Assembly: GCA_003132025.1 (NCBI GenBank)
Contig: PKWJ01000018.1
Location: 83,403 to 147,402 of the forward strand
Origin: Gammaproteobacteria bacterium
GTDB lineage: Bacteria; Pseudomonadota; Gammaproteobacteria; Steroidobacterales; Steroidobacteraceae
Length of the DNA stretch: 64,000 nt
Reading direction: 5' to 3'
Positions 1-64,000 of the stretch are shown one piece after another. The notes below the pieces were generated by a model, which did not search any database, had not been told where the DNA came from, and worked only from the letters and a program-made list of their open reading frames with translations. A program made the translations under genes and the position numbers. Every line of letters starts with the position of its first letter. The stretch's first letter is position 1.

Positions 1-303
1 GACACGCTGGCCTGGGTGAGTGAGGTGCAGCAGCGCGGTGCCGGCGAGATCGTTCTCAACTGCATGGCGTCGGACGGTACCCGTCGCGGCTACGACATCG
101 AACAGCTGCGCCGGGTGCGCGCGCTGTGCTCGGTGCCGTTGGTCGCCTCCGGCGGCGCCGGCGCCCCCGAGCATTTCGCCAGTGCGTTCAGCGAAGCGCA
201 GGTGGATGCCGCTCTGGCTGCGAGCGTGTTCCACAGCGGCGCGATTCTCATTCCGGATTTGAAACGTGCCCTGCACGCCCAGGGCATCGAGGTACGACTG
301 TGA
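1..303 (+). CDS. hisF: Imidazole glycerol phosphate synthase subunit HisF, C-terminal part (truncated by window start)
   Basis: Reading frame open from the window edge; ...[27 protein letters not shown]...[15 protein letters not shown]...; followed directly by hisIE. Confidence 0.93.
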
Positions 304-941
304 AATTCACGCCGGATGAGATCGAACGCATCGACTGGGACAAGAACGATGGCCTGGTGCCCGCGATCGTGCAGCATGCCGGCAGTGGCCGCGTGCTGAT
401 GCTCGGCTATATGGACCGTGCGGCACTGGCGGCGACGCTGGCGCGCGATCGCGTGGTGTTCTTCAGTCGCTCCAAGCAGCGCCTGTGGGAGAAAGGCGAA
501 ACCTCGGGCAATTTCCTGCAGCTGATCGACATTCGTTACGACTGCGATGCCGACACGCTGCTGGTCATCGCCCGGCCCGAAGGGCCGGTATGTCACACCG
601 GCAGCAGCAGCTGTTTCGGCGATGAGCCGCTCACCGCCGCGGCGCCGCTGAGTTTCCTGCCGGAGCTGGAACAGCTGATCGCCCAGCGCATCGCCGAAGC
701 GCCCGAGGGCAGCTACACCGCGCGCCTGTATGCCCGCGGGCTACGCCGCGTCGCGCAGAAGGTCGGGGAGGAAGGTGTTGAAGTCGCGCTGGCGGGCGCC
801 GGGGAATCCGATGAGGCCCTGATCGGGGAATGCGCCGACCTGGTGTATCACCTGCTGGTGCTGCTGCGCAGCCGTAACCTGCCGCTGGCGGCGGTGATCG
901 AGGAACTGCGCCGGCGCCACGAAGCGGGCGGCAACGCCTAG
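300..941 (+). CDS. hisI: Bifunctional phosphoribosyl-AMP cyclohydrolase / phosphoribosyl-ATP pyrophosphatase HisIE
   Basis: GTG start at 300 overlapping the hisF stop; [13 protein letters not shown] cyclohydrolase motif and C-terminal [11 protein letters not shown]...[13 protein letters not shown] (HisE-like). Confidence 0.93.
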
Positions 942-954
942 GTCCGCGCGACCT

Positions 955-3543
955 TCAGAGCACGAACTCCTGCGCCGGTTGGCGCAGGTTGTAATGCGAG
1001 CTCATGGCGTAGCCGTAGGCGCCGGCATTGGCGATCAGCAGCACGTCGCCCTCGCGCGTCGGTGGCATCAGCCGATCGTGCCCGAGGTAGTCGGCGCTCT
1101 CACAGATGGGTCCGACCACGTTCACGATCTCGGTGGCCGGCTCGTCCAGCCGTGTCAGGTTGACGATCTCGTGCCAGGCTCCGTAGAGCGCCGGGCGGAT
1201 CAGCGAGTTCATGCCGGTAGCGATGCCGACGTAACGCACATCGTCCTTGGACTTGGTCTGCGTCACGCGCGCTAACAGTGCACCGGCGGCGGCCACCAGG
1301 TAGCGCCCCGGCTCGATCCACACCGCGACCCCGGGCCGATTCTGGCGCACCGCGAGCAGCGCCGTATCGAGCTGTGCCAGGTCCAGTGCGAGCTGGTCGT
1401 GGCCGTCGGGCACTCCGAGCCCGCCGCCCACATCGATGGTGTGCAGCTGCGGGAATCGCTGTGCCAGGTCGAGCAGCCGCGTGGCCACCTCCGCCCAGTT
1501 GTCGGCATCGAAGATGCCGCTGCCGGAATGCGCGTGCAGCCCGACCACCGTCACGCCGTGGCGCTCGGCCAGTGCGCCAAGCTCATCGACCTGCCCCACC
1601 GGCACGCCAAACTTGGCGTGGGCGCCCGCGGTGCGCACGTGGTGGTGGTGCCCGCGGCCGGTGCCGGTATCGATGCGGACGAAGACCCGCTGGCCGCGAA
1701 ACAGCTCGCCCCATTCGCGCAGGATGTACAGATTATCGATGGTGAGGCAGATTTTCTGTTCGAGCGCCCAGGCATATTCGGCGCGAGCGGCGAAGTTCGG
1801 CGTGAACTGGATGCGACCGCGATCCAGCCCCGGGACGCTCGCGAGCACGTGCTCGATCTCGCCGGGCGAGACGCACTCGAAGCCCAGTCCCTCGGACGCG
1901 AGCAACCGCAGGATGTGCGCGTTCGGATTGGCCTTGACCGCATATAGCACGCGATCGACCGACTCGAGGCGCCGCAGCGCCGCAGCGGCGGCGTGCAGCT
2001 CCTGCGGATCGTAGACGTAGGCACAATCATGACTGGCGGCCAGCGCCAGCAGCGCATCGCGCCGCCGCCGCCACCAGGCCGAGGCCGGCGTCGGCGTTGC
2101 GGCCGGTGGCGCGAACAGCTGTTGCCACGTGGGCCCAAGGATCGTGCCCTCGCGCACCGGCACGATCAGCCGATCGTGCAGTTCATTCACCAGCCGGTCG
2201 CCCTGGTCCTCATCCACCACGAAGGTGAAATTGAGGTCATTGGCCGCCTGGCTCACCAGATAGATGCGCTGCTCGGCGAACAGCTCGAACGCCTCGCCCA
2301 GTCGATGCAGGATGCCGCGGATATTGCGGCCGACCAGGCTCACCGAGGCGCAGGGGCCGATCACCTGTGCCCGGCACAGCAGTGACAGATCGGCCGACAG
2401 CTTGTCGATCACCTGCGGATCGAGCGAATTGGCCGCCGGATCGAGCGACACCGTGACATTGGTCTCCGAGGTCGAGATCAGATCCACCGACAGGCCATGG
2501 CGCTTGAACACCTGGAACGCATCGGCGAGAAAACCGACCTCGTGCCACATGCCGGGGCTGTCGAGCGATACCAGGGTGATGCCTTTCTTCATGCACACCG
2601 CCTTGACCTGCGCCACCCCATCGCCGCCGTCGGCGCTGATGTGCGTACCTTCGATCTGCGGGCACTGCGTTGCGTACACCACGATCGGGATGCGCTGCGA
2701 CTTGGCCGGCAGGATGCAACGCGGGTGCAGCACCTTGGCGCCGCTGCTGGCGATTTCCTGCGCTTCGTCGTAGTGCAGCGAACGCAACAGTCGCGCCTGC
2801 GGCGTGTGGCGCGGATTGGCGCTGAACATTCCCGGCACGTCGGTCCAGATCTCGAGCTGACGCGCAGCGAGCTTGGCGGCAAGATACGCCGCCGACGTGT
2901 CCGAGCCGCCGCGACCGAGCAGCACGGTATCCCCGGCGGCGTCGCTGGCGATGAAACCCTGGGTCACGACCACGCCCGGGCATGCCGCCAGCTGGCGCTG
3001 CAGCGCCATGTCCGGCGCGAACTCGCAGGTCGCCGACAGGAAATTAGCGCGGGCCGAGGCGGCGGTGCGCGCCTGGGACGTCAGGCCGGTACGCACATCC
3101 CACCAACTGGCCTCGATCCCCTGCGCGTTGAGAAAGCGCGCACCGAGTTCGGTCGCCATCAGTTCGCCGCTGGCCAGCACGCGTGCACGCGTGCGGTCGC
3201 TGACTTCGCTCATCAGTGCGATTCCGGAAGCCATCTGGCGCAGCACCGCGAAGTGGTCCTCGAGTTCGGCGCTGACGCCGATCCCGAGTTCTTCGGCCAG
3301 TGCCCGATGGCGCTCCTCGATCGACGCCAGCACCGGTTCGTGGGCACCACCGAGCGCAGCGGCCAGCAATTTTTCCAGTCGGTCGGTGACGCCACTGACC
3401 GCGGAGTGCACCACCAGCACGCGCGCGCCGTCCGCCAGTCGCGCGCGCACCACGGCGGCGATATTGCGCCAGTTATCCAGACCGGAAACACTCGTGCCGC
3501 CGAACTTGAGCACGATCCAGGCAGAACCGCCGCGTGGCGCCAT
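955..3543 (-). CDS. lysAC: Bifunctional aspartate kinase / diaminopimelate decarboxylase fusion
   Basis: N-terminal VLKFGGTSV aspartokinase motif with ACT-like region; C-terminal half is PLP-dependent DAP decarboxylase (YAVKANPN, HAHSGSGI, EPGRYLVAAAG); single 862-aa ORF. Confidence 0.93.
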   Translation of the reverse strand: MAPRGGSAWIVLKFGGTSVSGLDNWRNIAAVVRARLADGARVLVVHSAVSGVTDRLEKLLAAALGGAHEPVLASIEERHRALAEELGIGVSAELEDHFAVLRQMASGIALMSEVSDRTRARVLASGELMATELGARFLNAQGIEASWWDVRTGLTSQARTAASARANFLSATCEFAPDMALQRQLAACPGVVVTQGFIASDAAGDTVLLGRGGSDTSAAYLAAKLAARQLEIWTDVPGMFSANPRHTPQARLLRSLHYDEAQEIASSGAKVLHPRCILPAKSQRIPIVVYATQCPQIEGTHISADGGDGVAQVKAVCMKKGITLVSLDSPGMWHEVGFLADAFQVFKRHGLSVDLISTSETNVTVSLDPAANSLDPQVIDKLSADLSLLCRAQVIGPCASVSLVGRNIRGILHRLGEAFELFAEQRIYLVSQAANDLNFTFVVDEDQGDRLVNELHDRLIVPVREGTILGPTWQQLFAPPAATPTPASAWWRRRRDALLALAASHDCAYVYDPQELHAAAAALRRLESVDRVLYAVKANPNAHILRLLASEGLGFECVSPGEIEHVLASVPGLDRGRIQFTPNFAARAEYAWALEQKICLTIDNLYILREWGELFRGQRVFVRIDTGTGRGHHHHVRTAGAHAKFGVPVGQVDELGALAERHGVTVVGLHAHSGSGIFDADNWAEVATRLLDLAQRFPQLHTIDVGGGLGVPDGHDQLALDLAQLDTALLAVRQNRPGVAVWIEPGRYLVAAAGALLARVTQTKSKDDVRYVGIATGMNSLIRPALYGAWHEIVNLTRLDEPATEIVNVVGPICESADYLGHDRLMPPTREGDVLLIANAGAYGYAMSSHYNLRQPAQEFVL

Positions 3544-3620
3544 AAACTTTCCGTGTGTGAAGCAGCCGCCCTATCTACTGCCCGGGCGTGCAGGCGGCCA
3601 GGCCGCCGGGACAACCGCGG

Positions 3621-3839
3621 TCAAACGTCTTCGTCGTCGAACACGTCGCGCAGGTCTTTTTCGAGTTTTCGGTCCGCCAGCACTTCTTCCAGGCGGCTCC
3701 AGGCCGCCTTGCCGCGCTTACCCTGGGCGCGCACACGTTTGTCGACGCGGGCCAGCAGACCGTCGTAATCGGTGCTGTCCTCGGACTCGACAATGAATTC
3801 CTCGTCCAGATCGAAGCTCTCGTTATCGCGTTCAGACAT
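3621..3839 (-). CDS. Small acidic conserved-looking protein (PA3496-like, tentative)
   Basis: 72-aa ORF MSERDNESFDLDEEFIVESEDSTDYDG...RLEEVLADRKLEKDLRDVFDDEDV directly upstream of lysAC; family assignment from memory only. Confidence 0.55.
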   Translation of the reverse strand: MSERDNESFDLDEEFIVESEDSTDYDGLLARVDKRVRAQGKRGKAAWSRLEEVLADRKLEKDLRDVFDDEDV

Positions 3840-3997
3840 CGTATTTTCGCTAACAAAATGTCAAAAATATCAAACGGTTACGCACTTATAGGCGCTATGC
3901 AGGCAGCGAACTATAGCTGATTTGCGCTGCGGTTCAACTCTGCACGGCGAATGCGAACGTGTATCACATAGACCGGCCGGCTGCAGCGAACGTTCAA

Positions 3998-5098
3998 CTA
4001 CGGGGGGGTGCCGCCGTCGCTGGTGAGGCCCGAAGCATCGGCTTCCAGGCCGACCGTTGCCAGCACGCCGTCGGCTTTTTGCAGCACTTCGCGCGCGTAG
4101 TCCCAATGAATGGCGACCGTGCTGTCGCCGACGGCGGCTCGCAGCAGTTCGGCAAATTGGTCGACATCCGGCTCGAAGCTCTGGCCTTCGGCGTCCACCG
4201 GCGGATGCGCCTCGAGCAGCAGCTCGCCGTCCACCCAGGCCACCTTGACCGGCTGGTTGATGATGCGCACCGGCGTGCCGACTGGAATCATCGGGAACAG
4301 CTGCTCGACATCCTCCGGGTACATGCGGATGCAGCCGTGGGTTACCGGCATGCCAACCGCTATCGGATTGTTGGTGCCGTGGATCATGTAGGTACCGTTG
4401 CCGGCGGCCAGGCGCATGGCGAACAGGCCGAGTGGATTATCCGGCCCGGACGGCACGCGTGTCGGCAGCGGATCGCCGGCGGCCGCGTGTTCCTTGCGCA
4501 CCGATTCGGGCGGGTACCAGACCGGATTCTTTTCTTTGGCGATCACATGCGTCAGGCCGATGGGCGTGTGCCAGTCCATCTTGCCGATGCTGACAGGATA
4601 GGTGATGACTTCAGGCTGCTGGCCGCGCCGCGGCTTGGGATAGTAATAGAGCCGGTGCTCGGGCAGGTTGACCACGATGCCCTCGTGCGGCCCGGGCGGC
4701 AGAATATGTCGACCCGGAATGATGACCTGTTTGTCGGCCCCCGGCAGCCACGGGTCCACCCCAGGATTGACGCGGATCACCTCCTCGGAGCCGAGGCTGA
4801 ATTTGCGCGCCAGATCGTACAGCGTGTCTTCGTACACGGTCTGCACCGTCTGATCCTCACCCACCACGGCGACGTCCGGCGTCGGCAGCGGGTAAGTGGT
4901 AGCACCCGCCGGCGCGGGGCCGGTGAGCAGCGGCAGCGACAGCGCCGCCAGCATCAGCAGCGCGGTCGCGCTGCTACGCCCGTTGCCGCTTTGACCATAA
5001 CGGGCCAGGGCATCGCCAAATCCGACGTGATTCACGCTTTCAGGGTAACACGTCACGATACGATTCTCAGTCCGGGTTTTCCGAAGCGAATTGAGCAC
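3998..5098 (-). CDS. L,D-transpeptidase (ErfK/YbiS/YnhG family) with LysM-like N-terminal region
   Basis: MIHGTNNPIAVGMPVTHGCIRMYPEDVEQLF (YkuD catalytic motif); YEDTLYDLARKFSLGSEEVIRVNPGVDPWLPG (LysM-like). Confidence 0.9.
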   Translation of the reverse strand: MLNSLRKTRTENRIVTCYPESVNHVGFGDALARYGQSGNGRSSATALLMLAALSLPLLTGPAPAGATTYPLPTPDVAVVGEDQTVQTVYEDTLYDLARKFSLGSEEVIRVNPGVDPWLPGADKQVIIPGRHILPPGPHEGIVVNLPEHRLYYYPKPRRGQQPEVITYPVSIGKMDWHTPIGLTHVIAKEKNPVWYPPESVRKEHAAAGDPLPTRVPSGPDNPLGLFAMRLAAGNGTYMIHGTNNPIAVGMPVTHGCIRMYPEDVEQLFPMIPVGTPVRIINQPVKVAWVDGELLLEAHPPVDAEGQSFEPDVDQFAELLRAAVGDSTVAIHWDYAREVLQKADGVLATVGLEADASGLTSDGGTPP

Positions 5099-5160
5099 TT
5101 GCAGCGCCCGGGGCAGCTCGAAATGCTCAAGTCCGGCCTGCCAAGGCCGATATCTACCGC

Positions 5161-7146
5161 ATGCAGTATGAGGCAGCTGGAAGCATGCAGGCAGTGTCCT
5201 ACAGCGGGCCGGCTACGTGGTGCCTGGATCTGCGCACCGGCGAACTGCATTCCAGCCCGGCGCGCGCGCGCATGATGGGTTACGCGCCCGAGGCCCCGGG
5301 CACCAGCGCCGAGTTCTGGGACGCGCTGCTGCATCCCGACGAGCGCGTCGCCGTGCACACCGCGCGCGCGCGCCATATCCAGGGGCTGGGCAGCGGCTAC
5401 CGCAGCGAATATCGCGCGCGCCGCCGCGACGGCAGCTGGGCCTGGCTGCTGGAGATCGGCTGCATCGAACGTGACGGCAACGATGCCGCCATCCGCGTCA
5501 GCGGCGTGTTGCTCGACATTTCGGTCGAGCGCGAAGAACAGTTCCGGCTGCAGCAGCGCCTCGAGCGGCTGCGCACCGTATTTGATTACACCTATCAGTT
5601 CGCCGGACTGCTCTCGAGCGACGGCGTACTGCTCGAGAGCAATCGCACCGCGCTCAAGGCCGCCGGCGTCACGCTCAACGACGCGGTCGGCAAACTGTTC
5701 TGGGACACGCCGTTCTGGGCCCAGCAGCCGGCGGCGGAGATCGCACGCCTGCGCGACGGTATCGAGCGCGCCGGTCGCGGCGAGTTCGTGCGCTTCCAGT
5801 ACCAGACCGAACACACGCGCGGCTCGGTCCGTATCGTGGATTTCTCGTTGCTGCCGGTGTTCGACGATGAGGGTGAGGTGGTGTGGATCCTGTCGGAGGG
5901 ACGCGACGTCACCGACATCGTCAACGCGCACAAGGCGCTGCGCACGCTCGAGGACCGGCTGGCAGTGGCCACCAGCAGCGCCAATCTGGGCCTGTGGGAC
6001 GTGAATCTGCAGACCGGCGACGCCTGGCTCAACGACCGCTGGTGGACGATGCTCGGCTATGAGCCCAACGAGCTCAATCGCAGCTACGATGTGTGGCGCG
6101 AGCTGCTGCACCCGGACGACCTGCTGCCCGCGCTCGCGGTGCTGCAAAACCGCAGCGGTGCGCAGACCGAATTTCGCATCGAGTACCGCATGCGCAGCAA
6201 GGACGGCGGCTGGCGCTGGATCCACTGCTGCGGCCGCACCGTCGCGACCAATGAGCTGGGCGAGCCGCAGCGTGTCGCCGGCGTGCATCTGGACGTGACC
6301 GAGCGCAAAGAGGCGGAGATCCGGCTAGCCGCGGCGGAACGGCTCGAATCGGTCGGCAAACTCGCCGCCGGTGTGGCGCACGAAATCAACACGCCGATCC
6401 AGTTCGTCAATGACAGCGTCTATTTCATCCGGGACGCGGTGCATGAGCTGCTGCAGGTGACCGACCGCCTGCGCGGGCTGGCCGCGGCTGACGCCGGCAA
6501 CGCCGGCGCCGTAGCGGCGATGAGTGCCGAGCTGCCCTATCTTGCGCAGCAGCTGCCGAAAGCGCTCGAGCGCTCGCTCGACGGTTTGAAGCGCGTCGCC
6601 GAAATCGTCCGCTCGATGCGCGAGCTGGCGCACCCCGATCGGCCCGAGATGTCCGAGGTCGATCTGAATCACGTGATCCGCAACGCGCTGGTGGTAGCAC
6701 GCGCGGAATACAAATACATCGCCGAGGTCGAGACCGATCTGGCGCCGTTGCCCCCGGTGCGCTGCCATGCCGGCGAACTGAACCAGGTGATGCTGAATCT
6801 GCTGGTCAACGCCTCGCATGCGATCGCCGATGTCGTGGGCGGCACCGGCAACAAGGGGGTGATTAGCGTGTCCACCCGCATCGATGGCGATGCCGTCGTG
6901 ATTACGGTGGGCGATACCGGCGGCGGCATCGCTGAGAACATTCGCCATCGCATCTTCGAGCCGTTCTTTACCACCAAGGAAGTCGGTCGCGGCACCGGCC
7001 AGGGGCTGGCGATCTCGCACAACATCATCGTCAAGCGCCACGGCGGCGCCATCGAGTGCGACAGCGAGGTCGGCCGGGGCACGGCATTTCATCTGCGCCT
7101 GCCGTTCGATTGCCGACGCGAAGCCGCGCAGGAGCGCGCCGCATGA
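5161..7146 (+). CDS. Multi-PAS sensor histidine kinase
   Basis: Repeated PAS/PAC regions, GVAHEINTPIQFVNDS H-box, HATPase N/G boxes (NLLVNASHAI, DTGGGI, GTGQGLAIS). Confidence 0.92.
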   Translation: MQYEAAGSMQAVSYSGPATWCLDLRTGELHSSPARARMMGYAPEAPGTSAEFWDALLHPDERVAVHTARARHIQGLGSGYRSEYRARRRDGSWAWLLEIGCIERDGNDAAIRVSGVLLDISVEREEQFRLQQRLERLRTVFDYTYQFAGLLSSDGVLLESNRTALKAAGVTLNDAVGKLFWDTPFWAQQPAAEIARLRDGIERAGRGEFVRFQYQTEHTRGSVRIVDFSLLPVFDDEGEVVWILSEGRDVTDIVNAHKALRTLEDRLAVATSSANLGLWDVNLQTGDAWLNDRWWTMLGYEPNELNRSYDVWRELLHPDDLLPALAVLQNRSGAQTEFRIEYRMRSKDGGWRWIHCCGRTVATNELGEPQRVAGVHLDVTERKEAEIRLAAAERLESVGKLAAGVAHEINTPIQFVNDSVYFIRDAVHELLQVTDRLRGLAAADAGNAGAVAAMSAELPYLAQQLPKALERSLDGLKRVAEIVRSMRELAHPDRPEMSEVDLNHVIRNALVVARAEYKYIAEVETDLAPLPPVRCHAGELNQVMLNLLVNASHAIADVVGGTGNKGVISVSTRIDGDAVVITVGDTGGGIAENIRHRIFEPFFTTKEVGRGTGQGLAISHNIIVKRHGGAIECDSEVGRGTAFHLRLPFDCRREAAQERAA

Positions 7147-8351
7147 GACGGGTGTTGTTGGTGGACTCCGTGCCGGCGGCGCTGGCGCAGCTGCATCAGG
7201 GGCTGCAGCAGCTGCGGCCGCAGTGGGAGACAGCGGCGGCGGCCTCGCCGGCGGCGGCACTGTCGCTACTGGCGCAACATCGCTACGACGCCATCGTCAG
7301 CGACATCGGCGTGCCGGCGATGGACGGACCGCAGCTGCTGGGAGAGGTGCGCGACCGCCATCCGAACGTGGTGCGCCTGTGCCTGTCGGCCAGCCCGGAC
7401 GACGACGCCTTCCTGCGCGCCCAGCCGGTCACGCATCAGTTCCTGAACAAGCCCTGCAATGTCGAGAATCTGTGCGAAGTACTGGAACGCATCTGCTCGC
7501 TGCGCGATATCCTGCAGCATCCGGCCATCCACGAACTGATCGGCAACCTCAAGGCGCTGCCGGCCACGCCGCAGACGTTCCAGGCGCTGTCGGCGGCGAT
7601 CGCGCGGCCCAACGTCCACGCCGCCGACGTCGCCCAGATCGTCAGCACCGACACCGCGCTGTCGGTCAAGGTACTGCAGCTCGCCAATTCCGCGTTCTAT
7701 CGGCGCGGGGTGCCGGTGACATCGATACAGACTGCCATCAGCTACGCCGGGCTGGAGATGATCAAGTCGCTGGCGCTCTCGGCCTGTGTCTTCAGCGCCC
7801 TCGACGCCTCGCCGGCCGCCATCAAGCGCCTGCAGGACCTGCAGGGACGCTCGCTGCGCAAGGCGCATTTCGCCCGCATGCTGCTGCGCGAATCGCGCCA
7901 CGCCGAAGAGGCCTTCACCGCCGCGCTGCTGCTCGACATCGGCCAGGCGGTGCTGGCACTGAGCGCGCCGGAGAAATTCGAACACATGATCGAACTGGCG
8001 CGCTCCAGCGGCCGCGCCTGGCATGAGGTCGAGCTGGAGGTGTTCGGTGCCGCGCACCCGGAGGTCGGAGCCTATCTGCTCGGCCTGTGGGGCCTGCCGC
8101 TGACCCTGATCGAAGCCGTCGCCTATCACCACACGCCCAGCCGCGTGCAGCACGCGCACACCAGCGTGCTCGCGGCGGTGCACGTGGCCGACGCGATCGT
8201 CGACGCGACCGCCGACCGTCCGGCAAAGCTGCTCGACCGTTTGGACGCGAGCTTCGTCGCGCGCAGCGAAGTGTCGCGCTGCCTGACCGCCTGGAACATC
8301 CACATCAACGCCGATGACCCGCAGGCGCAACAGAAGCTGGGAGCGGCATAG
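7143..8351 (+). CDS. Response regulator receiver domain fused to HDOD domain
   Basis: ATG at 7143 overlaps the upstream stop (ATGA); REC (YDAIVSDIGVPAMDG, FLNKPC) then HDOD (LPATPQTFQALSAAI...VSTDTALSVKVLQLANSAFY). Confidence 0.88.
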   Translation: MRRVLLVDSVPAALAQLHQGLQQLRPQWETAAAASPAAALSLLAQHRYDAIVSDIGVPAMDGPQLLGEVRDRHPNVVRLCLSASPDDDAFLRAQPVTHQFLNKPCNVENLCEVLERICSLRDILQHPAIHELIGNLKALPATPQTFQALSAAIARPNVHAADVAQIVSTDTALSVKVLQLANSAFYRRGVPVTSIQTAISYAGLEMIKSLALSACVFSALDASPAAIKRLQDLQGRSLRKAHFARMLLRESRHAEEAFTAALLLDIGQAVLALSAPEKFEHMIELARSSGRAWHEVELEVFGAAHPEVGAYLLGLWGLPLTLIEAVAYHHTPSRVQHAHTSVLAAVHVADAIVDATADRPAKLLDRLDASFVARSEVSRCLTAWNIHINADDPQAQQKLGAA

Positions 8352-8353
8352 CC

Positions 8354-10150
8354 ATGGCGATCGAACTGCGCGCCCTGTCAGACGCCCCACGCTACAAGAT
8401 CCTGTGCGTGGACGACGAGACCCAGGTGCTCGAGGGCCTGAGCCTGCAGCTCGGCCGCCGCTACGAAGTGCTGACCGCGCTCAGCGGCGCCGAGGCGCTG
8501 CAAATACTGCAGAGGGAGGATCGCATCTCGGTGCTGATCTCCGACATGCGCATGCCGCGCATGGACGGGGCAACGTTCCTGGCGCGCGCACGCACCATTG
8601 CGCCGAATGCCGGCCGCATTCTGCTGACCGGCCAGACCGACCTGCGTTCGGCAATTGCTGCAGTCAACGAGGCGCAGGTGCTGAAGTTCCTGAGCAAACC
8701 ATGCCCGCCGCCGGAACTACATGCCGCGGTGGAAACCGCGATCGAGCACTATCGCCAGGCCAGCACCACCAGCACCGGGCTGCGACGCACGCTGACCGCG
8801 CAGATCATCAGCCAGGATCCGGTCACCGGACTCGCCAGCCGCAGCTATTTCAATGCCGCCCTGAGCGAGATCTGCGCCGATGCCGGTGGCGCCGAGCCGG
8901 CGCGCTCGTGCGCGGTACTGTTCATCAATATCGAAAACCTGGGCGACATCAACGCCGTGCAGGGTCATTCGGTCGGCGATCAGGTGTTGCAGGTGCTGGC
9001 GCGCCGCCTGCGCGAGCACTGCGCGAGCGCCCTGTGCATCGGACGCTGGGGCGACGAGGAGTTCGCGGTACTGCAGTCGAGCGATTTCGCCGATGAAGCG
9101 GCGGTGCTGGCCGACGCCGATGCGGTGATTGCGAAACTCGCGGCCCCGATCGCGCTACAGCACACCACCCAGCGCATCCGTGCCTGCATTGGGGTCGCCG
9201 GGGTGCCGGCACATACCAAGGATGCCAAGACCGCGATCAAGTTCGCGGCGCTGGCGGCGCGCCAGGCCAAGCTGCAGGGCGGCGCCATGTCCTGCCTGTT
9301 CCGCTCCGATTGGGCGGACCGCGTGGAATATCGCTATCAGCTGCTGGTGGCGCTGCGCGAGGCCATGGACACCGATGCGCTGCACCTGAACTACCAGCCG
9401 GTGATCGACATCAAGCAAGGCTGCGTGCGCAAGCTCGAGGCCCTGGCGCGCTGGCAGCACCCCACACTCGGCCCGATATCGCCCGGGCAGTTCATCAATC
9501 TGGCCGAGGAGAGCGGCGACATGCCGCGGCTCGGTCAATGGATCCTGCGGCGCGCGTGCCGCGAGGCACGCCAGCTGGCGGGTCGTTGCTGCGCCCGAGT
9601 GGCGGTCAACGTGTCGATGCAGCAGCTGCTGCACGACAATTTCCTGGCGCAGCTGGGCGAAACCCTGCAGCTGGCACAGCTGCATCCGCAGGAGCTGGAA
9701 CTGGAGCTCACCGAATCGGTGTTTTCGCATGACGCCGATCGGGTACTGGCGCTGGTCACCGAGCTGCATAAGCTCGGCATCACCGTGGCGATCGACGACT
9801 TCGGCAGCGGCTACTCCTCATTAGCCTACCTGCAGCGCTTTCCGGCCGATACCATCAAGGTCGATCGCTCGTTTGCCTCAACGCTCGGCCAGGGCGGCGA
9901 GACCATCATCGCCGCCGCGCTGTCGATCGGCCGCAGCTTCGGCATGGAAGTGGTGATCGAGGGGGTCGAGACCGAAATGCAGCGCCGACAGCTCACCGCG
10001 CTGGGCGCAACGCTGTTCCAGGGCTATCTGTACGGCAAGCCGATGCCGCTGGCCGAGGTCGATCCGTGGTTCCTGAGTTCCGCGTTTGCCGCCGCCCCGA
10101 GCGAGGTGCCGGAGTCAGCGTCGAGCACACCGCCGATCGCCAGTCGCTAG
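8354..10150 (+). CDS. Response regulator with GGDEF (degenerate) and EAL domains
   Basis: REC (ILCVDDETQVLEGL, ISDMRMPRMDG), RWGDEEF at the GGDEF position, EAL motifs LEALARW, LELTES, DDFGSGYSSL, KVDRSF, EGVET. Confidence 0.93.
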   Translation: MAIELRALSDAPRYKILCVDDETQVLEGLSLQLGRRYEVLTALSGAEALQILQREDRISVLISDMRMPRMDGATFLARARTIAPNAGRILLTGQTDLRSAIAAVNEAQVLKFLSKPCPPPELHAAVETAIEHYRQASTTSTGLRRTLTAQIISQDPVTGLASRSYFNAALSEICADAGGAEPARSCAVLFINIENLGDINAVQGHSVGDQVLQVLARRLREHCASALCIGRWGDEEFAVLQSSDFADEAAVLADADAVIAKLAAPIALQHTTQRIRACIGVAGVPAHTKDAKTAIKFAALAARQAKLQGGAMSCLFRSDWADRVEYRYQLLVALREAMDTDALHLNYQPVIDIKQGCVRKLEALARWQHPTLGPISPGQFINLAEESGDMPRLGQWILRRACREARQLAGRCCARVAVNVSMQQLLHDNFLAQLGETLQLAQLHPQELELELTESVFSHDADRVLALVTELHKLGITVAIDDFGSGYSSLAYLQRFPADTIKVDRSFASTLGQGGETIIAAALSIGRSFGMEVVIEGVETEMQRRQLTALGATLFQGYLYGKPMPLAEVDPWFLSSAFAAAPSEVPESASSTPPIASR

Positions 10151-10167
10151 GCATCGCGCCGCGACCT

Positions 10168-11403
10168 TCAGTTGGCGGCGCCCGGGTCGATTACCGCCCC
10201 GATGGGCACCCACCCCCGGCCGTCGAATTTCATCAGGAACAGTTGATGTACCGGCTGATAGTCGCCGGGACTGGTGTTGAGTCTGATTCCGGGACGCAGC
10301 ATCCCGAGCTCCATATCCAGGTGCGCGGCCTGCTGCATGACGTTGGCGCGCGTCAGATTGTCGCCGCATCGTCGCAGCACCTCGACCAGCGCCTCGGCGC
10401 GCTCGTAGCCGGCGACATTGTTCTGATCGCGCAAGCTGGCGTCCCGGTTGTACTGCTGCATCCAGTCCACGAACTCGCGCACCGCCGGATCGCTTCGGGC
10501 CTGCGGTTCCAGCCAGCCTTTGGAGCGCGCATTGGTGATGATGCCCACGGCCTTGGCAAGTCCGGCCGGTTCCAGAAACGCGGCGGTCGATAGCGATGCG
10601 TTGGCGATGAACTGCAGCGGATGCCAGTCGAGATCGTAGGCCTTGCGAATCGCCTGCGTAGCAAACGGCCCGATGGCAAAGTTGAGAAACACATCGGCGC
10701 CGGAAGCCTTGAGCGCGGTGAGCTGCGGATCGACACTGCCGTCCGCGGCCCGGTACGACATCCGGCTGACCACCATGGAGGACGAGCGCGGCCCCAGCCC
10801 ATCGAGCACTCCCGCCAGATATTCTCTCCCGGCATCGTCGTCGGCATACAGGATCGCGATCCTGGCATTGGGTTTGCTTTGCAGGATGTAGCTTGCGTAC
10901 GCCAGCCCCTCGGTGCGGAAGCTGGCAAAAAAACCCATGGTCCACGGGAAATGCGCCGGATCGTTGAACACCGTGGAACTGGAGTCGACGAACAGTTGCG
11001 GCACGTGCTGCTCATTCAGATAAGGGCGGATCGCAAGATTGGTCTCGGTCCCCAGTGAACCGAAGATCAGCAGCACACCATCGTGCTGCACCAGGCCGCG
11101 CGCCAGCTCGAGGGAATTGGCCGCCTCGGAGCCGTTATCGACGCTGATGAACGTGATCTTGCGGCCGTTGACGCCGCCATGATCGTTGATCATCCGAAAG
11201 TAGGCGGCCTCGGCGCGGCCGATGGCGCCATAAGCTTGCGCCCAGCCGCTGTAGGTCATGATGTTGCCGATTTTCAGTTCGGTGTCGGACGCGCCAGGGT
11301 CGTACGACTTCTGCGCCTGCGCGCTGAAGGATAGCGCCAGGCTGGCCACCAGACTTAAGGCGATGAGGCGCCGGAATTGATTAACTGATTGTTTAGTAAA
11401 CAT
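10168..11403 (-). CDS. Branched-chain amino-acid-type ABC transporter substrate-binding protein
   Basis: Start MFTKQSVNQFRRLIALSLVASLALSFSAQAQ (signal peptide) at 11403; LKIGNIMTYSGWAQAYG...AEAAYFRMINDHGGVNGRKI typical of the Leu/Ile/Val-binding family. The upstream extension in the ORF track overlaps lexA and is rejected. Confidence 0.88.
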   Translation of the reverse strand: MFTKQSVNQFRRLIALSLVASLALSFSAQAQKSYDPGASDTELKIGNIMTYSGWAQAYGAIGRAEAAYFRMINDHGGVNGRKITFISVDNGSEAANSLELARGLVQHDGVLLIFGSLGTETNLAIRPYLNEQHVPQLFVDSSSTVFNDPAHFPWTMGFFASFRTEGLAYASYILQSKPNARIAILYADDDAGREYLAGVLDGLGPRSSSMVVSRMSYRAADGSVDPQLTALKASGADVFLNFAIGPFATQAIRKAYDLDWHPLQFIANASLSTAAFLEPAGLAKAVGIITNARSKGWLEPQARSDPAVREFVDWMQQYNRDASLRDQNNVAGYERAEALVEVLRRCGDNLTRANVMQQAAHLDMELGMLRPGIRLNTSPGDYQPVHQLFLMKFDGRGWVPIGAVIDPGAAN

Positions 11404-11448
11404 TTTAATCTGTGAGGATATCGCGGCTGATTTTCCGGATGCAAACCG

Positions 11449-11470
11449 ATACCATACAAACGTATGGTAT
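11449..11470. promoter_or_regulatory. Candidate LexA operator: perfect inverted repeat ATACCATAC-AAAC-GTATGGTAT
   Basis: 9-bp perfect arms with 4-nt spacer; the lexA ATG (11464) lies inside the right arm. Confidence 0.7.
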
Positions 11471-12147
11471 TCGACTCCCTGCCCTCCTTGAGCCCGCGCC
11501 AGCAGCAGATCCTGCGGCTCATCAGCCAGTTCATGCTGCGTCATGGCCTGCCGCCCACGCGCGCCGATCTGGCGCGCGCACTGCGGCTGCGTAATCGCCA
11601 GGGCATCGACCAGCATCTGCGCGCCATCGAGCGCAAGGGCTACCTGCAGCTCGAGCCGGGCATCGCGCGCGGCATTCGCCTGCTGCACGGCGCCTCCACT
11701 GCTACCACCGCGGCCGCCACCACCGCGGCCGCCACCGCCGCGGCCAACACGTTGTTGCTGCCGCTGTATGGCCGCGTTGCCGCCGGCGGTCCCACACTGG
11801 CACAGAGCAATATCGAGGAGACGATCGCGATCGATCGCGCCCTGTTTCGTCCGCGCGCGGACTTTCTGCTGCGCGTCCATGGCCAGAGCATGCGCGATGC
11901 CGGCATCGCGCATCGCGACATTCTCGCCGTGCATCGCACACCGCAGGCCATCAATGGCCAGATCGTGGTCGCACGCCTGGGCGATGAGGCCACGGTCAAG
12001 TACTACCACCGTCGCGGACCGCTGCTGCGGCTGGAGCCCGCCAATCCCGAATTCGCACCGCTCGAGATCGATCTGCGCCGCGAGCCCTGTGAGATCGAAG
12101 GCATCGTCGTCGGCAGCGTGCGCACCGAACTGCCGAGCCGCAGCTGA
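11464..12147 (+). CDS. lexA: LexA repressor (paralogue type associated with the imuAB-dnaE2 cassette)
   Basis: LSPRQQQILRLISQF winged-helix start; cleavage region GRVAAGGP, catalytic Ser GQSMRDAGI, catalytic Lys DEATVKYY. Confidence 0.95.
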   Translation: MVFDSLPSLSPRQQQILRLISQFMLRHGLPPTRADLARALRLRNRQGIDQHLRAIERKGYLQLEPGIARGIRLLHGASTATTAAATTAAATAAANTLLLPLYGRVAAGGPTLAQSNIEETIAIDRALFRPRADFLLRVHGQSMRDAGIAHRDILAVHRTPQAINGQIVVARLGDEATVKYYHRRGPLLRLEPANPEFAPLEIDLRREPCEIEGIVVGSVRTELPSRS

Positions 12148-12159
12148 CGGAAAGCCGCC

Positions 12160-12813
12160 GTGAGCATTCCCCTGCCCATTGGCTCACAGCGCACGCAGAC
12201 GCTCGAGCAACTCGCGCGACTGTGCCGCAACGCCGAGTCAGGCCGCGCTCCCTGGCTGGCCGCGCCTTCGGGCTTCACTGAACTCGATGCCAGTCTGCCC
12301 GGAGGCGGCTGGCCGATCGGCGCCATCGCCGAGCTGATGAGCGATGCGATCGGCATCGGGGAGCTGAGTTTATTAGTGCCGGTCTTGTCCAGGCTGGCGC
12401 GCGCCGGTCGTTATATCGCGTGCATCGCCCCGCCTTACCTGCCGTATGCGCCGGCGCTGGCGCAACGGGGCGTGCCGCTCGAGCGCGTGCTGCTGATCCA
12501 GACCTGCAGCCTGCAGCAATCCTTGTGGGCCACCGAGCAGGCACTGCGCTGCCCGGCGGTCGGCGCCGTGCTCGGCTGGCCGGCGTATATCGTCGACAAG
12601 AACGTGCGCCGCCTGCAGCTTGCGGCCGAGGCCGGCGGCAGCCTCGGCATCCTTTATCGGCCGCCCGAGGCCGCGCTCGAATCTTCGCCGGCCGCCTTGC
12701 GGCTGCGACTGCACGCCATGCCCGAGGGCCTCGCGGTCGAGATCCAGAAGTCGCGCGGCGGTCGTGCCGGCCTGACGCTGCGGGTAGGAGTCGCACCCAC
12801 GGTTGTGGCATGA
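12160..12813 (+). CDS. imuA: ImuA translesion synthesis-associated protein (RecA/SulA-like)
   Basis: Position between lexA and imuB; LDASLPGGGWPIGAIAELMSD...LLVPVLSRLARAGRYIACIAPPYLPYAPAL pattern typical of ImuA. Confidence 0.9.
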   Translation: MSIPLPIGSQRTQTLEQLARLCRNAESGRAPWLAAPSGFTELDASLPGGGWPIGAIAELMSDAIGIGELSLLVPVLSRLARAGRYIACIAPPYLPYAPALAQRGVPLERVLLIQTCSLQQSLWATEQALRCPAVGAVLGWPAYIVDKNVRRLQLAAEAGGSLGILYRPPEAALESSPAALRLRLHAMPEGLAVEIQKSRGGRAGLTLRVGVAPTVVA

Positions 12814-14075
12814 ACGCCGGGCTGTGGCTCTGCATACGCTTACCGCGGCTGGCGCATGAAGTCGGCATCGCGGCCGCCGCCGAGCAGGCGGCTATGGAAC
12901 GGCTGGCGGCCTGGGCCTATCAATGGAGCAGCCTGGTCAGCTATCGCCTGGCCGACGGGCCGCTGCTGTGGCTCGAGCTCGCCGCCAGCCGCACCCTGTT
13001 TGGCGGTCATGCGGCATTGCTGGCGAACATCGAAGCCGGACTCACGCAGCTGGGTTACAGCCATGCATGCGCGCTCGCGCCCTCGCCCGCCGGCGCGGCG
13101 CTGTTGACCCAGGTCGGGCAGCAGCGCTGCGTGATCACGCACTCGCAGCTGCGCTCGCGGCTCGATTCGCTGCCGCTGGCGCTGCTGGCGCTGCCGCCGG
13201 ATGTGCTGGCCGCGCTGCAGTCGGCGGGATTGCGCCGCATCGGCCAGCTGCTGGAGCTGCCGGCCGCGGCGATCGCGCGCCGTTTTGGACCTGCGGCCAG
13301 TCTCTACCTGCAGCGGCTGTGCGGCGCGGCGAGCGATCCGCGGCCGGCCTGGCGCATGCCCGCGACCTATAGCGCGCGATTCGAATTCGCCGGTGAAGTG
13401 CACGATACGACCGCGATGCTGTTTCCGCTGCGGCGGCTGCTGCTGGAATTCCAGGGTTACCTGCGCGGCCGCGACTGCGCGGTGCTGCGTTTCACGCTTG
13501 AATTCGAGCACTATCGCCATGCCGCGAGTAGCGTGACCATCGGCATGTCCGCGCCGGCGCGCGATGCGGCACAGTTCCTGCTGCTGGCGCGTGAGCGCCT
13601 GCAGAGCCTGGCACTGCCGGCCGCGGTGAGCGCGCTGCGCCTGCAGGCACTCGAATTCACCGCGGCATCCGTCGTGCAGGCGGATTTCTTCGGCAGCGAT
13701 GCGCAGCAGCTGCAGCAACTGCAGTTGCTGCTCGATCGGCTGCAGGCTCGTCTTGGCGACCAGCAGGTGCGCGGCCTTAGCTCTGCCGCCGATCACCGGC
13801 CGGAGCGCGGCTGGCATTTCGTCACGCCGCAGCAGTCGACGCCGGGCCCGGATACACGGTCACCGGCGCGGCCCTGCACGCTGCTGCACAATCCGCGGCG
13901 CATCGAGCCGCCGGCAACGCTGCTGAGCGGACCGGAGCGCATCGAGAGCGGCTGGTGGGACGGCGGCGATGCGAGCCGCGACTACTATGTCGCGCGCGCC
14001 GCGGACGGCGCACGCTGGTGGGTGTTTCAGGACCTGGCCGGGGGTGGCTGGTATCTGCAGGGACTGTGGACTTGA
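12810..14075 (+). CDS. imuB: ImuB, catalytically inactive Y-family polymerase-like protein
   Basis: MNAGLWLCIRLPRLAHEV; Y-family-like palm/fingers; C-terminal WWDGGDASRDYYVARAADGARWWVFQDLAGGGWYLQGLW; overlaps imuA stop. Confidence 0.92.
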   Translation: MNAGLWLCIRLPRLAHEVGIAAAAEQAAMERLAAWAYQWSSLVSYRLADGPLLWLELAASRTLFGGHAALLANIEAGLTQLGYSHACALAPSPAGAALLTQVGQQRCVITHSQLRSRLDSLPLALLALPPDVLAALQSAGLRRIGQLLELPAAAIARRFGPAASLYLQRLCGAASDPRPAWRMPATYSARFEFAGEVHDTTAMLFPLRRLLLEFQGYLRGRDCAVLRFTLEFEHYRHAASSVTIGMSAPARDAAQFLLLARERLQSLALPAAVSALRLQALEFTAASVVQADFFGSDAQQLQQLQLLLDRLQARLGDQQVRGLSSAADHRPERGWHFVTPQQSTPGPDTRSPARPCTLLHNPRRIEPPATLLSGPERIESGWWDGGDASRDYYVARAADGARWWVFQDLAGGGWYLQGLWT

Positions 14076-14089
14076 GCCGGGCAGCCGCC

Positions 14090-17000
14090 ATGAGCGCCTA
14101 CGCCGAGCTGCATGCCCTGAGTAACTTCAGCTTCCTGCGCGGCGCCTCGCATCCGGCCGAGCTCATCACGCAGGCGCACGCGCTCGGCTATCGCGCGCTG
14201 GCACTGACCGACGAATGCTCGCTCGCCGGCGTGGTGCGCGCCCACGAGGCGCTGCGCGATCTGCGCGGCGCCGCCTTCAGACTCATCATCGGCACCGAGT
14301 TTCGCGCCTCCTGTGGCCTGAAACTGGTGCTGCTGGCGCCGTCGCAGCGTGCCTATGGGCAGATTTGCCAGCTCATCACGCTCGGCCGACGGCGCTCGAA
14401 GAAAGGCGAGTATCGCCTGGCGCGATCGGATTTCGAATCCGGACTGGAAGACTGCCTGGCGCTGTGGATTGCGCCGCGCGAGCCGGAACCGAAGCAGGCC
14501 GCGTGGCTGCGCGAATTCTTTCCGGCGCGCGGCTGGCTGGCGGTGGAGCTGCATCGCGCCGCCGATGATGCCGGGCGGCTCGCCGCCGCGCTGGCGCTGG
14601 CGCGCACCAGCGGCCTGCCCGCGATCGCCAGCGGCGACGTGCACATGCATGCACGCGGCCGGCGCGCATTGCAGGACGTGCTGACCGCGGTACGCCATGG
14701 CTGCACCATCGATCAGACCGGCTGGCGGCTGTACCCGAACGCCGAGCGGCGTCTGCGCTCGCTGCCGGAACTGCAGCAACTGTATCCGCCGGCGCTGCTC
14801 GATGAGAGCGTCGCCGTCGCCGAGCGCTGCAGCTTCTCACTGTCGCAGCTGCGCTATGAGTATCCGCCCGAACTGGTGCCGGAGGGACTTACGGCCGGCG
14901 AGCATCTGCGCGCCCTGACCGAGGCCGGTATCACGCGCCGCTGGCCGCGCGGCATTCCGGCTGCGATCCGTGAAACCATCGAGCGCGAGCTGGCGCTGAT
15001 CGTGGAACTGCGCTACGAGCATTTTTTCCTGACCGTACACGATGTGGTCGAATACGCGCGGCGGGAAAACATCCTGTGCCAGGGGCGCGGCTCGGCCGCC
15101 AATTCCGCGGTCTGCTATGCGCTCGGCATCACCGAGATCGATCCGGCACGCATGCAGCTGCTGTTCGAGCGCTTCATCAGCCGCGAGCGCAACGAGCCGC
15201 CGGACATCGACGTCGACTTCGAGCACGAACGACGCGAAGAGGTGGTGCAGTACATCTACCGCAAGTACGGCCGCGAGCGCGCCGCACTGGCGGCGACCGT
15301 GATCTGCTATCGCACTCGCAGCGCGGTGCGCGATGTCGGCCGCGCGCTCGGCGTCGCCGACGCCGATATCGACCGCTTGACGCGGCTGCACGTGTGGTGG
15401 GATGAGCCGGGCGAGATACAGCGTAAATTTGCCGCCGATGAGCTCGGCATCGAGCCCGCGCGCCTGTACCGGCTGATGCGGCTGGTGCGCGAACTGATCG
15501 GCTTCCCGCGCCACCTGTCGCAGCACGTAGGCGGCTTCGTGATTTCCGGCGAGCCGCTCAGCGCCCTGGTGCCGGTGGAGAACGCCGCCATGCCGGACCG
15601 CACCGTCATCCAGTGGGACAAGGACGATCTGGAGTCGCTCGGCCTGCTCAAGGTCGACGTGCTCGCACTCGGCATGCTGACGGCGATGCACCGCTGCTTC
15701 GAGCTGATCGAGCGCTACCGCGGCGTGCGGCTGCGCATGCAGGACATTCCGTCGAAGGATAGCGCCACCTTCGACATGATCTGCCGCGCCGAGACCATAG
15801 GCGTGTTCCAGATCGAATCGCGCGCGCAGATGAGCATGCTGCCGCGCCTGCAGCCGCGCAATTTCTATGACCTGGTGATCGAAGTGGCGATCGTGCGGCC
15901 CGGCCCGATCCAGGGCGACATGGTGCATCCGTACCTGCAGCGCCGTGAAGATCCGCACAGCGTCAGCTACCCGAGCGAGGCGCTCAGAAGCGTGCTGCAG
16001 CGAACCCTCGGCGTGCCGATCTTCCAGGAGCAGGTAATGCAGATCGCGGTGGTGGCCGCGGATTTCACCCCCGGAGATGCCGACGGGCTGCGCCGTGCGA
16101 TGGCCGCCTGGAAGCGGCGCGGCGGACTCGAACCCTACCGCGAGCGGCTGTTGTCCGGCATGGCCAGGAACGGTTACAGCAGTGAATTCGCCGAGCAGAT
16201 CTACAAGCAGATCCTGGGCTTCGGCGAATACGGTTTTCCCGAGTCCCATGCCGCCTCGTTCGCGCTGCTGACCTACATCTCCTCCTGGCTCAAATGCCAC
16301 GAACCGGCCGCCTTCGCCGCAGCGCTGATCAACAGCCAGCCGATGGGATTTTATTCCCCGGCGCAGATCACGCAGGATGTGCGCCGCAACGGCGTGGCGG
16401 TGCGGCCGGTCGATGTCGGCATCAGCGACTGGGACTGCACGCTCGAACCCGGCAGCGCTGCAGCGGGGGACGCTGCACCGGGACAGCAGCCGGCGCTGCG
16501 GCTGGGGCTACGGTTGGTGCGCGGCCTGCCGCGCACCGATGCCGAGCGCATCGTGGCCGAGCGCGCACGGCAACGCTTCGCCAGCATCGATGAACTCGCC
16601 GCGCGCGCCCAGCTGTCGCGGCGCTCGATCCAGGCGCTGGCGGCCGCCGGCGCGCTTGGGCCCTTAAGCTCGCACCGCCACGACGCCAGCTGGCAGGCGC
16701 TGGGCGTTGAACGGCTGCCTGGCCTCATCGCCGGCTTGTCGGCCAGTGAGCCGAAGGCTGCGCTGCCGGCACCGACCGAGAGCCAGAATATCCTCGCCGA
16801 TTACCGGCACCTGGGCCTGACCACCGGCCGTCATCCGCTGGCGCTGCTGCGCCCGGCGCTGATCCGCAGGGGCTTTCGCAGCAGCAGCGATCTGCAGCGA
16901 CTCGCCGACGGCAGCAGCGTGCGGGTCGGAGGCCTGGTGACGCACATGCAGCAGCCGGCCACCGCCTCGGGCGTGGTGTTCGCATCGCTGGAGGATGAGA

Positions 17001-17194
17001 CCGGCATCGTCAATATCATCCTGTGGCCGAAGGTATTCATGGCGCAGCGCCGCTGCGCGCTCGAATCGAGCCTGCTGGTGGTCGAAGGCACGCTGCAGAG
17101 GCGCGATCGCGTCGCGCACGTGATCGCGCAGCGACTGCACAATCGCTCGGCGTGGCTGGGTGGAATACGCCGAGACTCACGGGATTTTCATTAG
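14090..17194 (+). CDS. dnaE2: Error-prone DNA polymerase DnaE2
   Basis: PHP domain start MSAYAELHALSNFSFLRGASHPAEL; catalytic PPDIDVDFEHERREEVVQYIY; downstream of imuB. Confidence 0.96.
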   Translation: MSAYAELHALSNFSFLRGASHPAELITQAHALGYRALALTDECSLAGVVRAHEALRDLRGAAFRLIIGTEFRASCGLKLVLLAPSQRAYGQICQLITLGRRRSKKGEYRLARSDFESGLEDCLALWIAPREPEPKQAAWLREFFPARGWLAVELHRAADDAGRLAAALALARTSGLPAIASGDVHMHARGRRALQDVLTAVRHGCTIDQTGWRLYPNAERRLRSLPELQQLYPPALLDESVAVAERCSFSLSQLRYEYPPELVPEGLTAGEHLRALTEAGITRRWPRGIPAAIRETIERELALIVELRYEHFFLTVHDVVEYARRENILCQGRGSAANSAVCYALGITEIDPARMQLLFERFISRERNEPPDIDVDFEHERREEVVQYIYRKYGRERAALAATVICYRTRSAVRDVGRALGVADADIDRLTRLHVWWDEPGEIQRKFAADELGIEPARLYRLMRLVRELIGFPRHLSQHVGGFVISGEPLSALVPVENAAMPDRTVIQWDKDDLESLGLLKVDVLALGMLTAMHRCFELIERYRGVRLRMQDIPSKDSATFDMICRAETIGVFQIESRAQMSMLPRLQPRNFYDLVIEVAIVRPGPIQGDMVHPYLQRREDPHSVSYPSEALRSVLQRTLGVPIFQEQVMQIAVVAADFTPGDADGLRRAMAAWKRRGGLEPYRERLLSGMARNGYSSEFAEQIYKQILGFGEYGFPESHAASFALLTYISSWLKCHEPAAFAAALINSQPMGFYSPAQITQDVRRNGVAVRPVDVGISDWDCTLEPGSAAAGDAAPGQQPALRLGLRLVRGLPRTDAERIVAERARQRFASIDELAARAQLSRRSIQALAAAGALGPLSSHRHDASWQALGVERLPGLIAGLSASEPKAALPAPTESQNILADYRHLGLTTGRHPLALLRPALIRRGFRSSSDLQRLADGSSVRVGGLVTHMQQPATASGVVFASLEDETGIVNIILWPKVFMAQRRCALESSLLVVEGTLQRRDRVAHVIAQRLHNRSAWLGGIRRDSRDFH

Positions 17195-17247
17195 ACCCGA
17201 ATGACCTGCGATACACTTTCAGGACGGTACCCCGACTCTGCTGGAAA

Positions 17248-19497
17248 ATGAATAACAACTCATTGCATTCAGTGCTCGCCGCCTGTTGCCTGGCCGCCTG
17301 CCGGATCGCATCGGCCCAGCAGGCAACCGACCACCCGCTCTACCTGGCAGGTCCGCAGATTCCGGTCGAGCAGCGCGTGGACAGCCTCATCGACAGCATG
17401 ACGCTGGAGGAGAAGGCCTCGCAGCTGGGCAATGTCGCGCCCGCCATCCCGCGGCTGCAGGTGCCGCGCTACAACTGGTGGAATGAAGGCTTGCACGGCG
17501 TCGCGCGCGCCGGCGTCGCCACGGTATTTCCCCAGGCGATCGGCATGGCAGCGACCTTCGACGCGCCGCTGCTGCACCAGGTGGGCGATGTCATCAGCAC
17601 CGAGTTTCGCGCCAAGTACTACCAGGCGCTTGAACCGGACGGCTCCGCCCAGTATTACGGCCTGACCGTATGGTCCCCCAACATCAACATCTTTCGCGAC
17701 CCGCGCTGGGGCCGGGGCCAGGAAACCTACGGCGAGGATCCATACCTGACAGCGCGTCTTGGCGTGGCCTTCGTCACCGGCCTGCAGGGCGATGACCCGC
17801 GATACCTCAAAACCGTGGCGACGCCAAAGCATTTTGCCGTGCACAGCGGCCCTGAATCGACCCGTCACACGGTGGACGTGCATGCTTCCCGGCACGATAT
17901 GGAAGACACCTACCTGCCCGCGTTTCGCGCCACCGTCATGGAAGCCAAAGCACAGTCCGTCATGTGCGCCTACAACTCCCTGAACGGCCAGCCGGCGTGC
18001 GCCAACACCGATCTGCTGCAACAGCACTTGCGTGATGATTGGGGCTTCCAGGGCTACGTGGTGTCGGACTGCGGCGCGGTAGCCGATGTGTTCAACGCCC
18101 ACCACTACGCGGCCGCGCCGGAGCAAGGTGTGACGGCGGTATTCGAGGCCGGCACGGATCTGATCTGCGGCGACTACCGCAGACATATGACCACCGAGCC
18201 GGACGCGATAGTCAGCGCGGTGCGCAGCGGCATGCTGCCGCAAGCCGTCATCGATCGCGCGCTGCGCCGGCTGTTCAGCGCCCGCTTCCGGCTCGGCCTG
18301 TTCGATCCGGCCGCATCGGTGCCCTATTCCAGCCTGTCGGCCGCGGACAACGACACCGAAGCGCATCGCCAGCTGGCGCTGCGCATGGCGCGCGAATCGA
18401 TAGTGCTGCTGAAGAACCGCGACCACCTGCTGCCGCTGACAGCGGCCCCGAAGTCGATCGCGGTCATCGGTCCGAATGCCGATAGCCTGGATGCGCTGCT
18501 GGGCAACTACCATGGCACCCCGTCACGGCCGGTCACCGTGCTGGCAGGAATCCGGCAGCGCTTTCCAGGCGCGAGCGTGAGCTACGTCGAAGGCACAGGC
18601 CTGATCGGTCCCGCAGCAACGCCCGGCCAGGACGATCGCAAGGCACTCGACGCGGCGCGCGCGGCAGATCTCGTGGTCGTGGTCCTGGGCCTGTCCGCCA
18701 ACGTCGAAGGTGAAGAGATGAAGGTCGAAGCCGCCGGGTTCGCCGGCGGCGATCGCAGCTCCATCGACCTGCCGGCGCCGCAGCAACAGTTGCTGCAGCG
18801 GATCCACGCGCTGGGAAAGCCCACGGTGCTGGTGCTGATGAACGGCAGTGCGCTGGCGATCAATTGGGCCGACGCTCATGTGGCTGCGATCCTGGACGCC
18901 TGGTATCCCGGAGAGGAAGGCGGCACGGCGCTGGCCGAGGCGATCGCGGGCGATTTTTCCCCCGCCGGCCGTTTGCCGGTGACCTTTTACCGCTCGGTCG
19001 CGCAACTGCCGGCATTCGACGATTACTCGATGCGCGGCCGCACTTACCGCTATTTCGACGGCGAAGCGCTCTATCCGTTCGGCTATGGGCTGAGCTACAC
19101 GACGTTCAGCTACCGCAACGCGCACGCCGATCGCAGTGAAATCTCCGCATCGCAATCGGTGACGATCTCGGCGCAGGTGACCAATGCCGGCGCGCTCGCC
19201 GGCGACGAGGTGGTACAGCTGTATCTGAGTCGTCCGGGCGTTGCCGGAGCGCCGCTGCGCGCGCTGCGCGGCTTCAGCCGTATCCACCTGGAACGCGGAC
19301 AGACGCAGACGGTGCAGTTCGTGCTTCGTGACCGCGACCTGGATGTGGTCGATGCCGAAGGCGCGCATCGTATCGTTGCCGGCAAGGTCGAGGTTTGGAT
19401 CGGCGGCGGTCAGCCGGCGGCGCGCGCGGGTCTAGCAGCAACCGCCGGTGCGCGGACCCGATTCACTATCACCAGCTCGGCGACGCTGCCGGACTGA
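17248..19497 (+). CDS. Secreted glycoside hydrolase family 3 (beta-glucosidase/beta-xylosidase-like)
   Basis: Signal-peptide-like N-terminus; YNWWNEGLHGVARAG, KHFAVHSGPE, VVSDCGAVADV (nucleophile region); C-terminal fibronectin-III-like domain. Confidence 0.92.
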   Translation: MNNNSLHSVLAACCLAACRIASAQQATDHPLYLAGPQIPVEQRVDSLIDSMTLEEKASQLGNVAPAIPRLQVPRYNWWNEGLHGVARAGVATVFPQAIGMAATFDAPLLHQVGDVISTEFRAKYYQALEPDGSAQYYGLTVWSPNINIFRDPRWGRGQETYGEDPYLTARLGVAFVTGLQGDDPRYLKTVATPKHFAVHSGPESTRHTVDVHASRHDMEDTYLPAFRATVMEAKAQSVMCAYNSLNGQPACANTDLLQQHLRDDWGFQGYVVSDCGAVADVFNAHHYAAAPEQGVTAVFEAGTDLICGDYRRHMTTEPDAIVSAVRSGMLPQAVIDRALRRLFSARFRLGLFDPAASVPYSSLSAADNDTEAHRQLALRMARESIVLLKNRDHLLPLTAAPKSIAVIGPNADSLDALLGNYHGTPSRPVTVLAGIRQRFPGASVSYVEGTGLIGPAATPGQDDRKALDAARAADLVVVVLGLSANVEGEEMKVEAAGFAGGDRSSIDLPAPQQQLLQRIHALGKPTVLVLMNGSALAINWADAHVAAILDAWYPGEEGGTALAEAIAGDFSPAGRLPVTFYRSVAQLPAFDDYSMRGRTYRYFDGEALYPFGYGLSYTTFSYRNAHADRSEISASQSVTISAQVTNAGALAGDEVVQLYLSRPGVAGAPLRALRGFSRIHLERGQTQTVQFVLRDRDLDVVDAEGAHRIVAGKVEVWIGGGQPAARAGLAATAGARTRFTITSSATLPD

Positions 19498-19507
19498 TCG
19501 GCGCCCC

Positions 19508-20275
19508 CTATCCTCTCCTTGGCTGGGTTCGCCCCTTTTTCTTCTGCAGGACCGAGCTCGAGCGCGTCGCGCGAAACGCCTCATAGCGCTGCCTCACCAC
19601 CGCGTAACATTCGCATGACGCCTCCTCCAGACCGACGCGGTCAAGAACCCGCATCATTCCCCGTCGATAGGTGATCAGTCCCGCCGTTTGTATTGATTGA
19701 GCGGCAAGCGTCACCGATTTTCGGTTGGCACCCAGAATATGGGCCAGAAATTCATGCGTGTACTCCAGCGAGTCGCCTTCGACCCGGTCATGCATCATCA
19801 ACAGCCAGCGGCAGATTCTCTGCCGCGTCGTATGCAAGGCATTGCAAGCGGCAGTTTGCTGGAGCTGCGACAACAGCGCCTCTGAATAATTCACGAACAG
19901 CGCACGCACCTGTTCGCTTTTCCTGAATTCGCCATGTAGCGCCTCTATCGGGCATCGGACCATGCGTCCTTCCATTTGTACGATGCATCGACTAAACGAC
20001 ACCCTGCTGTACATGGCCTCGAACAGTCCAAACGCCCCTTCGTACCCGATGTTTGCCGTCTCGATTTCGGCGCCGTTCATCAACACAGTCAGTAGCGACA
20101 GGACGCTGCCCTGCGGGAAGTAGGCGTGTTCGAGCACTGCGCCCGCCTCGCACACGACGGCACCGAGCTTAAGCGTGACGGGCTGGAGATGCGGCTCAAT
20201 CCGCTTGCGCGAGCCAGGCTCCAAGGCACTGAGCAACTGGTTGCCCGGCGGATCGTCCTTTTGGGATTTCGGCAT
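19508..20275 (-). CDS. Crp/Fnr family transcriptional regulator
   Basis: cNMP-binding-like N-terminus (LSALEPGSRKRIEPHLQPVTLKLGAVVCEAG) and HTH (EYTHEFLAHILGANRKSVTLAAQSIQTAGLITYRRGMMRVLDR). Confidence 0.87.
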   Translation of the reverse strand: MPKSQKDDPPGNQLLSALEPGSRKRIEPHLQPVTLKLGAVVCEAGAVLEHAYFPQGSVLSLLTVLMNGAEIETANIGYEGAFGLFEAMYSRVSFSRCIVQMEGRMVRCPIEALHGEFRKSEQVRALFVNYSEALLSQLQQTAACNALHTTRQRICRWLLMMHDRVEGDSLEYTHEFLAHILGANRKSVTLAAQSIQTAGLITYRRGMMRVLDRVGLEEASCECYAVVRQRYEAFRATRSSSVLQKKKGRTQPRRG

Positions 20276-20483
20276 TCGAGTCGCTCCAGCGTTGCGCGCG
20301 CGCGCTCAAGATATCCGAACCGCCGACGATGCGCTGCTTAGGCCGCTCTGTGGCGTACACCACCGACGCTTCGAGCGTTCTGTGCAAGCATAAGCGACTA
20401 CAACAAGTTTCCTTACGGCTCCGCGCCGGCGTGACGCGGACCCCGACAGGACCGTTCACGTTGCCAGCCCGGAAACCGAGAAC

Positions 20484-21617
20484 ATGAGATTGGCCGATTT
20501 TATTCTGCGTGACATGGAACCCATCCTCGCCGAATGGGAGACGTTCGCGGCATCTCATCTGCCTGCAGCGGCGACCATGGACTCGCTGGCGCTTCGGGAT
20601 CATGCGCCCGAGATCCTTCGCGCAATTGTACTCGATCTGAATTCTTCCCAGAGCTCGTACGAGCAGGACCAGAAGGCAAAAGGGCGCGCTCCGGTATTAC
20701 CTGATTCTTCCCACACTGCAGCCCAGACTCACGCCTTGCTCAGGGCGCAAGTGGGCTTCAGTGTGGTCCAGCTCGCATCGGAATACCGCGCATTGCGGGC
20801 CAGCGTCCTGAGGCTCTGGACCGCAGCGTCACGGGACTCGGATGTCGACTTTGTCGTCCTAATGGAGGACACGCGACGTTTCAACGAGGCGATTGATCAA
20901 GCCCTCGTGGAATCGGTAGCCTTTTTCACCGAAGCGGTTGAACGAACCCGAAATCTGCTGTTGGCGATCGTTGGGCACGATCTGCGTAATCCACTCGATA
21001 CGATACTGATGACCGCGCATTACCTGTCGAGGCTGCGTATTGAGGGTGTCGGACCGGAGGTCATATCGCGCTTGTCTCGAAGTGGCGCCCGAATCAAGCA
21101 CTTGCTGGATGACCTGTTGGACTACAACCGCGCGACGCTCGGTAAGGGAATACCCATTGCCGTTGCCGACATTGATCTGGCGGAGGTATGTGCGGTTGAA
21201 ATCGATGGTCTCCAAACCGCGCATCCGGACAGAGTGATCAGCTTCAACGCCAACGGCATTCTGCGCGGACTCTGGGATGCCGCCCGCATCCAACAGGTAT
21301 TGTCGAATCTATTGAAGAATGCGCTCGATTACGGCGCTCATGATAGCGCCATCGAAGTGCGGGCGATCGGATTGGATCAGCAAGTGCTGCTGTCGGTGAG
21401 CAATCAGGGTCCGCAGATCCCGCCGGCAACCCTGACCAATATCTTCGAGCCACTGCGACGGGGCAACTCCGGCCATGATCGACCTGAGACCGATACAAAC
21501 CTGGGACTCGGTTTATTCATTGCCCAGCAGATTGCCCGTGCCCACGGCGGCGCCATCGATGTGACCTCCGATGAGCGAGAGACCGTCTTCACGGTGCATC
21601 TACCGCGAAGAACCTAG
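20484..21617 (+). CDS. Sensor histidine kinase with RsbRD-like N-terminal domain
   Basis: LRDMEPILAEWETFAASHLP N-terminus; AIVGHDLRNPLDTILMTAHYL H-box; ATPase motifs NLLKNALDYG, GLGLFIAQQIARAHGG. Confidence 0.87.
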   Translation: MRLADFILRDMEPILAEWETFAASHLPAAATMDSLALRDHAPEILRAIVLDLNSSQSSYEQDQKAKGRAPVLPDSSHTAAQTHALLRAQVGFSVVQLASEYRALRASVLRLWTAASRDSDVDFVVLMEDTRRFNEAIDQALVESVAFFTEAVERTRNLLLAIVGHDLRNPLDTILMTAHYLSRLRIEGVGPEVISRLSRSGARIKHLLDDLLDYNRATLGKGIPIAVADIDLAEVCAVEIDGLQTAHPDRVISFNANGILRGLWDAARIQQVLSNLLKNALDYGAHDSAIEVRAIGLDQQVLLSVSNQGPQIPPATLTNIFEPLRRGNSGHDRPETDTNLGLGLFIAQQIARAHGGAIDVTSDERETVFTVHLPRRT

Positions 21618-22880
21618 ACTGGGACGATGCACCGCGACCGCCGGGGCGCCCGCATGATGCGGCCGAAACAGGCGCCACTGCTCCGCCAGCAACACGAACA
21701 GCAGGCTCGATAGCCCGCAGACGAAGGCGCCGGTGGCCAGCGGCAGAGTCGCGCCGTTGAATCGCCGTCCGATCAGCGCTCCCACCACCGCGCCGCCAAA
21801 GGTGCTGATGAAACCCTGCAACGAGGCGCCGATGCCGGCCACCGAACCCACCGGCTCCATCGCCATGGCGCCGAAGTTCGATGCCGTCAGGCCAATGCAG
21901 GCCAGGGTCGCCGATTGCAGCAGCACGAAGGTCCACAGGCGCTCGAGGCCGAGCCCCGCAATCACCACATGCAGGCCGGTGATTGTGATGAACGCCAGCA
22001 GACCCAGGTGCGAAATGATGCGCATGCCGACGCGCTCGACGATGCGCGAATTCAGAAATGCGGTGACGCCCATCGACGCCGCGCAAAGCGCGAACATGAC
22101 CGGCATCAGGCCGGGACGGTGGAATGCGTATTCGAAGATCTGCTGCACCATGCCCACGTACGCCAGGATGGAACCGAACAGGACCGTCACTGCCAGCGTG
22201 TAGCACAGCGAGGTGCGATTGCCGAGCACCAGCGCCGCCGCGTGCACGATGTGATCCCGGGTCAGCGTCAGCCGGTATTCCGGGTGCAGCGTCTCCGGCA
22301 GCCGCAGCAGCACCCACAGAAACACCGCGGCGGCAAAGGCACCGAAGATCAGGAAGATGGAGCGCCACGGGGCCAGCCACAGGATCATCTGACCGAGACT
22401 GGGAGCGAGCACTGGCACCATCAGGAACACGATGAATGTCAGGGACATGACGCGCGCCATGTGGCGGCCGGAGTAAAGATCACGGATCACGGAGCGCGAC
22501 ACCACCATGCTGGCGGCGGCCAGGCCGTGCGCGCAGCGCCAGGCCAGCAGCGTGGCGAAACTGGTCGACAGGCCGGTGAGCACCGCTGCAACGGCATACA
22601 CCGCCAGCCCGATGAGCAGCACCGGTCGCCTGCCATAGCGGTCGGAGAACTGGCCCCAGAACAGCTGGCCGCAGCCCACGCCCACAAGGTAAGCGGTCAC
22701 GATCCACTGGCTGCGGTTCTCATTGAGTAGGTGCAGCGCTGCACCGATGGTGGGCAGCGCCGGCAACATGGTGTCCACGGCAATGGCCTGGGTCGCCATC
22801 AGGGCGGCCGCCAGGGCGACGAATTCACGGAATCCGATCGGCTTCGATTCGGAAGCGGAGAACTCAGATTGCATTGCCAA
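21600..22880 (-). CDS. MFS transporter, Bcr/CflA drug-resistance type
   Basis: MATQAIAVDTMLPALPTIGAAL...GQLFWGQFSDRYGRRPVLLIGL, ~12 hydrophobic segments. Confidence 0.88.
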   Translation of the reverse strand: MAMQSEFSASESKPIGFREFVALAAALMATQAIAVDTMLPALPTIGAALHLLNENRSQWIVTAYLVGVGCGQLFWGQFSDRYGRRPVLLIGLAVYAVAAVLTGLSTSFATLLAWRCAHGLAAASMVVSRSVIRDLYSGRHMARVMSLTFIVFLMVPVLAPSLGQMILWLAPWRSIFLIFGAFAAAVFLWVLLRLPETLHPEYRLTLTRDHIVHAAALVLGNRTSLCYTLAVTVLFGSILAYVGMVQQIFEYAFHRPGLMPVMFALCAASMGVTAFLNSRIVERVGMRIISHLGLLAFITITGLHVVIAGLGLERLWTFVLLQSATLACIGLTASNFGAMAMEPVGSVAGIGASLQGFISTFGGAVVGALIGRRFNGATLPLATGAFVCGLSSLLFVLLAEQWRLFRPHHAGAPAVAVHRPSLGSSR

Positions 22881-22943
22881 GTCCCGCCGATCTACAGCCT
22901 GGAAGGCTGCATCCTACCCGAAAGGCTTATCCGAGCTTAGCGG

Positions 22944-23849
22944 CTAATGCCCCAGGGCGGCGCGCAGCGCCGCCAGCTCCTCGGCCGACTCGCTGACCAT
23001 CGCCTGGCAGATATCGGCATCGAGCCCCAGATGCGCGGCTGCCCTGCGGTTGGTCAGCCGGGTGCGGATCAGTTCCGGGGAATCCTTGCACATCGACAGC
23101 ATGTCGGCGATTTCAAGCACGTCGGCCAGAGCGGCGCTGGAGCCGCGCAGTTCGCGCTCGCTGTCTTCGTAGCTGCTGACAGCGATGACGATGTCGTCGG
23201 CGAGGAACCAGCTCTCGAGCAGCGCTTTGGCGATGTTGCCATGCCAGTCGCGCACGATGCGCTGGTACATGGCCTGGTCGCCGAACAGCGCCGGATGGCG
23301 CATCGAGTGAGTGAGGATATACAGCTTGCCGACGCCGTGCACCAGGCCGGTGAGCATCGCCATGTCGGGACTGATTCTGTTCGACCGACGTGCCACCACG
23401 AAACACAGCGATGCTACCAGCACACTATGCTGCCACAGCACGTTGAGGTGACGCTCAATGCCGGCAAACGCCTTGGCGCGGCGCAGCTGCGCCACCGCGA
23501 AGCCGACCGCGGCCGAGCGCAGCGCGTCGAAGCCCAGGCGGGTGACCGCGGCACGCAGCTCCGTGACCGGCTTGCCGCCCGGATTGAGCGCCGCGGAGTT
23601 CGCCATCGACAGCACCCGCGTCGCCAGCACCGGCTCCGCGCCCAGCACCCGTACCACCCGCTCCGAGCTGGCGCCGTCTTCCGACAGCACCTTCTGCACC
23701 CGCAGCGCGACTTCCGGAAAGCTCGGCAGCTCGATCGTACTTGAGGACAGTTCGGAAGCGAGCTCGCGCACGAATTCGAACGCATCCATGCTTGCATCGC
23801 GCTGCATGGACGGGGTCGACTGTGTATCAGTGTTCTGCGCGGCCGTCAT
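22944..23849 (-). CDS. HDOD domain protein
   Basis: IELPSFPEVALRVQKVLSEDGASSERVVRVLGAEPVLATRVLSMANSAALNPGGKPV. Confidence 0.85.
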   Translation of the reverse strand: MTAAQNTDTQSTPSMQRDASMDAFEFVRELASELSSSTIELPSFPEVALRVQKVLSEDGASSERVVRVLGAEPVLATRVLSMANSAALNPGGKPVTELRAAVTRLGFDALRSAAVGFAVAQLRRAKAFAGIERHLNVLWQHSVLVASLCFVVARRSNRISPDMAMLTGLVHGVGKLYILTHSMRHPALFGDQAMYQRIVRDWHGNIAKALLESWFLADDIVIAVSSYEDSERELRGSSAALADVLEIADMLSMCKDSPELIRTRLTNRRAAAHLGLDADICQAMVSESAEELAALRAALGH

Positions 23850-23873
23850 TGTTTGATCTCATGGGCAGCAATC

Positions 23874-26057
23874 TTAAAACTCGCTCCAGTCGTTGCCGGT
23901 CGCGGCGGCGGCCGTCCTCGATGCGGTGGCAACTGCGGTCGCGGGCTTCGACCACGGGCGCGCGCCGCTGCGTCGATCGGCGCGTGTCGCCGAATCGCTC
24001 CCGCGGCCGGCTGCCGCCGCTGTGGCCGGAGCGCGCGCACTCGGGGCGCCGGCTGCACTCACGGCAACGGGCGCGGCAATGAACTCGGCGTTAGTCGGCA
24101 CCACAGTGTAGCCGTCGCGCAGCTTGAAAAACGCCGTCAGTTGCGATAGCCGTGCGGCCTGATCGTTCATCGATGCCGCCGCGGCACTGGCCTCCTCCAC
24201 CATGGCGGCATTCTGTTGCGTGCTCTCGTCCATCTGCAGCACGGCGCGGCTGATTTCCTCGGCGCTCGCCGCCTGCTCCTGGCTGGCATTCGATATCTCA
24301 CCCACCACGTCGCTGACCTTCTTCACTGAAGCCACGATTTCGCCCAGGTGCTGGCCGGACTCGCTTACCAGCCGGCTGCCCTCGCCGACCTTGCTGACGC
24401 TGTCGTGAATGAGGTCCTTGATCTCTTTGGCCGCCGAGGCACTGCGCTGGGCAAGGCTGCGCACTTCGCTGGCGACGACCGCAAACCCGCGTCCCTGATC
24501 GCCGGCGCGCGCCGCTTCCACCGCGGCGTTGAGCGCCAGCAGGTTGGTCTGGAACGCGATCTCGTCGATGACCGAAATGATATCTGCGATCTTCTTGCTG
24601 GCCACGTTAATGGCGCCCATGGCGCCCACCGCGCGCTCGACGATCAGGCCACCCTGCTCCGCCTGATCGCGTGCCGCCTGGGCAAGCTTGTTGGCCAATC
24701 GGGCGTTGTCAGCATTCTGCTTTACGGTGGAGGTCATCGCCTCCATCGAAGACGCGGTCTCCTCCAGGTTCGCGGCCTGCTGCTCGGTACGAGCCGACAG
24801 GTCCGACGTGCCGGCGTTGATCTGGCGCGCAGCGGTCGCCACGGCCATCGAGCTCTCCTTGACTCCGCTGAGCACGCCACTGAGCTTGCTCTGCATGACC
24901 TGCAGCGCGCGCATGGTGCGCGCTAGTTCGTCGCTGCCTTGCACGGTGATTTCGTTGGTGTAATCGCCCTCCGCCAGACGCGATACCACGCCCACCGCCT
25001 CGTTCATGCCACCCACCGTGGTACCGATGACCACGCTCAGCGCGGCGAGGCCGGCCAGCAGTGCGGCTGCGACCAGCAGCATCATCCGATTGCGCATCGC
25101 CCGCAGCTCATCGGAGATATATTGCACCCGCTTTTGCGCGACCTTTTGCATCGAGGTATGGAAGCTGCTGATCGCCGCGGTCAACTGCGAGGTATTGTTG
25201 ACCACGTCGTCGAGCGGCTCGCTCTTGGCGCCGCCGGCCACGCTCTCCCTGACGTACTTTTTAAACGCCTCGAAATCACTCTGGATCTGCGGCATCGATT
25301 GCTCGGCGGCGCCCCGCACCTCGACGGCGGCCTGCATGGCCGCACCGGCCGCACCGCCTTCCAAGGCATGTCGGATGTCGGCATTAATGCTGTCGAGCGC
25401 GCTCTGCGCCAGGACCTCGGTGCGGGTGAGCTGCTGCAGATCGGCCATCGTCGGCTTGCCGGCCGCGCCGACCGCCGCGGCGCGCGAGCGCATCTCGGTC
25501 AGATACCCCTCATAGTCGGGAATCCGCATGACTGCGGCGTCGATGACGAACGAGGTCACCGCGTCGCCGTCGTGTGCCAGGCCCGAAGTGGTTGCAATGT
25601 AGTCGCGATAGTCGAGAATTTCCTGCCGGAGTGCACTGTGCATGTACTCGACGTCGGCGCTCGATGTGGGCTTGGTTGTGGCGAGTGCGTTCCAGGCCTG
25701 TTTGACGTCGTTCCAGCGCCGCGAGTTTTCCCCCGCCGGCGCGCCATAGTCATCGTTAGCGGCGTCCTGCATATCTATGGCGCGGGTCACTTCGGCGCCG
25801 GCGGCCTGCAGCTTGTCGGGCACGCCCTCGCCGGTCGCCGCCGCGATGCTCCAGATCTCGTGCATGCCCAGGGGCAGCAGCATCGCCTCGAGGTTCTGGG
25901 AGCGGTGCAGGCCCGCCAGCTCGCGCGCGCCGAGGTTGATGTTGTTCTGCTTGTCGGACAGGAAGAGCGCCGTCAGGACGATCACCGGTACCACGGCCGC
26001 GATGGCGATCGCCACCAGCTTGGTGGAGAAGTTCAGGTCGCGGATCCAACGGGTCAT
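23874..26057 (-). CDS. Methyl-accepting chemotaxis protein with C-terminal xWxxF pentapeptide (DWSEF)
   Basis: Two TM segments, HAMP, signalling hairpin [44 protein letters not shown]; ends NDWSEF. Confidence 0.95.
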
Positions 26058-26209
26058 GGATTCATCTCCAGCTGAAAGTCGGTCACGTCGGTCTTGCGAA
26101 CTGCGTCACATTGCTGCGTTGCGCGCGCTGCATTTGCCGCAATCCGGCGATTCCTGTCCAAAGTTTCGGCCGCGGCGCGCAAAACTTGATGCCGCGGCCC
26201 AGCTTTTGC

Positions 26210-27322
26210 TCAGCTTCCGGCTGCAAGTCTCTCTTCCCCTTCGTCCCGGTCGCCGCTGGGTCCTACCAGCCCCTGGGCGATCTGCTCGATCGGCAGGATC
26301 CGGTCGACCGCACCCAGCGCCACCGCGGCGCCAGGCATGCCCCAGACCACGCTGCTCTTCTCGTCCTGCGCGATGGTGAGCGCGCCCTTATCGCGCATGT
26401 CCTTCAACCCGCGGGCGCCGTCTGCCCCCATGCCGGTGAGGATGACTCCGACTGCGTTCTGGCCCACCTGCTCGGCCACCGAACGGAACAGCACGTCGAC
26501 ACTGGGGCGGTGGCGGTTGACCGGTGCATGGTCGCGCAGGCGGCAGCGATAACGCGCGCCATCGCGTTCGACCGCCAGATGCAGGTCCCCGGGAGCGATA
26601 TAGGCCTGCCCCGGAAGGATCAGCACCCCGTCCCGCGCCTCCTGCACGCTCAGCCGCGAGCAGGCGTTCAGTCGCGCCGCGAACGGTGCGCTGAAGGCGC
26701 GCGGAATATGCTGGGTAATCACGATGCCCGGAGCATCCGGCGGCAGCCGGGCCAGTACCTGGCGGATGGCTTCGGTACCCCCGGTCGACGCGCCGATCGC
26801 GACGATCTGATCGGTGGTGCGAAAGTGCAGCTCCGGGCGCGGTTTTTGCGCGGCGCCGGCCTGATTCGCCGGCGGCGGCCGCGGAACCAGCGGCCGCACC
26901 CGCGCCACGGCGGCGACTTTGACCTTGCTGATCAATTCGGCGGCATACGCCTCGAGTGCATGAGCAACATCGACTTTCGGCTTGGTTACAAAATCGATCG
27001 CGCCAAGCTCCAGCGCGGCCAGCGTGACGTCGGCGCCGCGCTCGGTCAGCGAGGAGCACATGACCACCGGCATTGGCCGCAGCCGCATCAGGTTGCGCAG
27101 GAACTGCAACCCGTCCATGCGCGGCATTTCCACGTCGAGCGTCAGCACATCCGGATTGAGCAGCTTGATCTTCTCGCGCGCTATGAAGGCATCGGGCGCC
27201 GTGCCGACGACCTGCAGCGCCGGGTCGGCCCCGAGAATCTTGGTCAGCAGCGCGCGCACCAGTGCCGAATCGTCGATGATCAGCACCTTGATACGCTTGT
27301 CTGAATCAGATTGCGATTCCAT
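26210..27322 (-). CDS. cheB: Chemotaxis protein-glutamate methylesterase CheB
   Basis: REC ([30 protein letters not shown]) and methylesterase domain ([26 protein letters not shown]). Confidence 0.95.
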
Positions 27323-27349
27323 AGATATCTTCCCTGTTATCCGTGGCTA

Positions 27350-28024
27350 TCAGAACAGCTCGATGTCGCCGCCAACCGGGGTGCTATCGATAGCGCGCTT
27401 GTAGCGCGTCTCATCGGCGACCACGCGGCCGTCGCTGCGTGCCAGCCGCTTGACCTGAGCGCTGCCGCTCGCCGGGTCGTACAGCACCTTGCGCGGGTAG
27501 AGGTCGCCGAGATCCTCACCCACCACCGTGAAACCCTCGGCCTGTACGTATTCCTTCACGAAACGGATGTTGCGGGCACCGACATCGCTCAACGAATCCA
27601 GCACCTTGCCGCCGCCGACCAGCTTCACCTCGAGATCAGCCCGCCGGCCGCCCAGCTTGAGTATCTCGTTGATCAGCCGTTCCATGGCGACGTTGCCGAA
27701 GCGCGTGGCGGCGCTGGCGGTACTGCCCCAGGCGCCGCTACCGTCCGAGTGATCCACCGGCAGCATGAAATGATTCATGCCGCCGATGCGCAGGCGGCTG
27801 TCGCGAATGCAGGCCGACACGCACGAGCCCAGAATGGTGCCGATCAGCTCGCCGGTGGCGGCGACGTAGTAGTCGCCCGGATGCAGCGTGGCAACCACGG
27901 CATCGACGCGGGCATCGAAACGCCGCTGTATGTGACTGAACTGCCTCGGTGCCGGTGCCGGCGCAGTCGATGGCGAGGGCGATGGTGATGGTGATGGTGA
28001 CGGCGGAGGTGGTGGCGAGTTCAT
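27350..28024 (-). CDS. cheD: Chemoreceptor glutamine deamidase CheD
   Basis: LGSCVSACIRDSRLRIGGMNHFMLP; ends PVGGDIELF; (SP)n-rich N-terminus. Confidence 0.93.
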   Translation of the reverse strand: MNSPPPPPSPSPSPSPSPSTAPAPAPRQFSHIQRRFDARVDAVVATLHPGDYYVAATGELIGTILGSCVSACIRDSRLRIGGMNHFMLPVDHSDGSGAWGSTASAATRFGNVAMERLINEILKLGGRRADLEVKLVGGGKVLDSLSDVGARNIRFVKEYVQAEGFTVVGEDLGDLYPRKVLYDPASGSAQVKRLARSDGRVVADETRYKRAIDSTPVGGDIELF

Positions 28025-28893
28025 CCGGCCAGCCTGCGGTGTATGGTGTCGCCCACCAGTTGATACTGCGAGCTGACCTGCAGCAGCGATTCGGAATGAC
28101 CGAGGATCAGATGATCGTCGGAGCGCTGCAGAACCGCCATGCGACCGACGATCCTGCGCTGTATTTCACGGTCGAAATAGATCACGACATTGCGGCAGAA
28201 GATCACATCGATCGGCCCCTTCATCGGCCAGTCATCCATCAGATTCAGGGTTTTGAAGCTGATCAGTTGCCGCAGCTCGTCGCGCACCGTGTAGTGCTGC
28301 TGGTCCTGCGCCGGTTCGAACCAGCGCAGCAACCGACGGCTGTCCAGCTTCTCGAGCCGTTCGCCGCTGTACAGCCCGCAGCGCGCGTGGCTCAGTACGT
28401 TGGTATCGATATCGGTCGCCAGTATGCGGATATCCCAGCCGCGCAGATGGCGCACATTCTCCAGCAGCACCATCGCGATCGAGTACGGCTCCTCTCCGGT
28501 CGAGCATCCCGCCGACCAGAAACGCATGCGCCGCGACCTGCTATTGTTGCGCTCCAGCGCCGGCAACAACTGCTCGGCCAGGAAATCGAAATGATGGCTT
28601 TCGCGGAAAAACGACGTCAGGTGGGTGGTGATGGCGTTGCAGAAGTGCTGCAGTTCGCCGGCATCGTCGGCTTCGACGTGCTGCAGGTAGCTGCCAAAAT
28701 CACGCAGTTTGAGCGCGCGCAGGCGGCGGCTCAGGCGGCCATAGACCAGCTCGCGCTTGGATTCCGCGAGCGAGATTCCGAGCCGTTCGCGTACCAGTCG
28801 CCGGATGCGTTGGAAGTCGTCGTCGGATAGGTCGTATTCGCGAAGCAGCGCGGTATCAGCGGCTGCGGCCGTGGCAAAGTTGTCTCCGGCCAT
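28021..28893 (-). CDS. cheR: Chemotaxis protein methyltransferase CheR
   Basis: TSFFRESHHFDFL, WSAGCSTGEEPYSIAM, FCRNVVIYFD. Confidence 0.95.
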   Translation of the reverse strand: MAGDNFATAAAADTALLREYDLSDDDFQRIRRLVRERLGISLAESKRELVYGRLSRRLRALKLRDFGSYLQHVEADDAGELQHFCNAITTHLTSFFRESHHFDFLAEQLLPALERNNSRSRRMRFWSAGCSTGEEPYSIAMVLLENVRHLRGWDIRILATDIDTNVLSHARCGLYSGERLEKLDSRRLLRWFEPAQDQQHYTVRDELRQLISFKTLNLMDDWPMKGPIDVIFCRNVVIYFDREIQRRIVGRMAVLQRSDDHLILGHSESLLQVSSQYQLVGDTIHRRLAG

Positions 28894-28904
28894 GGCGGTC
28901 GGCT

Positions 28905-29492
28905 TCAGAATACTTCGAGTTCACCGGGCGCCGCCGCCGCCCGCAGACCGGTCAGGGCCTTTAGCATCTGATCGGCGCTCAGGCCGCGCATCATGAAGTC
29001 GAACAGCACGCGCTCTTCGACCATGCTGTAGCGGGAGCGTACCTGCTCCAGCATGGAGTTCCAGTCGGATCGAGCCGGATCCAGGGCGGTGACCGTGGAA
29101 TCGGAAGGTATCGCCAAACCGTCGCGCACATGGGTCAGACGCTGAATGAGCTTGTCGTAGAACTGCAGCGAGGTAACTGTAGCCTGCACGTCGGTGTCGA
29201 GCTGCGCCGCCAGCTGCTTGATGCGCTCACGCGCCCGCTGCACCTCCGCAAGATCGGCGGATTCCAGCGCCTGCACCTGCATCTCCAGTTCGCGCGCGTC
29301 GGTGGCCACCGCGGTCACCGCGCCGGCGAGTTTGTCGACCCGCGAATCGCTCTCGCGCATGGCGGCGTCGAGTTGCGCCGCCCCCAGCTCCAGAAATCGT
29401 CGCAGTTCGCCGGCAAATTTGACGTTGGCGCTGGCCTCGGAATTCTCCGGCGGCACGGCCGCAGCGCTCGCCGGGTTTTCCCCCGCGCTCAT
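28905..29492 (-). CDS. Coiled-coil-rich protein of unknown function in the che operon, with CheZ-like DxxxQ motif (DKLIQ)
   Basis: 195-aa ORF, starts overlapping the STAS gene stop; helical; VTSLQFYDKLIQRLTHVRDGL; C-terminus GELEVF. Confidence 0.8.
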   Translation of the reverse strand: MSAGENPASAAAVPPENSEASANVKFAGELRRFLELGAAQLDAAMRESDSRVDKLAGAVTAVATDARELEMQVQALESADLAEVQRARERIKQLAAQLDTDVQATVTSLQFYDKLIQRLTHVRDGLAIPSDSTVTALDPARSDWNSMLEQVRSRYSMVEERVLFDFMMRGLSADQMLKALTGLRAAAAPGELEVF

Positions 29493-29938
29493 GGCAGTAT
29501 CTCCGCCGTGGCGGCCAGGTGATCTGCCAGGCCGAGTGCGCTGGCGGCACCGCTGTTCAGGCTTCCGGCGCCGTGCAGCCTCAGCGTCAGGCCACGGCGC
29601 CGCGCCGCAGCCGCCGCCGCCAGCAGTAACTGCAATCCGGCGGTGTCGATGCTCTCGAGCTTGCCGGCATCGACCTCGGCGGAACCCGCGGCGATCAGGG
29701 CCTGGAATTGCACCGCACGTTCGCCAACCTCACGGATCGACAGGGACGAACCCAGTGCCATCCGGGCGGCGCCGTCGGCGCTCGCCGCACCGCTAGCGGC
29801 TGCAGCACACTCGACCGTATTCGTCGCAGCCACAGGAGCGTTGATCCGCGGCGGCGCCGGTGCGCGCGCTGCAGACTTGATCGCCGCGCGAGCGCCAGCG
29901 GCGACCTTCTTCTTTTTTTGCGCCATATATCTGCCCAT
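29489..29938 (-). CDS. STAS domain protein (anti-anti-sigma-like)
   Basis: AGSAEVDAGKLESIDTAGLQLLLAAAAAARRRGLTLRLHGAG; Ala/Lys-rich N-terminus; start may be internal (MAQKKKK). Confidence 0.8.
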   Translation of the reverse strand: MGRYMAQKKKKVAAGARAAIKSAARAPAPPRINAPVAATNTVECAAAASGAASADGAARMALGSSLSIREVGERAVQFQALIAAGSAEVDAGKLESIDTAGLQLLLAAAAAARRRGLTLRLHGAGSLNSGAASALGLADHLAATAEILP

Positions 29939-30442
29939 TTAGGCCGCTTTCGGCGCCGTCGCCGACTCGATCAGAGTGCGTGAAACCAGCTGCACCACAT
30001 CCAGCAGCACCAGCATACCGTCGCCTACCATCGCCAGGCCGCGCACCAGGTCGGAGTCGATCGCGGAGCCTACTGCCGGCGGCGGCCGCAAATCCTCGGC
30101 ACTGATGTTGCAGACCTCGCACACGGCATCGACCACGATGCCCGCGGTCAACTCGCCGTGATCGGTGCCAACCTTGACCACGATCACCACCGTGGTGCGC
30201 CCGTACTGAGTCTCCCCCAATCCGAATCGGCGCCGCAGGTCCAGGATCGGCACCACGGCACCACGCAGGTTGATCACTCCCTGCACGTGCTCAGGCGAAT
30301 GCGGCAGCCGCGTGGGCTTTTCCCAGCCCTTGATTTCCTGTACCCGGAGTATCTCAACGCCGTAGGTCTGGCCCGCAAGCTGGAACGTCAGGTACTGATC
30401 GGAATCGGTGACGATGCTCGGCTTTGCGGCGGTGACATCCAT
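29939..30442 (-). CDS. cheW: Chemotaxis coupling protein CheW
   Basis: YLTFQLAGQTYGVEILRVQEIKGWEKPTRLPHSPEHVQGVINLRGAVVPILDLRRRFG. Confidence 0.95.
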   Translation of the reverse strand: MDVTAAKPSIVTDSDQYLTFQLAGQTYGVEILRVQEIKGWEKPTRLPHSPEHVQGVINLRGAVVPILDLRRRFGLGETQYGRTTVVIVVKVGTDHGELTAGIVVDAVCEVCNISAEDLRPPPAVGSAIDSDLVRGLAMVGDGMLVLLDVVQLVSRTLIESATAPKAA

Positions 30443-30453
30443 CAGCGTTGCCC

Positions 30454-30840
30454 TCAGCTGCGTACGGCTGTCTGGTTGCCGAGCACGCGCTCGAGCGTCG
30501 CCAGCAACTGGTCGGGATTGAACGGCTTCACCATCCAGCCGGTGGCACCCGCCTGTTTGCCCTGAATCTTACGGTCTGGGCTCGACTCGGTGGTCAGCAG
30601 CAGCAACGGGGTCAGGTGGTAGTTCGGCAGCGTCCGCAATTGCGCAATCAAAGTGATGCCGTCCATGCGCGGCATATTGACGTCGGTAAGTACCAGATCG
30701 ACCCGGTGCTTGCGCGCGTATTCCAGTGCTTCATCGCCGTCGGAGGCCTCTATCACTTCGTAGCCCGCCGCCCGCAGTGTCACACCGACCATCTGCCGCA
30801 TCGAAGCCGAATCATCGACCGCGAGAATTGTCTTAGACAT
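30454..30840 (-). CDS. CheY-like single-domain response regulator (second of two)
   Basis: MSKTILAVDDSASMRQMVGVTLRAAGYEVIEASDGDEAL...VLTDVNMPRMDG...MVKPFNPDQLL. Confidence 0.92.
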   Translation of the reverse strand: MSKTILAVDDSASMRQMVGVTLRAAGYEVIEASDGDEALEYARKHRVDLVLTDVNMPRMDGITLIAQLRTLPNYHLTPLLLLTTESSPDRKIQGKQAGATGWMVKPFNPDQLLATLERVLGNQTAVRS

Positions 30841-30991
30841 TTCCTGATGCTCCACCCGTCATTACGTCAAATCTGGGCAGCCGCCCGTAAGCCTGCAGAT
30901 GGCGGCCGTTAACCGTGTATCGGCGCGCGGCGTCTATGATTAAACGCGCCCGGATGAACTGTCCTCGGAATGCGTCGCAATTCACGTTCTT

Positions 30992-31009
30992 GCCCCGCAC
31001 ACGTGGGGC
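30992..31009. repeat. Small inverted repeat GCCCC-g-CA-CACG-TG-GGGC downstream of cheA
   Basis: gccccgcacacgtggggc, in the ~180-bp gap between cheA stop and cheY2 start. Confidence 0.4.
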
Positions 31010-31020
31010 TGCCGACAGCA

Positions 31021-33114
31021 TCACGCCGCCAGGGACTCGGACACGGAACGGGTCAGGCCCGCAATGTCGAGAATCAGGGCAACCGAGCCATCGCCGAGGA
31101 TGGTCGCGCCGGCAATGCCATCGACGTGTCCGTAGTTCGCCTCCAGCGTCTTGACCACCACCTGCTGCTGACCGAGCAGCTCATCGACACACAGGCCGAC
31201 GCGCCTGCCATCGCCTTCCACCACCATGATCAGGCCGTCTTCAGGGTCGCGCGTGCCCTGGGAGCGGGCTGCGAACACCTTCTGCAGCCGTACCACCGGC
31301 AGGTATTCGCCGCGAAACGACAGTACTTCGCCGTGACCGACCACCTGTTTGACCGAAGCCGTACTCAGCTGCAGCGATTCCACGATCGCAGTAAGCGGCA
31401 CAATGTATGACTCGTCACCAACCGCCACCGTCTGGCCGTCAACGATCGCCAGCGTCAGCGGCAAGGTAATGATGAAGCGTGACCCTATGCCGGCCTCGGA
31501 CCGAACTTCGATGGTGCCGCCGAGTTCGTCAACATTGCGTTTGACCACATCCATGCCGACGCCGCGACCCGAGATATCCGTGGCCTGGTCGTGGGTCGAA
31601 AAGCCCGCCAGGAAGATCAGATTATTGACCGCCTCGTCCGACAACTGATCGTCGGTGCTGATCAGCCCGCGCTCGCGCGCCTTGGCGAGGATGCGCTCGC
31701 GCTTCAGGCCGCCGCCATCATCGCCGACTTCCACGGTAATACTGCTGCCGCGGTGATAGGCGTGCAGATGCACCGTGCCATGGGCGGCCTTGCCGCTCGC
31801 CTGGCGCTGTTCCTGCGATTCGATGCCGTGATCGATGCTGTTACGCACCAGATGCACCAACGGATCGCCGATCTTCTCCAGCACGGTCTTGTCGAGTTCG
31901 GTCTCCCCGCCGGTTATCTTGAGCTCGACCTTCTTGCCCAGACGCTGGCTGAGGTCGCGCACCATGCGCGGAAAGCGGCTGAAGACAAAGCTGATCGGCA
32001 CCATGCGCACGCGCATGACGCTCTCCTGCAGCTCGCGCACGTTGCGCTCGAGCTGCGCCAGCCCGGTGCGCAGCCGCTCGCCCACGGCGCCATCGAGCAA
32101 CGATCCGAACTGCCCGAGCATCGATTGCGTGATCACCAGCTCACCGACGCTGTTCATGAGGTCATCGATCTTCTCGACACTGACGCGGATCGAGCTGGCG
32201 TCGCTGCTCCTGGCGACATCGGCGACCTTGGCCGGCCGGTGCTCGTTATCCTCGGAATGCGGAGTTACTGGCGGCGCTTCGGATGAGACCGGGCGAGCGG
32301 CCGCCGGGGAGGTCGGCACGCATGTTGGTACGTTCCTGGCAACCGTGCCTGGCTCGGATTCGAGCACCTTGACTGCGAGCTCGCAGTCGCCTTCGGCCCA
32401 GTCAAATACTTCCACGATCGACTGGCGCGGTGCATCGGTACGCAGCCTCAGCTGCCACGACAGGTAGCAGTTCTCGGGATCGAACTCCTCGATTGGAGGC
32501 AGCGCCGAGACATCGGCCGTGACCTGCAGGTCGCCCAGCTCGCGCAGTTCGCGGAACATGCGCAGCGGATCGTTGCCACGTGCCAGCAGGTGCAGGTATG
32601 GCCGGAAGCTGATCTTATAGAGCGTACCACGCGCCGCTTCGCCACCGGCCGCCGCGGCACTGGTCGCCGCCGCGGCCACGGGCGCGGCCGCCGGTGCGGC
32701 TGCGGCCGCTGCCGGCGCTCTGCCCTTTTGCACCACCGCGAGCTCCAGGTCGAACTGCAGATCGGCAACACGCTGCGCGTCCACCGGCTGCTTGCCCTGT
32801 TGAGCCCGCAGCATCTCGCGCATCACGTCGACCGAGCGCAGCAACAGATCCGACAGCGCAGCGCTGACCTTCAGGCGCTGGCCGCGCAACTCGTCGAGCA
32901 AGGTTTCAAGCGTATGGGTGAAGGAGGTGATCTGGGCAAAGCCGAAAGTCGCCGCGCCACCCTTGATCGAGTGCGCGACGCGGAAGATGGTATTGATCAG
33001 CTCGAGATCAGGCGTCCCGACATCCAGGCGCAGCAGCGACTCCTCCATCTGCCCAATCGCCTCGAAGCTCTCTTCATAGAACGCATCGTGAAATTGTGTC
33101 AGATCGATCGTCAT
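31021..33114 (-). CDS. cheA: Chemotaxis histidine kinase CheA
   Basis: Hpt HSIKGGAATFGF; dimer/ATPase LVHLVRNSIDHGIE, GRGVGMDVVKRNV; C-terminal CheW-like domain. Confidence 0.97.
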   Translation of the reverse strand: MTIDLTQFHDAFYEESFEAIGQMEESLLRLDVGTPDLELINTIFRVAHSIKGGAATFGFAQITSFTHTLETLLDELRGQRLKVSAALSDLLLRSVDVMREMLRAQQGKQPVDAQRVADLQFDLELAVVQKGRAPAAAAAAPAAAPVAAAATSAAAAGGEAARGTLYKISFRPYLHLLARGNDPLRMFRELRELGDLQVTADVSALPPIEEFDPENCYLSWQLRLRTDAPRQSIVEVFDWAEGDCELAVKVLESEPGTVARNVPTCVPTSPAAARPVSSEAPPVTPHSEDNEHRPAKVADVARSSDASSIRVSVEKIDDLMNSVGELVITQSMLGQFGSLLDGAVGERLRTGLAQLERNVRELQESVMRVRMVPISFVFSRFPRMVRDLSQRLGKKVELKITGGETELDKTVLEKIGDPLVHLVRNSIDHGIESQEQRQASGKAAHGTVHLHAYHRGSSITVEVGDDGGGLKRERILAKARERGLISTDDQLSDEAVNNLIFLAGFSTHDQATDISGRGVGMDVVKRNVDELGGTIEVRSEAGIGSRFIITLPLTLAIVDGQTVAVGDESYIVPLTAIVESLQLSTASVKQVVGHGEVLSFRGEYLPVVRLQKVFAARSQGTRDPEDGLIMVVEGDGRRVGLCVDELLGQQQVVVKTLEANYGHVDGIAGATILGDGSVALILDIAGLTRSVSESLAA

Positions 33115-33117
33115 TGG

Positions 33118-33837
33118 CTACATACCCAGATCCGACAGCAGGGCGTCGACATCCTGCTGGCCGCTGACGGCGTGTCCGTGGTTGATGCCCGGCACTGCCG
33201 GACCATGGCCGCGAGCCACGCCGGCTTCAGCGGAGCAACCGGTGGCGGCGCCAACCGGGCCGGCGATGCGCACCAGTTCTCCCAGTGCCTCCTCCAGCTC
33301 AGCTACCAGCGTCATGACACTGCGAATGATCTGGCCGCTCAAATCCTGGTAGCCCTGCGCCAGCAGCACCTCGGCCAGATTGCTGCGCACCGCCGCCATG
33401 CTGGTGCCGGCCTGCTTCAGGAATGCCAGGAGCTGGGGCTTGAGCGTTGGCGCCGAGCCCTCGGCATCGTAGGCAAGGATCAGCTGCTCGGCCTGCTCGG
33501 CCAGCTGATCGGCCAGCGGACAGCACCGTTCGACCAGGTCCATAGTTCGGTGTGCGGCGTCGTCAGTCAGCCGCAGTACATGCGCCAGCCGATGGCGCGC
33601 ATCCGGCACCTGGTGCTGGGCCAGATCAATCAGTTTGGATTCGATGCGAAAGCGCTCGAGCGCCCCGTGCAGGTCGATGGCAATCCGGCGCACCTGCTGC
33701 GTGACCTCGGCGTTGCGCGATTGGTCAAAGGCGGCCAGCGCGGTGCGAAAGCCGTCGCCGTCCCCGTCGTCCAGTGCACGCGACATGGCGGTGACCCACG
33801 GGGCGTACAGATCGAACTCCTGGGCTGGCGTAGTCAT
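33118..33837 (-). CDS. cheZ: Protein phosphatase CheZ
   Basis: AQGYQDLSGQIIRSVMTLVAELEEAL contains canonical DxxxQ; C-terminal DVDALLSDLGM resembles the CheY-binding tail. Confidence 0.92.
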   Translation of the reverse strand: MTTPAQEFDLYAPWVTAMSRALDDGDGDGFRTALAAFDQSRNAEVTQQVRRIAIDLHGALERFRIESKLIDLAQHQVPDARHRLAHVLRLTDDAAHRTMDLVERCCPLADQLAEQAEQLILAYDAEGSAPTLKPQLLAFLKQAGTSMAAVRSNLAEVLLAQGYQDLSGQIIRSVMTLVAELEEALGELVRIAGPVGAATGCSAEAGVARGHGPAVPGINHGHAVSGQQDVDALLSDLGM

Positions 33838-33843
33838 CAGTAT

Positions 33844-34239
33844 TCACGCCGCGGCGCGAGCCGCCAGGATCTTGTCGATCTTTTCCTTCAGCGTCGCCGC
33901 TGTAAACGGCTTGATGACGTAACCACTGACGCCGGCCTGCGCCGCTTCCACGATCTGTTCGCGCTTGGCTTCGGCGGTGAGCATCAGCACTGGCAATTTG
34001 GCCAGGCGCGCGTCGGCGCGCACCTGCTTGAGCAGCTCCAGGCCCGGCATTCCGGGCATGTTCCAGTCGGTGATCAGGAAATCGAAGTTGCCATCCTTGA
34101 GCAGCGGTAGCGCGGTTTTGCCGTCATCGGCTTCGGTGACGTTGGCGTAGCCCAGATCGTGCAGCAGGTTCTTGATGATCCGGCGCATCGTCGAGAAATC
34201 GTCGACCACGAGAAAATTCAAGTTCGGCTGCACTCGCAT
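33844..34239 (-). CDS. cheY: Chemotaxis response regulator CheY
   Basis: [37 protein letters not shown]...[17 protein letters not shown]...[15 protein letters not shown]. Confidence 0.96.
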
Positions 34240-34385
34240 TACTCCAATACGTCGCGATCGGATGCGACTCTATCTATCGGCTTGTATACCGCGATTCTTG
34301 AGTAAAGTCGTGGTGCCGGCGGGCCGATATCCAGCCCGCGCGACGCGGTTCACATATTGCACGGCGCGAGGACCGGCAGCGGCAA

Positions 34386-35159
34386 TCAGTTGCCGTCGCT
34401 GATGAATGTGCCGCCATCCACGATCAGATTCTGACCGGTAACATAGGCGCCGGCAGGGCCGGCCAGCATCACCGCGACGCCGGCGACCTCGTGCGGTTCG
34501 CCGGCGCGGCGCAGCGGCGTCGACGCCAGTCGGCGTGACAGCAGCTCCGGATTATCGAGCAACGGACGGGCGAATTCCGTGGCGATGAGCCCAGGTGAGA
34601 TCGAGTTCACACGCACGTTGGCCGGACCCCACTCGACCGCAAGATTGCGCGCCAGCTGCGCCAGTCCCGCCTTCGATAGGGCGTACAGCCCGATCGACTT
34701 GTTGCCGCGCATGCTCGACAGGCTGGCGGTGAGGATGACGCTGCCGTCGCGGCGCGCCGCCATAGCTGGGATCACGAGACTGGTGAGCCACAGCACGCTG
34801 CGCAAGTTGACCGTCATGGTCAAATCCCAATCGGCATCGCTGGCCGCCGCGATCGGCCCGAACGGCGGTGCCACGCCGGCGTTACACACCAGCACATCGA
34901 TCCGGTCACGTAGCGCCAGACACTGCTGCACCAGGGCTTCGAGCTGCGCGCGCTGTGCGACGTCGCATGGCAGCCCGATAACATCCATGTCCTGATCGCG
35001 CAACGCCGCCGCGGCCTCGGTGCAGGCCGCGGGCACATCGCTCGACAGCACCACCCGCGCACCGGCGCGCGCCATTTCGGTGGCGATGGACAGACCGATG
35101 CCGCGGCTGGCGCCGGTGAGCAATGCCACTTTACCCTTGAGGCTAAAAAGCTCGGTCAT
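34386..35159 (-). CDS. SDR family oxidoreductase
   Basis: LLTGASRGIGLSIA, CNAGVA, YALSKAGLAQLARNLAVEW, VNSISPGLIATEF. Confidence 0.92.
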   Translation of the reverse strand: MTELFSLKGKVALLTGASRGIGLSIATEMARAGARVVLSSDVPAACTEAAAALRDQDMDVIGLPCDVAQRAQLEALVQQCLALRDRIDVLVCNAGVAPPFGPIAAASDADWDLTMTVNLRSVLWLTSLVIPAMAARRDGSVILTASLSSMRGNKSIGLYALSKAGLAQLARNLAVEWGPANVRVNSISPGLIATEFARPLLDNPELLSRRLASTPLRRAGEPHEVAGVAVMLAGPAGAYVTGQNLIVDGGTFISDGN

Positions 35160-35230
35160 CGTGAACCCCGCGGTGATTCTCTACGCGCCGCGATGCGACG
35201 CCCGCTGCGCGCGGCTGTAATGCGATTCGC

Positions 35231-35806
35231 TCAGCTGCGCGCTGATAGATGCGGCCACGCGGCACGCAGATACAGTGCCATCGAAAACAGCGTCAGCGCG
35301 GCGGCGATCACCGTGAGCCAGATCCCGATGCGATAGATCGGCAGGCCGAACAGATCGGCGCGGAACAGCAGCATCGTCAGCCCGACCATCTGCAGGATGG
35401 TCTTGTACTTGCCGATGCGCGATACCGCCACGGCGGTGCGCTGACCGATGCCGGCCATCCACTCGCGCAGCGCCGAGATCGCTATTTCGCGGCCGATGAT
35501 CACCGCCGCGGTGAGCACGATGAGCGGACGCGGATCGCGGCTGACGATCAGCACCAGCGCAACCGCGACCATCAGCTTGTCGGCCACCGGGTCGAGAAAA
35601 GCGCCCAGGCGCGTAATCTGTCCTAACCGCCGTGCCAGATAGCCATCGAGCGAGTCGGTGATCGCGGCAACCGCAAACAGCAGACCGGCGATCGGGTACG
35701 CCACGCTGGCATGATTCCTGGCCCCGAACACAAACAGCAGCACCACCAGCGGTATGGCCAGAATACGCAGCCAGGTCAGGATATTGGGCAGGTTCCAGAT
35801 CATCAC
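35231..35806 (-). CDS. pgsA: CDP-diacylglycerol--glycerol-3-phosphate 3-phosphatidyltransferase
   Basis: NLPNILTWLRILAIPLVVLL; DSLDGYLARRLGQITRLGAFLDPVADK (CDP-alcohol phosphotransferase motif); adjacent to uvrC. Confidence 0.95.
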   Translation of the reverse strand: MMIWNLPNILTWLRILAIPLVVLLFVFGARNHASVAYPIAGLLFAVAAITDSLDGYLARRLGQITRLGAFLDPVADKLMVAVALVLIVSRDPRPLIVLTAAVIIGREIAISALREWMAGIGQRTAVAVSRIGKYKTILQMVGLTMLLFRADLFGLPIYRIGIWLTVIAAALTLFSMALYLRAAWPHLSARS

Positions 35807-37626
35807 GCCCCCGGGTGCAGATGATCATAGATCGAACGCGCCATCGCGGCGCCAACGCCGGTAACTTTTTCCAGATCCGCGGCGCCGGCACGCATCACCC
35901 CCTGCAGGCCGCCAAAATGCGTCAGGATCGCGCGCCGTCGCGCCGGACCCAGGCCCGGGACGGTCTCGAGGATCGACTCGCGGTAGCGCCGCGCTCGCCG
36001 CCGCCGGTGTCCCGTGATGGCGAAGCGGTGCGCCTCGTCGCGCACACGCTGGATGAAATGCAGTGCGGCGCTGTCGGCCTCCAGCACGATCGGAATCGGC
36101 TCGCCGGCGCGAAACAGTCGCTCCTGCCCGGGGCGTCGGTCGGCGCCCTTGGCCACACCGACCACCGCCAGATCCTGACAGCCAGCCTCGGTCAGCGCGC
36201 TGAGCGCGGCATCCACTTGGCCGGGGCCGCCGTCGATCAGCAGCAGATCCGGCCGCGGCCGCTCACCGCTGGCGATGCGAGCACCGTGGCGCAGCAGCGC
36301 TTGATGCATGGCGGCGTAGTCGTCCCCGGGCGTCACACCCTCGATGTTGTAGCGCCGATACTCGCGCTTGCGAGCGCCCTCAGTGGTAAACACCACGCAC
36401 GATGCCACCGTGCCCTCGCCGGCGGTATGGCTGACATCGAAGCACTCGACGCGTTCGGGCGGCCGCGGCAGATCCAGTACCCGCGCCAGCAGCTGCATGC
36501 CCTCCAGTGCCAGCTCGGTGCGCAGTGCCCGCATGCGCAGGGCGTTGCGCGCGTTGTCGAGCGCCAGCTCCAGCCACTGGCGCTTGAGGCCACGCTGCGG
36601 CACGCGCAGCTCCAAAGAGCGGCCGGCGGCACGCTCCAACGCTTGGGCTACCGGCTCGTGATCCGGCAGAGCCATGTTGATCAGAATCTCCGGCGGTGCC
36701 GGCTCGCGGCTATAGTAGAGCAGCAGAAAATCCGCCAGCGTGTCGGCCGGCTCGCTCAGCGCGCTGCCAGGGAAATGGCTGGCGGACCCGAGATTCTGGC
36801 CCTCACGCACCGGCAGCACGCAGATCGCATACTGCCCCGGCTCCCCGACGATGGCGATCACGTCGGTATCGGCCCGGCGCTGCGCATTGGCGATCTGCTG
36901 CGAGCGGATTTCCTGCAGCTCGCGCAGCTGATCGCGCAGCCGCGCGGCGTCCTCGAACTTCAGTTGCTGCGCCGCCGCCTCCATGCGCCGCTGCAACTCG
37001 CCGATCACCTCGGCATTGCGCCCTTCGAGCACTCCGATCGCGCCCTCGAGATCATGCGCGTATGCCTCGCGCCCGATCAGGCCCACGCACGGCGCCGAGC
37101 AGCGCCCGATCTGGTGCTGCAGGCACGGCCGGCTGCGATTGGCGAAGAACGAGTCGCGGCAGTTTCGGATCTTGAATACCTTCTGCAGGTGTTGCAGCAC
37201 TTCCTTGACGGCATGGGCACTGGCAAACGGCCCGTATTGCCGGCTGTTCTTCTGGCGCGGGCCGCGGTAGAACACCAGGCGCGGAAATTCGTGCCCGGCC
37301 GAACAAAGGATGTATGGAAATGACTTGTCGTCGCGCAGCATGATGTTGTAGCGCGGCCGGTGCGCCTTGATCAGATTGCATTCAAGCAGCAGCGCTTCCT
37401 GCTCGCTGTTGACGACCGTCACCTCCACACGCGCGATGCGCCGTACCATCGCCACAACTTTCGGCGACAGGTCATGATTGTTGAAGTAACTGCCGACGCG
37501 ATCGCGCAGGCGCGCCGCCTTGCCGACATACAGCAGTTCACCGTCGGCGGCATGCATGCGGTACACACCGGGACGCTGTGGCAGCGTCGCCACGTAACTC
37601 TTGAGATCGAAGTCGCTGTCGCTCAT
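35803..37626 (-). CDS. uvrC: Excinuclease ABC subunit UvrC
   Basis: GIY-YIG start PQRPGVYRMHAADGELLYVGKA; ECFDVSHTAGEGTVASCVVF; C-terminal HhH. Confidence 0.97.
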   Translation of the reverse strand: MSDSDFDLKSYVATLPQRPGVYRMHAADGELLYVGKAARLRDRVGSYFNNHDLSPKVVAMVRRIARVEVTVVNSEQEALLLECNLIKAHRPRYNIMLRDDKSFPYILCSAGHEFPRLVFYRGPRQKNSRQYGPFASAHAVKEVLQHLQKVFKIRNCRDSFFANRSRPCLQHQIGRCSAPCVGLIGREAYAHDLEGAIGVLEGRNAEVIGELQRRMEAAAQQLKFEDAARLRDQLRELQEIRSQQIANAQRRADTDVIAIVGEPGQYAICVLPVREGQNLGSASHFPGSALSEPADTLADFLLLYYSREPAPPEILINMALPDHEPVAQALERAAGRSLELRVPQRGLKRQWLELALDNARNALRMRALRTELALEGMQLLARVLDLPRPPERVECFDVSHTAGEGTVASCVVFTTEGARKREYRRYNIEGVTPGDDYAAMHQALLRHGARIASGERPRPDLLLIDGGPGQVDAALSALTEAGCQDLAVVGVAKGADRRPGQERLFRAGEPIPIVLEADSAALHFIQRVRDEAHRFAITGHRRRRARRYRESILETVPGLGPARRRAILTHFGGLQGVMRAGAADLEKVTGVGAAMARSIYDHLHPGA

Positions 37627-37647
37627 GGCGGCCGGGCGCCGGCGCCC

Positions 37648-38319
37648 TCATCCGCGGCTGCGCTGCAAATCCGGCGCTTCTGGCTGCGATTGCTTGTATG
37701 CGGCAAGCTCGGCATCCGAAGTCATGCTCAGGCCCAGATGGCGCAGGATACCGTCATCAAGCCCGTAGATCAGGCCATGCACCGCCACCGCCTGCGCGCG
37801 ACGCCAGGCGTCCTGTACTACCGTGGTCTCGGCCACGTGCACCGTCTGCGCCAACACGTGCAGTTCGCACAGGCGTCGCAATTGCGCCTCGACTCCACCG
37901 GCCGCCGCCAGCTCGGCCACGTGACGGTGCCGCACGTCCTGCACATGCCGCAGCCAGTTGTCGATCAGCCCGAGCTTCTGCTCGCGATAAGCCGCGCTCA
38001 CCCCGCCGCAGCCGTAATGACCGCAGACGATGATATCGCGCACCTGCAGCACTTCGACCGCATATTGGATCACGGACAGGCAATTCAAGTCGCTGTGCAC
38101 CACGACGTTGGCGACATTGCGATGCACGAAGATCTCCCCGGGCATCAGTCCGAGGATCTGGTTGGCCGGAACCCGGCTATCGGAGCAGCCGATCCACAGG
38201 TAACGCGGCAGCTGCTGGTGCGCCAGGCGCGAGAAGTATTGCGGGTCGCTGCCGGTCAGGCTCTCGGCCCATTGACGATTGCGCGCGAGCAGGGTTCCCA
38301 GGTCGTCGGTGCCGCTCAC
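37648..38319 (-). CDS. Beta-class carbonic anhydrase
   Basis: WIGCSDSRVPANQILGLMPGEIFVHRNVAN, VCGHYGCGGVSAA; GTG start at 38319 overlapping the upstream stop. Confidence 0.93.
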   Translation of the reverse strand: MSGTDDLGTLLARNRQWAESLTGSDPQYFSRLAHQQLPRYLWIGCSDSRVPANQILGLMPGEIFVHRNVANVVVHSDLNCLSVIQYAVEVLQVRDIIVCGHYGCGGVSAAYREQKLGLIDNWLRHVQDVRHRHVAELAAAGGVEAQLRRLCELHVLAQTVHVAETTVVQDAWRRAQAVAVHGLIYGLDDGILRHLGLSMTSDAELAAYKQSQPEAPDLQRSRG

Positions 38320-39671
38320 GACTTCTGTTTGCTGCGCTCGGCAATCAGCATTGCCAGCTCCAGCGCCTGTTCGTAGTTCAGGCGCGGGTCGACCTGCGAG
38401 CGATAGCTGCGCTGCAGATCGGCGTCGGTCAGCCCGCGCGCACCGCCGGTGCACTCGGTGACGTCCTCACCGGTAAGCTCGATGTGCGCACCGCCAAGAT
38501 AGGTTCCCTGCTGCGCGTGAATGCGAAACGCCAGATCGAGTTCCTTCAGGATATTCTCGAAGCGGCGCGTCTTCAAACCGCCGGTACTGGTCTCGGTATT
38601 GCCGTGCATCGGATCGCAGCACCACAGTACCGTATGCCCGGTGCGGCGTACCGCCTCGATCACCCGCGGCAATGACTTTTCGATGTCCTTGGCTCCGAAA
38701 CGGTGAATCAGAGTCAGCCGTCCGGGCTGATTCTGCGGGTTGAGCGTAGTCACCAGCTCCTGCAGCCACTGATCATCCATCGCCGCGCCGATCTTGACGC
38801 CGACCGGATTGGCGATGCCGCGGAAAAATTCCACGTGCGCGCCATCGACCTGCGCCGTGCGCATTCCGATCCACGGCATGTGCGTGGACAGGTTGTACCA
38901 GTGATTCTGGCGCGCGATGAAACGCGTCTGCGCCTGCTCGTACAGAAGGTGCAGGCCCTCGTGGCTGGCAAAAAAATCGACCCGGGTGGCGTCATGCACC
39001 GCGCGCCCGGTCAGCGATTGGAAGAAATCCAGCGCATCGCCGATCGAATCGGCAATGCGCTGATAGGCCTCGCGCAGCTCGGCATGGCGCACAAAGCCCA
39101 GATCCCAGTATTCCGGATGATGCAGGTCGGCAAATCCGCCATCCACCAGCGCGCGCACGAAGTTCAGCGTCAGCGCCGCGCGCTCGTAGCCGCGCAGCAG
39201 CAGCTGCGGGTCGGCGCGTCTGGCCTCGGGCGTGAACTCCACACGATTCACCAGATCACCGCGATACGCCGGCAGCGTCACGCCGTCGCGCGTTTCCATG
39301 TCGGCTGAACGCGGCTTGGCATACTGGCCGGCCATGCGGCCGATACGTACCACCGGCTTCTTCATGCCCGACAGCAGCACCAGGCTCATCTGCAGCAATA
39401 CCTTGAGCTGCTTGGCAATGCGATCCGACTCGCATTCGGCAAAGCTCTCGGCGCAATCCCCACCCTGCAGCAGGAACCCCTCGCCGCGCTGCACGGCGGC
39501 CAGCCGTTCGCGCAGATTTTCGATTTCCCACGACACCACTATCGGCGGCAGTCGCGCCAGTTCGGCAACTACGCGGCTCAGTGCCGTCGGGTCATCGTAC
39601 GCCGGCTGTTGCGAGGCCTTGCGTGACTGCCAGCTCGCCGGGTGCCAGGAGGTGCTGTCGGTGGATCGCAT
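38316..39671 (-). CDS. Class II 3-deoxy-7-phosphoheptulonate synthase
   Basis: WHPASWQSRKASQQPAYDD; FLLQGGDCAESFAEC; CDPMHGNTETSTGGLKTRRF; GGAHIELTGEDVTECTGGARGL. Confidence 0.95.
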   Translation of the reverse strand: MRSTDSTSWHPASWQSRKASQQPAYDDPTALSRVVAELARLPPIVVSWEIENLRERLAAVQRGEGFLLQGGDCAESFAECESDRIAKQLKVLLQMSLVLLSGMKKPVVRIGRMAGQYAKPRSADMETRDGVTLPAYRGDLVNRVEFTPEARRADPQLLLRGYERAALTLNFVRALVDGGFADLHHPEYWDLGFVRHAELREAYQRIADSIGDALDFFQSLTGRAVHDATRVDFFASHEGLHLLYEQAQTRFIARQNHWYNLSTHMPWIGMRTAQVDGAHVEFFRGIANPVGVKIGAAMDDQWLQELVTTLNPQNQPGRLTLIHRFGAKDIEKSLPRVIEAVRRTGHTVLWCCDPMHGNTETSTGGLKTRRFENILKELDLAFRIHAQQGTYLGGAHIELTGEDVTECTGGARGLTDADLQRSYRSQVDPRLNYEQALELAMLIAERSKQKS

Positions 39672-39710
39672 CCGGCGATGTTAACATGCGCGCTTTAACG
39701 GGGACTACGA

Positions 39711-40874
39711 ATGAACAAGGTGCTGGTTCTGGGCGCCGGCAAGATTGGCGCGCTGATTTCCGGCCTATTGGCTGAATCCGGCGACTACCAGGTGCAGCTT
39801 GCCGATGTCGATGAGACGGCGGCGGCCGGCGTCGCGCGTGCGCACGGCCTGCAGACTATCCAGGCGGTGCGGCTCGATGCCACCGATGCCGCGGCCCTGC
39901 GCTCGCATCTGCAGGCACACCCGGTCCAGGCGGTAGTCTCCAGCCTGCCCTATCACTGCAATGCGCTGGTCGCAGCGGCGGCGCGCGACGGCGGCATCCA
40001 CTACTTCGACCTGACCGAGGATGTGGAGGTCACGCGGCGCGTGAGTGCGCTCGCACAGGGTGCGGCGGCGGCGTTCGTGCCGCAGTGCGGGCTGGCGCCG
40101 GGATTCATCAGCATCGCCGGCGGCGAACTAATCCGGCACTTCGACAGCCTGCGCAGCGTGCGGTTGCGCGTCGGCGCACTGCCGCAGCACCCGCACAATG
40201 TCCTGAAATATTCGCTCACCTGGTCCACCGAGGGACTCATCAACGAATACGGGAATCCCTGCGAGGCGATCGTTGACGGCCGGACGGTGGAAGTGCGGCC
40301 ACTGGAGGGCATGGAGGAAATCGAGATCGACGGTACCCTATACGAGGCCTTCAATACCTCCGGCGGCCTGGGGTCGCTGGCGCAAAGCTTCGGCAGCCAC
40401 TGCGAGAGCATGGATTACAAGACCATCCGCTACCCGGGACATTGCGAGCAGATGCGACTGCTGATGAACGACCTGAAGCTCAATCAGGATCGCGGTACGC
40501 TCAAGCGCATCCTCGAGAACGCCGTGCCGCAGACGCTTCAGGACGTCGTGATCGTGTACGCCGCGGTCACCGGGATGCAGAACGGCGAGCTGCGCGAAGA
40601 GAACTACGTCAGCAAGATCTACCCGCAGATCATCGCCGGGCGCCTGTGGTCGGCGATCCAGGTCAGTACCGCCTCGGGCTTGTGCTCCGTTCTCGACCTG
40701 GTGTTGACGCACCGGCAGCGCCGGGCGGGCCTTGTGACGCAGGAGTCATTCCGCTTGCCCGATATCCTCGCCAACCGCTTCGGCCGCCACCTGGCGGCCG
40801 GCGGCAGCAAGGACATCTCGGCCGACGTGGTGGTGAGCGGGGCGCCGGGTCGTCAGCGCTCGCGTGCGGGGTAA
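39711..40874 (+). CDS. Saccharopine dehydrogenase family protein
   Basis: MNKVLVLGAGKIGALISGLLAESGDYQVQLADVDE; CGLAPGFISIAGGEL; LTWSTEGLINEYGNPCEAI. Confidence 0.9.
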   Translation: MNKVLVLGAGKIGALISGLLAESGDYQVQLADVDETAAAGVARAHGLQTIQAVRLDATDAAALRSHLQAHPVQAVVSSLPYHCNALVAAAARDGGIHYFDLTEDVEVTRRVSALAQGAAAAFVPQCGLAPGFISIAGGELIRHFDSLRSVRLRVGALPQHPHNVLKYSLTWSTEGLINEYGNPCEAIVDGRTVEVRPLEGMEEIEIDGTLYEAFNTSGGLGSLAQSFGSHCESMDYKTIRYPGHCEQMRLLMNDLKLNQDRGTLKRILENAVPQTLQDVVIVYAAVTGMQNGELREENYVSKIYPQIIAGRLWSAIQVSTASGLCSVLDLVLTHRQRRAGLVTQESFRLPDILANRFGRHLAAGGSKDISADVVVSGAPGRQRSRAG

Positions 40875-40877
40875 GTT

Positions 40878-42386
40878 GTGGCCAGAAGCAACGTCAGCGC
40901 ACTGCTGAAGCATTTCGAATTGCCGCCGGGCGAGCCCGGTGGCGCGGTTGAGTGCCTGGAAAGCTTCAATCCCGGCGACGGCAGCCTGCTCGGCCGCGTG
41001 CCCACCACCGGCGCCACCGGCTATGACGAGGTGATGAACCAGGCAGTTGCGGCTGCGCGCAGCTGGGCCGACGTGCCCGCCCCGCAGCGCGGGGATCTGG
41101 TACGCCAGATCGGTGATGAGCTGCGGCGCCACAAACGCGAGCTCGGCGAACTGGTGTCGCTCGAAAACGGCAAGATCATCGCCGAGGGCCTGGGCGAGGT
41201 GCAAGAGATGATCGACATGGCCGATCTTGCCATCGGCCAGTCGCGCATGCTCTACGGTCACACCATGCACTCGGAGCGCAGTCAGCACCGCATGTACGAG
41301 CAGTGGCATCCGCTGGGCGTGGTCGGTGTCATCACCGCATTCAACTTTCCAGTCGCGGTGTGGTCGTGGAACGCATTGCTGGCGGCGGTGTGCGGCAACG
41401 CCACGGTATGGAAGCCCTCGCCTAAAACCCCGTTGTGCGCGCTGGCGGTTCAGCGCCTGTGTGACCAGGTCCTGAAACGCCATGCGGCGCCGGCGATTTT
41501 TCAGCTGCTGATCGACAGCGGCACTGAACTTGGGGCGCGCCTGGCCGCTGACCGGCGCGTCAACCTGTTGTCGTTCACCGGCTCCACCGCGGTCGGCCGC
41601 CAGATCGCGCAGACCGTGGCGGCGCGCCTGGGCCGCAGCCTGCTCGAGCTGGGCGGAAACAACGCCATCATCGTCGATGAGAGCGCCGACCTCGCGTTGG
41701 CCGCGCGCGCCATCGTATTCGGTGCGCTTGGCACCACCGGACAGCGATGCACCAGCACGCGTCGCGTGCTGGTGCATCGATCGCAGCTGCCCGAACTGCA
41801 GCGCCGGCTGATCCACGCCTACCGCCAGCTGCGCATCGGCGATCCACTCGACCCCACGACACTGGTCGGACCATTGATCGATCTCAATGCGGTGCGCAGT
41901 TTCGAGCGCGCCATCGGCACAGCCCAGGCCGCCGGCGGCACGCTGCTGGTCGGCGGCAAGGTGCTGGCGCGACCGGGTCACTTTGTCGAACCGGCGATCG
42001 TGCTGGCACGCAACGACTGGGACATCGTGCAACACGAGACCTTCGGGCCGATCCTGTACCTGATACCGGTGGCTTCAATCGACGAGGCGATACGGCAGCA
42101 GAATGAGTCGGCCTACGGCTTGTCCTCGAGTCTATTCACCCAGCGACTGCAGCACGCCGAGCTCTATCTGAGTCACCAGGGCAGCGACTGCGGCATCGCT
42201 AACGTCAACATCGGCACCTCCGGGGCCGAGATCGGCGGTGCTTTCGGCGGCGAGAAAGACACCGGCGGCGGCCGCGAGGCCGGCTCCGATGCCTGGAAGG
42301 CCTACATGCGCCGGCAGACCAATACCGTCAACTGGAGCTCGGCGCTGCCGCTGGCGCAGGGCATCGAATTCGATCTTGCGCCGTGA
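40878..42386 (+). CDS. Aldehyde dehydrogenase, ALDH7/AmaB-like (alpha-aminoadipate semialdehyde dehydrogenase candidate)
   Basis: [103 protein letters not shown]. Confidence 0.93.
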
Positions 42387-42441
42387 ATCGGCGCGATGTC
42401 CGTCGCCTGGTGCCGCCGCAACCTACTTGTTTCGCCGCAAC

Positions 42442-43752
42442 CTAGAAGGGAAACGCCTTGGAGAGCCGGGCGCGCACGCCGATGCCGTACAGCACGTTGC
42501 CGGATGCGATCGTGATCGGCAGGAACTGCGTGAGGTACGGACCTGAGTAGTGCGCGATCATGAGGCCCGCATACACGTCAAAGTGCTGGCTGAATTTGTA
42601 ATCCGGCAGGATGGCAAACTGCTGGATCGTGTACTGGTCATTGTGATTGTTGCCGCCATTGTTCACGTTGTAATAGCCGACATTGACAGAGAAAGCCGGT
42701 GTGAACTGATAGTCGGCGCCCACCCAAAATACCGTAATCGGCGCGGCACCCCAACTGGGATCGAACGCTTTTGCCGTTACCAGACCGGCTATCGGCATGT
42801 TGTAGTACGAAGTGATCTGCGTGCTCCAGTTATTCGAACTGGAGGGCACCGTCTGATCGGTGTGCTCCACGCCGGCGTAGAGCCCCGCGCTACTGGTCAG
42901 GTCATACTTGCCCCCGAGCATGAACCCGGATGAGTCCGATACCCTTAGGCCCACGTCATTCGTAAACAGCTTGTACGACAGGGCGGGCGTATTCCTGGTC
43001 TCAGAACCGGCCAGCTCCAGACTCAATGGGCCGCGGCGGTACCCCACCATGCCCTCGAGTGCCGTGCCAACATCGGCCGCCTCGGAGCTATCGGTCTGAC
43101 CAAATTTGTACTGTACGCCGAAGCTCACGTCGCCGATCTTGTCTTCGTATCTGACACTGTTGTCCAACCGGCCATTCTCGGTAATGCCAAGACCGCCGCC
43201 GATGGTGCCGGAGTAACCGATCGGCGAATACAGGCCGGACGCATGCAGCGGATCGAATTCCGATATCTGTTCGGTCGAGAAGGCTATGGTGCGCCCCAGC
43301 TCGATGGAGCCAAATAGCGGCGCCCCGACACCGACGTACTGGGCACGCGAAAATGCCTGGCCGTTGATGGACGACGCGCTGCTGATCGTGGTCAGGTCAT
43401 TCGCATTGTTCAGCACCGACCGACCGTTGTTGGCGATCTCACCCGAGGCGGTGTTGATCGCGCCTTCCAGCTTGGCGAAGGCGCTGAATCCGTTGCTGAA
43501 TGTTTCGTTGCCTTGCAGGCCATAGCGCGACATCTGTTCCGCACCGGAAACCACCGCCCATCTTGAGCCCTGGTCCTGGCCGGGGACGTTGTAGGAATTG
43601 AAACCAAAGGTATGAACGTCGCTGGTCGGCAGCGAGTGCTCGATATGGGCAATGCTGTCATCGAGGATGACATACAGCTCCAACGAGCCATCCGCCTGTG
43701 CGACGCCGGCGGTCGCGCTCATCAGGGCCAAGGCCAGAACTGACTTCTTCAC
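42442..43752 (-). CDS. Gram-negative porin
   Basis: GTG-start signal peptide (V/M)KKSVLALALMSATAGVAQA then SLELYVILDDSIAHIEHS...RYGLQGNETFSNGFSAFAKLEGAINTASGEI; alternating beta pattern ending in aromatic F. Confidence 0.85.
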   Translation of the reverse strand: MKKSVLALALMSATAGVAQADGSLELYVILDDSIAHIEHSLPTSDVHTFGFNSYNVPGQDQGSRWAVVSGAEQMSRYGLQGNETFSNGFSAFAKLEGAINTASGEIANNGRSVLNNANDLTTISSASSINGQAFSRAQYVGVGAPLFGSIELGRTIAFSTEQISEFDPLHASGLYSPIGYSGTIGGGLGITENGRLDNSVRYEDKIGDVSFGVQYKFGQTDSSEAADVGTALEGMVGYRRGPLSLELAGSETRNTPALSYKLFTNDVGLRVSDSSGFMLGGKYDLTSSAGLYAGVEHTDQTVPSSSNNWSTQITSYYNMPIAGLVTAKAFDPSWGAAPITVFWVGADYQFTPAFSVNVGYYNVNNGGNNHNDQYTIQQFAILPDYKFSQHFDVYAGLMIAHYSGPYLTQFLPITIASGNVLYGIGVRARLSKAFPF

Positions 43753-44069
43753 GGGTGCTCCTGGTAACGCATATGCAGCGCGCCGCAAAAATGCGTGCGT
43801 CAACGTGACAATGATCGTGGGCAACCTGGCGTTGTAGGTCGCGCCCTCGACGCGATGCTTCTTAAAGCCGCCCGATCTGCCATCGAGGGCTTCTCGCCAG
43901 CGTTATATGCCTCTGTATATATCGTGGCATGCGACCACGCATTATGCAATGAGGAACCAGCCGTGGCGTGGCCGAAACAACCCGGCGACAAATCATTCGA
44001 CAGTCGACGTGGAGCAGCCGCGTCGCCGCCCTCTCAGAGAATCATTCTGTCATTTCGAGCACTGGCCGA

Positions 44070-44552
44070 TCACTCGCCCCGCCGCGCCGCCTCGATTGCA
44101 GCGATGTCTATCTTCTTCATTGGCATCATGGCTTCGAAAGCGCGCTTTGCCGCTGCTGGATCGCGGTCGGAGAGCGCGGCAATCAGGGCGCGCGGGGTGA
44201 CCTGCCATGACACACCCCACTTGTCCTTGCACCAGCCGCACTGACTTTCCTGGCCGCCATTTCGCACGACCGCGTTCCATAAGCGGTCGGTTTCGGCCTG
44301 ATCGTCGGTCGCGATCTGAAACGAGAACGCCTCGTTGTGCTTGATCTGCGGCCCGCCGTTAAGCCCAACGCAGGGTATGCCAATCACAGTAAACTCGACC
44401 ATCAGGACATCGCCCTGCTTGCCGCCGGGATAGTCGCCCGGCGCGCGGTGGACCGTGCCCACAGTGCTGTCCGGGAAGGTATCGGCATAAAAGCGAGCAG
44501 CGTCCAACGCCGTACCGTCATACCACAGAAATATCGTGTTCTTGTTGACCAT
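44070..44552 (-). CDS. VOC family (PhnB/3-demethylubiquinone methyltransferase-like) protein
   Basis: NTIFLWYDGTALDAARFYADTFPDS...QCGWCKDKWGVSWQVTPRAL. Confidence 0.88.
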   Translation of the reverse strand: MVNKNTIFLWYDGTALDAARFYADTFPDSTVGTVHRAPGDYPGGKQGDVLMVEFTVIGIPCVGLNGGPQIKHNEAFSFQIATDDQAETDRLWNAVVRNGGQESQCGWCKDKWGVSWQVTPRALIAALSDRDPAAAKRAFEAMMPMKKIDIAAIEAARRGE

Positions 44553-44886
44553 CGTCGGGCTCCAGCGAGAGTCGATGTAAGCTCCATAAGGTTGACGCTG
44601 GCGCAAGTCGAACGGTATCGCCATCCACCCGCCCTCGCGTTGAGCCGTAGGAAGCCGCCGACCAACGCGACTAGCGCGCGTGTCGAAGTGTTTGCCGGAG
44701 AAATCTCCACTGCGGTGGAAACTTCAACTCCCGCTCAATCGCCTGAAAGCGCGGCTCCTTGCGCAAGGGATCCAAGAGCGGGTCAGTCTTCAGAGCAGCA
44801 CCAATGCTCCCGCAATATTCAACCGGCGATAGCTCACTGACCGTCCCAAATAGCTGTGACAGCGCGCATCATACTGCGCGCCAAAC

Positions 44887-46402
44887 TCAGTCGATGACGG
44901 CCAGCGACGGACCCTGTGACCCGCCCGGCGGGACGAGCGGTACCGGCTGCCCGCCGGTGAGGTTCGGCAGCAATTGACCGGCCGTCTCCGGGTCGGTGCT
45001 GATCGAATAGACCCACAGGTTGAGCGTGGCGGAATCGAAGCTGACGGAAGTGATGTAGACAAACTGTCCGGACGGATCACAGACGATGGCATATGGCTGG
45101 CCATCGATCTGCAACGCCGTTCCAATCTGCGCAACCGAACCGGACGTCTGATCAACGGCCAGGGCTTGCACGCTGTCATCGGCCGGCGTGAAATTAAAGT
45201 ATTGAGGAAGTAGAGGTACCTGCCGGACCGATCCGCGGCCAGTGCACCCGCGTTGCTGGCAACGGCAACGCCTGTCCCCGCGGGCGTGAGCGCCCCCGTG
45301 TTCGAATCGATCGTGTACGGCAGCACGGTGGGTGCCGCTTGCCACGGGATGGTCTGATCGCTCGTGAGGTAGAGAAACCTCCCCAACCGATCAATAGCCA
45401 TGGTTACTGAGATGTTGTCTGGCGAAATCGCCGGCCCCGCGGTCAGCTGACCGGTCGCGCCATTGATTCCATAGGCTGTCACCGTGGCTGGGGAAGGACC
45501 GACCACCCCGGTATCGTCCGCGGTCAACACGTACAGAAACTTTCCGTCCGGCGTGGCGGCGAGACGGACCGCGGTATTACCGTCAAATGTCAGCGCCGTA
45601 CCCGCCGGGCTCAAGGCGCCACTAACTGCATTGACCGCGTAGCCGCTGAGCGTCGCTTCCGGGGGATTGAGAGGAACCCCCGGAACCGGGCCCGGAATCT
45701 GGCCGTAGACGAACAGGAACCCGGATGCGGACATTACCATCTGGTACGGAGATACTGTGAGGGGCATAGCCGGACCGATCGATGTCAAGGCTCCCGTGCC
45801 GGCATCCACGGCATAGGCCGAAATACTGTTGGACGCAAGATTACCTGCGTAGAGAAACTGTCCGCCCCGTGCGGTGACCATGTTCAACGGGTCCGAGCCG
45901 GTCGCCACCGGCGCGCCGGTTGGTAGCAGCGTGCCTGTGCCCGCGCTGATGCCGAAGGTCAGGATCTGGTTGTTGGGCCCCGCGGCCGAGTACAGAAAGC
46001 CGGCCACAATCGAACAGCCGACCGAGATATCGGTGACCGCCGCCTGGCCGATGGTGCCAGATGTGTTGCTGACTGAGCACACCTCACGCTCTGTCGACGG
46101 CTGATTGCTCACGGTCACGGCATAGGCCGAGCCAGTCGTCATTGCTGCCGGAAAAACAAAGGTGCCGTTCGCCGCAACCAACAGCGGCGGACCGCCGTTG
46201 AGTTGCAGCGTAAGACCTGCGCCCTGCAGACCGCTGACCGTGCCGCCTACGGTCAATCCATTGGCGGCGCTGGTTGCGGTCTGTGCGGATGGGCGCTTTG
46301 ACCAACCGCGTCGTCGCCCACAGAGGGAATTTCCAGCTGCTGGTTGCCGCAGGCACTCAGCAGCAGCAATGCTGGAGCAAGGGTGCGACTTCGATTGCGC
46401 AT
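44887..46402 (-). pseudogene. Beta-propeller (6-phosphogluconolactonase/YncE-like) lipoprotein, apparently disrupted by two frameshifts
   Basis: Lipoprotein signal MRNRSRTLAPALLLLSACGNQQLEIPSVGDDAVGQ in one frame (start 46402), the main propeller in a second frame (ORF 44790..46496), and the last blades in a third frame (ORF 44887..45345). Confidence 0.75.
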
Positions 46403-46514
46403 GGTAGCGGCCCTGTCGGCGGGCGGCGTAGCTCCGGACTCGAACGGTCAGGTCGCCCGCTTCGAAGATTATCCCGCACTCGGCCGAATTTGGCACGAAG
46501 CCTTTGCCATAACC

Positions 46515-47897
46515 CTACGAGCGGCCCGGCAGGCGCAGCTCCACGCGCGCACCGCCGAGCGCCTGCGAGGCGTCGATGAACAACTGGCCGCCGTACAGCC
46601 TGACGGTTTCGCGCACCATCGCCAGTCCCAGTCCATGACCGGGCACATGCTCATCGGCGCGAACGCCGCGCTCAACCACGCGCGTACGCAGTTCCTCGGG
46701 AATTCCTGGCCCATCGTCTTCCACCACGATCGCCAGGCGCCGCGGCAGTCCGCGATCGGGGTCGAAGCGCGCGCTTACCAGTACGCGCGAGCGGCACCAT
46801 TTGCAGGCGTTGTCCACCACGTTGCCCAGCAACTCGAGGATATCGCCGCTGTCGCCGAGAAAGCCCAGCTCCGGCGATGCATCGATCTCGATCCGCAGAT
46901 CCTTGCGCGCGTGCACCTTCATCAGCGCGGCGCGCAGATCGGTCAGCAGCGCCAGCACCGGCACCGGCGCCTGACCGAACGTGGCGCCCCCGCCGGCTGC
47001 AGCACGCTTCAGCTGGTGTTCGACGATCTGCGCGATGCGATCGATTTCCAGCTGGATGACCGCCTCCGATCGACGCTCGTCGCTGTCGGCACTGCCGAGA
47101 CTGGCGCGGATCACGGCCAATGGGGTTTTCAGGCTGTGCGCCAGATTCCCGAGCGTATCGCGGTAGCGCACGATCCGGTTGCGCTCCGATTCAAGCAGCG
47201 CATTCAGGCCCGAGGCCACGCCGGCGAGCTCGCGCGGATAACCCTCGCCCAGCTGCGACGCAGTACCGCTTTCCAGCGCCGTAATCTCCTGCTCGAGGCG
47301 CCGCACCGGCGCCAGTGCGCGCCGCATCATCCACGCCATGGTACCCAGCAGGACCAGATCCAGCGCCCCAAACCAGCCAGCCATGCGCTGCCGGAACAGC
47401 CACAGCTCGCGCATCTGTGGCGCCGTGCTGTCGGCCGCCGTAAACACCAGTTTCTTGGAAAGACCCGAGCCATAGGCCCACTGCAGGCCGCGGCTGAGCT
47501 CAGCGATGGTGCTGCCATCGCGCGCGAGTTGATAACGAAAATCCACTCCGCCGACGGGCAATTTGCTGCCGAGCACGAGATCGGTACCGGCCAGCGACGG
47601 CGAGCTCCACAGCAGCTTGCCGGTATCGTCGCGCAGCGCCGCGTACTGGCCAGAACCCGGCACGTCCAGTCGCGACTCCGGGTCGAGCAGGTTGACCACC
47701 AGCTTGCCGTCAAAATCGAGATCCACCGCGGTGACCAGTGCCACCACCTGTTCCTCGAGCCGATCGCGCAGTGCCGCGGTACTCTGCTGGCGAAACACGT
47801 AATCGATGGCTGACGCGGTCAACACGAAGAACAGCAGCAGCGGCAATGCGACCGCGATCAGCAGTCGGCGGCTGACCGACGGCGGTCCACGCATCAT
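46515..47897 (-). CDS. Two-component sensor histidine kinase (PhoQ-like)
   Basis: YRDTLGNLAHSLKTPLAVIRASLG H-box, NVVDNACKW, DDGPGIPEE, GHGLGLAMVRETV; next to an OmpR-type regulator. Confidence 0.9.
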   Translation of the reverse strand: MMRGPPSVSRRLLIAVALPLLLFFVLTASAIDYVFRQQSTAALRDRLEEQVVALVTAVDLDFDGKLVVNLLDPESRLDVPGSGQYAALRDDTGKLLWSSPSLAGTDLVLGSKLPVGGVDFRYQLARDGSTIAELSRGLQWAYGSGLSKKLVFTAADSTAPQMRELWLFRQRMAGWFGALDLVLLGTMAWMMRRALAPVRRLEQEITALESGTASQLGEGYPRELAGVASGLNALLESERNRIVRYRDTLGNLAHSLKTPLAVIRASLGSADSDERRSEAVIQLEIDRIAQIVEHQLKRAAAGGGATFGQAPVPVLALLTDLRAALMKVHARKDLRIEIDASPELGFLGDSGDILELLGNVVDNACKWCRSRVLVSARFDPDRGLPRRLAIVVEDDGPGIPEELRTRVVERGVRADEHVPGHGLGLAMVRETVRLYGGQLFIDASQALGGARVELRLPGRS

Positions 47898-47913
47898 CGG
47901 CCGATACCTGCGA

Positions 47914-48597
47914 TCAACCCGGCCGTCGCGGCAGGCTCAGGCGGTAGCCGCGGCCGCGCAGTGTCTCGATCGGCTTGATGATCTCGTCGGGGTCGAGCTT
48001 GCGGCGCAGGCGGCCGACCAGCACCTCGACCACGTTGCTGTCGCGATCGAAATCCTGTTCATACAACCGTTCGGTGAGCTCACTCTTGGAGATCACCTCG
48101 CCGGCGCGCAGCATCAGGTGCTCGAGAATCCGATATTCGAAACTCGTCAGCTCCACCGCCGCGCCGCTGACGCTCACCGCCTGGGTGCGCGTGTCGAGTT
48201 CGACCGGCCCGCAGGCGAGCTTGGCGCTGGCCCAGCCGCCGGTGCGTCGCAGTAGCGCTGACAGGCGCGCCTGCACTTCGGCGAAATGAAACGGTTTGGC
48301 GACGTAGTCGTCGGCACCTGCGCTCAGGCCCTCGACCTTGTCCTGCCAGCGGTCGCGCGCGGTGAGTATCAGTACGCCGTAGGTCTTGCCGCGCGCGCGC
48401 AGTTCGCGTATCAGGTCGAAACCCGACAGCTTCGGCAGACCGAGGTCGATGATCGCGACGTCGATCGGAAATTCGGTAGCCGCGTACAGCCCTTCTTCCC
48501 CGTCCGCGGCCAGGTCGACGCTGTAACCGGCCGCCGACAGATCGGCTTTCAGCACTTCGCGGATCGACGCCTCGTCTTCCACCACGAGCACGCGCAC
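47914..48597 (-). CDS. OmpR/PhoP-type response regulator
   Basis: MRVLVVEDEASIREVLKADL...AIIDLGLPKLSG...KPFHFAEV; wHTH LTSFEYRILEHLMLRAGEVISKSELTERLYEQDFDRDSNVVEVLVGRLRRKL. Confidence 0.94.
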   Translation of the reverse strand: MRVLVVEDEASIREVLKADLSAAGYSVDLAADGEEGLYAATEFPIDVAIIDLGLPKLSGFDLIRELRARGKTYGVLILTARDRWQDKVEGLSAGADDYVAKPFHFAEVQARLSALLRRTGGWASAKLACGPVELDTRTQAVSVSGAAVELTSFEYRILEHLMLRAGEVISKSELTERLYEQDFDRDSNVVEVLVGRLRRKLDPDEIIKPIETLRGRGYRLSLPRRPG

Positions 48598-48623
48598 TCA
48601 CGTCCCCCGAACGTCGTTGTCGG

Positions 48624-48971
48624 TCAAGGCACTTCGGCGCCGGTGCGGGCATCGACACGCACGATCCATACCTTGCTGGCGCTGGACAGCAGTCGGAACA
48701 CGTACAACCGGCGACCGTCCTGATCGGCTATATCGGTGCGTACCACGCGCGCCCCATAGCGTTTCTGCACCAGCGCCGTGGCCTCCTCGCGCGACAGTTC
48801 GTGGTCGATGCGGGACTGGGGCGCCGGTGCCTGCGCCTGCGGACTGGCGGCACACAGCCCCGCCGCTCCAAGCATTGCGGCCGCAAAAAGCAGGCGGCAG
48901 CCCCGCCGCGCCAATCGCGCTGTGCTCATGTCCACAGTCATCAAATCGCCGCCCCGTGCGCCCGCGGGCAC
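48624..48971 (-). CDS. Secreted PepSY-domain protein
   Basis: Signal peptide then LSREEATALVQKRYGARVVRTDIADQDGRRLYVFRLLSSASKVWIVRVDARTGAEV. Confidence 0.8.
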   Translation of the reverse strand: MPAGARGGDLMTVDMSTARLARRGCRLLFAAAMLGAAGLCAASPQAQAPAPQSRIDHELSREEATALVQKRYGARVVRTDIADQDGRRLYVFRLLSSASKVWIVRVDARTGAEVP

Positions 48972-49022
48972 AATGTAATGAACGGGGCGAGCCTAGTCGG
49001 AGCGCTCTGAACCGGGCCTGAA

Positions 49023-49826
49023 TCAATATTTATCCCCTTTAGTCAACGACTTGGCGTCATGCCAGAGTTCATCCCACTGTGCCGCGGTCAGCTTGTCGAG
49101 CGACAGCCCACGCGTCGCGGCAGCCTGCTCCATGCACTCGAAGCGCCGTTCGAATTTTAGCGCCGACCGACGCAGCGCGTCTTCTGCGTCCACCTCCAGA
49201 TGGCGCGCCCAATTGGCGACGGTGAACAGCAGATCGCCAATCTCTTCCGCGACCTGATCGTGCTCCGCGGCCGCGACCGCGGCGTCGGCTTCGGCGAGTT
49301 CTTCGTTGATCTTGCTGCGCACGCCGCTCGCCGCCGGCCAGTCGAAGCCGACGCGGCGTGCACGGCGGCCGAGCTTGGCGGCGCGCGCCAGCGCCGGCAG
49401 CGCCCGCGGAACATCCGACAGTACGCCAGACATTCCCGCGGCCGCGCGCTCGCGCGCCTTCTGCATCTCCCAGGACACGTGCAGTTGCGACACCTCGAGC
49501 GCCTGGGGTTCAAGAAAGATATGCGGATGGCGCCGGATGAGTTTGTCGCGGATGCCACGCGCCACCGAGGCAAAATCGAAACTGCCGGCCTCCTCGGCCA
49601 TGCGCGCGTGGAACACCACTTGGAACAGCAGGTCGCCCAGCTCATCGCGCAGGCGTGCCAGATCGCCACGCCCGATGGCGTCGGCGACCTCGTAGGCCTC
49701 TTCGATCGTGAACGGCGCGATGCTGACGAAATTCTGCTGCCGATCCCATGCGCAGCCGGTTTCGGGGTCGCGCAGGGTGCGCATCAGGGCCAGCAGTGCC
49801 TCGAGTTCGTCACCGGCGGCGCTCAC
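49023..49826 (-). CDS. mazG: Nucleoside triphosphate pyrophosphohydrolase MazG
   Basis: LLALMRTLRDPETGCAWDRQQNFVSIAPFTIEEAYEVADAI...ELGDLLFQVVFHARMAEE; second MazG unit EEIGDLLFTVANWARHL. Confidence 0.94.
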   Translation of the reverse strand: MSAAGDELEALLALMRTLRDPETGCAWDRQQNFVSIAPFTIEEAYEVADAIGRGDLARLRDELGDLLFQVVFHARMAEEAGSFDFASVARGIRDKLIRRHPHIFLEPQALEVSQLHVSWEMQKARERAAAGMSGVLSDVPRALPALARAAKLGRRARRVGFDWPAASGVRSKINEELAEADAAVAAAEHDQVAEEIGDLLFTVANWARHLEVDAEDALRRSALKFERRFECMEQAAATRGLSLDKLTAAQWDELWHDAKSLTKGDKY

Positions 49827-50497
49827 GCCGTGGCCCCGGCGAATGCCTGGCGCAGATTCGCCAGGATGCCCGCAGTCGCGCCCCAGATGTTGTATGGCCC
49901 GAAGGACAGCTCCCAGGTGTCGACTTCGACGTCGCGAATGGTGCGGCGTCCGACGCGGTAGTTCGCCGCGGCCAGGGCCAAGCCCAGCGGCAGCTCGAAC
50001 ACTTCAGCCACTTCGGTGCCATCGGGCTCGGGAGTAACACCGGGTTGCACCAATGCCACCACCGGCGTGATGCGATACCCGGTCTGCACCACATGGTCGG
50101 ACAGGAATCCGATCGGGTCGATGGCGCTGGGGGCAATGCCGATCTCCTCGCCGGTCTCACGCACCGCCGCGGCAGCGATATCCGCATCCTGCTCTTCGAG
50201 CCGGCCGCCCGGAAAGCTGATCTGGCCCGCGTGCCGACGCAGATGGCTTGCCCGTACCGTCATCAGCAGTGTCGGCGCCTGAACCCGATCGATGATCGGC
50301 ACCAGAACGGCGGCGACCTTCAGCGACGCTGGCCAGGTCGCGCGCAGCCGCGCCCGCACGGCGGCGGATTCCATCGCCAGGCCGGCCGGCCGGCAGTGCT
50401 CGGGCCGATGATCGGGGGCGGGCATCAGGCCACGTCGCAGGCGCGCCTGCCAGTCGGCCGGCAGCTCATGCGCAACGGTCGGCGCCGGCGCAGCCAT
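49823..50497 (-). CDS. NUDIX hydrolase, CoA pyrophosphatase-like
   Basis: GQISFPGGRLEEQDADIAAAAVRETGEEIGI Nudix box; start chosen at MAAPAPTVAHEL to avoid overlap with fumC. Confidence 0.9.
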   Translation of the reverse strand: MAAPAPTVAHELPADWQARLRRGLMPAPDHRPEHCRPAGLAMESAAVRARLRATWPASLKVAAVLVPIIDRVQAPTLLMTVRASHLRRHAGQISFPGGRLEEQDADIAAAAVRETGEEIGIAPSAIDPIGFLSDHVVQTGYRITPVVALVQPGVTPEPDGTEVAEVFELPLGLALAAANYRVGRRTIRDVEVDTWELSFGPYNIWGATAGILANLRQAFAGATA

Positions 50498-50519
50498 GGG
50501 TCTCCTCCGCCATCGATGC

Positions 50520-51947
50520 TCAGCCCCCGCCGCCGCCTTTAACGCCCGCGCCTTTGATGCCGCCACCCTTGATGCCGCCACCCGTCAGCTCGGTCGGATC
50601 GAGCAGCTTATCGAGCTGCTCGCGCGGCAGCTCGGTCATCCCAGCCGCGACCTCGCGGATCGGCTTGCCTTCGGCGTAGGCTCGCTTGGCGATCGCCGCG
50701 CCTTTCTCATAGCCGATGACGGAATTGAGTGCGGTGACCAGGATCGGGTTGCGCTCCAGCGCCTCCTCCATTCGCGCCCGATTGACCGTGAAACCCTTGA
50801 TCGCCCGGTCGGCCAGCGCGCGCGACACATTGGCGAGCAGTGCGATGCTCTCGAGCAGGTTGTAGGCAATCAGCGGCAGCATCACGTTGAGCTGAAAGTT
50901 ACCCGACTGTCCGGCGAGCGTGATGGCGGCATCGTTCCCGATCACCTGCGCGGCCACCATGCTGGTGGCCTCGGGAATCACCGGATTGACCTTGCCGGGC
51001 ATGATGCTGCTGCCAGGCTGCAGTGCCGGCAATGCGATCTCGCCCAGCCCCGCCAGCGGCCCGCTGTTCATCCAGCGCAGGTCATTGGCGATCTTCATCA
51101 GGCTCACGGCGATGACTTTGAGCTGTCCGGACAGTTCCACCGCGGCATCCTGGGCCGACATCGACTCGAAGAAGTTGCGGTTCGGCTCGAACTCGATCCC
51201 GGTCAGGCGCCGCAGTTCAGCGCAGAAAGTGGCGCCAAAATCAGGATGCGCATTGATGCCGGTGCCCACCGCGGTCCCGCCCTGCGCCAGGCACAACAGC
51301 CTGGGCTCGGTGGACCGCAGGCGCGCCGCGCCGTTCTCGATCTGGGTGCGCCAGCCGGACAGCTCCTGCGCCAGCGTGACCGGCATGGCATCCATCAGGT
51401 GCGTGCGGCCGGTGGTGACGACGCCCTCGACCTCGATCTCCTTGGCGGCAATCACCGCCGCCAGGTGCACCAGTGCCGGCAGCAACTGCTCGCGCAGCAG
51501 CAGCGCGGCACTGACGTGAATCGCGGTCGGTATCGAATCGTTACTGCTCTGGCACATGTTGACGTCATCGTTGGCGTGCACCGGCACACCCGCTTTCGCG
51601 GCCAGGTGCGCGATCACCTCGTTGGCGTTCATGTTGCTGCTGGTGCCCGAGCCAGTCTGGAAAACGTCGATCGGAAACTGACTGTCGTGTGCACCGCTGG
51701 CCACCGCGGCTGCGGCCGCTTCGATGGCAGCGGCCTTGCGCTGGTCGAGCAGCCCGAGGCGGGCATTGGCGGCGGCGGCGGCCTGCTTGATCAGCGCCAG
51801 GGCGCGAATGAAGGCGCGCGGCAGACGCAGCCCGCTGATCGGGAAATTATCCACCGCGCGCTGCGTGTGCGCGCCCCAGAGCGCGTCTGCCGGCACTTTC
51901 AGCTCGCCCATGCTGTCACGTTCGATGCGAAACGATGCTGAGGTCAT
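50520..51947 (-). CDS. fumC: Class II fumarate hydratase with Gly-rich C-terminal extension
   Basis: RIERDSMGELKVPADALWGAHTQRAVDNFPISG; QTGSGTSSNMNANEVIAHLA; SSIMPGKVNPVIPEA signature; C-term GGGIKGGGIKGAGVKGGGGG. Confidence 0.94.
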   Translation of the reverse strand: MTSASFRIERDSMGELKVPADALWGAHTQRAVDNFPISGLRLPRAFIRALALIKQAAAAANARLGLLDQRKAAAIEAAAAAVASGAHDSQFPIDVFQTGSGTSSNMNANEVIAHLAAKAGVPVHANDDVNMCQSSNDSIPTAIHVSAALLLREQLLPALVHLAAVIAAKEIEVEGVVTTGRTHLMDAMPVTLAQELSGWRTQIENGAARLRSTEPRLLCLAQGGTAVGTGINAHPDFGATFCAELRRLTGIEFEPNRNFFESMSAQDAAVELSGQLKVIAVSLMKIANDLRWMNSGPLAGLGEIALPALQPGSSIMPGKVNPVIPEATSMVAAQVIGNDAAITLAGQSGNFQLNVMLPLIAYNLLESIALLANVSRALADRAIKGFTVNRARMEEALERNPILVTALNSVIGYEKGAAIAKRAYAEGKPIREVAAGMTELPREQLDKLLDPTELTGGGIKGGGIKGAGVKGGGGG

Positions 51948-52025
51948 GATCGGTGTAGCTCCGGCACGGCACGGCCAATGCGCTATCATGAGTAGTCTAG
52001 CATTTCGATGAATCGCGGCATCCAC

Positions 52026-53408
52026 ATGGACCCTTCAGCTCTGACCGCCCTCTCGCCTGTGGACGGGCGTTACGCCGCCATCGCGGCGCCGCTGCGCGAT
52101 TACTTTTCCGAAGCCGCGCTGATCCGCGAACGCATCCGTGTCGAAGCGCTGTGGTTCGAACAGCTGACTGATCCGCGGCTGCACCTCCTCGCCGGCGCAT
52201 TGCCGGCGGCGGTGCTCGAGCGCAGCGCCGCCCTGGCGCGCGATCCGGGCGCCGGCGCCGCCGAGGCGGTCAAGACCATCGACCAGCGCATCAATCACGA
52301 TGTCAAGGCGGTGGAGTATTTCGTGCGCGAGCAGCTGGCCACCGCCGGCGCGACGGACGCGGCACTGGAGCTGGTGCATTTCGGTTGCACCTCGGAAGAC
52401 ATCAACAACCTGTGCTATGCACGCCTGCTCAAGGACGCGCGCGCCAAGGTAATGCTGCCCGAGCTCGGCGCGCTGCTGGCACTGCTGCGCACGCTGGCGC
52501 GAACGCATGCCGATCTGCCGATGCTCGCGCGCACCCACGGCCAGAGCGCAAGTCCAACCACTTTCGGCAAGGAGATGGCCAATGTCGGTGCGCGCCTGAA
52601 GCGCGCGCGGCGCCGGCTCGAAGCGGTGGAGATCCTAGCCAAATGGAACGGCGCGGTCGGCAACTACAATGCGCACCACGGCGCACGCTCCGACATCGAC
52701 TGGATTACATTGAGTCGCGAATTCATCGTTGCACAGCAGCTGAACTGGAATGCCTACAGCACGCAGATCGAACCGCATGACTGGATCGCCGAGTTCTGCG
52801 ATGCCTGCGCCTCGGTCAATGTCATTCTGATCGACCTGTGCCGCGACCTGTGGGGTTACATTTCTCTCGGCTACCTGCGCCAGCGCTCGATGCCCGGTGA
52901 AGTGGGCTCATCCACCATGCCGCACAAGGTCAATCCGATCGACTTCGAGAATGCCGAAGGCAACTTCGGCATGGCCAACGCCATGCTGCGCTTCTTCGCC
53001 GACAAACTGCCGATCTCGCGCTGGCAGCGCGACCTTACCGACTCGACGGTGCTGCGTAATCTCGGCGTCGCGCTGGCGCACGGCCTGGTTGGCTGCCAGG
53101 CGCTGCAGCGTGGCCTTGCGAAGATCAGTCCCGATGCGGCGCGCATGGCGCACGACCTGAACGGTGCTTATGAAACCCTCGCGGAGGCGATCCAGAGTGT
53201 GCTGCGAGCCGCCGGTGTCGCCAACGGCTACGAGCTGCTGAAGGACTTCACCCGCGGGCAGAACGTGGATGCCGCCGCGCTGCGGACGTTCGTCGCCACG
53301 TTGCCGTTGCCGGAAGCCGATCGCAACCGGCTCGCGGCGCTGTCGCCGCCGCAATATCTGGGTCTGGCGGCCAGCCTGGCACGCCGCTTTGCCGACGAGG
53401 ACGCGTAA
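52026..53408 (+). CDS. purB: Adenylosuccinate lyase
   Basis: ALTALSPVDGRYAAIAAPLRDYFSEAALI; LARTHGQSASPTTFGKEMANV; GEVGSSTMPHKVNPIDFENAEGN signature. Confidence 0.96.
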   Translation: MDPSALTALSPVDGRYAAIAAPLRDYFSEAALIRERIRVEALWFEQLTDPRLHLLAGALPAAVLERSAALARDPGAGAAEAVKTIDQRINHDVKAVEYFVREQLATAGATDAALELVHFGCTSEDINNLCYARLLKDARAKVMLPELGALLALLRTLARTHADLPMLARTHGQSASPTTFGKEMANVGARLKRARRRLEAVEILAKWNGAVGNYNAHHGARSDIDWITLSREFIVAQQLNWNAYSTQIEPHDWIAEFCDACASVNVILIDLCRDLWGYISLGYLRQRSMPGEVGSSTMPHKVNPIDFENAEGNFGMANAMLRFFADKLPISRWQRDLTDSTVLRNLGVALAHGLVGCQALQRGLAKISPDAARMAHDLNGAYETLAEAIQSVLRAAGVANGYELLKDFTRGQNVDAAALRTFVATLPLPEADRNRLAALSPPQYLGLAASLARRFADEDA

Positions 53409-53651
53409 AAACGCAAGTTACATAATCCTGTTTTCAGCGAGTTAGCTAACAAATCGGTAGCCGTCTCACAAAGCGCTGCGGCGCAACTGTGACCCGGTTG
53501 GCGATCGATCCAGTGCCGCTGTCTCTACCATCGCCCTGCATAGAGCCCGTAAAGCTTAAACAACGCAGGCGAGCGAGTGACCGGCACCAGGGAAAGCAGC
53601 GCGACGACTTCGGCGCGTCTGTCGAGCTTCGGGCTCGAGGACGGTCCGATC

Positions 53652-54167
53652 ATGCCCGCCGTGCTCGCCGAAAGGCGGCCGACGACCGAAACCCTGCACG
53701 TGCTCACCAGCTTCGACGAGGTACGCGCGGCCACCGAAACGGTTGCCGCCAGCGGCCAGCGCCTGATCTCCATCATGACGCCGGATCTGGAGCCGGAGAT
53801 CTACGATCAGGCCGCGCTGCTCGAGATCATCAAACGTTTCGTACTCGGCCACAGTTTTGCCAAGGTGCGGGTGCTGATGCGCGATCAGGCGCGCTTGAGC
53901 AGCGGCGCCAATCGCTTCATCGCCATGGCACACCGGCTCACCAGTTATCTGGAGATCCGGATTCGCGCTCCACAATATCGCGAGCTCACCGCCGCGTACT
54001 GCATCGCCGATGACCGCGCGATCGTCTACCGGCTGCGAGCCGACCGTGCCGAGGGCATCGCCGGTTTCAATAATCCCCCGATCGCGCGCCAGTACCTGCA
54101 GGAATTCGATGCCGTCTGGCAGGCGAGCATGATCGAAGAGCGCGAAGTCCGGATCGCACGCAGCTGA
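53652..54167 (+). CDS. Conserved hypothetical protein (DUF7931-like, tentative)
   Basis: LISIMTPDLEPEIYDQAALLEIIKRFVLGHSFAKVRVLMRDQARLSSGANRFIAMAHRLTSYLEIRI; start uncertain (ORF track 53577). Confidence 0.6.
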   Translation: MPAVLAERRPTTETLHVLTSFDEVRAATETVAASGQRLISIMTPDLEPEIYDQAALLEIIKRFVLGHSFAKVRVLMRDQARLSSGANRFIAMAHRLTSYLEIRIRAPQYRELTAAYCIADDRAIVYRLRADRAEGIAGFNNPPIARQYLQEFDAVWQASMIEEREVRIARS

Positions 54168-54231
54168 TCTGAAAGTCCGCTCCGTGCTCCATGCGCCTGC
54201 CACTGACGTCTGGCGCGCGGTATCCTTCGCC

Positions 54232-54687
54232 ATGGTCTGGAAACCCGACGTCACGGTTGCGGCGCTGATCGAGCGCGACCGGCGCTTCCTGCTGGTCGAG
54301 GAGCGCATCCGCGGCCGCCTGGTGCTGAACCAGCCGGCCGGTCATCTGGAGGATGGCGAATCGCTGGTCGAGGCGGTGGTGCGCGAAACGCTGGAGGAGA
54401 CCGCCTGGCACTTCAGCCCCGAGGCGCTGCTGGGTATCTACCAGTGGCGCAGCCCGCGCGGGCACAGCACGCTGCGAATTGCCTTCATCGGCAGTGTGCA
54501 CGACCACGAGGCGGCGCGAGTCCTCGATCCGCCGATCGTCACGACGCACTGGCTCACGCGCGAAGAAATCGCCCGCGAGGCGCCACGCCTGCGCACGCCG
54601 CTGGTGCTCCGGTGCATCGAGGACTACCTCGCCGGGCGGCGCCTGCCGCTGGACGCGCTGTCGTCGAACGTCGCTGGAACCATCTGA
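54232..54687 (+). CDS. nudJ: NUDIX hydrolase, NudJ-like phosphatase
   Basis: MVWKPDVTVAALIERDRRFLLVEERIRGRLVLNQPAGHLEDGESLVEAVVRETLEETAW; adjacent to mnmA as in many gammaproteobacteria. Confidence 0.9.
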   Translation: MVWKPDVTVAALIERDRRFLLVEERIRGRLVLNQPAGHLEDGESLVEAVVRETLEETAWHFSPEALLGIYQWRSPRGHSTLRIAFIGSVHDHEAARVLDPPIVTTHWLTREEIAREAPRLRTPLVLRCIEDYLAGRRLPLDALSSNVAGTI

Positions 54688-54690
54688 CGA

Positions 54691-54780
54691 CTGGTATCGC
54701 ATAGGAGTGATCGGCATATAGGGCGGACTTTCAATAACGAAAGTCCGCCCTATATGCCGATTACTCCCATGTGGCATCAG
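54691..54780. repeat. Long inverted repeat / hairpin, ~42-nt arms around a 6-nt loop
   Basis: Core arms GGAGTGATCGGCATATAGGGCGGACTTTC (54704-54732) and GAAAGTCCGCCCTATATGCCGATTACTCC (54739-54767), one mismatch in 29; loop AATAAC; weaker pairing including G:U extends to 54691/54780. Confidence 0.9.
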
Positions 54781-54816
54781 CCGCCAAATGACTCCCGTAC
54801 GCTCTACAATAGGGGC

Positions 54817-56031
54817 ATGAACCAGAGTTCCACCATGACAGCGCGCTCCAGCGAGCGCGTCGTCGTTGGCCTGTCCGGCGGCGTCGACTCCGCCGTCGCG
54901 GCGCTGCTGCTGCGCGATGCCGGCTACGATGTGCAGGGCCTGTTCATGAGCAACTGGGAGGAGGACGATGGGTACTGCACCACCGCCCAGGACTACCAGG
55001 ACGCACGCAGTGTCGCCGCCGAGCTGGGCATCGTCCTGCACCGCGTGAATTTTTCCGATCAGTACCGCCACCAGGTATTTGCCCATTTCCTGGCGGAATA
55101 TCGTTCCGGCCGTACTCCGAATCCCGACGTGCTGTGCAATCGCGAGATCAAGTTCGGCCTGTGCCTGGACTACACGCTGCGGCTCGGCGCGCGACTGTTC
55201 GCCACCGGCCACTATGCGCGCCTGGCGACTCTGGACGATGGTCCGGGGCTCTATCAGGCGCGCGATGCCGCCAAGGATCAGTCCTACTTCCTGCATGCGG
55301 TCGTGCGCCAGCGCTACGCTCGCGTGCTGTTCCCGCTGGGCGAGCTACACAAGGAACAGGTGCGCGAACTGGCGCGCACCGCCGGCCTGCCGGTGCACGA
55401 CAAACCCGACAGCACCGGTATCTGCTTCATCGGCGAGCGGCCATTCGCGGATTTCCTGGGCCGCTACGTGCAAGCCATACCCGGGCCGATCGAAGCACTC
55501 GACGGTCGCGTGCTCGGACAGCACCGCGGCCTGCCGTTCTACACTCTCGGGCAGCGCGCCGGGCTCGCAATCGGCGGCGCGCGCGGCTTTGCCCAGGAGC
55601 CGTGGTACGTCGCGCACAAGGACGGCGCGCGCAACGCACTGACTGTAGTGCAGCGGCACGAGCAGCATCGGCTCGAGGCCGATGCTGTGGCGACCGGACC
55701 GCTCAACTGGTTGTGTGCCGCCCGCGTCGGCAGTTTCGAGGCCAGCGTCAAGCTGCGCTACCGCCAGCCGGGCCAGCCGGCCAGCGTCTCGGTACGTGCC
55801 GATGGCAGCGCCTGGATCGAATTCCAGACGCCGCAGCGCGCCGCCACGCCCGGCCAGTCCGCCGTGTTCTACCAGCACGGCCGTTGCCTCGGCGGCGGGG
55901 TGGTCGAACAGGTTCGCCTACGAGCCGGGTATAAGCTCAGTGCCACGGCGCATAACGATGCGTCGATGGCGTCGATGGCGAACTCTTCACACCTGTCGCC
56001 GCCTGTGCCCGATATAATTCCGCACTTCTGA
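54817..56031 (+). CDS. mnmA: tRNA-specific 2-thiouridylase MnmA
   Basis: [80 protein letters not shown]. Confidence 0.96.
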
Positions 56032-56068
56032 CGCGCCGCCGCTGCGGCGAGTCGCAGCCGGAGACATC

Positions 56069-58762
56069 ATGACCGATAGCTTCAAAGCGCGCACGACCCT
56101 CAAGTCGGGCGCTCAGTCGTATGAGATCTGGAGTCTGCCGGCGCTGGGAGCGGGCAAGGTCGCGCGCCTGCCGTACTCGCTCAAGATCCTGCTCGAGAAC
56201 CTGCTGCGCTTCGAGGACGGTACCAACGTCACGCGCGACGATATCGAGGCGCTGCTGAACTGGAATCCGAAGGCAGCCCCGTCGTACGAGATCTCGTTCA
56301 CGCCGGCGCGCGTCATCATGCAGGACTTCACCGGTGTGCCCGCCATTGTCGATCTGGCGGCGATGCGCGAAGCCATGACGCGCCTCGGCGGCAACGCCGA
56401 TGAGATCAACCCGCTGGCACCGGCCGAGCTGGTCATCGACCACTCGGTGCAGGTCGACAGCTACGGCAGCGCTCATTCGCTCGCCGACAACAACCGCATC
56501 GAGTTCGAGCGCAACGGCGAACGCTACTCTTTCCTGCGCTGGGGTCAGTCCGCGTTCCGCAATTTCAAGGTGGTGCCGCCCAATACCGGCATCGTGCACC
56601 AGGTCAATCTCGAGTACCTGGGGCGGGTGGTGTTCGAGAAAAGCGACGCGGGTAAGCGCCAGGCCTACCCGGACACACTGGTCGGCACCGACTCCCATAC
56701 CACGATGATCAACGGTCTTGGCGTGCTCGGGTGGGGTGTCGGCGGCATCGAGGCCGAGGCCGCCATGCTCGGCCAGCCGGTGACCATGCTGATCCCGCAG
56801 GTCGTCGGCTTCAAGCTGGTCGGCAGCCTCTCGCCCGGCGCCACCGCGACCGATCTGGTGCTCACCGTGACCGAGAAACTGCGTAAGCACGGCGTGGTGG
56901 ACAAATTTGTCGAATTCTTCGGCGACGGTCTGGCAAACCTGCCGCTGGCTGATCGCGCCACGATCGGCAACATGTCGCCCGAATTCGGCAGTACCTGCGC
57001 GATCTTTCCCATCGACGAAGAGACGTTGCGCTACCTGCGGCTGTCAGGCCGCCCAGCGGAACTGATCCAACTGGTCGAGGACTACGCGCGCGCCCAGGGC
57101 CTGTGGCGAGTCAACGGCGCCCAGCCTGCCGACTACACCAACGTGCTCGAGCTCGACCTGGGAAGTGTCGAGCCCAGCCTCGCCGGCCCCAGCCGGCCGC
57201 AGGACCGGGTGCCGCTGCGCATCGCCAAGGACACTTACCGCACGCACCACGCGCGCATGGCCGAGGAACGCAGCCGCAAGAATCCCGCCGCCACCGGCAC
57301 GGCGCCGGTCAGCGTCGACGGCAATTCCTTCGAATTGCGCGACGGCGCGGTGCTGATCGCTGCCATCACCAGTTGCACCAACACTTCCAACCCGTATGTG
57401 CTGATCGCCGCCGGACTGCTGGCGCGCAATGCGCATCGCCTCGGCCTGAATTCCAAACCCTGGGTCAAGACCAGCCTTGCGCCCGGCTCGCGCGTGGTCA
57501 CCGACTATCTCGAGAAAGCCAAGCTGCTCGACCAGCTGGCCAGCGTCGGTTTCGATCTGGTGGGCTACGGCTGTACCACCTGCATCGGCAATTCCGGGCC
57601 GCTCAAGCCCGAAATTTCCGCCGGCGTCAAAGCCGGCGACATCATCGGCTGCTCGGTGCTGTCCGGCAATCGCAACTTCGACGGCCGCGTGCACCCCGAG
57701 GTCAAGATGAACTTCCTGGCCTCACCGCCGCTGGTGGTCGCCTACGCGCTCGCCGGCTCGCTCGATGTCGATCTCAACAACGACCCGCTCGGCACCGGCG
57801 CCAACGGCCAACCGGTGTATCTGCGCGATGTCTGGCCGGCGCCGACCGAGGTGGCCGACTACGTGCAACGCAATATCAACTCCGACATGTTTCGCCGCAG
57901 CTACGGCAGCGTGTTTACCGGCGACGAGCGCTGGCAGGCGATCAAGGTGCCCGCGGAAAAGATCTACGCCTGGGATCCGAAGTCGACCTACGTCAAGAAC
58001 CCGCCCTACTTCGACGGCATGACCATGCAGCCGGCGGCCGTCGGCGCAATCGTCGGCGCGCGTGTGCTGGCCCTGCTCGGAGACTCGGTGACCACCGACC
58101 ATATCTCGCCGGCCGGCAACATCGCCAATAGCAGCCCGGCGGCGCGCTACCTGATGGATCAGGGAGTACAACCGCGGGATTTTAATCAGTACGGTGCGCG
58201 GCGCGGCAACCATGAAGTCATGATGCGCGGTACCTTCGCCAATATCCGGCTGCGTAACCTGCTGTTACCCGGCACCGAGGGCGGAATCACCGAATACCTG
58301 CCTACCGGCGAGCAGATGAGTATCTTCGATGCCGCGATGCGCTATAAGGCGGATCGCACGCCGCTGATCATCCTCGCCGGCAAGGAATACGGCACCGGCT
58401 CGTCGCGCGACTGGGCCGCCAAGGGCACCTTGCTGCTGGGCGTGCGCGCCGTAATCGCCGAAAGCTTTGAGCGCATCCACCGCTCCAACCTGATCGGCAT
58501 GGGCGTGCTGCCGCTGCAGTTCATCGACGGCCGCAACAGCCAGGCGCTCGCCCTCACCGGCCGCGAGCGCTATGAAATCACCGGTTTCAACGGCGTCGAC
58601 GCCCGCAGCGCCATCGTGGTCGCGACCCCGGCCAGCGGCACTCCGATCCGCTTCGAAGTGCGCGTGCGTATAGATACGCCCAAGGAGCGCGAATACTTCC
58701 GCCATGGGGGCATCCTGCCGTTCGTGCTGCGACAACTCGCCGGCCAAAACCGCGCCGCCTGA
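56069..58762 (+). CDS. acnA: Aconitate hydratase AcnA
   Basis: [81 protein letters not shown]. Confidence 0.97.
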
Positions 58763-58786
58763 AGACGCTCGCCGGAAACGCGTGCC

Positions 58787-59455
58787 TTGAACAGCGGCGG
58801 CCTGGCGGTATTTGATCTCGACGGTACCATCGCGCGCCACGATACCTTCGGGCCGTACCTCTGGGGTTATCTGTGGCTCCGCCCCTGGCGGCTGCCGCGG
58901 GCACCGCTGGCGCTACCCGCAGCCGCGCGGTTCCTGGTCAATCGTGATCGCGGCGCCTTCAAGGGTGCGGTGATTCACGCCCTGCTCGGCGGCGCGAAGC
59001 GTGCCAGCCTCGATAACTGGGCCGCGCGTTATGTGGCCGCGCTGATGGATCAGGGCCTGTTTGCCGAGGCACTCAGCGCAATCGCGATGCATCGCGCGCG
59101 CGGCGATCGGCTACTGCTGATGTCCGCCAGCCCCGATCTGTATGTGCCTCGCATCGCCCAGGCGCTCGCCTTTGACGAGACCATTTGTACCGAGGTGCGC
59201 TGGCGCGCCGATGGCCGGCTCGACGGCCGGTTGGCGACGGCCAACTGCCGCGGCGAGGAGAAGCGCCGCTGCCTGGCGGCGGTGATCGCGCGCGACGCGC
59301 CCGGCCGCGTCTATGCCTACGGCGACAGCCGCGCCGATCTCGATCACATGCAGCTGGCGCAGGAAGCGTACCTGATCAACGTTTCGCCGCGGCAGGCCGC
59401 ACGGCTAGCTCCTCACGTGCAGGCGATTCAATGGAACCAGCCAGCCGGAATCTGA
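58787..59455 (+). CDS. HAD-IB family hydrolase (phosphoserine phosphatase-like)
   Basis: [55 protein letters not shown] start assumed. Confidence 0.87.
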
Positions 59456-59492
59456 GTTCCCGGCAACAGCCCTGGGCCCGAAACACCAGGTG

Positions 59493-60218
59493 CTATGCGG
59501 AGAGCACTGCCGCCAGATCAGTCAGGCGCTTCAGACGAAAATCCGGCTGGTAGCCAAGCTGCTCGGCACCGCCGCGGATCAACCGGTAGAACGCCGCTGG
59601 CCCGACCTGGGAGTCCTGCGGCGGCGGGACATCGCCCGTGCGTTCAATCCAGGCGACCTGGAAGCCGTAGCGCTTGGCTCCGGCCACATCGAAGCCGTTT
59701 GACGAGATGAACAGGACCTCTTGCTTCGATATCTGCAGGGCCGGCTCCACGAGCGCGTAGCAGGCCGGCTCCGGCTTGTAGCGCTTCACCTGATCGCAAC
59801 TGACCACGGCCGTGAAGCGCTCCGCAATGCCCGCTGAACGCACCAGCGCCTCGAGCATTCGAGGGCTGCCGTTCGATAGAATGGCGAGCTTGTGGTCGCG
59901 CAGCGATTCCAGCGCCTGCGGCGCCTCGGCATATAGGTCCAGATGCAAGTACCCGTCCATGAGTTCGTCACATAGCGAGGAAGTCGGCGCGATTCCGACG
60001 CTCGACAAAGCAAATTCCAGCGCCGCTCGGGTCACCGACCAGAAATCCTCATAGGAGCGCATCAGAGTGCGCAGCCAGGTGTACTCAAGCTGCTTCAGAC
60101 GCCACAGGTGGGTAATGATCTCGCCCTTATCCCCGCACAGATCAATGGCGAGACTTCGCACTGACTGCACATCGTAGAGCGTGCCATAGGCATCGAACAC
60201 CAATGCACGAATGACCAT
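59493..60218 (-). CDS. Haloacid dehalogenase type II (HAD superfamily)
   Basis: MVIRALVFDAYGTLYDVQSV; LAILSNGSPRMLEALV; YKPEPACYALVEPAL; LFISSNGFDVAGAKRYGFQVAWIER. Confidence 0.9.
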   Translation of the reverse strand: MVIRALVFDAYGTLYDVQSVRSLAIDLCGDKGEIITHLWRLKQLEYTWLRTLMRSYEDFWSVTRAALEFALSSVGIAPTSSLCDELMDGYLHLDLYAEAPQALESLRDHKLAILSNGSPRMLEALVRSAGIAERFTAVVSCDQVKRYKPEPACYALVEPALQISKQEVLFISSNGFDVAGAKRYGFQVAWIERTGDVPPPQDSQVGPAAFYRLIRGGAEQLGYQPDFRLKRLTDLAAVLSA

Positions 60219-60340
60219 GATCAGTTCCTTATCAAGCAGAATATCTTGGGACCGCTGCGGCGCGCCACAATTGCGGCGATCGACTACACGCCCGCATACT
60301 GTCGGCGACGAACTCTGGCATACGAACCTAAGGAGCAGGG

Positions 60341-60793
60341 ATGTACAGGATATTCATGGCATTGGCCGCAGGCATTTTGCTGGCCGGACCGGCAGCGGCG
60401 GAGGACAAAACCGATGTGATGTCGGTTGTTCATCACTGGGTGGCTGCCTTCAACAAGGGCGACATGAAAGCCATGGCGGCAACGTGCAGCGATCAAGCGT
60501 CGATCATCGACGACTTTCCGCCGCACGTGTGGACCGGTGCCGGCGCATGCACCAAGTGGGCCAGCGACTTCCAGGACTTCGTCAAGACAACCGGAAGTTC
60601 GGATGCGGCGGTCACCGTCGGCAAGCCGTGGCACCTCGACATTACCGCCGATCTGGCCTATGTCGTCGCTCCCACGAACTACTCGTTCAAGCACAAGGGA
60701 AAACCAGTCCAGCAGGGCGGCGTGGTAACGATTGCCCTGCAGAAGGGCACCGCCGGTTGGCACGTGATCGGATGGGCGTGGGCCGACCATTAG
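60341..60793 (+). CDS. Secreted SnoaL/NTF2-like (DUF4440-type) protein
   Basis: Signal peptide MYRIFMALAAGILLAGPAAA; VVHHWVAAFNKGDMKAMAATCSDQASIIDDFPPHVWTGAGAC; AAGGAG upstream. Confidence 0.75.
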   Translation: MYRIFMALAAGILLAGPAAAEDKTDVMSVVHHWVAAFNKGDMKAMAATCSDQASIIDDFPPHVWTGAGACTKWASDFQDFVKTTGSSDAAVTVGKPWHLDITADLAYVVAPTNYSFKHKGKPVQQGGVVTIALQKGTAGWHVIGWAWADH

Positions 60794-60813
60794 ACGCGCG
60801 ACGCAGCTGCACG

Positions 60814-61707
60814 CTACATCGAAGTGCGCGCTTCCCACAGTTCCGGAAACAATCGTAAGCGCAGCGCCTTGGCAAGATAGCTGACCCCCGCGGTACCGCC
60901 GGTGCCGGGCTTGTAGCCGATGATGCGCTCCACGGTCTTCATGTGCTGAAAGCGCCACACCTGGAATCGATGATCCAGGTCCACCAGGCGCTCGGCGAGT
61001 TCGTACAGATCCCAATCCTTGACGGCGTTGTGATAGACGCCGAGCCAGGCTCCCGTGACCTGCTTCGAGGGCTCATAGGGCTGGGTAAAATCGCGCACCA
61101 GCGACGTGGCCGGTACGCCGTAACCGCGCTGCGACAGCAACCGCAGCACCTCGTCGTAAAGGCTGGGCGCCGCCAGCGCGCGCGCCAGCGCCGCGTAGGC
61201 TTCGGTATCGTGCCGGTGCACTTCGATGACGTCGGCGTGCTTGTTGCCCAGCGTGAATTCGAGCAGCCGGTACTGCACCGACTGGAATCCCGATGAGCGC
61301 CCCAGAAGATTTCGAAACGACGAGTAATCCGCCGGTGTCATCGTCGACAGCACCTCCCACACCGCCAGCAGCTGTGCCTGCACGCGACCGATGCGGTCGA
61401 GCATCTTGAAGGATGGATCGAGCTTGTCGCGGCGCACGCACTCGATCACGGCCCGCAGCTCGTGCAGTATCAGCCGCATCCACAGCTCGGATACCTGGTG
61501 CACGATGATGAACAGCATTTCGTCGTGCTCGGTGGACAGCGGCTTCTGTGCGTCGAGCAGGCGATCGAGTCGCAGATACTGGCTGTAGGACAGTGAGCTG
61601 CCCAGATCCCAATGCACCGCCTCATCCGACAGATCGACGCTGGTGGCAGCGTCATCGGCGTTGGCATCGGTCGGTGTGGCAGGCGGTAGGTTCACCGGAA
61701 CATCCAC
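60814..61707 (-). CDS. kynA: Tryptophan 2,3-dioxygenase
   Basis: YSQYLRLDRLLDAQKPLSTEHDEMLFIIVHQVSELWMRLILHELRA; SSGFQSVQYRLLEFTLGNK; GTGGTAGVSYLAKAL. Confidence 0.95.
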   Translation of the reverse strand: MDVPVNLPPATPTDANADDAATSVDLSDEAVHWDLGSSLSYSQYLRLDRLLDAQKPLSTEHDEMLFIIVHQVSELWMRLILHELRAVIECVRRDKLDPSFKMLDRIGRVQAQLLAVWEVLSTMTPADYSSFRNLLGRSSGFQSVQYRLLEFTLGNKHADVIEVHRHDTEAYAALARALAAPSLYDEVLRLLSQRGYGVPATSLVRDFTQPYEPSKQVTGAWLGVYHNAVKDWDLYELAERLVDLDHRFQVWRFQHMKTVERIIGYKPGTGGTAGVSYLAKALRLRLFPELWEARTSM

Positions 61708-62435
61708 GACGGTGCGCGCCGCCAGCCCTGCAGCAGCTCGCGATCCAGCGCTTTCCAGTCGGGCTGAAAACGCGCCACCTCGGTCCAGAAGCGTGCCGAA
61801 TGGTTCATGTAGCGCAGGTGCACCAGCTCATGGATGATCAGATAGCGCAGTACCTCGGGGCGCTGGAACAGCAGGCACACGTTCAGGCTGATGGTGCGGC
61901 GGCGCGAACAGCTGCCCCAGCGCGAGCGCTGGCAGCGCACCTGCAGGCGCGCGGGTACCACCGCCATCTGCGCCGCGAGCGCTCGCAGCAACGGCTCGAG
62001 CCGCTGCCGGGCGTGTTCAACCAGCCAGTTCACCAGCACCAGGCGCAGCCGCGAGCGATCCTCCAGCCGACCGCTGAGCTGCAGCTCGCAGCCGGGCAAC
62101 TCGCGCAGGCGGACCGGGCCGGGACCCGCAACGCGCGTGCAACGCCACTCCTCGCCGATCGCCGTCAGCGCCAGTGCCTCGGGCGGCAGCGGCCAGCTGG
62201 CCACAGGCAGCGCACGGCGGCGGTGCAGCTCGATCCATTCGCGCTGTTGGCTGACAAATTCACTCACGCGCCGTGGCGAGGTGCGCGGCGGCACGACGAT
62301 CTCCACCCCGCCGGTGCGAAACACGCGCACGCTCAGGCGCCGCGCGCGCGCACTCTGGCGCACCGACCAGCCGTGTTCGCTGCCGTCGGCGTCCCAGAGT
62401 TGCAATTGTCGCAACATGCGGTTCTGCCCGGTCAT
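61692..62435 (-). CDS. YgjP-like zinc metallopeptidase (SprT/DUF45 family)
   Basis: SRWGSCSRRRTISLNVCLLFQRPEVLRYLIIHELVHLRYMNHSARFW. Confidence 0.9.
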   Translation of the reverse strand: MTGQNRMLRQLQLWDADGSEHGWSVRQSARARRLSVRVFRTGGVEIVVPPRTSPRRVSEFVSQQREWIELHRRRALPVASWPLPPEALALTAIGEEWRCTRVAGPGPVRLRELPGCELQLSGRLEDRSRLRLVLVNWLVEHARQRLEPLLRALAAQMAVVPARLQVRCQRSRWGSCSRRRTISLNVCLLFQRPEVLRYLIIHELVHLRYMNHSARFWTEVARFQPDWKALDRELLQGWRRAPSWMFR

Positions 62436-62483
62436 GCGGCTTCGATCATATCAGGCAGCGCCGCCTCGCATTACAGTAGCGCT

Positions 62484-63281
62484 ATGCAGTGGATCGACAT
62501 CGGCGCCAACCTGACCCACGATAGTTTCGACCGCGACCGCGAGGCGGTGATCGAACGCGCGCGCCATCAGGGCGTGGTGCAGATGATCGTAACCGGGGCC
62601 AGCCTGGCAGGCAGTGCCGCTGCGATCGATCTCGCGCGCGACCATGAAGGCACGCTGTTTGCCACCGCCGGCGTACATCCGCATGACGCCGCGCAACTGA
62701 GCGCCGCCGACCTGCCGCAATTGCGATCGCTGCTGGCGCGGCCGCAGGTAGTGGCCGCCGGCGAGTGCGGGCTCGATTACTACCGCGACCTGTCGCCACG
62801 CGACGCGCAGCTGCGCGCCTTCGAATGGCAGCTGCAGCTCGCGGCCGAAAGCGGCAAACCGGTATTCCTGCACCAGCGTGACGCGCACCGGGACTTCGTC
62901 GCCATGCTACGCGAGCACCGCGGCCAACTGGTCGGCGGCGTGGCGCATTGCTTCACCGGCGCGGCGAGCGAACTCGAGGACTACCTGACGCTGGAACTGT
63001 CGATCGGCATCACCGGCTGGTTGTGCGACGAACGCCGCGGCGCACACCTGCCGGCACTGGTGGCGCGCATCCCGGCCGAGCGGCTGCTGCTCGAGACCGA
63101 TGCACCGTACCTGCTGCCGCGGGACATCAAGCCGAAGCCGAAATCGCGCCGCAATGAGCCGATGTACCTGCCGCACGTGGCAGCGGCGGTCGCGGCCGCG
63201 CGCGGGGAGAGCCTCGAGCAGTGCGCCGCCCGCACCAGCGCGAATGCGCGCGGCCTGTTCACGCTACCCGCGGCACATTAA
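62484..63281 (+). CDS. tatD: TatD family DNase
   Basis: MQWIDIGANLTHDSFDRD; FATAGVHPHDA; AAGECGLDYYRD; VAHCFTGAASELEDYL; LLLETDAPYLLPRD. Confidence 0.95.
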   Translation: MQWIDIGANLTHDSFDRDREAVIERARHQGVVQMIVTGASLAGSAAAIDLARDHEGTLFATAGVHPHDAAQLSAADLPQLRSLLARPQVVAAGECGLDYYRDLSPRDAQLRAFEWQLQLAAESGKPVFLHQRDAHRDFVAMLREHRGQLVGGVAHCFTGAASELEDYLTLELSIGITGWLCDERRGAHLPALVARIPAERLLLETDAPYLLPRDIKPKPKSRRNEPMYLPHVAAAVAAARGESLEQCAARTSANARGLFTLPAAH

Positions 63282-63307
63282 TCCCCATAGGGTCTGCCGC
63301 CGGCCGG

Positions 63308-63730
63308 TCACGGCGCCATGCGCCTGGCACTCCAGGTGTAGTAATCGGGCGCCACCTCCCCGCCATGTCCGGCAAATGCACTGCCGTTGACGCCCTGAGG
63401 CTGCGCCGTGCCCTCGATCCGATCCGCCTGCGCAACACCCGAAAACAGGACTCGATAGCCTGGAGGACCCGGAAAATCCACCGTGAACGACAGCTTGGTA
63501 CCATCGAGTGAACCCGACAGCGGCAAACCTCCGTGCGCGCCGCCAAAGCTGCCGCTGAGGGCCCGACCGCGCTGCTGCAACACCACGGTCGCCTGCTCGG
63601 TACCGATGCGGCCGCGCCAGGAGAGCTGCCACCGACCCGCGACCCCGTGCCCCGGGGGAGCGCAGCCGGCCAGCACCGCCAGCAACGCGCTGCTAATGCT
63701 CCGGCGGACGTTGCGGGAAGTGAAACGCAT
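63308..63730 (-). CDS. Hypothetical lipoprotein
   Basis: MRFTSRNVRRSISSALLAVLAGCAPPG (LAGC lipobox); overlaps the upstream gene stop. Confidence 0.65.
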   Translation of the reverse strand: MRFTSRNVRRSISSALLAVLAGCAPPGHGVAGRWQLSWRGRIGTEQATVVLQQRGRALSGSFGGAHGGLPLSGSLDGTKLSFTVDFPGPPGYRVLFSGVAQADRIEGTAQPQGVNGSAFAGHGGEVAPDYYTWSARRMAP

Positions 63731-64000
63731 CCCACAGGTCGCTCAGCGCCGGACTGTTGGCCGGCACATAGGGATTATCGCGGCGCATCCTCGGATTCGG
63801 GAAGTTGTCGCGGCTGCGTGCCGTAATCGGCTTCAGCCGCCAATTACGTTCGATGAATTTGATGATCGACACGTGATCGGCGTATCCGTGGTTGACCTCA
63901 CCGCCCTCGCTGTAGGGCGACACGATCAGCAGCGGAATGCGCGGGCCATCACCGAAGAAGTCGAGCGGCTGGATGTAGCCGGAGTCGTAGTAGCCGCCGC
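63693..64000 (-). CDS. Phosphoesterase family protein (phospholipase C/acid phosphatase-like), C-terminal part truncated by window end
   Basis: Reverse frame open to the window edge: GGYYDSGYIQPLDFFGDGPRIPLLIVSPYSEGGEVNHGYADHVSIIKFIERNWRLKPITARSRDNFPNP. Confidence 0.8.
   Translation of the reverse strand, partial: GGYYDSGYIQPLDFFGDGPRIPLLIVSPYSEGGEVNHGYADHVSIIKFIERNWRLKPITARSRDNFPNPRMRRDNPYVPANSPALSDLWDAFHFPQRPPEH

Follow-up and report, generated by a model that had tools for sequence, protein, structure and literature searches.

The chemotaxis operon and its unassigned gene

A chemotaxis operon in the window, by which we mean the whole 64,000-nucleotide stretch of DNA analyzed here, encodes two CheY-like proteins and a bona fide CheZ, and raises the question of what is done by a 195-residue protein, here called X, whose gene lies between those for a STAS-domain protein and CheR. 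In order of transcription, on the minus strand, the genes are cheY1 (33844-34239), cheZ (33118-33837), cheA (31021-33114), cheY2 (30454-30840), cheW (29939-30442), the STAS gene (29489-29938), X (28905-29492), cheR (28021-28893), cheD (27350-28024), cheB (26210-27322), an MCP gene whose product ends in NDWSEF (23874-26057), and an HDOD gene (22944-23849). A Pfam scan backs CheZ (PF04344, E 8.7e-45, with a match to 1KMI at 1.9e-13), both receivers (Response_reg), STAS (PF13466, 3.2e-11), CheR (PF01739) and HDOD (PF08668, 1.8e-31). The other operon names were assigned by eye from sequence, with operon position also considered for CheW. The two CheY-like proteins noted in the sequence-only reading are single-domain proteins, and CheZ does carry the YQDLSGQII segment that had been ascribed to it.

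X is a real open reading frame at the coordinates first proposed, where no strand was given; it runs on the minus strand from an ATG at 29492 to 28905, its start overlapping the stop of the STAS gene. Its translated sequence contains VTSLQFYDKLIQRLTHVRDGL. The DxxxQ motif within S-L-Q-F-Y-D-K-L-I-Q occupies 29142-29156, and by codon count D113 is at 29154-29156 and Q117 at 29142-29144, in agreement with the original placement. A bare DxxxQ occurs in 56% of shuffled X sequences, which is near chance and uninformative. The longer CheZ-type pattern [AS]xx[FY]xDxxxQ occurs in only 0.9% of shuffles and is informative. X has another DxxxQ (D99/Q103, 29184-29198), which is not conserved, column 103 being H, Q or R in homologues.

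Extent and conservation of the family

In Pfam and NCBIfam, nothing matched X above cut-off; no other family claims it in these scans. CheZ was not matched by X in the Pfam scan at E values up to 1, and was absent among the families shown when 73 X homologues were compared with Pfam at 0.01. Of 118 relatives, 28 contain a homologue. In the class, 54 genomes out of 274 do so, a figure that also takes in MCP-length frames. From named genomes, a further scan yielded 553 confirmed relatives, the best 80 of which are mostly beta- and gammaproteobacterial. Judged from these searches, X is a member of a widespread, unnamed protein family.

Because the scan that gave the 553 relatives used the motif as its search pattern, conservation was measured instead on homologues found by profile, for which the motif was not required. 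Among these, the Asp is kept in 58 of 58 and the Gln in 57 of 58, and the lack of conservation in orthologues that had been named beforehand as grounds for abandoning the phosphatase proposal was not seen. Q110, D113, Q117 and H121 are invariant in the 73-sequence alignment, and a wider invariant set comprises Q40, L55, F111, R118, H121, W144 and F195. Ala or Ser five residues before the Asp and Phe two residues before it are almost constant. The position after this Phe, which is Gln in the CheZ-type context, is Tyr or His in X.

Predicted structure

An AlphaFold2 model of X (pLDDT 82) is a helical hairpin, with a first long helix predicted for residues 16-78 (29259-29447) and a second for residues 81-135 (29088-29252). 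The DxxxQ motif lies on the second helix of the two-helix hairpin, as it does in CheZ. The invariant Q110, D113, Q117 and H121 form a polar stripe on this helix, as judged by sequence periodicity and not from model coordinates; the solvent exposure expected of D113 and Q117 agrees with their placement on the polar face by the same analysis. A Foldseek search of X against the PDB returned generic helical hairpins only, with nothing at E 0.001, and phmmer and hmmsearch against the PDB returned just coiled-coil and designed-protein noise.

An AlphaFold2 model of CheZ built for comparison from four sequences was of low confidence (pLDDT 57) and was used loosely. In X, the Asp is about 33 residues past the hairpin turn, a distance that we compared with tip and turn positions in CheZ, taking the counterpart of the Asp in E. 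coli CheZ to be D143. The tip of E. coli CheZ is near residue 100, and the Azorhizobium CheZ has its turn near 140, with D165 (PMC7750401).

Relationship to CheZ

Direct hhalign comparison of X with CheZ was not significant, scoring under the shuffled controls, also when more diverse CheZs were used. The X profile also picks up the tails of MCPs of about 400 residues, which have LQF(Q/E)DxxxQ, mostly with Gln or Glu after the Phe, and an aromatic C-terminus. In hhalign these tails match X with an E value of 4.8e-18 (score 109, shuffle maximum 44) and CheZ with an E value of 1.1e-6 (score 45, shuffle maximum 25), with DxxxQ in register in each case. Both alignments thus exceed shuffled controls, and the comparison with X exceeds reversed controls as well. 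The Pfam CheZ model itself matches six of the eight short MCPs scanned, at E values of 4e-5 to 7e-4, below its cut-off. Because the tails match both proteins, X and CheZ are probably distant homologues linked through this intermediate. The suggestion that X might belong to a novel or remote family fits what was found: no direct match to CheZ, yet a significant link by way of the short MCPs.

Both X and CheZ (PF04344; E. coli 1KMI) have a helical hairpin with A-x-x-F-x-D-x-x-x-Q on its second helix, a linker, a C-terminal peptide, and a gene beside a CheY. X differs in being without direct sequence significance and below detection by the Pfam model, in its association with another CheY clade, and in its C-terminus, which is of the IELF type where CheZ has DVDDLLxxLGF; the C-terminal CheY-binding sequence of CheZ, DVDxLLxxLG, is missing from X. 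The short-MCP tails, including that of the receptor encoded after cheB in F7-like clusters, share with X the DxxxQ segment and a hydrophobic C-terminus ending in Phe, but they are joined to an MCP signalling domain, whereas X is free-standing. No paper on CheZ-like tails of chemoreceptors turned up in the literature library searched. A search of six genomes with a DNA pattern for FQDxxxQ was too loose, and its match in the window (near 41457) is in an open reading frame antisense to a long dehydrogenase-like one. In a Nitrosomonadales contig (L085, 6668-7282), a divergent CheZ is directly upstream of X.

Association with CheY2

The receiver proposed as the substrate of X is CheY2, which by eye has the usual receiver residues (VDD, TDVNMP, TT and KPF). 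In the window, cheW and the STAS gene separate cheY2 from X. A single-domain CheY2-type gene is 9-67 nt from X in nine relatives, and for four of these (G041, G056, G071 and G030) the search showed no other che gene up to about 8 kb away from the pair; in L274 and L275 the pair is within a che cluster. In a phylogenetic tree of CheYs, those beside CheZ split from those of X-bearing che loci, with the exception of a few divergent receivers (L051, L079, L103 and others). The window has one CheY of each kind, CheY1 in the clade of CheZ-paired CheYs and CheY2 in the X-associated clade. In two related genomes (G026 and G045), X and genes of the FliM/FliN type are present but CheZ gave no match. For most X genes outside the family of the window, the nearest 1.2 kb contain no receiver gene. 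The gene pairs and the tree lend weight to the earlier idea of a second CheY/phosphatase pair. In one genome (G018, locus L273), cheY2 is flanked by two X-like open reading frames in a single cluster downstream of a cheY1-cheZ pair.

The C-terminal tail

X ends in GELEVF-COOH (28908-28925), and the family consensus is (D/E)IELF-COOH. CheD of the window ends in GGDIELF (tail at 27353-27370), and the CheDs of loci L030-L094 end in GDIELF or near variants, a tail that also occurs in the X family and in many short MCPs. A tail common to these three kinds of protein suggests a shared docking partner, and in X it is probably a docking peptide.

Proposed function and alternatives

The explanation that we favor, and consider probable, is that X dephosphorylates a CheY-type receiver, CheY2 in this operon, as a distant CheZ-like phosphatase acting through D113 and Q117 on its hairpin. 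X might instead be a non-catalytic receiver-binding protein, such as a phosphate sink, localization factor or adaptor, whose contact with CheY2 or array components would be through this surface and would leave the phosphate unhydrolyzed. The invariant set reaches well beyond the Asp and Gln and the tail is conserved as strongly as the motif; binding is therefore clearly under selection. However, the residues most constant across the standalone proteins and the short-MCP tails are the very Asp and Gln of CheZ catalysis, while their neighbors vary, and we regard a purely binding role as unlikely. Quite unlikely, in our view, is that X is a true phosphatase of some other receiver (CheB, an NtrC-type regulator or another REC protein), its linkage to cheY2 being a matter of the operon only. 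In three loci outside che operons (L042, L081 and L084) X follows a gene for a PilR-like NtrC-type regulator, and in Dechloromonas hankyongensis (L091, 8555-8929), also outside che operons, X precedes an open reading frame with an Hpt-like HSAKG motif, but the close cheY2-X pairs recur, including those in the four genomes where they stand apart from other che genes.

That X is itself an Hpt-like phosphotransfer protein using H121 is very improbable. This residue does not vary in the alignment of 73 sequences, and it lies on the polar face, but it is missing from several homologues and many MCP tails that keep the Asp and Gln, and X has neither an HxxKG motif nor a Pfam Hpt match. The CheC/CheX/FliY and Rap phosphatases put an amide side chain into the receiver active site (PMC3035606), as is proposed for X. 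Unlike them, X is modeled as all-helical, without strands or a TPR array, and it has DxxxQ in place of the CheC/CheX motif.

A CheZ-like phosphatase of this kind could work as follows. The long hairpin, probably dimerizing to a four-helix bundle, would display D113 and Q117 on its second helix. Following the model of CheZ, for which the phosphatase mechanism of Q147 and an acidic partner has been described (PMC3035606), Q117 would enter the receiver active site and orient a water to attack the aspartyl phosphate, and D113 would pair with the conserved lysine of the receiver. X would act on CheY2 and CheZ on CheY1, with the (D/E)IELF tail probably serving as a docking peptide. We infer catalysis, dimerization, choice of substrate and tail function alike; X is probably the off-switch of the second CheY of the operon.

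Implications for F7 systems

According to a published survey (Ortega et al. 2020, PMC7184735), the early F7 systems of stages 1 and 2 have CheY, cheZ occurs in F6 systems only, and the C-terminus of McpA-like receptors is conserved, its role being described as important but not clear. Some X loci (L056 and L058) have the order cheY2-cheA-cheW-MCP-cheW-STAS-X-cheR-cheD-cheB-MCP, which resembles the stage 1 F7 order of PMC7184735, the likeness to F7 being one of gene order alone. The receptors after cheB in L056, L058 and L062 have RSLQFEDIV(R/G)Q and end in VE(L/F)F, the same module as X. MCPs of 405-506 residues in the F7-like clusters L056, L058, L062 and L078 have the DxxxQ segment and a tail ending in (L/F/M)F like that of X.

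For the phosphatase missing from F7 systems, both the X family and the F7-like receptor tails are candidates. More tentatively, we suggest that a large undescribed CheZ-like branch, free-standing or carried in short-chemoreceptor tails, may supply the F7-class CheY phosphatase, its (D/E)IELF tail, common to CheD, docking on a common partner. The family hints at a phosphatase module on short chemoreceptors, and it offers one testable answer to both F7 puzzles, the absence of CheZ and the role of the McpA-like C-terminus.
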